From: Bacteroidota bacterium
GTDB lineage: Bacteria; Bacteroidota; Bacteroidia; NS11-12g; UBA955
Direction of reading: 5' to 3'
DNA: 36,094 bases
NCBI GenBank assembly: GCA_013205405.1
Contig: JABMMZ010000109.1
Location: forward strand, 1-36,094
Each line of letters opens with the position of its first letter. Positions within the stretch are counted from its first letter, which is position 1. The position numbers and the translations under genes are program-made. Under the pieces are notes generated by a model that was not told the DNA's origin, did not search any database, and worked only from the letters and a program-made list of their open reading frames with translations. Shown here in pieces: positions 1 through 36,094 of this stretch.

Positions 1-63
1 GGTAGACGCGCTGGTCTCAAACACCTGTGGGAAACCGTATCGGTTCGACTCCGATCCTGGGCA
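1..63 (+). tRNA. tRNA-Leu, 5'-truncated by window edge; anticodon probably CAA
   Basis: T-arm ATCGG-TTCGACT-CCGAT at 39-55, acceptor 3' strand CCTGGGC plus discriminator A at 63, D-loop GGTAGACGCG, long variable arm, loop CTCAAAC. No encoded CCA. Confidence 0.85.
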
Positions 64-71
64 CTATTCTT

Positions 72-110
72 AAAAGCATTATCGATTCATTTTCGGTAAT
101 GCTTTTTTTT
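72..110 (+). terminator. Intrinsic terminator after tRNA
   Basis: 10-bp stem AAAAGCATTA (72-81) / TAATGCTTTT (97-106) followed by a T run. Confidence 0.8.
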
Positions 111-154
111 ATTCTCCAATTCTTACTATAAATTCATTAATTTTGCATTACGTA

Positions 155-1474
155 ATGCAAAAATCTGTCGCATTTTATACACTGGGTTGTAAGCTCAATT
201 TTTCCGAAACTAGCACTATTGTTAGGCAGTTAGAAGATAATGGATTTGTAAAAAAAGAATTTACAGATGGTGCAGATTTATATGTTATCAATACTTGCTC
301 CGTTACCGATCATGCAGATAGAAAATGTAAAAAAGTAGTAAAGGAAGCCTTAAAATATAATGCCAATGCATTTATTGTAATAGTTGGTTGCTATGCGCAA
401 CTAAAACCCCAAGAAATAGCCAATATACATGGCGTAGATATGGTATTGGGGGCTGCCGAAAAGTTTAATTTGGTGAGCCATTTAAGCAGTTTAATAAAAA
501 AAGAAAAAGCTACTATTTTAAACGAAAACATTAAACAAACCAATGTTTTTATTCCTGGTTTCTCATTAGGCGATAGAACACGCTCTTTTATGAAAGTGCA
601 AGATGGCTGTGATTATTTTTGCTCATTTTGTACCATTCCATTAGCCAGAGGCACCAGCAGAAGCAATACCGTAAAAGAGACTGTTGAGAATGCTATAAAA
701 GTAGCCAATACCAGTATAAAAGAGGTGGTTTTAACAGGTATAAATTTAGGAGATTTTGGTGTTCAACATGGCGAAACTTTCTTTGATTTGATACTTGAAT
801 TAGATAAAATAGAAGGAATAGAGCGTTACCGTATTTCTTCTATAGAACCTAATTTATTGATCAATGAGATAATAGAATTTGTAGCCAATTCCAATAAATT
901 TATGCCGCATTTTCATATTCCTTTACAAAGTGGTAGCCCTAAAATATTAAAAGCCATGCGCAGAAAATACGAGCGTGAATTGTATGCCGAAAAAGTACAA
1001 TTGATAAAAAAACTGATACCACATTGCTGTATAGGTGTAGATGTTATTGTTGGTTTTCCGGGCGAGGGGGAAGAGGAATTTTTAGAAACCTATAATTTTA
1101 TAAATGGATTAGATATTTCTTATTTGCACGTATTTCCTTATTCAGAAAGAAGTAATACTTCGGCTGCCAAAATGAAAGATAAAGTGCATCTTTATAAACG
1201 CAATGATAGAACAGAGATGCTACGCATATTAAGCGAGAAAAAGAAACACGCCTTTTATCAAAGTCAAATAAATACAAACAGTAAAGTGCTTTTTGAAAAC
1301 GAAGAAAAAGGCACAAAGATGTATGGATTTACAGAAAATTATATTAAAATTGAAGCCGATTACGACCCCCTTTATATCAACGAAACAACTTCCGTATTGC
1401 TAACAGGCATAAATAGTCAAGGCTATGCTACTGCAGAAATAAATTACACACAACAACTTATACATGTATCCTAA
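155..1474 (+). CDS. mtaB: tRNA (N6-threonylcarbamoyladenosine(37)-C2)-methylthiotransferase, MtaB/MiaB-like radical SAM
   Basis: N-terminal TLGCKLNFSET, radical SAM motif CDYFCSFCTIP, VVLTGINLGDFG. The ORF opens at TTG 143; ATG at 155 is the more likely start. Confidence 0.92.
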   Translation: MQKSVAFYTLGCKLNFSETSTIVRQLEDNGFVKKEFTDGADLYVINTCSVTDHADRKCKKVVKEALKYNANAFIVIVGCYAQLKPQEIANIHGVDMVLGAAEKFNLVSHLSSLIKKEKATILNENIKQTNVFIPGFSLGDRTRSFMKVQDGCDYFCSFCTIPLARGTSRSNTVKETVENAIKVANTSIKEVVLTGINLGDFGVQHGETFFDLILELDKIEGIERYRISSIEPNLLINEIIEFVANSNKFMPHFHIPLQSGSPKILKAMRRKYERELYAEKVQLIKKLIPHCCIGVDVIVGFPGEGEEEFLETYNFINGLDISYLHVFPYSERSNTSAAKMKDKVHLYKRNDRTEMLRILSEKKKHAFYQSQINTNSKVLFENEEKGTKMYGFTENYIKIEADYDPLYINETTSVLLTGINSQGYATAEINYTQQLIHVS

Positions 1475-2681
1475 TTTTTATTATATCTTTCAAGATTGGT
1501 TTGGCGTTAACTGGCCTCACCTAAAATTAATCAATTCGTTTGGCTTTTTTGTTGCCGTATCCTTTATGTTAGGTTTCTACATTATGAGTATAGAAATAAA
1601 ACGCAAATATAAATTGGGTATACTAGGCGAAGGTAAAATATTAAAACAAACTGTGGGCAATCCTTTTCCAATGGGAGAGTATGTTTCAAGTGGTATTACT
1701 GGTTTTATAATTGGGTTTAAAATTATACCTATGTTATCAGATTTTTCAGTCATAGAAAACGATCCTCAAAAATATATATTGTCTACTCAGGGTAGTTTTG
1801 TTTGGGGAATTGTTGTTGCAGCAGCTTTTTTAGGATACAATTATTTTTTAGATAGAAAACAAAGATTGGCAGAGCCTAAAGAAGAATCGCACAAAGTAGA
1901 TCCTTCGTACCACATGGGTGCTATTACAATGGCGGCATTTATTGGCGGCTTATTAGGATCTAAATTATTTCATATTTTAGAAAATCTATCACAATTTAAA
2001 GCAGATCCTTGGGACAGTATTATGTCCTTTAGTGGGCTTACTTTTTTTGGAGGGTTAATAGTAGGAGGTGCTTCGGTATTATTTGTAGCCAAAAGAAAAG
2101 GCATCAAATTATTACACATGTTAGATGTTAGTGCACCTGCTATGATGATAGCTTATGGCTGCGGCAGAATAGGCTGTCATATAAGTGGCGATGGCGATTG
2201 GGGAATAGTTAATACATCACCTAAGCCTTCTTGGATGAGTACTTTACCAGATTGGCTTTGGAGCTATAATTACCCAAACAATGTCAATAAAGTTTGTAAT
2301 CCATTTGTAGAAGGAGATCAACAATATTTAGCCAATTCATTTTGCAATTTTGAAACTACGCCTTACCTAGTTTCGCCTGTATTTCCTACACCATTATTCG
2401 AAATAATAATGTGTATTGTATTGTTTGCCATTCTTTGGTTTTTAAGAAAACGTTTGAAATTTGCAGGTATATTATTTGGTATTTATTTAATTTTTAGTGG
2501 TATTGAACGCTTTTTAATTGAAAAAATAAGAGTGAATACCATTGTTAAATTTGGCATGACCCAGTCAGAAATTATTTCTATAATTTTATTCTTTCTAGGT
2601 ATTCTTTTAATTATATATAGCTACAAAAGAAAACTACCATTGACACTTAAAAAAGAAATTGGGACACCTATTGAATCTTAA
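1464..2681 (+). CDS. lgt: Prolipoprotein diacylglyceryl transferase
   Basis: Multi-TM protein with the Lgt signature AYGCGRIGCHISGDGDWG; overlaps mtaB by 11 nt. Confidence 0.9.
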   Translation: MYPNFYYIFQDWFGVNWPHLKLINSFGFFVAVSFMLGFYIMSIEIKRKYKLGILGEGKILKQTVGNPFPMGEYVSSGITGFIIGFKIIPMLSDFSVIENDPQKYILSTQGSFVWGIVVAAAFLGYNYFLDRKQRLAEPKEESHKVDPSYHMGAITMAAFIGGLLGSKLFHILENLSQFKADPWDSIMSFSGLTFFGGLIVGGASVLFVAKRKGIKLLHMLDVSAPAMMIAYGCGRIGCHISGDGDWGIVNTSPKPSWMSTLPDWLWSYNYPNNVNKVCNPFVEGDQQYLANSFCNFETTPYLVSPVFPTPLFEIIMCIVLFAILWFLRKRLKFAGILFGIYLIFSGIERFLIEKIRVNTIVKFGMTQSEIISIILFFLGILLIIYSYKRKLPLTLKKEIGTPIES

Positions 2682-2687
2682 TTTAAT

Positions 2688-3311
2688 ATGAAAGCTTTAT
2701 TTTTCTTTTTTTTACTATTTCTTTCTGTTTGCAGCAATGCACAAGTAACTGCTGATACGACTAAAAAAGACACCTCTAAAACAGCCTGTGACATGGTAAA
2801 AACTGGGTTTGAGGTAAAAAATGGAGATACTATTCCAGTTTATTTATTAAAAAAATTCAAGGTTAATAAAGAATCGGAAGCTACCCAAGCCGAAAAAGAT
2901 GCTTTTGCACGCTTAGTGCGCTATGTAAAAAAGGCTTTGCCTTATGCTAAATTAGCTGCTTTCAGAATTCAAGTAATGGAAGATAACCTAAGCTTAATAA
3001 TTAGTGCTAAAGAAAAGAAAAAATATGTAAAAGCTTGCGAAAAGTCTATAAAAGCGCAGTTTATGGATGACCTTAAAAATTTATATGTAGAAGAAGGGCG
3101 TATTTTATTAAAATTAATTCACCGCGAAACAGGAAAAACGACTTTTGATATTATGAAAAATTACAGCGGTTCAATGGAAACTATTTTTTGGCAAACAATG
3201 GCCAAAACATACAAAGCCAATATGAAAGACACCTACGACCCTGTAGTGGATTACCGAATTGAAGAAATTATTAAATCTTTAAACTTAGACAATGCCTTAC
3301 CCCAAAATTAA
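2688..3311 (+). CDS. DUF4294 domain-containing secreted protein
   Basis: Signal peptide; GDTIPVYLLKKF...YAKLAAF...FDIMKNYSGSMETIFWQTMAK resembles Bacteroidota DUF4294 proteins. Confidence 0.75.
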   Translation: MKALFFFFLLFLSVCSNAQVTADTTKKDTSKTACDMVKTGFEVKNGDTIPVYLLKKFKVNKESEATQAEKDAFARLVRYVKKALPYAKLAAFRIQVMEDNLSLIISAKEKKKYVKACEKSIKAQFMDDLKNLYVEEGRILLKLIHRETGKTTFDIMKNYSGSMETIFWQTMAKTYKANMKDTYDPVVDYRIEEIIKSLNLDNALPQN

Positions 3312-4020
3312 TATTTTAGCCTTTGCTGCACATCCCGATGATGTTGAAATTTCCATATCAGGTACTATGTTAAAACACAAAGCCAATGGCTTAAGTACAG
3401 GCATTATAGATTTAACAAAAGGGGAGTTGGGCACCAGAGGTTCGGCCGAAATACGGAAAAATGAGGCAGCAAAAGCTACACAAATTTTAGAATTAGATAT
3501 TAGAGAAAATTTAGGTTTTGCAGATGGTTTTTTTCAATATACCGAAGATAATCTAAAAGCCATAGCCAAGTGTATTCGAAAATACCAGCCAGATATTGTG
3601 CTTTGTAATGCTATATCCGATAGACATCCCGACCATGGAAAAGGTCATAAAATAGTAGCCGATGCTTGTTTTTTATCTGGCTTATTAAAAATTGAATTGC
3701 AAGATGAAAACGGCCTTAATTTAGCCCCATGGCGTCCCAAAGCAGTATATGCCTATATACAAGATAATTTTATAGAACCCGATTTTGTAATAGATGTAAC
3801 AGCGAATTGGGATAAAAGAATGGAAGCCTTGCTGAGTTACGAATCGCAATTTTACAAGGCTAATTCTACCGAACCCAAAACCCCTATATCCTCGCAAGAG
3901 TTTTTAAAACACATTGAAGGTCGTTGTCTGCAAATGGGTAGATACATAGGTGTTAAATACGCAGAAGGCTTTAATGTTGTGCGTCCAGTTGGGGTTAATT
4001 TATTGACGGATTTGGTTTAG
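3292..4020 (+). CDS. bshB1: Bacillithiol biosynthesis deacetylase BshB1 (PIG-L/LmbE family)
   Basis: LAFAAHPDDVEISISGTM, LTKGELGTRGSAEIR, SDRHPDHGKGH; overlaps the upstream gene by 20 nt. Confidence 0.9.
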   Translation: MPYPKINILAFAAHPDDVEISISGTMLKHKANGLSTGIIDLTKGELGTRGSAEIRKNEAAKATQILELDIRENLGFADGFFQYTEDNLKAIAKCIRKYQPDIVLCNAISDRHPDHGKGHKIVADACFLSGLLKIELQDENGLNLAPWRPKAVYAYIQDNFIEPDFVIDVTANWDKRMEALLSYESQFYKANSTEPKTPISSQEFLKHIEGRCLQMGRYIGVKYAEGFNVVRPVGVNLLTDLV

Positions 4021-4166
4021 TTTTTTGGCTTTAATAAATATTAAAATTAGCATAATAATTAGAAGCAACCAAGCAGGATAGAAAGAGTAAATTAGTTTTA
4101 CATTTCTTTTTCTTTAGCATTTTCTTTTTCTTGTTTTATCTCATTTTTATATACTCCTAATATAAT

Positions 4167-4706
4167 TTAACCATCTGGATAAATAATTGGATTTATTTCA
4201 ATATTATTAGTTGTACGATTTAATTTTTCTTCTCTTTTTCTTTCCTCTTCTTCTATTTTTAATGGTTTGTTAAATATTAAAATTTTATTCAAATGACTAC
4301 CGTATAACTGACATTTTGATGAATCTATGTAATCCAATACTTTTATAAACATTTCACATTTAGCATCGTCCTTAAAAGTTATTAATACACTATTAGTGGC
4401 AAATTATACAATATTAATAACAGCAACTAATTGTCTTATTAAATCTAATTTAACCTTAAAGCTACTGGGGATGCCATTGATATTAATTTTAAAGATAGGG
4501 TTTCTAAAATAATCTTCTATAAAATCACTTCTTCCAATCGAATTTTTAGAACGATTTTTCTTATATGAATTTATTTCTATGGCCGTTTCCTTTTGAAAAA
4601 CCTTACTTTTATCTAAAAATCAAAAGCATAAAATGGGTAATAATAATAATAGGCTTATAATGCACGGGATATAATATATTCGCTTGCTATGTTTTTTAAT
4701 TACCAA
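4167..4706 (-). pseudogene. Decayed small membrane-anchored protein gene with two in-frame stops (TGA 4620-4622, TAA 4404-4406)
   Basis: One continuous minus frame from TTG 4706: LVIKKHSKRIYYIPCIISLLLLLPILCF*FLDKSKVFQKETAIEINSYKKNRSKNSIGRSDFIEDYFRNPIFKININGIPSSFKVKLDLIRQLVAVINIV*FATNSVLITFKDDAKCEMFIKVLDYIDSSKCQLYGSHLNKILIFNKPLKIEEEERKREEKLNRTTNNIEINPIIYPDG*. Confidence 0.6.
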
Positions 4707-4729
4707 TGTGTTTTAAAGATAATTTTATT

Positions 4730-5944
4730 TTACCTTTTTCCATACCTTTTTGTAAAAGGCTTTTCAACTATTTTTTTAGGATTATAAGTAGGGGCAACGC
4801 CAAGTTTTTCAGGCAATGGCAATTTATTAACTTCATATCCAATTAAATTTTCAATATCTAAAAATTTAAATTGTTTAAAATCATTGATAAAAGTAATGGC
4901 TTCACCTTTGCTTTCTGCACGGGCCGTTCTGCCAATTCTGTGAACATAATCCTCAGCATCATTGGGTATATCGTAATTAATCACTAAACCAATATCTTCA
5001 ATATCTATACCTCTAGAAAGAATATCTGTGGCTACTAAAATTTGTAAACTTTTATTTTTAAAATTTCTCAGTACTTCCTCTCTTTCGGATTGTTCTAAAT
5101 CGGAATGAATAGCTTTGGCTTTAAAACGTTCTCGTTGCAATTCAACCTCTAAAGTTTTTACTTTTATTTTAGTACTAACAAAAATAATAACACTAGAATA
5201 TTCTTTTTGACTTAAAATATGCTTAATCAATTTGTTTTTCTGATGGTCGAATACCAAATAGGCCGATTGGGTAATGCCAGCAGCAGGTTTCGAAATAGAC
5301 AAACTTATTTCTTCAGGATTTTTAAGTAATTGATTGGCTAAAGTTCTAATTTTATGCGGCATAGTGGCCGAAAACATTAGCGATTGTCTATCTTTAGGAA
5401 TATGGGTAATTATTTTAGTAATATCTTCAAAAAATCCCATATCCAACATTCTATCGGCTTCATCTAAAATAAAATGTTTTAAATGCGGTAGTTTAACATA
5501 GCCCATATTTAAATGCGCAATTAATCTACCTGGTGTTGCTATAATAATATTAGTACCTTCTAAAAAGGCCTTTTTCTCTTTTTGAAAAACCATGCCATCG
5601 CTACCGCCATAAATAGCCATGGTGCTAATTCCAGAAAAATAGGTAAATCCCTGCAATGCTTGGTCAATTTGCAAAGCCAGTTCTCGAGTAGGTACTACAA
5701 TTAAAGTATTTGTAAAATCGGAAGGCGTTAAAGAAAGCTTGTGTAAAATTGGCAATAAGAAAGCAGCAGTTTTGCCGGTGCCAGTTTGTGCGCAAGCAAT
5801 TAAATCTTTTCCTGCTAAAATAATTGGTATTGCTTTCTCTTGTATAGGAGTGGCGTTTTCGTAACCCATGCTTTCTATACTACTTTGTAAGCTAGGTTCA
5901 AAATTAAATTCTGTAAAGTTCAAATTATTTTTTAAAAAAGACAA
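4730..5944 (-). CDS. DEAD-box ATP-dependent RNA helicase (RhlE-like)
   Basis: Q-motif, AQTGTGKTAAF, VPTRELALQ, DEADRMLDMGF, SAT, HRIGRTARA. Confidence 0.95.
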   Translation of the reverse strand: MSFLKNNLNFTEFNFEPSLQSSIESMGYENATPIQEKAIPIILAGKDLIACAQTGTGKTAAFLLPILHKLSLTPSDFTNTLIVVPTRELALQIDQALQGFTYFSGISTMAIYGGSDGMVFQKEKKAFLEGTNIIIATPGRLIAHLNMGYVKLPHLKHFILDEADRMLDMGFFEDITKIITHIPKDRQSLMFSATMPHKIRTLANQLLKNPEEISLSISKPAAGITQSAYLVFDHQKNKLIKHILSQKEYSSVIIFVSTKIKVKTLEVELQRERFKAKAIHSDLEQSEREEVLRNFKNKSLQILVATDILSRGIDIEDIGLVINYDIPNDAEDYVHRIGRTARAESKGEAITFINDFKQFKFLDIENLIGYEVNKLPLPEKLGVAPTYNPKKIVEKPFTKRYGKR

Positions 5945-5960
5945 AATTAATGTAAATAGC

Positions 5961-6716
5961 TTAACTACTCATTACACTGCCACAATTAATATCTACCACC
6001 TGTCCAGTAATAGCTTTTTGTTTTAGTAAATAATGCACTAAATCAGCAATCTCCTCAGGTTCGGCCATTCTACCTAGAGGCACACTTTGCATGGCTATTT
6101 TATGAAAATCTTCTACCGGAATACCCAAACCATTTGCTATGCCTTGCATACCTTCCTTAGCCATATTGGTATTCACCCAGCCTGGACTAATAGCATTTAC
6201 CAATATGTTGTGCTCAGCCAATTCCATAGCCCAACTTCGCATTAGACCTAGAATACCAGCTTTTGAAGCACAATAAGCGGTGTAGTTTTTTACGCCTAAT
6301 CTTGCTAAAACGCTAGAAGTTAAAAGGATATGTTTTTCTTTACTTAAATTTTCTTTTAATTGAGGTAAAAATGCATTTACAAACCAATAGGTGCCATTTA
6401 AGTTGGTATCTATAATTTCATCCCATCTATCTTCTTCGCCATAGTGGTTCTCGCCTCCAACACCGGCATTTGCTATTATACCATCAATTTGAGAGCCACT
6501 AAAAATACTGGATACTTGCTCGCAATTTTCTCTTTCTCTAATATTCGTAGCTATAACCAAGTGATTGCCTTTTGGCATAAGGTTTAGGGTTTCTTCAAGT
6601 TTTACTTCATTTCTACCAGCTAAAATAATGGCTGCGCCTTCTTGGGCTAATTTAATAGCTATTGCTCTGCCAATGCCACTGCCGGCTCCACTAATAATAT
6701 ATCTTTTGTCTTTCAT
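5961..6716 (-). CDS. SDR family oxidoreductase (FabG-like)
   Basis: SGAGSGIGRAIA Rossmann motif, NAGVGG, YTAYCASKAG catalytic motif. Confidence 0.92.
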   Translation of the reverse strand: MKDKRYIISGAGSGIGRAIAIKLAQEGAAIILAGRNEVKLEETLNLMPKGNHLVIATNIRERENCEQVSSIFSGSQIDGIIANAGVGGENHYGEEDRWDEIIDTNLNGTYWFVNAFLPQLKENLSKEKHILLTSSVLARLGVKNYTAYCASKAGILGLMRSWAMELAEHNILVNAISPGWVNTNMAKEGMQGIANGLGIPVEDFHKIAMQSVPLGRMAEPEEIADLVHYLLKQKAITGQVVDINCGSVMSS

Positions 6717-7138
6717 GTGGGAAAATATAAATAAGGTCGCAATATAAATAAAATCTTAAAAGTAAAAAGTAGTTTTAAAATTAATTATGGATTAAATGAA
6801 AAATAGTAGGGGAATGTATTAGTTGAAAAAGTGAGTTATTATGTCTAAATTATAAAATAAACAATATATATAAAGTTTTATAAAACAGTATATTATGTAA
6901 TTTAACTAAATAATATATTTAGATATATAATGTATTAGATTTATTCCTTGTGTAATGCTATAAAAGATATTATTATTAAATATTAAGAAGCTTTCGGGCT
7001 TGCTGCTCTAAATATCAATTGATTAAGTTAAATTACAGTTAGAAAAGGTGTAATCTTGAGTTGGGATATCTTTGTAACGGTACTTAAATTTCTGAAAATA
7101 TTTTAATAAAATATTGTTTTTCAATAACTTATATATAT

Positions 7139-7240
7139 TTTACAAACGTAAAATACAGTATTTACAATTGTAAAGAAGGTAATTTACGTTTGTAAACAAC
7201 TTGTTTTACAAATGTAAAGTCTATGTTTTACATTTGTCAA
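7139..7240. promoter_or_regulatory. Array of five 14-bp palindromic operators, 22-bp period
   Basis: TTTACAAACGTAAA (7139-7152), TTTACAATTGTAAA (7161-7174), TTTACGTTTGTAAA (7183-7196), TTTACAAATGTAAA (7205-7218), TTTACATTTGTCAA (7227-7240). First bases are each exactly 22 bp apart, ending 1 bp before the start codon. Confidence 0.9.
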
Positions 7241-7241
7241 C

Positions 7242-7586
7242 ATGATAGAAGATAAAATATTGATAATTTTTAACCGTTCTGGATTAAGTAGAACAGATTT
7301 TTCAAATAAGCTTGGAATAGCAAATGCAGTACTTTCTCACTTAGCTAGTGGAAGAAATAAAGCCAGTTTAGATTTAGTTATAAATATCCTTACTTATTTT
7401 CCTGATATAAGTGCAGATTGGCTTATATTGAACAAAGGTGAGATGCTACGGTCTCCTTTAGAAAATAATGCTGATAAGATAAAACTTAATTTATTGGATT
7501 ATTTAAATAAGATAACACATGCTAATAACTTAACACATGAAAAAATAAAGAATTTAGAAACTGAAATACAGAATATAAAGGATTAA
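7242..7586 (+). CDS. XRE/CI-like helix-turn-helix transcriptional regulator
   Basis: LSRTDFSNKLGIANAVLSHLASGRNKASLDLVINILTYFPDISADWLILNKGEM, typical of Bacteroidota HTH_3 regulators; C-terminal coiled coil likely. Confidence 0.88.
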   Translation: MIEDKILIIFNRSGLSRTDFSNKLGIANAVLSHLASGRNKASLDLVINILTYFPDISADWLILNKGEMLRSPLENNADKIKLNLLDYLNKITHANNLTHEKIKNLETEIQNIKD

Positions 7587-7611
7587 AAATCGTATATATT
7601 AGCTTAAGCAA

Positions 7612-7950
7612 TTAGAATAAAGATGCTTGTTTGATATTTAAGATATGGGAATAAAACAATTCACTGAACATTTTCTGAGCCCTAGCTAAATACACTTTAT
7701 CTACACTGTAAATTACACTGGTTTTATAGTTTTTGCCATTTACCAAATTAGCCGATCTTAGTTCACTTAAGTGCTGAGATACAGTGCTTTGACTGAGAGG
7801 TAGCTTATCGACTATCTGCTGACAAGTCTGATCATTTTTGGCTAATAATATTTTAATTATTCTAATTCTGGCAGGGTGCCCAAGGGCTTTACATACTATA
7901 CTTAAATCTACTTCAGACGGTTCAAATAAAGATTTCTTACTCATTGCCAT
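7612..7950 (-). CDS. ArsR-family winged-helix transcriptional regulator
   Basis: ALGHPARIRIIKILL...TCQQIVDKLPLSQSTVSQHLSELRSANLV. The ORF opens at 7986, but a TATCTTTG promoter core at 7957-7964 places the likely start at ATG 7950 (MAMSKKS). Confidence 0.88.
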   Translation of the reverse strand: MAMSKKSLFEPSEVDLSIVCKALGHPARIRIIKILLAKNDQTCQQIVDKLPLSQSTVSQHLSELRSANLVNGKNYKTSVIYSVDKVYLARAQKMFSELFYSHILNIKQASLF

Positions 7951-8028
7951 ATCTTGCAAAGATAAGTGATAAAAAATATAACGCAACTTGTTTTATTCAA
8001 ATAATTGAATAAAACTTTTTTTAATATT

Positions 8029-8886
8029 TTAACGTTTCATTTTCCATCGTCTATGGCTCCAAACCCAAAATTCTGGCTTAGCTTTAATATTTGATTCTAA
8101 TTTTAAGGTATGGCGTTCAGTAATATTAGACGTTAACTTGGGATCTTCTGTAATATATTCAAGTAAACAACTATAATATCCTCTTTTATAGCATGTTATA
8201 GAAGAAAAAATGACAGGTAAATTATACTTTTTAGCTAGTTTTTCAGCACCAGGAAGTACTGCAGTTTCTTGATTTAGAAAATTTACCCAAATACTGCTTT
8301 CTTTATGACTTGGAGATTGATCGGCAATTAATACCAAAAGAAAAGGCCGCTTACTTTCTGCCATTGCTCTTGGAATTTTTTCCATCGGAATCATATTAGT
8401 GCCAAATTCTGATCTAGACTCAAACATCATTTTATCGAACTGTTTATTTGTCAATGGTTTGTATGCTCCTAATATTTCATTTTCTGCTAGTAATGGAGTG
8501 CCTTTACACATTAATTCCCAATTGGCATAATGACCCATTACAACAATAGCGCTTTTACCATCTTTATACAATTTCTCAAAAACCTCAATATTTTCATATT
8601 TTAATCTTTTTAAAATACTTTTTTTACTAATCTGAATGGCTTTTAGAGATTCGATAATTAAATCGCAGAGATAACGATAGTATTTTTTTTCTATTACAAG
8701 ACGCTCATCATCTGTTTTTTTTGGAAAAGAGTTCTTTAAATTTTCTCGCACTACTTTTAGTCTGTAACTAGCTACCTTGTATAGTAAAATATAAAGAATA
8801 TTGGATATTAAATATAAAACTGAAAAGGGAAGCAAGGCTATTAACTTAATAAAAACAATACCTAATTTAGTAAAGAAATATTTCAT
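8029..8886 (-). CDS. Lysophospholipid / lipid A lauroyl-type acyltransferase (LpxL/HtrB family)
   Basis: N-terminal TM helix, VVMGHYANWEL (HX4-D/E type motif), LLVLIADQSP, C-terminal WVWSHRRWK. Confidence 0.88.
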   Translation of the reverse strand: MKYFFTKLGIVFIKLIALLPFSVLYLISNILYILLYKVASYRLKVVRENLKNSFPKKTDDERLVIEKKYYRYLCDLIIESLKAIQISKKSILKRLKYENIEVFEKLYKDGKSAIVVMGHYANWELMCKGTPLLAENEILGAYKPLTNKQFDKMMFESRSEFGTNMIPMEKIPRAMAESKRPFLLVLIADQSPSHKESSIWVNFLNQETAVLPGAEKLAKKYNLPVIFSSITCYKRGYYSCLLEYITEDPKLTSNITERHTLKLESNIKAKPEFWVWSHRRWKMKR

Positions 8887-8909
8887 TTTGTTTTTAACTA
8901 CTTGTCTTT

Positions 8910-9258
8910 TTAGTATATACTTTGCAATAATAATGCTTTTAAAATGTCTTTTTGATTTTCAAAATCTTCATCTGAAGAATAAATCCATTTTTTTAAGACC
9001 TTAGTTTCCGTAAATTATGTCAAATTTAAAATTATCCTCAGAAAAATGAAGATATAAAAGGCTAAATAAAGTTTATCTTTTTTTGGCGATAAACTATTAA
9101 AAACCAATAAACCTTGGTATGTAAAAAAGGCACACCAAACTTAAATTCTTCTAATCTAGAAGTGGTGTTATCTTTAATTAAAAAGTATAATTTTAAAAAT
9201 GGCTCATGTAGGTGCTCAGGCGAATCTAAAACATATTGTTTTGTTTTATTTTGAATCC
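8910..9258 (-). pseudogene. Frameshifted remnant of a DUF1801-like protein
   Basis: Pieces in shifting minus frames: KQYVLDSPEHLHEPFLKLYFLIKDNTTSRLEEFKFGVPFLHTKVYWFLIVYRQKKINFI*, then KDKLYLAFYIFIFLRIILNLT*, then FTETKVLKKWIYSSDEDFENQKDILKALLQSIY*. The order matches my recollection of the DUF1801 layout (KFGVPF...YLAF...ILKALLQ). Confidence 0.5.
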
Positions 9259-9264
9259 TTTAGC

Positions 9265-10335
9265 TTATTTTATATACCTAAAATCGTGACCTGATTTTAA
9301 ATTAATAACAAAATGATACATTAACTCTATTACTTTTTCAACATCTTCTTTACTTACCGTTTCAACAGTGGTATGCATATATTTTAAAGGTAAAGAAATT
9401 AAGGCTGATGGAACACCTTCGCCACTGTATGCAAAACTTTCGGTATCTGTTCCTGTACTTCTGCTGGCTGCAGCTCTTTGAAATTTAATTTTGTTTTTAT
9501 TAGCCACTTGAATAATCATTTTTAAAAGATTATTTTGAACAGCAGGACCATAAGTTAAAACTGGACCTAAACCACATTTTTGGTCACCCTGTTTCTTTTT
9601 ATCATATAATGGCGATGAAGTATCATGGCAAACATCTGTTACAATTGCCACATTTGGTTTAATTTTTCGAGATATCATTTCAGCACCACGCAATCCGATT
9701 TCTTCTTGCACAGCATTTACCAAATAAAGACTAAAAGGCAATTTTACTTTATTTTCTCTTAAGCGTTTAGCCACTTCAGCTACCATATAGCCCCCAATGC
9801 GGTTATCAAGTGCTCGTCCCGTTAAGTATTTTCCGTTAAGTTCAGTTAATTCATCCTGAAAAACAGCCACACAACCCACATGTACTCCCAGTTTTTCAAC
9901 TTCATCTTTTTTAGAACATCCAATATCTATAAAAATATTATCAGAAGTAGGTACTATGTCTTTGTCTGAGGTACGCACATGAATAGCAGGCCATCCAAAA
10001 ACGCCTTTTACAAGTCCTTTTTCAGTGTGAATATTTACCCGCATAGAAGGTGCAATGATATGGTCAGAGCCACCATTACGCGCAACATATATATAGCCAT
10101 CATCTGTAATATATTTTACAAACCAAGAAATTTCATCTGCGTGGGCTTCTAGAACTACCTTGTATTCTTTTTCTGGATTAATAATAGCAGCTACCGAACC
10201 GTAATTATCGGTAATATAGGTATCAGAATATTGTTTCATATATTCTAACCATATTTTTTGCCCACTTGTTTCAAAACCAGTAGGAGAAGCATTATTTAAA
10301 TATTCTTCTAGAAATTTTTTACTCTTTTTGTCCAT
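9265..10335 (-). CDS. M42 family metallopeptidase (glutamyl aminopeptidase / endoglucanase-like)
   Basis: SPTGFE, LEAHADEI, RALDNRIGGY, VQEEIGLRGAE, VTDVCHDT. Confidence 0.92.
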   Translation of the reverse strand: MDKKSKKFLEEYLNNASPTGFETSGQKIWLEYMKQYSDTYITDNYGSVAAIINPEKEYKVVLEAHADEISWFVKYITDDGYIYVARNGGSDHIIAPSMRVNIHTEKGLVKGVFGWPAIHVRTSDKDIVPTSDNIFIDIGCSKKDEVEKLGVHVGCVAVFQDELTELNGKYLTGRALDNRIGGYMVAEVAKRLRENKVKLPFSLYLVNAVQEEIGLRGAEMISRKIKPNVAIVTDVCHDTSSPLYDKKKQGDQKCGLGPVLTYGPAVQNNLLKMIIQVANKNKIKFQRAAASRSTGTDTESFAYSGEGVPSALISLPLKYMHTTVETVSKEDVEKVIELMYHFVINLKSGHDFRYIK

Positions 10336-10338
10336 AAA

Positions 10339-10722
10339 TTAAAATGGCAAATCATCATTAGTTCCTTCAGCACCAAATTCATTTGATTCATCCATTACAG
10401 GTGGCGCTTGACTGGTAGATGAAGTCATAGAATTATTCGAGTTGTTATTATTTGCGCCTGCAGTTTCAATTTTCCAAAATCTTAAATCAGTATACCAACG
10501 GTTATTATATTCTCTACTTTCTGCATTTAAAGAACATTTAACATTGGCACCGATTTCAAATTTTTTCAAATCTTCAACACCATTTGCCCAAGCACTAATA
10601 CATACTTTCTTAGGGAATTTATCTTCTGTTTCTATAATAAACTCTTGTTTTTGCCAATTACCTCTGTCTGTGCTGCCTGTTACAACATCTAGTTTTTTGA
10701 TTATTTTTCCTGAAATTTCCAT
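10339..10722 (-). CDS. DUF3127 domain-containing protein (OB-fold, SSB-like)
   Basis: MEISGKIIKKLDVVTGSTDRGNWQKQEFIIETEDKFPKKVCISAW; acidic C-terminus FGAEGTNDDLPF, reminiscent of the SSB tail. Confidence 0.85.
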   Translation of the reverse strand: MEISGKIIKKLDVVTGSTDRGNWQKQEFIIETEDKFPKKVCISAWANGVEDLKKFEIGANVKCSLNAESREYNNRWYTDLRFWKIETAGANNNNSNNSMTSSTSQAPPVMDESNEFGAEGTNDDLPF

Positions 10723-10826
10723 ATGAATGCAAACCTACAACAAAAAAAAATTACTATTTCCACAAGTTTCGCAATCTTTATAATTTAATTTGGAATATTT
10801 CGATTAGAAGGTTTAATTTGCATAGA

Positions 10827-11315
10827 ATGGAAGACCAAGGTTTAATATATCTTTATAATTTAAATAGTTTTTTAAAATCTATAGATAATAATTTATATAC
10901 CCTTAAGTTAGAGAAATTTCCTTTTACAGGTAATATAGGAGCACATTGTAGGCACATTATTGAATTTTACACTCAGTTTTTAAATTTTTATAAAACTAAA
11001 ACATTAGATTATGATGGCAGACAAAGAGATTTATTATTAGAATCTGATATTGACACTGCAAAAAGCAAGATACTAACAGTGATTGAAGTTCTTGAAAATC
11101 AAAATTTTAATAGTAATACTGTTTTAAGTCTTTTGAATAATGGTCAATTATCTTCAACCACCATAGGTAGAGAGCTTAACTATTTAGCAGAGCATAATGT
11201 GCATCATATGGCTATTATTAGAATTCTAGCAGAAACCATTCCTTTTGATTTTTCTGAAATTGCACAATTTGGTATTGCTGTATCTACAAAAGGTCACCGT
11301 ATTTCTGAGAGTTAG
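10827..11315 (+). CDS. DinB-family-like protein
   Basis: Helical protein with dispersed histidines: GAHCRHIIEFY and YLAEHNVHHMAIIR. The ORF opens at TTG 10818; ATG 10827 preferred. Confidence 0.75.
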   Translation: MEDQGLIYLYNLNSFLKSIDNNLYTLKLEKFPFTGNIGAHCRHIIEFYTQFLNFYKTKTLDYDGRQRDLLLESDIDTAKSKILTVIEVLENQNFNSNTVLSLLNNGQLSSTTIGRELNYLAEHNVHHMAIIRILAETIPFDFSEIAQFGIAVSTKGHRISES

Positions 11316-11320
11316 TATTT

Positions 11321-11998
11321 ATGTGTATTGTGTCGTTTGTAATTGATGAAAATAAAGCAATCGTTACTTTTAATAGAGATGAAAATAGACATAGGTTAAC
11401 TGAAAAAGTAGCTTGGTATAAGGGTGAAATGCATAATTATTTTTGCCCGATAGATAAAGTTGGACAAGGCACTTGGATAGGCACCAATAGAAAAATAGTA
11501 GCAACTTTACAAAATGGTGGATTAAAAAAACATACTAGAACCTTGCCTTACAGATTGAGTAGGGGTTTAATTCTTAAAAAAATTCTAGAGACCAATGATA
11601 TAGAATCTTATTTAAATAAAAATTATTTATATAACGTTGAACCATTTACAATTTCTATTCTTAAAATTGAAAATAAAGAATTCAGCATTTACAGATTTGA
11701 TGGTGAAAATATGGCGATAGAGAAAAAGAACCTAATAAATACAAGTATAATTTGTTCAAGCACTTTATATAATGAAAATGCTATCGAAAATATTCGGATT
11801 GAATTTGATAAAATAGAAAAAAAAACAGCAGCTAATTTATTCAATTTCAATGAAGAATTTTCCATAGGGAAAGCCAAAAATAATTATACCAATTTAGCTG
11901 AAACTGTTAGTATTACTCAATTTATAATTGAGGAAACTAAAATAACTTATACCAATTTCGATCCAATAAACAGTACAAAAGAAAGCTATGAAATCTAA
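11321..11998 (+). CDS. NRDE (TANGO2-like) family protein
   Basis: MCIVSFV...VTFNRDENRHR contains the NRDE motif and Cys2; GTWIGTNRK, LQNGG. Confidence 0.85.
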   Translation: MCIVSFVIDENKAIVTFNRDENRHRLTEKVAWYKGEMHNYFCPIDKVGQGTWIGTNRKIVATLQNGGLKKHTRTLPYRLSRGLILKKILETNDIESYLNKNYLYNVEPFTISILKIENKEFSIYRFDGENMAIEKKNLINTSIICSSTLYNENAIENIRIEFDKIEKKTAANLFNFNEEFSIGKAKNNYTNLAETVSITQFIIEETKITYTNFDPINSTKESYEI

Positions 11999-13019
11999 AT
12001 TTTTGATTAAATGCTTTAATTTTGAGTATTGGCCTATGTTGGCTTTTTACATACCATTATTTCCTTATTTTCTAATAAAAGGATTGTTGAGAGGTCAATT
12101 GTTTTATTTCACAAATGTCAATCCGGGGATTGATAAATATGGTGGTCTTTTTTTCGACTCTAAAAACGAAATTGACAAAAAAATCCCCCAAGTATACAGG
12201 CCAAAAGCCATTTTAGTTAATCCATTTAGTAGCGATATTGAAATTAATAATTTCATAGAAAGTTTAAACTTAAAATTACCACTTATTCTAAAACCAGATA
12301 GTGGCGAAAGAGGTAAAGGTGTTGTAAAAATTGAGTCTAAAGAAATTTTATTTAAACATTTAAGTGGCGTTAAATCTCTGAACTTACTCCAAGAATATAT
12401 TGCCTTGAAGTTAGAATATGGGGTATTTGTTTATTTCTGTCCCAAAGAGTTAAGTTATAAAATAAGTTCATTAACAGAAAAAATATATTTTACCGTAATT
12501 GGTGATGGAAAAAAATGCATTTCGGAATTGGTATTAGAAAATAATAGAGGCATCGTTTTTTATGATATTTTAAAAGAAAACAGCAGTTTAGATTTCAATA
12601 TTGTACCTGCAAATAATGAAATTATAACTATTCACACACATGGAAATCATTGTAAAGGAACTCGGTTTATAAATAGAACTAATGAAATTACGCCTACAAT
12701 GATAACTAAATTTAATACATTAATGTTAGAAATAGGAGAACTTAATTATGGTAGATTTGATTTAAAAGTCAATGCTTTTTCCGATTTAGAAACCTTTGAA
12801 AATATAAGCATAATTGAGTTTAATGGCATTTCAGCAGAACCAATACATTTATACGATAAAAGTTTTAATTATATTTGGGCATTACAAACTTTTATAAGCC
12901 ATTGGCAGCATTTAGATAAGCTTTCAGTTTACATGAAAACACAAGGGTACAAAGTAGCTAAATTTAAAGACATATTTTTTAAAATAGTAGAATTATTTAT
13001 TCAGAAAGTAATCTACTAA
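11988..13019 (+). CDS. ATP-grasp family protein (annotated as D-alanine--D-alanine ligase-like in relatives)
   Basis: LILKPDSGERGKGVVKIES ATP-binding loop; YGRFDLKV...ISIIEFNGISAEP metal-binding E/N motif; overlaps the NRDE gene by 11 nt. Confidence 0.8.
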   Translation: MKSKFLIKCFNFEYWPMLAFYIPLFPYFLIKGLLRGQLFYFTNVNPGIDKYGGLFFDSKNEIDKKIPQVYRPKAILVNPFSSDIEINNFIESLNLKLPLILKPDSGERGKGVVKIESKEILFKHLSGVKSLNLLQEYIALKLEYGVFVYFCPKELSYKISSLTEKIYFTVIGDGKKCISELVLENNRGIVFYDILKENSSLDFNIVPANNEIITIHTHGNHCKGTRFINRTNEITPTMITKFNTLMLEIGELNYGRFDLKVNAFSDLETFENISIIEFNGISAEPIHLYDKSFNYIWALQTFISHWQHLDKLSVYMKTQGYKVAKFKDIFFKIVELFIQKVIY

Positions 13020-13216
13020 ACAATCAGATTTATCTTTTGAATCTTTCAAATATTTCTTCTAGACATTATTTTATATCTATTAAAGCCTTAGGCAATAATG
13101 AGTTGTTTAATTTTATTAAGCAACAGTTTAAAAAGATAGATATTTCTATCAACTCCATTTAATGTTATATTTTAGCTATTCTATGTTTGTCTTATAATTA
13201 ATATTATGTTAAGTAA

Positions 13217-13266
13217 AATTATAATAAGAAAAGGGGAACGTATGTTCCCCTTTTCTTATTATAATT
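13217..13266. terminator. Bidirectional intrinsic terminator between convergent genes
   Basis: Perfect 23-bp stem AATTATAATAAGAAAAGGGGAAC / GTTCCCCTTTTCTTATTATAATT with loop GTAT; overlaps the stop codon of the minus-strand TPR gene. Confidence 0.9.
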
Positions 13267-14518
13267 ATTCTTTTAGCATTGTTGCTTTCTGCTCATTGTA
13301 TAAAGTGTTATACTTTTGAGTATTAGGTGTATCAGCAATTTTTTTTGATAAACCGCGCATTAATTTTAAGATAGTTAATAAGTCTTGACCAGATTTTTCT
13401 CCACTCAATCGCACAATTTCCATTTTTTCAATGGCTTGTTTATAAACTACTTTATAAATATCGGTTAAAGCTTTTTTAGATACAATATTTTCCTCATTAA
13501 TTGCTTTATCAAAAACTGAATTAGCAGAATCTACTAAGATAGATGCCATATTAAAATTATATTCCACATTATTTTCATCCATCGTTAAAGCTTTAGCATA
13601 ATCATTAAAAGCTTGAGAGAAATAATAAGTTGTAGATTCTTTTTTTTCTAGTTGCTTTTCTTTAAGCACTTGGTATGTTACACCTCTATTAAAGTAATAA
13701 ATGGCATCACTAGGTTTTTCTGCAATTGCGGTATTTAATTTTTGAATTAATCCAACACTATTTCCTCGTTCAATATCTATATTAATTTCGTATTTCAAAA
13801 ATTCAGATGCTTGGTCTTCAAATTTTAATCTTCCTGCTTTCAAAACTTCTAATGCCTTATCATATTGGTCTTTTTTAGTATAAATATTGGCTAAATTTAA
13901 AAAAATACTCGCATCTTTATAGCTTGAATTAGTTAATTTTTCTAAATACACTATTTGCTTATCCTCTAAGCTATCTAATTGCGCTGAATTTAAGCAAATT
14001 ATATAAGTTTTTTCAATAGATATTTTACCTTCTAATTTTCTATCATTTGCATCGTCTATTTTTACTAAATTTTGAACAAAAGTCACATAATTTTCTACCT
14101 GCGTAAAGTTGTCTTTTATAGAAGAAGCTTCCTGAGAAGCATTATAGCAATTGATGGCAGCACTTGGCACAAAACTAAGCGCAGCATCTTTATACCTTTT
14201 TATTTCAGGTGCTGAAAAAGAAAAGAACTTATTCAAAGCTTCACCGCCTTTAAAAGCAGCCTCTTTATCTAAAGCTCTCACTTTTGCATCTTCACTTTCT
14301 GCAATAATAGTATAAACAGCACCTTTAACGTACCACATTTGTGGACTATTAATCGTTTCAGGATGCAATGCAGCTTTATCTATATCATATTTTGCTTGCA
14401 CAATATCAGATGAATATCCTGTTTCGGCAGAGTTTACCAGTTTTTTTTGAGCAAATATTTCAGTTGTGTTCAGCATAAATGCAGCTACCAAACTTAAAAT
14501 TACACTTTGTTTTTTCAT
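13265..14518 (-). CDS. Secreted tetratricopeptide-repeat protein
   Basis: Signal peptide; ASIFLNLANIYTKKDQYDKALEVLKAG and AIYYFNRGVTYQVL... are TPR-like. Confidence 0.75.
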   Translation of the reverse strand: MKKQSVILSLVAAFMLNTTEIFAQKKLVNSAETGYSSDIVQAKYDIDKAALHPETINSPQMWYVKGAVYTIIAESEDAKVRALDKEAAFKGGEALNKFFSFSAPEIKRYKDAALSFVPSAAINCYNASQEASSIKDNFTQVENYVTFVQNLVKIDDANDRKLEGKISIEKTYIICLNSAQLDSLEDKQIVYLEKLTNSSYKDASIFLNLANIYTKKDQYDKALEVLKAGRLKFEDQASEFLKYEINIDIERGNSVGLIQKLNTAIAEKPSDAIYYFNRGVTYQVLKEKQLEKKESTTYYFSQAFNDYAKALTMDENNVEYNFNMASILVDSANSVFDKAINEENIVSKKALTDIYKVVYKQAIEKMEIVRLSGEKSGQDLLTILKLMRGLSKKIADTPNTQKYNTLYNEQKATMLKE

Positions 14519-14562
14519 TTTTTACAATTGGGTTTATAGTTATTATTCAATTCTTATGCCAT

Positions 14563-17265
14563 TTATTTTTCATAATCACTATCCTCATCGCTATTGTCTT
14601 CTGCGTCATCTTCCGAATCTTCCGCTTCATCATCGCTATCTTCAGTATCATCATCTGCAGTGTCAGAATCACTATCTTCAATTACAGGATTTTCAATAAT
14701 AATTGGATTACCGTCTTCATCTATAGTAGGCGCAACAGCAATTGGATTTCCATTTTCATCATACAGCTCTTCATCTTCTTCTACTGGTGTTACAGCCAAT
14801 GAAGCAATAGCATCGTTATTTTTAATGTTAATTAATTTAACACCTTGCGTTGCTCTACCCATGGTTCTTAAGCTATCAACACGCATTCTAATGGTTAAAC
14901 CGGATTTATTTATAATCATTAATCCATCTTCGTCATTAACATTATTAATAGAAATTAAATTGCCTGTTTTTTCAGTAATTTTTAAGGTTTTAACACCTTT
15001 TCCTCCCCTTCCAGTTACTCTGTATTCATCCTCTCCTGTTTCTGGATCAACCAAGAACGAGCGTTTGCCATATCCTTTTTCTGATACCACTAAAACGGTT
15101 GCTGTTGCCAATTGGTCTTTATCAATGGCCAACATTCCTATTACTACATCATTTTCGTTTTCAAGCGTTACTCCTTTTACACCACTGGCGTTTCTTCCCA
15201 TTGGGCGTACTAGTTTTTCATTAAAACGAATGGCTTTACCAGATTTTTTAGCCATAATAATTTCACAATTACCATTGGTTAAACGTGCTTCTAATAGTTC
15301 ATCGCCTTCTCTTACTGTAATTGCATTGATACCATTTGAACGTGGACGGCTATAGGCTTCTAAAGTTGTTTTTTTAATAATACCTTTTTTAGTGCATAAT
15401 ATAATATTGTGTGTATTTAAGTAATCAGGGTCTTTAAGGTTTACAATATTTAGGTAAGCTTTTATTTTATCATCTGGCGGTATAGCTATCAAGTTTTGTA
15501 TTGCTCTTCCTTTGGTAGTTTTGCTTCCTTCTGGTATTTCGTATACTTTCATCCAGAAGCAACGTCCTTGCTCGGTAAAGAACAACATATAATTGTGGGT
15601 ATTGGCCACAAATAAATGTTCTACAAAATCTTCGTCTCTATGCGATACACCTTTGTTTCCTCTACCACCTCTGTTTTGTTCTTTGTATTCGTTTAAGCTA
15701 GTGCGTTTAATATACCCCATGTGCGAAATTGTAAGTACTACACTTTCATTTGGAATCATATCTTCTATGTCTATTTCGCCTGCACTATGCTCTATTAAAG
15801 TTTTTCTATCATCGCCATATTTCTCTCTCATTTCAAGCAATTCATCTTTGATGATTTGAAATCTCATAGCTTCATCATTCAATATAGATTCTAAATAAGC
15901 AATCACTTTCATTAATTCGTCAAACTCATCTTTTATCTTTTGACGTTCTAAACCAGTTAAACGCTGCAATCTTAAATCTAAAATTGCTTTAGCTTGAATT
16001 TCTGTTAAGCCAAATTTGCTAATTAAACCTTCTTTAGCTTCTTCACCATTTTTAGAACTTCTAATTAATGCGATTACTTCATCTAGGTGATCAAGGGCTA
16101 TTAATAAACCTTCTAAAATATGTGCACGTTTTTTAGCTTCTTCTAAATCATATTTTGTTCTGCGAACTACTACTTCGTGGCGATGCGCAACAAAATGCTT
16201 TATCATATCTTTCAGATTCAGCATTTCTGGTTTGCCATTCACCAAGGCAATATTATTTACAGAGAAAGACGATTGTAAAGAAGTGTATTTATACAATTGA
16301 TTAAGTACCACATTAGCTATAGCATCTTTTCTTAATTCAAAAACTATACGCATTCCTTGGCGACCACTTTCGTCTCTTATAGCAACTATACCGTCTATAA
16401 CCTTTTCTTGCACCAAATCTACCGCACGGGTAATAATTTGATTTGGCATTACTTGGTAAGGTACTTCTGTTACAATTATCAATTCTTTACCATTGCCAAA
16501 AGGTTCAATTTCAGTTTTACCACGCATTAATATGCGGCCTCTGCCAGTTTCAAAGGCATTTTTTATACCATCCACCCCATAAATAATAGCACCTGTAGGA
16601 AAATCAGGTCCTTTAATATGAGTCATTAATTCAGAAATTTCAATATCTTTGTTGTCAACATAAGCTACTGTGGCATCTATGGCTTCGCGCAAATTATGTG
16701 GCGCCATATTTGTAGCCATACCTACTGCAATTCCTGAAGCACCATTTACCAATAAGTTTGGTATTTTAGAAGGAAGAACAGTTGGTTCTTTTAAAGAATC
16801 ATCAAAATTTGGTCTAAAATCTACAGTGTCTTTCTCTAAGTCATTCAGCATTTCTTCAGCTATTTTCCTCAATCTAGCTTCCGTATAACGCATGGCTGCA
16901 GGCGAATCGCCATCTATAGAACCGAAGTTACCTTGTCCATCTACAAAAGCGTATCTTAAACTCCAATCTTGCGCCATACGTACCATTGTATCATAAACCG
17001 AACTATCTCCATGAGGATGATACTTGCCCATAACCTCTCCTACAATACGCGCACTCTTTTTATAAGGTCGGTTGGGCGCTAATCCCAATTCTGTCATTCC
17101 AAATAACACCCTACGATGCACTGGTTTTAAACCATCTCTAACATCAGGTAAAGCTCTACTTACAATTACTGACATCGAGTAATCGATGTAAGCTGATTTC
17201 ATTTCTTCCTCAATATTTATCGTAATAATACGTTCAATACTTTTTTCTTCTAAGTTCTCGTCCAT
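14563..17265 (-). CDS. gyrA: DNA gyrase subunit A
   Basis: [43 protein letters not shown], GyrA-box variant QNRGGRG, long acidic C-terminal tail. Confidence 0.97.
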
Positions 17266-17426
17266 TTATATTTATTTGCTATAAGCCTGCAAAGTACAAT
17301 AAAATAATGGATAATAAAAGGTTCTATTCAACAATCTTTTAACATAATTAACAAGCGAAATTATTGAATTAATGAATGGTTTAATTGTTGATATTTTATG
17401 TAAAATAATAAACATGATTTTACATA

Positions 17427-17462
17427 AAAAACGCCTTGCAACAATTTACAAGGCGGTTTTTT
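17427..17462 (-). terminator. Intrinsic terminator of the M16 peptidase gene
   Basis: Stem CGCCTTG (17432-17438) / CAAGGCG (17449-17455), flanked by A run and T run; on the minus strand it is followed by TTTTTT. Confidence 0.8.
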
Positions 17463-17478
17463 TTAAGTAAAATTTAGG

Positions 17479-20466
17479 CTAGTCTATTTCTAGAACTTCT
17501 ACTTTACCTAAACCAAGTTTATTTAGCCCATCAATAACTTTTAAATCATCGCCCACTACCATAATCAGTAATGTATCCACATTAAAGTATTTTTTTATTA
17601 ACGTATTCACTTCTTCTTTGGTAATATTTTTTACTATTTCTGCACGTTTGTCGTTAAAGTTTTTATCTATATTTAAGGTAATTATAGTGCTCAAAAAGCC
17701 TAATTTATCTCCTGGACTTTCATATTTCAAAGCATCAGAACCAATTAAAGAGCGCTTGGTAAATGCTAATTCTTCGTCTGTAATACCTAGTTCTATGTAT
17801 TTTTTAAGTTCAATTAATATTTCACTGATAGCACTATCTGTTGAAAGAGTTTTAAAACCACCGCTAATAGTAAATACACTTGGATTATTATATCCATTTG
17901 ATCTAAAACCAGAATTTACGCCATATGTCCATCCTTTGTCTTCACGTAATTTTAAGTTTAATCTAGAGTTAAAATTACCACCAAATGCATAGTTAGCTAT
18001 TGTTGCTTTAAAAAAATCATCATATACATCATATGCCATACTTCTATATCCAATTGCGATATTTGATTGTTTTGCGTAATCTTGATTTACTAAATATATT
18101 TTAGTTTTTTGAGCTTCAGGAAATACTGTAAACACAGGTAATGTCAAATTTTTATTTGGCAATTTATTTAAGAATGCTAAATTTTCTTTCGCAGTTGCTT
18201 CACTTACCTCACCAACAATAACAACATTCGTTAAATTAGAAGTTATGAAATTAGTATAAAAATATTTTAAATCCTGCATAGTAATGCTTTTAAAAGCTTT
18301 GTAATCAGATGCCGCATTTACTCCTATTGGATTTTCAGAACCCAATAGCATAGATTTAAACTTTTTACTACCAAAGCTAGTTGGTGTTCTATTGCTCTGC
18401 GCTATTCCTTGTAGGGTAGATTTTTTATCCTTCTTAAATGCTTTTTCATCAAATGAAGGATTCATTAACATATCTTCTAAAATGGCCATTGTTTCTTTCA
18501 TTTTATCTGCATAAAATGTAGCAAAACAATTTATTAAATTGCCTCCACCGTTAAATGAAACACTGCTGCCTAAATCTGCTAATTTTCTATCTAATTCTTC
18601 TACTTTAACACTTTTTGTGCCTTCATTCATTAGACCTGCAAGAAATGCAGCAGTTCCATTTTTTATTTTTCCAGTTTCAAATAAATGTCCTCCCCTAAAA
18701 TCTATCATTAAAGTTGTACGAGGGGTTTCTTTGTTGGAAGTACCAATAATTTTTACGCCATTTTCTAAATTTATATTGTACATAGCTGGAGCAACCGCTG
18801 GCTTAGAAGCAGCAATTGTAGGATGTATTTTTCTATCAAAGCCATCAATTTCCAATGGGGCTTTATAGAAAGTATTTTTATATTTAAAATTATCTATTTT
18901 TTCTGAAAGATAAGGATTTATACTTTTATAAGGTTCAATCTTAGCAGTATAGTCTTCTACATATTTACGATCTGGAGCAATTGTAACTGATACAAAATTT
19001 TTATCCTTTAAATATTTTTTAAACACCCGCATAACGTCTTGTTTAGTTACTTTTTGATATCTATCAATATCATTTTGTAAGTTAAAATCTCTTCCTGGTA
19101 ATAAATATTCATATATTGACAATACGGTAGACTTGCTAGCTACTGTTTCTAGTATACCATAATAAGAAGTCACAAAACCTTTTTTTACTCTTTCTAAATC
19201 ACCATCAGTTATACCTTCTTTTTCAAATAAAGAAAATACTTCTTTCAGTGTATCTCTAATATCTCTTTCCGTTAATCCTCCAAATTTTGTTGGATAAGTT
19301 ACAATTCCAAAATTAAATTCGCCTGCTATTTCTGCTGAGGAGTTAAAGCATTGAGCTTGTAAGTTAAATTCATTCTCAATAAATTTTCTGTACATTAATG
19401 AACTTCTAGAACCGCTTAATAATTGTCCTAGAATATCTAAAGCTGGCTCATCAGCATGGAATGAAGGAACAGATGGATATGTGATGCTTGTATAAGGAAC
19501 ATCTACTTTTGCTTCAAAGCTTCTAATTTTAGATTCTGTTAAATTGGCAGGTTTTTTCTCTAATGGTGGAACTTCAGCACCTCTATTAATAGCATTAAAA
19601 TATCTTTCAACCATTTTAATGGCTTCTTCTGTATTAACATCTCCACTTATTACTAAAGTAGCATTGTTGGGTCCATAAAAGCGTTTGAAAAAAATCTCTA
19701 AATCTTCTGATTTTGCTGAATCTAGGTCATCTATATAACCTATGGTTTGCCAACTATATGGGTGTCCATAAGGATAAAGTGTCTCGTCTTGTACTTCTGG
19801 CAACATACCAAAGCCATCAGCATAACGTTCGTCTTTTTCGTTTTTTACTGTGCTACGCTGTACTTCAAATTTTTTAGTAGTGTAAGCAGGCAATAAAAAA
19901 CCCATTCTATCTGCTTCTAACCACAAAGCTGTTTCTAGCATATTGCTTGGCATAGTTTCAAAATAGTTTGTTCTATCTCTATTGGTAGTTCCATTCATTT
20001 GGCCTCCACTCTCTTGTACTATTTTAAAATGCTCTTCATCATTTACATTTACTGAGCCTTGAAACATCATGTGCTCAAAGAAATGCGCAAATCCTGTACG
20101 TTTTACTGTTTCTCTGTTTGAACCAACGTGATAAGTAACTTCAACATGCACAATAGGATCACTATGATCTTCGTTAATTAAAACTGTAAGACCGTTATGC
20201 AATTTGTACTTAGTATAAGGAATTATCAATTTTCCTGGCTCTGCTTCTACTTTTTTTACCAAAACAGCTGATTTTGGATTAAAAGTTGCAGTAGTAGCGA
20301 TAGTAGTAGTAACTGGAAATGCGGGTACCACAGCCGGATTGGGTTTTACAGCACTTGGAGCTGGCGCTAATGTTTTTGGTTTAGGCTTAGGTTTAACACC
20401 TTGAGCATTTAGTGCTGTAAAAGACAAACTTGCCAATACCACAGAAAGTAATAAGAGTTTTTTCAT
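17479..20466 (-). CDS. M16 family (insulinase/pitrilysin) zinc metallopeptidase, secreted
   Basis: Signal peptide; inverted zinc motif HFFEH in FAHFFEHMMFQGS; VKNEKDERYAD; tandem M16 halves. Confidence 0.93.
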   Translation of the reverse strand: MKKLLLLSVVLASLSFTALNAQGVKPKPKPKTLAPAPSAVKPNPAVVPAFPVTTTIATTATFNPKSAVLVKKVEAEPGKLIIPYTKYKLHNGLTVLINEDHSDPIVHVEVTYHVGSNRETVKRTGFAHFFEHMMFQGSVNVNDEEHFKIVQESGGQMNGTTNRDRTNYFETMPSNMLETALWLEADRMGFLLPAYTTKKFEVQRSTVKNEKDERYADGFGMLPEVQDETLYPYGHPYSWQTIGYIDDLDSAKSEDLEIFFKRFYGPNNATLVISGDVNTEEAIKMVERYFNAINRGAEVPPLEKKPANLTESKIRSFEAKVDVPYTSITYPSVPSFHADEPALDILGQLLSGSRSSLMYRKFIENEFNLQAQCFNSSAEIAGEFNFGIVTYPTKFGGLTERDIRDTLKEVFSLFEKEGITDGDLERVKKGFVTSYYGILETVASKSTVLSIYEYLLPGRDFNLQNDIDRYQKVTKQDVMRVFKKYLKDKNFVSVTIAPDRKYVEDYTAKIEPYKSINPYLSEKIDNFKYKNTFYKAPLEIDGFDRKIHPTIAASKPAVAPAMYNINLENGVKIIGTSNKETPRTTLMIDFRGGHLFETGKIKNGTAAFLAGLMNEGTKSVKVEELDRKLADLGSSVSFNGGGNLINCFATFYADKMKETMAILEDMLMNPSFDEKAFKKDKKSTLQGIAQSNRTPTSFGSKKFKSMLLGSENPIGVNAASDYKAFKSITMQDLKYFYTNFITSNLTNVVIVGEVSEATAKENLAFLNKLPNKNLTLPVFTVFPEAQKTKIYLVNQDYAKQSNIAIGYRSMAYDVYDDFFKATIANYAFGGNFNSRLNLKLREDKGWTYGVNSGFRSNGYNNPSVFTISGGFKTLSTDSAISEILIELKKYIELGITDEELAFTKRSLIGSDALKYESPGDKLGFLSTIITLNIDKNFNDKRAEIVKNITKEEVNTLIKKYFNVDTLLIMVVGDDLKVIDGLNKLGLGKVEVLEID

Positions 20467-20585
20467 TCTTTATATTATTTAAAAATTATTCAAAAAAAGG
20501 TCAAATAGAAATTATTGGCACAATTTTATCGTCAAAAATAAGAGATTGTTAGATTAAATAAGAAGTAATTTATATTTGCATATTG

Positions 20586-22706
20586 ATGTTTCCCCAATTA
20601 AATAGTTTTAAATATTTCGCTACTCTTTTACTATTATTGAGTTTGATGCCTGTTCGTAGTCAAAATCAAACGAATAATTTCGGTAAAGAATTTCGTTTTA
20701 TGTTGCTAGAAAATTACGCTGCACCCGATAAAGTGTCCTTTGCTGTAAGTTTTGAAGTAGTGCCAGCCACTATAAAATTGAGTATTTATACTACAGGTTT
20801 AAATTTTATTAATCAAACAGTTTATGCGCAGGATACTATTTTTAATATAACACTCAATGCTTTTACAATGGTAGACAAAGCAGAGGAAACCGTTAGAAAT
20901 ATAAGCTTATTAGCTACCAGCAATCAAAATTTTAGTTTGTATGCTATGAATCATACCTTTGCAAGTACCGAAATTGCAAGTATAATTCCAACCGAAAGAA
21001 TCCCTTACAATCCAATTTATTATGTCAATACATATAGAGGCGATAGAAATAATGGAAGTTTAATTGGTGTTTTAGCTATTGATGATAATTGTAGAATTAA
21101 TATTTTACCAACTGCAGAAAGTGATTTTAGAAACAGATTGGCTAATGTACAATATGCTATTAATCTTAGAAAAGGGCAAATGTATATGATTAAAGCTGTG
21201 GATACGCAATCTTTTGCGGGTACAAAAATTTGGAATTCAAATGGTTGTAAACGTTTTGCTGTTTTTGAAGGTTCTCGTTCTTCTTTTGTTAATTATAATA
21301 ATGGAACTTGCCAGGGGAATGATCATTTATACAATCAATGTAGACCATTGCAATATCTTGGAAAAAGTTTTACAACCCTCCCTTTTCAAAATTTAAATGG
21401 CGGATATTTGTATCAAGTAGTTTTTACAGAAAACAATACAGAACTTTTTATTGATGGTATTTCTCAAGGTTTTTATAATGCTAGAGATGTGAAACTTTTT
21501 AATAACACAAACAATACAAGTGTTTGTTTGGATGCTGATAAGCCAATTTCTGTAATTCAATTAATGAAAAGTGCCAACTGTAATGGGAACATTATTGGTA
21601 ATCCAAGCATGATGACGGTTTTGCCAGATAAACAGCTATGTCAAAAAGTACAATTTAGTTTACCTACTACTTTAAATTTAAGTACATCGTCTGTTATTGC
21701 TACCGAATTTTATCTTGGAATAGTTTGCCCAAAAGGAACTTTATATAGCTTACAATTAAATGGTTTAAAAATAGATACCTCAAAGTTTAATTACTTATGC
21801 GAAAATGCTATTGGTAATATAAAACTAAATGCATCTTTAGCCTACAAATTAACATCCTCAAAAGGTTTTTTAGCCTACATGTATGCGAGTGGCAAGGACG
21901 AAAGTTATGCTACAGAAATAGGCGGTGGTTTTGAAAGTAAGTCAACGGAATTAATAGTCATGCCTAATATTACAAGCACTTGTGATACAGGTTATCAATT
22001 TCAGTTTAAAGTAAAATCTGATTCTGCGGCCTCTTTCAATTGGCATTTTGGAGACGGTACCACTAATACTGGAGATAGTGTTTCGAAGTCTTATTTTAAA
22101 ATAGGAAATTTTAAACTTAAAGTAATTGCCAATTATAATGGAAATGTGGGCTGTAAAACCGATACTTTTTATAAAGATATTAATGTTTATAGTAGACCTT
22201 ATTTAAAATTAGGAAAGGATACAACGCTATGCAATGGGGATATTTTTGTATTAAAACCATTAACAAAACCAAAAGTAAGTTTTAAGTGGAAGGATGGTTC
22301 AATTTCAAATACATTTGCTTCCGGAAAATCTGAAATTGTAAGTTTAACATTAAAAGATACAAACAATTGTGAATTTACGGATACTATTCAATTAACTTTT
22401 ATAAACTGTGACACTAATAATCTTAAACTACCAAATGTATTTACACCTGGTATTCAAGACGATAAAAATGATGAATTTGAGGCGGAGTTTACAGGATTTA
22501 CAAAAATAACAGGTTATATTTACAATCGATGGGGCGTTTTGGTATATACTTTAGATTACCCAAATAAGCCTTTTTGGAATGGATGTGTAAATAATGAAAT
22601 TAGTAATCCTTGTTCAAGTGGCACCTATTATTATATGTATGAATTTACAAATACCAAAACAAGATTTTCAAAGAAAGTAAATGGGATTGTACAATTAATA
22701 AGGTAA
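20586..22706 (+). CDS. Secreted adhesin-like protein: N-terminal IgGFc-binding-like region, PKD domain, gliding motility-associated (CHU_C, type B) C-terminal domain
   Basis: FNWHFGDGTTNTGDSVSKSY (PKD); LPNVFTPG...ITGYIYNRWGVLVYTLDYPNKPFWNG...CSSGTYYYMYEF...KVNGIVQLIR (CHU_C). The ORF opens at TTG 20583; ATG 20586 preferred. Confidence 0.85.
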   Translation: MFPQLNSFKYFATLLLLLSLMPVRSQNQTNNFGKEFRFMLLENYAAPDKVSFAVSFEVVPATIKLSIYTTGLNFINQTVYAQDTIFNITLNAFTMVDKAEETVRNISLLATSNQNFSLYAMNHTFASTEIASIIPTERIPYNPIYYVNTYRGDRNNGSLIGVLAIDDNCRINILPTAESDFRNRLANVQYAINLRKGQMYMIKAVDTQSFAGTKIWNSNGCKRFAVFEGSRSSFVNYNNGTCQGNDHLYNQCRPLQYLGKSFTTLPFQNLNGGYLYQVVFTENNTELFIDGISQGFYNARDVKLFNNTNNTSVCLDADKPISVIQLMKSANCNGNIIGNPSMMTVLPDKQLCQKVQFSLPTTLNLSTSSVIATEFYLGIVCPKGTLYSLQLNGLKIDTSKFNYLCENAIGNIKLNASLAYKLTSSKGFLAYMYASGKDESYATEIGGGFESKSTELIVMPNITSTCDTGYQFQFKVKSDSAASFNWHFGDGTTNTGDSVSKSYFKIGNFKLKVIANYNGNVGCKTDTFYKDINVYSRPYLKLGKDTTLCNGDIFVLKPLTKPKVSFKWKDGSISNTFASGKSEIVSLTLKDTNNCEFTDTIQLTFINCDTNNLKLPNVFTPGIQDDKNDEFEAEFTGFTKITGYIYNRWGVLVYTLDYPNKPFWNGCVNNEISNPCSSGTYYYMYEFTNTKTRFSKKVNGIVQLIR

Positions 22707-22708
22707 TA

Positions 22709-23365
22709 CTATCTTATAATTCTGAAACAAAAACCAAATTCTAAAGCGTAACCCGTAATATTAGTTTTATAACCTTGTCCAAATGTATTTCCTTTTAAAT
22801 CTTTAGGAGAACTATCGGCAGAATATACACTCGCCATTCCCAATACTCCTAATCTTTTCAAAAAGTAATAACGTGCATTTATGCCTGCTCTTATAATTCC
22901 ACCATTGGCAACATATTTATCCTCTTTTTCTTTAAGTGTAACGCCAAAGCTTCCAATTGATGTGTAAAGTGAAACGTCTAAATTTCTTCTAACAAATGCA
23001 TGGTAATTAATATCAAATGTTAATTCTGAAGTTTTGGCTACTAAATTTTTATTTAGAGGTGTTTCACCATTTATATTGTAAAATGTTTTAGGATTGATAT
23101 CAAATAAATCGCTACCACTGCTAAAACCAATACCAAATCTATTGCTAATGCCATATTCAAAAAACAATGGATCTCTAATGCCATCCATATTTACATTTTT
23201 GCATATTTTACCAGTACTTATTTCTGTAGTTGTATAATTAGCATTAGTATTGCCTCCTGATATACTTACTAATAAAGTTCCTTTTTTAAATACATGCTGT
23301 GCATTGACAGAATTAATGAATGTTAAAAACAAACCAAACGTTAAAATTTTAATGCTTTTTGTCAT
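22709..23365 (-). CDS. Outer membrane beta-barrel protein
   Basis: Signal peptide, alternating beta-strand pattern, C-terminal aromatic strand GYALEFGFCFRIIR. Confidence 0.65.
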   Translation of the reverse strand: MTKSIKILTFGLFLTFINSVNAQHVFKKGTLLVSISGGNTNANYTTTEISTGKICKNVNMDGIRDPLFFEYGISNRFGIGFSSGSDLFDINPKTFYNINGETPLNKNLVAKTSELTFDINYHAFVRRNLDVSLYTSIGSFGVTLKEKEDKYVANGGIIRAGINARYYFLKRLGVLGMASVYSADSSPKDLKGNTFGQGYKTNITGYALEFGFCFRIIR

Positions 23366-23461
23366 GATTATTATTTTTTAGTTAAATAAATGTAGTTGAT
23401 TTTAATAAAATTGCAATGAAATTATAATTTATTTAAGCCTTTTTTTGTTTTCAGTTTTCTT

Positions 23462-23854
23462 TTAGAAAGTATTTTTTTTTTCCTCATTGCATTTTACATT
23501 TATTTCATTGTTAGAAGTTTTTATACCATCATGACCAATCGTTTGAATCATAATTTTAAGAGTTTTAGATTCATTAAAGGTGACGATATAGTTTATATTA
23601 ATTTCTAACATCTGACTATGAGAATGGTAGTTTTTAGTAAATAACTGAACTGAGTTATCAGCGGAATCTTGAATAATTAATAAAATTTCATGCAATGATT
23701 CATTAGCCTTTACAATTGCTAAAACACTTATTGTATCTCCTTTTTGAAATACTTTATCTATCAATGGTTTTTTAAATAGAACATTTACTTGAGCATGAGT
23801 TACATAAGCCATACTCATCAGTAGAAAAACACATATTTTCTTAATATCTAACAT
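23462..23854 (-). CDS. Hypothetical secreted protein
   Basis: Signal peptide MLDIKKICVFLLMSMAYVTHAQ; no recognised domain. Confidence 0.5.
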   Translation of the reverse strand: MLDIKKICVFLLMSMAYVTHAQVNVLFKKPLIDKVFQKGDTISVLAIVKANESLHEILLIIQDSADNSVQLFTKNYHSHSQMLEININYIVTFNESKTLKIMIQTIGHDGIKTSNNEINVKCNEEKKNTF

Positions 23855-23958
23855 AATAATTTTATTTTTAATGCAAATTAAACAGAATTCATTAAATAAA
23901 CAGTAATATTTAATATTATTTTAGAAATTAATATTACTTTAGCCATGTTTTTTTTACA

Positions 23959-25869
23959 ATGCTATCAACGGAAGAAGTTTTATTAAAATATTTTGGACAT
24001 AATGCCTTTAGGGATTTGCAAAAAGACATTATTTCTAATGTTTTGGAAGCCAAGGATACCATTGCTCTTTTACCTACAGGTGGTGGCAAATCTATTTGCT
24101 TTCAGGTGCCTGCGCTTATGCTCAATGGCGTTTGCATTGTAATATCTCCTCTTATTGCTTTAATGAAAGATCAGGTAGAAAACTTAAAAGCAAGGGATAT
24201 AAATGCAGTGGCATTATATAGTGGCATGAGCAGAAGAGAAATTGAATTTGAATTGGAAAATTGCATTAATGGAAAATACAAGTTTTTATATATTTCTCCT
24301 GAGTGCCTAATGAGTCAGCATTTTTTAGATTATGCTATCAATATAAAAGTTAGTATGTTGGCTATAGACGAGGCGCATTGCATTTCGCAATGGGGTTATG
24401 AATTTAGGCCTCCTTATTTGGAAATAGCAAAGTTTAAAATTAAATATGCTAAAATTCCTTGTATTGCTTTAACTGCAACAGCCACAGCAGAAGTAATTAA
24501 GGATATAGAGATGAGATTAGATTTATGTCAACCAAAAATTTTTACCCAAAGTTTTGTCCGAAAAAACTTGAGTTATGTGGTTCAACAAGAAGAAAATAAG
24601 ATTGATAAAATATTACTAATAGCCAATAAGATAAAAGGAACTGGCTTAATATATGTTAGAAGTCGCAAAAAAACGGTGGAGATAGCTGCCTTATTAAAAC
24701 AAAAAAATGTGAATGCTGATTTTTATCATGCAGGACTTGAAGCAAAAATAAGAAATCAAAAGCAAGAAGATTGGAAGAAAAATAAAACGCGTATTATAGT
24801 TTGTACCAATGCATTTGGCATGGGCATAGACAAGCCTGATGTGCGATTTGTAATACATGAACAAAAGCCAGATACCATTGAGGCCTATTACCAAGAGGCT
24901 GGCAGAGCAGGTAGAGATGGGAAAAAATCATATTGTGTTTTTTTACACCATCCTTCGGACGATACAAATGATTTATTGAATATTACCACTAAATACCCCG
25001 AATCAAAAGACATAGAGCGTATTTATCATTTAATAACTACGTATCTTAATATTGCAGTTGGCAGTGGTAAAGGACATTCTTATAATTTCAACATCAATGA
25101 ATTTTGCGATTTTTATAAATTAAATATCACCTTGGTTTACAACTCTATTAAAATATTGGAGCACGAAGCATATTTTCAATTAACCGAATCGATTTATATT
25201 CCATCTCGACTTAAAATTATTTGTTCATATCAGACATTGTATGAATGGCAGGTTCAAAACAAAGATTTAGATTTAATTTTTAAAACACTTATCCGCTCCT
25301 ACGGGGGTGTTTTTGATTATTACACCAATATATACGAAAAAGATTTAGCTATTAGAACCAAGCAAAGTGATAAATGGATTAAGTCGCATTTGACGAAATA
25401 TCATGAACTTGAATTAATAGATTATATACCTCAAAACTCAGCACCCCAGATCATCATGCTTGAAAATAGATTTTCTGAAATGAACATTTCGAGTGCCAAA
25501 ATAGATTTTTTGAGAAATAATTATAGAGGAAAATTAAAAGCTGTAAATAATTATATTGAAAATAAAAGTATTTGCCGTTCCAAGATTTTAGTTTCTTATT
25601 TTGAAGAAAAAAATTCTAGCGATTGCGGTGTATGCGATATTTGCTTAGAAAAAAACAGATTTAATTCTATTAAAATACAATTTGAAAAATATTATAAAAA
25701 AATCAATGTGCTGATTATTAAAGAAAATTTTAGAAGTAAAGATTTACCTCAGTTTGTAAACACCAATGAATTAGATGAATATGTACTAATATTGCGGTGG
25801 TTAAAAGATAATAATTACGCAAAAGAAAACACACAAGGCTACTGGGAATGGGCAAAAAAAAGAGCATAG
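23959..25869 (+). CDS. recQ: RecQ family ATP-dependent DNA helicase
   Basis: LPTGGGKSICFQVPAL, DEAHCISQWGYEFRP, TATAT, QEAGRAGRDG, C-terminal zinc cluster CRSKIL...CGVCDIC. Confidence 0.93.
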   Translation: MLSTEEVLLKYFGHNAFRDLQKDIISNVLEAKDTIALLPTGGGKSICFQVPALMLNGVCIVISPLIALMKDQVENLKARDINAVALYSGMSRREIEFELENCINGKYKFLYISPECLMSQHFLDYAINIKVSMLAIDEAHCISQWGYEFRPPYLEIAKFKIKYAKIPCIALTATATAEVIKDIEMRLDLCQPKIFTQSFVRKNLSYVVQQEENKIDKILLIANKIKGTGLIYVRSRKKTVEIAALLKQKNVNADFYHAGLEAKIRNQKQEDWKKNKTRIIVCTNAFGMGIDKPDVRFVIHEQKPDTIEAYYQEAGRAGRDGKKSYCVFLHHPSDDTNDLLNITTKYPESKDIERIYHLITTYLNIAVGSGKGHSYNFNINEFCDFYKLNITLVYNSIKILEHEAYFQLTESIYIPSRLKIICSYQTLYEWQVQNKDLDLIFKTLIRSYGGVFDYYTNIYEKDLAIRTKQSDKWIKSHLTKYHELELIDYIPQNSAPQIIMLENRFSEMNISSAKIDFLRNNYRGKLKAVNNYIENKSICRSKILVSYFEEKNSSDCGVCDICLEKNRFNSIKIQFEKYYKKINVLIIKENFRSKDLPQFVNTNELDEYVLILRWLKDNNYAKENTQGYWEWAKKRA

Positions 25870-26966
25870 CAATTGCCATAACTGGGAATATATATACCGA
25901 TCAACGGATAATTAGGATAGCCAATACTCTTCAAGAAAATAATTTTGATGTATCTGTATATTACCGTCCTTTTTTAAAATATACAAACATCCATATTGAA
26001 AATAAAACTAAAACAATCGCGTATCCTTTTGAAATAGTTTCAGTAAATTCTATTCTTAACAAAGGGTTTTTATTTTACTTGCTATACAATCTAATACTTT
26101 TTTGTAAGCTTATTTTTAAAAAAATAGATATTTTTTATGCTGTTGATTCTGATACGCTTTTGGCTATGACTTTATTAACGAAAATAAAAAGTAAACCATT
26201 GATTTACGATGCGCATGAATACTTTACTGAAGTGCCCGAATTAATTGGTAAAGTATTCAAAAAGCGTATTTGGAATTGGATAACCCAATGGGGTGTCAAT
26301 AGCAGTTTAATAAGATTAACAGTTTCTGAAACATTAACAAAAGAATTATCTAAAAAATACAATAAAACATTTGATAGTATAATAAATGTGCCTATTTTAA
26401 CTAGCCCTTTAAATAATAAAATACCAATCAAAAAACCAATTATTTTATACCAAGGAGCGCTTAATGCGGGCAGAGAATTACATTTATTAATTTCTGCCAT
26501 GAAGAGGCTGCCTAACTTTATTTGCTTAATTGTAGGTGAAGGCGATTTAAGTATTGAACTCAGAAATTTAGTTTCAGAACAAGAGATTAATAATGTTTCT
26601 TTTTTAGGCTTGTTATCTCCAAATGAATTATCGAATATGACAAATAATGCATTTATTGGCTTTAATTTACTAGAGTCTAACAGCTTGAGTTATTATTATT
26701 CGCTAAGCAATAAGTATTTTGATTATATGCACGCAGGCGTCCCCTCGCTTTCATCACAATTGCCTGAATATGAAATTTTAAATACAGAATTAAAATGTGG
26801 ATTGTGTATTGAAAATACTTCTGATAAAATTGTAGAAAGTGTAAATTTTTTATTCAATAATAAAAAAGAATATCAAATAATGGTTGAAAATGCTATAATT
26901 GCAAGTGCTAATCACAATTGGCAAAAAGAAAGCCAAAAACTACTAACCATACTCAATAGAATTTGA
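25848..26966 (+). CDS. Glycosyltransferase (GT4-like)
   Basis: GT-B fold pattern: IAITGNIYTDQRIIRIANTL, YDAHEYFTEVPE, LYQGALNAGRELHLL, VGEGDLS. Overlaps recQ by 22 nt. Confidence 0.82.
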   Translation: MGKKKSIAIAITGNIYTDQRIIRIANTLQENNFDVSVYYRPFLKYTNIHIENKTKTIAYPFEIVSVNSILNKGFLFYLLYNLILFCKLIFKKIDIFYAVDSDTLLAMTLLTKIKSKPLIYDAHEYFTEVPELIGKVFKKRIWNWITQWGVNSSLIRLTVSETLTKELSKKYNKTFDSIINVPILTSPLNNKIPIKKPIILYQGALNAGRELHLLISAMKRLPNFICLIVGEGDLSIELRNLVSEQEINNVSFLGLLSPNELSNMTNNAFIGFNLLESNSLSYYYSLSNKYFDYMHAGVPSLSSQLPEYEILNTELKCGLCIENTSDKIVESVNFLFNNKKEYQIMVENAIIASANHNWQKESQKLLTILNRI

Positions 26967-28081
26967 ATAAAAATATCCATATAGTGGCTTTTGATGTTCC
27001 CTACCCTTCTGATTATGGAGGTGTTATAGATATTTATCATAAAATAAGATGGTTGAATAAAATTGGTATTCAAGTTACATTGCATTGTTTTCAATATGGA
27101 AGAAAGGAAGCGAAAGAGCTTGAAAAAATATCTAAAACAGTCTATTATTACCCAAGAAGAAAATATAAAAATCCATTTATTGGGAGTATTCCTTATATCG
27201 TTTTGACCCGTAGTAACGATGAATTGCTAGTTAATTTATTAAAAGACAAACATCCCATATTATTTGAAGGATTACATACTACCTTTTTTTTAAATAATAA
27301 AAAGCTTAAAAGCAGAGTAAAACTAGTACGCAGCCATAATATTGAACACGATTATTATAAAAATTTAGAGAAAGTAGAATCTAATTTTTTCAAAAAGTAT
27401 TTTTTTAGAAATGAGTCAGATAATTTGAGCACTTATGAAAGTATATTGTCTTATGCTTCTCATATTTTGGCTATTTCCCCATCTGATATGGAGTATTTTC
27501 AAAACAAATACAAACGTGCAAAGCTTGTATCTGCTTTTCATGCAAATGATAATGTAGTAATAAAAGCAGGCGCTGGAGATTTTATACTGTATCATGGCAA
27601 TTTAGGAATTGGTGAAAATAATTTTGCAGCTTTATATCTAGTGCGAGAAGTATTTAACAAAATAAATTTTCCAATAATAATAGCAGGAAACAACCCTAGT
27701 AAAGAACTAATAGAAGCTTGCGCTAAAAATAAAAATATTTCTTTAAAAGCAAATTGGAATAATTCGGAAATTATGAATGCTATTTCCAATGCACATATCA
27801 ATGTTTTACCAACTTTTCAAGGTACAGGTATAAAACTAAAACTATTAAATGCGCTGTTCAGAGGGCGTTTTTGTGTTGTTAATTCATTGATGGTTAATAA
27901 AACAGGCTTAGAATCGGCAACTGAAATATGCGATACGAGCGAGAAATTTGTTCAAAAAATTAATACATTATTGAAAGAAAAATTTAAACAAAAAGACATT
28001 GATTTTAGAACACAGTTGATAGATAATTCTATTTACAATAATAAATTGAACGCGGATAATATTTTAGAAACCTTAGTATAA
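26963..28081 (+). CDS. Glycosyltransferase (GT4-like), likely TTG start
   Basis: IHIVAFDVPYPSDYGGVIDIYHKIRWLNKIG; ILYHGNLGIGENNFAALYL; NVLPTFQGTGIKLKLLNAL. Start overlaps the preceding stop (TTGA). Confidence 0.8.
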   Translation: MNKNIHIVAFDVPYPSDYGGVIDIYHKIRWLNKIGIQVTLHCFQYGRKEAKELEKISKTVYYYPRRKYKNPFIGSIPYIVLTRSNDELLVNLLKDKHPILFEGLHTTFFLNNKKLKSRVKLVRSHNIEHDYYKNLEKVESNFFKKYFFRNESDNLSTYESILSYASHILAISPSDMEYFQNKYKRAKLVSAFHANDNVVIKAGAGDFILYHGNLGIGENNFAALYLVREVFNKINFPIIIAGNNPSKELIEACAKNKNISLKANWNNSEIMNAISNAHINVLPTFQGTGIKLKLLNALFRGRFCVVNSLMVNKTGLESATEICDTSEKFVQKINTLLKEKFKQKDIDFRTQLIDNSIYNNKLNADNILETLV

Positions 28082-28089
28082 AACCAAAT

Positions 28090-28767
28090 TTACAAGTTTT
28101 CAATAACCTTGTGATCCTCCACCCTTAAAACCCTAGCAGGAAATTTTTCTAACAACCGCACTTCATGGGTTGACATAATTACAGCTGTATTTTCTTCTAG
28201 TGCCAATTGTTGTAATAACTTGGTGATATCATCCGAAATTTCAGGATCTAAATTACCTGTTGGTTCATCAGCCAAAATAATTTCAGGCTTGTTTAATAAT
28301 GCTCTCGCTATTACCAAGCGCTGCTGCTCGCCACCACTTAATTGGTGCGGCATTTTATAATCTTTGGTTTCTAATCCTACTTTTTGCAGCACTTCTCCTA
28401 CCCTTTTTGCCATTTCCATTTTATTTTTCCAGCCAGTGGCTTTAAGTACAAATAGTAAATTGTCTTTGGCATTTCTGTCGGTCAACAATTGAAAATCTTG
28501 AAAAATAATACCTAATTTTCGTCTTAATTTAGGAACCTGTTTACGTTTAAGTTTTAACAAATCGAAACCTGCTACATTGCCATTGCCTAATTCTAATTTT
28601 AAATCTCCGTATAATGTTTTTAGCAATGAGCTTTTACCACTGCCTGTTTTTCCAATAATGTAGGTAAATTCGCCTTTATTGATATTCAAATTCACTTGAT
28701 GTAAAATCAAATTTTTCTCTTGAAAAATATCAGCATTTTGCAAATTTATTACAGATTCAATAGACAT
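28090..28767 (-). CDS. ftsE: ABC transporter ATP-binding protein, FtsE-like
   Basis: IGKTGSGKSSLLKTLYG, LSGGEQQRLVIARALLNKPEIILADEPTGNLD; Walker A/B and signature motifs. Confidence 0.85.
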   Translation of the reverse strand: MSIESVINLQNADIFQEKNLILHQVNLNINKGEFTYIIGKTGSGKSSLLKTLYGDLKLELGNGNVAGFDLLKLKRKQVPKLRRKLGIIFQDFQLLTDRNAKDNLLFVLKATGWKNKMEMAKRVGEVLQKVGLETKDYKMPHQLSGGEQQRLVIARALLNKPEIILADEPTGNLDPEISDDITKLLQQLALEENTAVIMSTHEVRLLEKFPARVLRVEDHKVIENL

Positions 28768-28788
28768 ATAGTTTTTGCAAACATAGTA

Positions 28789-29472
28789 TTAATCAATCAA
28801 TTGCCAATCTATTGGGGCCAATCCTTTTTCAACAAGATAAGCATTGGTTTTACTAAATGGCTTACTGCCCAAAAAGCCTGTATGGGCTGAAAATGGTGAA
28901 GGATGAGGGACTTTAAGTACTAAATGTTTCTGTTCATTAATCCATACACTTTTACTTTGGGCGTACTTTCCACATAAAATAAAAACAATATTTTCTTTCT
29001 CATTGCTTATGGTTTCAATAAGCTTATCTGTCAATTGCTCCCATCCTTTTTTTTGATGGCTTCCGGGTTTGTTTGCTATTACGGTTAAAATAGAATTAAG
29101 TAATAATACACCTTGCTGTGCCCATTTTGTCAAATCGCCATGTGATGGTGAATTAATAAGGATATCAGAACTCAGTTCTTTAAATATATATTTGAGTGAT
29201 GGCGGTATTTTTTCACCTTTGTTTACACTAAAACTTAAGCCATTGGCCTCCCCCGTGCCATGGTATGGGTCTTGACCAATAATAACAACTTTTATATTTT
29301 CAAATGCTGTTATCTCTAAAGCTTTAAATATATCAGAAAAGAAAGGGTAAAATGTTTTCCCAATTTGTTTTTCATTATTTAAAAATATATCCAATGCTTT
29401 GAAATACGGCTTATTAATTTCCAGTTTAAAAAAGCTTGTCCAATGCTGTGGAATAATTTTTAACAAAGCCAT
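28789..29472 (-). CDS. ung: Uracil-DNA glycosylase (family 1)
   Basis: VVIIGQDPYHGTGEANGLSFSV and HPSPFSAHTGFLGSKPFSKTN. Confidence 0.96.
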   Translation of the reverse strand: MALLKIIPQHWTSFFKLEINKPYFKALDIFLNNEKQIGKTFYPFFSDIFKALEITAFENIKVVIIGQDPYHGTGEANGLSFSVNKGEKIPPSLKYIFKELSSDILINSPSHGDLTKWAQQGVLLLNSILTVIANKPGSHQKKGWEQLTDKLIETISNEKENIVFILCGKYAQSKSVWINEQKHLVLKVPHPSPFSAHTGFLGSKPFSKTNAYLVEKGLAPIDWQLID

Positions 29473-29866
29473 TCTGCAAATTTAATTTATTTGCAGTAAA
29501 TATAAAAAACATAAAAACCCTAATCTTTTAGCTAGGACTTTTATACTAAAATGATAAATGCAAGAAAATCAAATTACATTTTAGATGCTTAACAATTTTT
29601 ACAAAGCCAAAAATTTCCAGCATGACACCTCCAATGCATTTTCATTCTGAACAATGTACTCATTTATTCAGAATCTCTCTTTACCCGAGTAATTCCTTTG
29701 CTTTGGAAGAAAAGTATGGAGACATGGTGCTGCCTAATTCTTTATACAAAAAATCCAGAGCAATTTTCCTCGAAGTAAGAAGATGAAAAATGTTCTCTTT
29801 GATACTTCACTTAAGCAGATTAGATTTTGAGATAAGTATTGGTATTATTCCTTTACTTTTGAAACG

Positions 29867-31060
29867 GTGAAAAAAATAATTTCTATAATTGGTGGTGGTT
29901 CTTCTGCTTTAATATTAGCTTGTTTTTTAGATAGTTCAAAGTATGAAATTACCCTTTTTGAACGCAATAACACCATTGGTCGCAAGTTTTTAGTAGCTGG
30001 TAGTGGTGGGTTTAATTTAACACATTCCGAAACGCCAAGCGAGATGGTAAAAAAGTATACCCCCTATGCTTTTATGGCCCACGCTTTTTCAGATTTTACA
30101 AACATAGATTTGAAAAATTGGCTAAATAAAATAGGTATTGAAACCTATATTGGCTCTAGCAAACGGGTGTTTCCTATAAAAGGTATAAAACCCATTCAAG
30201 TGCTGAATGCCATTTCGGAAAAAATAAAACAAAATAAGGTAACAATAAAAACGAAACACAATTGGATTGGTTGGGATGAGGATAGTTTACAATTTAAAAA
30301 TGAAGGTGAAATTATCAATGTAAAATCAGATATAACAGTTTTTGCTATGGGTGGTGGTAGTTGGAAAGTTACTGGTTCTGATGGCGCATGGATAAGTCAT
30401 TTTGAAAAACATAATATTCATACTAAAATATTACAAGCTTCTAATTGTGCTTGTCAAATAGCTTGGACAGATGTATTTTTAAAATTAAATGAAGGTAAAT
30501 CAATAAAAAATATTACTATTTCATGCAATGGAATAGTTAAAAAAGGTGAAATAGTAATTACACAATTTGGTATGGAAGGAGGCGCTATTTACGCCTTAAG
30601 TTCGGCAATTAGAAACCAAATAAAGGAACAAAATTATGCTGAAATAACTATTGATTTAAAACCATCGTATAATTTAGCTGAAATATTTAAAATATTAAAA
30701 AATAGTCATAAACAAACAATTAATAAGTGCTTGAAGGACGATTTTAATTTTTCTAATAGAATGATAGAATTATTGAAAAATGAACTAACAAAGGAGGACT
30801 ATATCAATCCTGAAATATTAGCTCAGAAAATAAAAAACTTGCCACTTAAAATACTATCATTAGCTGCGTTAGATGAAGCTATTTCTACTGTTGGTGGTGT
30901 GGGTTTAGATGCTATTACTAAAAATTATGAGTTAAAAAACAAACCTAACACCTATTGCATTGGCGAAATGCTTGATTGGGATGCACCTACAGGTGGCTAT
31001 TTGCTACAGGCATGTTTTAGTATGGGTGTAAAACTTGCTCTATATTTAAATCAAAAATGA
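29867..31060 (+). CDS. NAD(P)/FAD-dependent oxidoreductase (HI0933/BaiN-like), GTG start
   Basis: IIGGGSSALILACFL, GRKFLVAGSGGFNLTH, FAMGGGSWKVTGSDG, C-terminal GEMLDWDAPTGGYLLQACFSMG. Confidence 0.88.
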   Translation: MKKIISIIGGGSSALILACFLDSSKYEITLFERNNTIGRKFLVAGSGGFNLTHSETPSEMVKKYTPYAFMAHAFSDFTNIDLKNWLNKIGIETYIGSSKRVFPIKGIKPIQVLNAISEKIKQNKVTIKTKHNWIGWDEDSLQFKNEGEIINVKSDITVFAMGGGSWKVTGSDGAWISHFEKHNIHTKILQASNCACQIAWTDVFLKLNEGKSIKNITISCNGIVKKGEIVITQFGMEGGAIYALSSAIRNQIKEQNYAEITIDLKPSYNLAEIFKILKNSHKQTINKCLKDDFNFSNRMIELLKNELTKEDYINPEILAQKIKNLPLKILSLAALDEAISTVGGVGLDAITKNYELKNKPNTYCIGEMLDWDAPTGGYLLQACFSMGVKLALYLNQK

Positions 31061-31088
31061 TTTTAAAAAAACATAAATTTGCCAATGA

Positions 31089-33083
31089 ATGAAAGAGCGC
31101 ATTGAATATTTAAGGCAGCAATTGTCAATACACAATTATAAGTATTATGTATTAGCCGAACCTAGTATTTCTGATTACGAATTCGACCAGCTATTAGAAG
31201 AACTTACTAAATTAGAAAAAGAAAATCCTCAATATTTCGACCTAAATTCTCCTACCCTCAAAGTAGGTGGGGCCATCAATAAGAACTTCGAAAACTTTAC
31301 ACATCTTTATCCAATGCTTAGTTTAGGAAATACTTATAGTGAAGATGAGTTAAAAGATTTTGATGATAGAATTTTTAAACAATTAGGCCATAGAGATTAC
31401 GAATATATATGTGAATTAAAATTTGATGGATTGTCTATAAGTTTGCATTACGAAAATGGCATACTAGCCAGAGCAGTTACAAGGGGCGATGGCACTAAAG
31501 GCGATGTAGTAACAGATAATGTAAAAACAATTAAAGCATTAAACACAAAGCTTATAGGAGAGTACCTTGAAACACTTGAAGTAAGAGGTGAGATTTTTAT
31601 GCACCGCCATGCTTTTGATAGATTAAATCAACAAAGAGAATTAGAAGGCGAATCCTTGTTTGCCAATCCCAGAAATGTGGCTTCTGGCACCTTGAAATTG
31701 CAAAATAGTATGGATGTAGCAAAGCGTCCTTTAGATATTTATTTATACCATTTAATTGAAAATAAAGAAACCATAAAAACACATTTTGATAGCTTAACAG
31801 CTATGAAAAATTGGGGACTTAAGATTAGTGAGCATTCTAAAAAATGCAATTCAATAGAAGCTGTATTTGAATTTATTAAATATTGGGGGAAAGAGAAACA
31901 ACATTTAAGCTATGATATTGATGGTGTAGTTATTAAAATTAATAATTACAATCAAAGAGAAGAATTGGGTTTTACAGCTAAATCGCCAAGATGGGCTATG
32001 GCTTATAAATTTAAAACCGAAGATGCCTGCACTAAATTATTAAGTATAGATTATCAGGTGGGCAGAACGGGTTCTATAACTCCGGTAGCTAATCTACAAC
32101 CTGTATTACTTTTAGGCACTACTGTAAAAAGAGCTTCGCTGCATAATGCCAATGAAATAGAAAGATTGGATATTCGCACAGGAGACTTTGTTTACGTAGA
32201 AAAAGGAGGCGAAATAATTCCTAAAATAACGGGCGTTAATATGGAAAAAAGAGATCAAAATTTATTGCCCAATACCTATATTACCCATTGCCCAGAATGT
32301 CATACAGCGCTTGTGCGGGCCGATGGTGAAGCTAATCATTATTGCCCAAATGAGGATGAATGCCCACCGCAAGTAGTTGGTAAAATTCAACATTTTATTT
32401 TTAGAAAGGCTATGGATATTAGTGGCTTGGGTGAGGAAACCATTCAACTATTATATGCACAAGGTTTAATAAAAAACATTGCTGATTTATATGATTTGAA
32501 ATTTGATGATGTCATTAGACTTGAGCGTATGGCTGAAAAATCTGCTCAAAACCTTATAGATGGCATAAAGACATCAGTTGATATTCCGTATCAACGGGTT
32601 TTATTTGGTCTTGGTATTCGCTATGTTGGCGAAACAGTGGCTAAAAAACTAGCCGCCAAATTTAAAACGATTGAATTACTTAAAAATGCGACTTATGAAG
32701 ACTTATTAAGTGTTGATGAAATTGGAGTACGCATAGCATTGTCTATTGTTCAATATTTTAAAAACCAAAACCATATTGATTTAATTCAAAGGTTGAAAAT
32801 AGCAGGTTTGCAATTTGTAAATACAGCAAAAGAATTGGTTTTAGATTCGAGCATGTTAGCAGGCAAATCTGTTGTAATATCTGGTATTTTTAGTAAATAC
32901 AGCAGAGATGAAATAAAACAAATGGTGGAGATAAATGGCGGAAAAAATGCTAGTGGCATTACAAGCAAAACAGATTTTGTAATAGTAGGAGAAAACATGG
33001 GACCTGCTAAATTAGAAAAGGCAATTCAATTAAAAATTAGTGTTTTGAATGAAGACGACTTTTTACAAATGATTGGAAAGTAG
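31089..33083 (+). CDS. ligA: NAD-dependent DNA ligase
   Basis: CELKFDGLSISLHYENG (adenylation KxDG), Cys4 zinc finger CPECHTAL...CPNEDECPP, HhH repeats, BRCT domain. Confidence 0.97.
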   Translation: MKERIEYLRQQLSIHNYKYYVLAEPSISDYEFDQLLEELTKLEKENPQYFDLNSPTLKVGGAINKNFENFTHLYPMLSLGNTYSEDELKDFDDRIFKQLGHRDYEYICELKFDGLSISLHYENGILARAVTRGDGTKGDVVTDNVKTIKALNTKLIGEYLETLEVRGEIFMHRHAFDRLNQQRELEGESLFANPRNVASGTLKLQNSMDVAKRPLDIYLYHLIENKETIKTHFDSLTAMKNWGLKISEHSKKCNSIEAVFEFIKYWGKEKQHLSYDIDGVVIKINNYNQREELGFTAKSPRWAMAYKFKTEDACTKLLSIDYQVGRTGSITPVANLQPVLLLGTTVKRASLHNANEIERLDIRTGDFVYVEKGGEIIPKITGVNMEKRDQNLLPNTYITHCPECHTALVRADGEANHYCPNEDECPPQVVGKIQHFIFRKAMDISGLGEETIQLLYAQGLIKNIADLYDLKFDDVIRLERMAEKSAQNLIDGIKTSVDIPYQRVLFGLGIRYVGETVAKKLAAKFKTIELLKNATYEDLLSVDEIGVRIALSIVQYFKNQNHIDLIQRLKIAGLQFVNTAKELVLDSSMLAGKSVVISGIFSKYSRDEIKQMVEINGGKNASGITSKTDFVIVGENMGPAKLEKAIQLKISVLNEDDFLQMIGK

Positions 33084-33137
33084 AACTTTAGTCTAACTTA
33101 TACTATTTTGGTATGTTTTTTTGATATTAGAAGGGTT

Positions 33138-33709
33138 ATGCAGAAAACAATATTAATTTCAATTTTAGCCCTATTTTCTGACTTAAATGCCCAATTTGCA
33201 GAAAGTAATTTATTAATGTGTAAAGGCAATCAAATAGTTATTTCTATTGTTATAAATGGCTTAAATACTTCTGCAGCTGGCAATGCTATTCCATAAAGTT
33301 GCACCAAAAGATGCAAGCGCTATGCAAACCAATAATGCAAATGGTGAAATATTTTATGATAATATTACTGTTACTTCTATTACACCTACCGTTATAGATT
33401 TATATTCAAAATATATAGACTCAAAAAAATTTATTTAATTATTTATATTTTGGGATCAAATTTTGTTTAGGCCATTACCAGCCATACTGATGCGCTTGGA
33501 TTTCAACAACTAGGATTGGAGACAAAAAACAAAGCTTTATACTTAATAAAACAAGATAATTTGATGGCTTCTAAAAAAGAATTATTAGCGATAAGAAATC
33601 TAATGTTGAAAAATCTGACAAAGAAATAGAAGCTTTAAATGTTAAGCAATCTGAGCTTAAAGCAAAAATTGAAGCTTTAAAAGCAAAAATTTTAGTTATA
33701 GAGAAATAG
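33138..33709 (+). pseudogene. Frameshifted secreted protein gene with signal peptide and coiled-coil C-terminus
   Basis: MQKTILISILALFSDLNAQFAESNLLMCKGNQIVISIVINGLNTSAAGNAI / HKVAPKDASAMQTNNANGEIFYDNITVTSITPTVIDLYSKYIDSKKFI* / AITSHTDALGFQQLGLETKNKALYLIKQDNLMASKKELLA / DKKSNVEKSDKEIEALNVKQSELKAKIEALKAKILVIEK*, in successive frames. Confidence 0.65.
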
Positions 33710-33719
33710 ACACTCAGAA

Positions 33720-34790
33720 CTAAAGTCTTTCTAACTCGGCAATAAACAACCAGTCGCTCTCAATACCATTGGTATTTAAAATTTGTTGTTTGATTAATTT
33801 CACACCTAGTTTTTCTTCAAAAAACCTTACATTCAATTCGTTTTCAGCAGAAAAAACAGAACATGTTGCGTAGTATAGTTTACCGCCTGTTTTTAAACTT
33901 TTTACAGCATTAGAAACGATTGTTTTTTGCAAATCTGAGTAAAACTTAATTTCATCTAAGTTAAAGCGGGTAATGTTTTCAGGTGTTCTACCCCAAGTAC
34001 CACTGCCACTGCAAGGCACATCGGCTAATACTATATCGTATTTAGTAGGCAAATGAAATGGATTCTTCAGATCGCTAATCTCAATTTCGGGCATTGTTAG
34101 ATGTGTTGATTTAAAGCGTTTTTTTAAATTTTCAACAATAGAAAATCTAGCATCTGAACATGTCAATATTATTTCTTGATACTTATTGGTTAAAAATAAA
34201 GCCTTTCCGCCAGAACCACTGCAACAATCCCACACTTGATTATTGACAGAAACATTTACTCTGTCAGCCACCGCTTGAGAAGATATATCCATTATCCATG
34301 CCCATCCATTTTCTATCAATGCATTGCATTTGGCATTGGCATCTACTTTATAAGCTGTTGAATTTATTTCGGTATAAGGTATTTCATTTTCGGCTAGCCA
34401 AGTTTTAACCTTAAAACTATGGCCTTTTACAATACATAAATAAACGGGTTTGGCATGTTTAAGATTCACTAACCATTCATTATAATTTACTGTATGAGAA
34501 ATGAGTTCCTTATTTAAAAAAATAGTTTCGTCAATTTCCGGTTCATTGATATTATTTTCAAGGTGTTCTAAAGCAAAAACAATGGCATTTTCTACAGTCA
34601 TGTTTTTAACAGCGTATCCTAATCTAAAATAAGCATAGCAAGCTTTTCGATAGGTTTTACGGTCTTTGCCTCCCCAGTTTTTATGGAGTTTACATTCTTC
34701 AGCAAAAAATTGATGAAAAGGCATTTTGCCTGAATATTTTTTAATTAATTCAGCAGAAATAGCGAGTTGAAAAGGTTTTAATAGCGCCAA
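33720..34790 (-). CDS. RsmB/NOP-family class I SAM-dependent RNA (cytosine-C5) methyltransferase
   Basis: VWDCCSGSGGKALFL, DIVLADVPCSGSGTWGRTPE, LYYATCSVFSAENE. Confidence 0.9.
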   Translation of the reverse strand: MALLKPFQLAISAELIKKYSGKMPFHQFFAEECKLHKNWGGKDRKTYRKACYAYFRLGYAVKNMTVENAIVFALEHLENNINEPEIDETIFLNKELISHTVNYNEWLVNLKHAKPVYLCIVKGHSFKVKTWLAENEIPYTEINSTAYKVDANAKCNALIENGWAWIMDISSQAVADRVNVSVNNQVWDCCSGSGGKALFLTNKYQEIILTCSDARFSIVENLKKRFKSTHLTMPEIEISDLKNPFHLPTKYDIVLADVPCSGSGTWGRTPENITRFNLDEIKFYSDLQKTIVSNAVKSLKTGGKLYYATCSVFSAENELNVRFFEEKLGVKLIKQQILNTNGIESDWLFIAELERL

Positions 34791-35992
34791 TAGGATTTAT
34801 ATAATTGGTAGTTTGAATAATAAAATAGATTGATACCGGCATTTTCTATTAAATTTCCACGTTGTACAAACTTATAATTGGTATGAACCATTCTAAAATT
34901 TTTATTCAATATGTGTTTGTAAAAATCAACGTTAAAAGTCATAAGGGCAGAACCAAAGAATATAAACTGATCGTATCCTACAAAGGTATATCTTTGGGGA
35001 TCGCCACCGTATTTGGTTCTAAATGATTTGCGCATTTTTTTGTAAACCGTATCTTGTGTAGGCACACAATAAGGGTCGTAAAAATTAACGCCTTCAAATA
35101 CAGTATAATTGGCTCTCTCCATATCTAACCAATCGGGCATTCCTACTACTATCCACTTACCTCTTCTATTATTAGCCAAACCAAAACTACTACTCTTAGT
35201 AGGGCAATAAATTATAAACGAATCTTTATTATTCCATGTATTAGAAGCCGTTTTTGTTTTCCCATCTAGAATTGTACACGTTTTACCACTTGCTAATTCA
35301 TAGCCAACCTTAAAATTATGTGCAGCAGAATTTATTTGTCCTTTTCCGTCACCTGCATATACTGCTACTTGAAACTTTTTAAAATTTACCGCTGCATTTT
35401 TTCCAATGTATTGAAAAGCTATTGAATCTTGGGCCACACAATTTATCAAAGGAAAATCGGCACCTGTAATATTTGAAGTATATCTAAAAGGACTCACCAT
35501 AGGAATTTTGTAGATAGAACAAAATTTTTGCGCTTCTACCATTTCATTATCATACACAGGTCCTATTAATAAGTCAATATTTTGCATACCAGGATTAGAC
35601 AGTAAGCGAATTACTTCCATACTGTCTTGTCTAGTATCTAATACTGTTAAATTCATTTTAATACCTTGTTTTTCAAGCTCAAGAATAGCTATTTCAACAC
35701 CTTCATAATAATCAGCCATTTTATCGCGAACCTTATATTTTTCACTCATACCTATACAAAATGGTAACATCAATACTACTTTATACTCTTTTTCGAACGT
35801 TGGTATATTATCCGAAACTACTACAGCAAATTGACTATAAGCATTTAAGCCTATAATTAAACATAAAGCTAAAGTTTTAAATTTACTTTGGATTGTAAAA
35901 TCTAAAATCAAACCACGAAGTAGCATTAATGTCTTTAGTAAAACATTAAAAATATTAATAAAGATAAAAGATAAAAATCTATTTATTCCCAT
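34778..35992 (-). CDS. Periplasmic-binding-protein-like (type 1 receptor family) secreted protein
   Basis: Signal-like N-terminus followed by [12 protein letters not shown]...[26 protein letters not shown]...[12 protein letters not shown]. Actual start may be internal. Confidence 0.7.
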
Positions 35993-36094
35993 TCTATTGT
36001 TGCTGGTGGCTTTGAACTAATATCGTACACTACTCTATTAATTCCCTTTACACGGTTAATTATTTTATTACTTATTTCTGCAAGAATTTCATAC
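35983..36094 (-). CDS. guaA: GMP synthase (glutamine-hydrolysing), C-terminal fragment cut by window edge
   Basis: Minus strand encodes [36 protein letters not shown], the characteristic GuaA C-terminus. Confidence 0.93.

What the first reader, a model, noticed from the sequence alone, without database searches (positions are those of the whole stretch)
7139..7244. Five-operator palindrome array with exact 22-bp phasing, fused to promoter cores of an orphan XRE regulator
Seen directly: five 14-bp sites TTTAC-N4-GTAAA start at 7139, 7161, 7183, 7205 and 7227, always 22 bp apart, and the last ends 1 bp before ATG 7242. Sites 1 and 3 are exact reverse complements; sites 4 and 5 are reverse complements apart from one base. 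Several contain a Bacteroidota -7 core TAnnTTTG: site 5 TACATTTG (5 nt before the ATG) and site 3 TACGTTTG on the plus strand, sites 1 and 4 on the minus strand. Inference: 22 bp is about two helical turns, so the sites face one side of the DNA and could bind the XRE protein cooperatively, giving graded or bistable autoregulation and possibly antisense transcription. The regulator has no prophage or partner gene beside it, and a five-site periodic array is large for autorepression.
Basis: partly seen in the sequence, partly recalled or inferred. Interest (0 to 1): 0.8.

Follow-up and report, generated by a model that had tools for sequence, protein, structure and literature searches.

The report
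Self-repressor with 22-bp operator array
A small, single-copy bacterial DNA-binding protein sits directly behind five evenly spaced copies of what is almost certainly its own binding site; the same array is kept in front of the same gene in related species and the site occurs almost nowhere else in their genomes, so the gene seems to regulate essentially itself.

Summary
Five 14-bp palindromes at 7139-7240, exactly 22 bp apart, abut the ATG of a 114-aa XRE (HTH_3) gene; site 5 has one mismatch. The array is conserved: fifteen species of the genus carry 3-5 sites before the orthologous gene; 44 of 46 intervals are exactly 22 bp, the sites are nearly invariant (TTTACA-NN-TGTAAA) and the linkers almost random, so spacing itself is selected. 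A DNA-only search for paired sites in 108 genomes of the order finds the XRE promoter every time (control 0); phylum-wide, 7 of 8 hits have an XRE of this family beside them. In four near-complete relatives every exact site is in the array; one-mismatch sites are mostly coding and not shared, so the operator looks private. All 30 orthologs checked have a plus-strand Bacteroidota -7 box, essentially always inside an operator; in the window its predicted start leaves a 1-nt leader. Best reading: (probably cooperative) negative autoregulation by promoter occlusion. The locus is vertically inherited; no prophage, toxin, R-M or SOS partner was seen. Bistability and antisense transcription are unsupported. 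The module appears undescribed; what the protein does beyond controlling itself remains open.

The parts
7139..7152 (.). operator 1, TTTACAAACGTAAA
   Evidence: register -103 relative to ATG, shared by several genus orthologs
7161..7174 (.). operator 2, TTTACAATTGTAAA
   Evidence: register -81
7183..7196 (.). operator 3, TTTACGTTTGTAAA; its TACGTTTG is a poor -7 box (G at -9)
   Evidence: consensus from PMC6847099
7205..7218 (.). operator 4, TTTACAAATGTAAA (minus-strand TACATTTG)
7227..7240 (.). operator 5, TTTACATTTGTCAA, one mismatch, contains the predicted -7 box
7229..7236 (+). predicted -7 element TACATTTG; start site predicted at 7241, 1-nt leader
   Evidence: with the -12 to -5 position of the element from PMC6847099 and PMC9723704
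7242..7586 (+). XRE-family regulator, 114 aa: HTH_3 domain (residues ~1-63) plus C-terminal helix 77-110
   Evidence: PF01381, 1.4e-05; pLDDT 89.9
7612..7986 (-). convergent ArsR-type regulator, conserved neighbour; not shown to be part of the circuit

Best explanation
The array is the operator of the downstream XRE protein, which represses its own promoter. A dimer (HTH domain plus long C-terminal helix) binds each TTTACA-NN-TGTAAA palindrome; neighbouring dimers, held at a fixed 22-bp step, probably contact each other and bind cooperatively. The promoter's -7 box lies inside one of the operators (site 5 in the window, next to the ATG), so bound protein excludes RNA polymerase. Strong sites are essentially confined to this one promoter, so the circuit mainly sets the protein's own level. 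Shown by sequence: array, conservation of motif and of spacing, near-exclusive association with this gene, -7 box inside the operator. Inferred: binding, repression, cooperativity, the transcription start.
For: Genus orthologs: 61 sites, 44 of 46 intervals exactly 22 bp, site bases nearly invariant, linkers at 33% identity against 28% expected. DNA-only pair search in 108 genomes of the order: 20 genomes hit, all at the XRE promoter, control 0 (positions compared, and G074 checked). DNA-only pair search in 396 phylum genomes: 8 hit, 7 with an XRE of this family beside the sites. Wider XRE relatives: 57 of 66 promoters have a 9/10 site and 39 of 66 have two, against 13 and 2 of 531 other promoters in the same loci. 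Every exact site lies in the array in G001, G002, G006 and G008. Plus-strand -7 box in 30/30 orthologs, minus in 17/30, essentially always inside an operator. AlphaFold model: HTH plus 34-residue helix; nearest folds, all weak by E-value, include SinR, P2 C, 434 and P22 repressors. A Bacteroidota regulator with an HTH_3 domain binds TTAC-AAATT-GTAA in its own promoter by EMSA (PMC8565304).
Against: No binding, expression or start-site data for this gene. A convincing -33 TTG is missing, although -33 is weak in the phylum. The implied leader of 1 nt is unusual (leaderless mRNAs 5.5% in F. psychrophilum). In family f2 and elsewhere the spacing is 26+19 or 22-24, so exact 22-bp geometry is not needed by every relative.
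Confidence: 0.8

Rival explanations
1. The XRE is a broader regulator: the array is its strongest target, and single weak or imperfect sites elsewhere form a real regulon.
For: One-mismatch sites are more numerous than the reversed control in five of six genomes (e.g. 44 against 25 in G008, 51 against 30 in G000), and a few lie in promoters.
Against: Outside the array 40/45, 29/34 and 33/39 of the one-mismatch sites are coding in G000, G001 and G008, and no promoter site is shared by orthologous genes among these genomes.
Confidence: 0.25
2. The gene works like an R-M controller protein or lambda CI: upstream sites activate at low protein level and the promoter-overlapping site represses at high level, giving a threshold or bistable switch.
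For: Several equal sites upstream of the one that holds the -7 box; small HTH-only protein with weak fold similarity to C.AhdI and C.BclI.
Against: The next upstream site would be centred near -29.5, over the -33 region, a blocking rather than an activating position (inference). No second gene is driven by the array in a conserved way.
Confidence: 0.12
3. The protein is a domesticated phage repressor kept for immunity: its other targets are operators on incoming phages.
For: Fold and PHROG similarity to phage repressors; hardly any other chromosomal targets.
Against: In 2.9 million viral contigs only 13 have a close pair of sites, 2 of them at 22 bp, and none carries a close relative of the XRE in the fetched DNA. 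The gene is vertically inherited with fixed neighbours.
Confidence: 0.08
4. The array is a nucleoprotein or replication/segregation element (iteron or centromere type) rather than a transcriptional operator.
For: Periodic array, private binding protein, one per genome.
Against: No Rep or ParA-like gene recognised beside it; every ortholog has a sense-strand promoter core inside the sites; no match to the gene in several near-complete genera of the family.
Confidence: 0.03

Closest known systems
Non-canonical LexA (S24) regulators of Bacteroidetes (PMC8565304)
   Same: Bacteroidota, HTH_3 (PF01381) DNA-binding domain, binds a palindrome in its own promoter; the Elizabethkingia member binds TTAC-AAATT-GTAA, nearly the half-site seen here.
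   Different: They have an S24 peptidase domain, an N5 spacer and an SOS regulon, and no periodic array is described; the window protein has only an HTH domain plus a helix.
Phage lambda/434/P22 immunity repressors and their operators
   Same: Palindromes of about 14-17 bp repeated roughly 22-24 bp apart over the repressor's own promoter (own knowledge); HTH fold match.
   Different: No divergent cro-like gene, no prophage, 3-5 near-equal sites at an exact step, no CI-type C-terminal domain.
Restriction-modification controller (C) proteins
   Same: Small HTH-only autoregulators with tandem operators over their own promoter (own knowledge); weak fold match.
   Different: No restriction or modification gene recognised beside it; more sites; no evidence of activation.
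SinR-type regulators
   Same: HTH plus C-terminal helical segment; weak fold match 1b0n.
   Different: No SinI-like antagonist seen; SinR controls other operons. Relation to the P. gingivalis SinR ortholog PGN_0088 (PMC3566044) was not tested by sequence.

Membership tests
XRE / HTH_3 (PF01381) | HTH_3 domain above the gathering score | tested here: met
   25.5 bits against cut-off 23; the model shows a helical HTH fold
Non-canonical LexA of Bacteroidetes | S24 peptidase domain | tested here: not met
   only HTH_3 found in 114 aa; the C-terminus is one helix
Non-canonical LexA of Bacteroidetes | CTAA-N5-TTAG or GGA-N5-TCC operator | tested here: not met
   sites are TTTAC-N4-GTAAA; motifs from PMC8565304
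Phage CI/Cro immunity region | prophage context with a divergent second repressor | tested here: not met
   housekeeping neighbours conserved across the genus
R-M controller protein | adjacent restriction and methylase genes | tested here: not met
   none recognised among the window's neighbours or the conserved neighbours in relatives; not every ORF of the relatives was scanned against Pfam
Type II toxin-antitoxin antitoxin | adjacent toxin gene in an operon | tested here: not met
   next downstream gene is a convergent ArsR regulator; upstream gap is about 525 bp
Autorepressor of the operator-occlusion kind | operator overlaps the core promoter of the regulator's own gene | tested here: met
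   TAHHTTTG inside an operator in essentially all 30 orthologs; predicted promoter only, starts not mapped
Autorepressor of the operator-occlusion kind | protein binds the site and lowers transcription | not testable with these tools
   needs EMSA and reporter assays

The most novel reading that the evidence does not exclude
A Bacteroidota-wide family of small XRE proteins whose high-affinity genomic targets are, in this genus, confined to their own promoter: a self-contained regulator with a periodic multi-dimer operator and no classical regulon, whose biological output must come from something other than ordinary gene regulation (a partner protein, incoming DNA, or the level-setting circuit itself).
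Probability: 0.3. Interest if true: 0.7.

Novelty: new variant of a known kind. Interest (0 to 1): 0.5.

Why it matters
Here protein, operator, spacing and promoter core are defined across many genomes by comparison alone, so cooperativity as a function of helical phase can be tested directly in a system with natural 22, 23/21 and 26/19 variants. A conserved regulator with essentially no targets but itself is also a puzzle about why such genes are kept. For annotation, paired TTACA-NN-TGTAA sites near an ATG become a marker for this XRE family in Bacteroidota.

Tried and rejected
Genome-wide regulon: exact motif, one-mismatch sites with an orthology check in three genomes: none found. Tandem duplication or minisatellite: rejected, linkers unrelated. 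Phage immunity: viral contig scans gave only rare, unlinked pairs. Prophage, toxin-antitoxin, R-M context: none recognised. SOS/LexA membership: no S24 domain. Literature: no paper in the held library reports the palindrome in Bacteroidota; searches for XRE operator arrays found nothing relevant. A first genome-contig scan with the single protein found nothing; repeated with an alignment it did. A preference of the plus-oriented core for gene-proximal sites was looked for and is only suggestive (Fisher p 0.09).

Full report
OBSERVATION. Site 5 ends one base before ATG 7242 of a 114-aa ORF. No 22-bp-spaced pair arose in 2000 Markov resamplings of the upstream region.

THE PROTEIN. It matches Pfam HTH_3 (PF01381), no NCBIfam family, and phage repressor PHROGs weakly. 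It is the only match in its own genome at E<=1. AlphaFold2 gives a confident HTH domain and a C-terminal helix, residues 77-110 (mean pLDDT 89.9). Foldseek matches are all weak by E-value (none below 0.001); SinR, P2 C, 434 and P22 repressors and R-M controller proteins are among them.

CONSERVATION IN THE GENUS. Orthologs occur in 14 of 16 other genomes of the genus; the two without a match are 82-83% complete and show no array. Each of the 15 arrays (window included) has 3-5 sites: in total 61 sites and 46 intervals, of which 44 are 22 bp, one 21 and one 23. Fixed site bases are 93-100% conserved and positions 6 and 9 are almost always A and T, so the operator is TTTACA-NN-TGTAAA. Linkers are nearly random (33% identity between genomes, 28% expected). 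The spacing is therefore under selection independently of linker sequence. The grid is also in register with the start codon: sites begin near -15, -37, -59, -81 and -103, with some lineages lacking the -15 or the -103 member.

EXCLUSIVE ASSOCIATION. A search that used only DNA, for two perfect TTTACANNTGTAAA within 30 bp, in 108 genomes of the order found 20 genomes, all at the XRE promoter (compare; the one unfamiliar place, G074:C227, also precedes an XRE of 115 aa); the reversed control pattern gave none. A looser pair pattern in 396 genomes of the phylum found 8, of which 7 have an XRE of this family (profile E-values from 8e-23 to 2e-20) beside the sites. Among 66 wider XRE relatives, 57 have a 9/10 TTACANNTGTAA site within 120 bp of the start and 39 have two or more, against 13 and 2 of 531 other genes in the same loci; spacings peak at 22-24 bp. 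Those relatives come from several Bacteroidota orders by record title.

PRIVATE OPERATOR. In G001, G002, G006 and G008 (96-99% complete) every exact TTTACANNTGTAAA in the genome lies in the array; other genus members have at most one or two elsewhere. In the window's genome the six other TTTACNNNNGTAAA places all lack the ACA..TGT core. One-mismatch sites exceed the reversed control in most genomes, but outside the array 40 of 45, 29 of 34 and 33 of 39 are coding, and none of the few promoter sites in G000, G001 and G008 is shared by orthologous genes. A small or degenerate regulon is not excluded.

CONTEXT. The neighbours are housekeeping genes: a convergent ArsR regulator, a lipid A-type acyltransferase, an M42-type peptidase and a gene resembling a single-stranded DNA-binding protein, kept across the genus (the last two names are from reading the sequences). 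Upstream neighbours vary. G024 carries serC-serA-DUF1015-like genes upstream, as in the other family f2, and ArsR-acyltransferase-peptidase downstream, as in the genus, which ties the two sets of XRE genes together as orthologs. No phage, toxin or restriction gene was recognised. So the gene is vertically inherited, and 'orphan' is right.

PROMOTER. In F. johnsoniae the -7 element is TAHHTTTG at -12 to -5, with G virtually excluded at -10 and -9 and a weak -33 (PMC6847099); F. psychrophilum agrees on position (PMC9723704). Under this rule all 30 orthologs have a plus-strand core within 125 bp, 17 have one on the minus strand, and the plus cores lie in operators in essentially every case (the 'not in site' entries nearest the gene fall in sites with one more mismatch, except the extra cores of L001, L003 and L017). 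Implied shortest leaders cluster at 0-1, 19-23 and 44-45 nt, that is, one array step apart. In the window the core is 7229-7236 and the predicted start 7241. The site 3 and site 1 cores (TACGTTTG) carry a G at -9 and are poor.

MECHANISM. The simplest account is repression by occlusion: the operator covers the -7 box and start site, so the protein shuts off its own gene as it accumulates. Equal spacing with free linkers argues for contacts between neighbouring dimers, possibly through the C-terminal helix; this is inference. 22 bp is 2.1 turns, so five dimers would follow a slowly twisting face rather than one side exactly. Family f2 uses 26+19, which places one site on another face, so geometry is lineage-specific.

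KNOWN OR NEW. The principle (multi-operator autoregulation by a small HTH protein) is known from phage repressors and C proteins. [quoted passage not shown] I found no description of this family, motif or array, within an open-access library only.

LIMITS. The genus genomes with a known record title are metagenome assemblies, and the host is placed only as Bacteroidota. No binding or expression data exist here. Start codon and transcription start are predicted. Shared ancestry inflates counts of sites, although 42-65% protein identity within the genus and near-random linkers show that the arrays have had ample time to drift.

Noticed in passing
linkers of the array, e.g. window 7153-7160, 7175-7182, 7197-7204, 7219-7226: Across the genus the sixth of the eight linker bases is T in 35 of 44 linkers, with no matching A at the mirror position (A in 18 of 44); strand-specific and unexplained.
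   Followed up: no
L075:27-149 and L076:3361-3502: Two large viral contigs (114 and 161 kb) carry their own clusters of TTTACATTTGTAAA sites, with no close XRE relative in the fetched DNA.
   Followed up: partly
window 7242-7986; L055:8554-9225 and others: The XRE and the ArsR-type gene are convergent with ends overlapping by about 9 bp in many of the genus (26-bp gap in the window), a conserved tail-to-tail pair.
   Followed up: partly
L006, L008, L010 about -175 relative to the start: A further single site lies 72 bp upstream of the array in three related genomes, degenerate in two of them.
   Followed up: no
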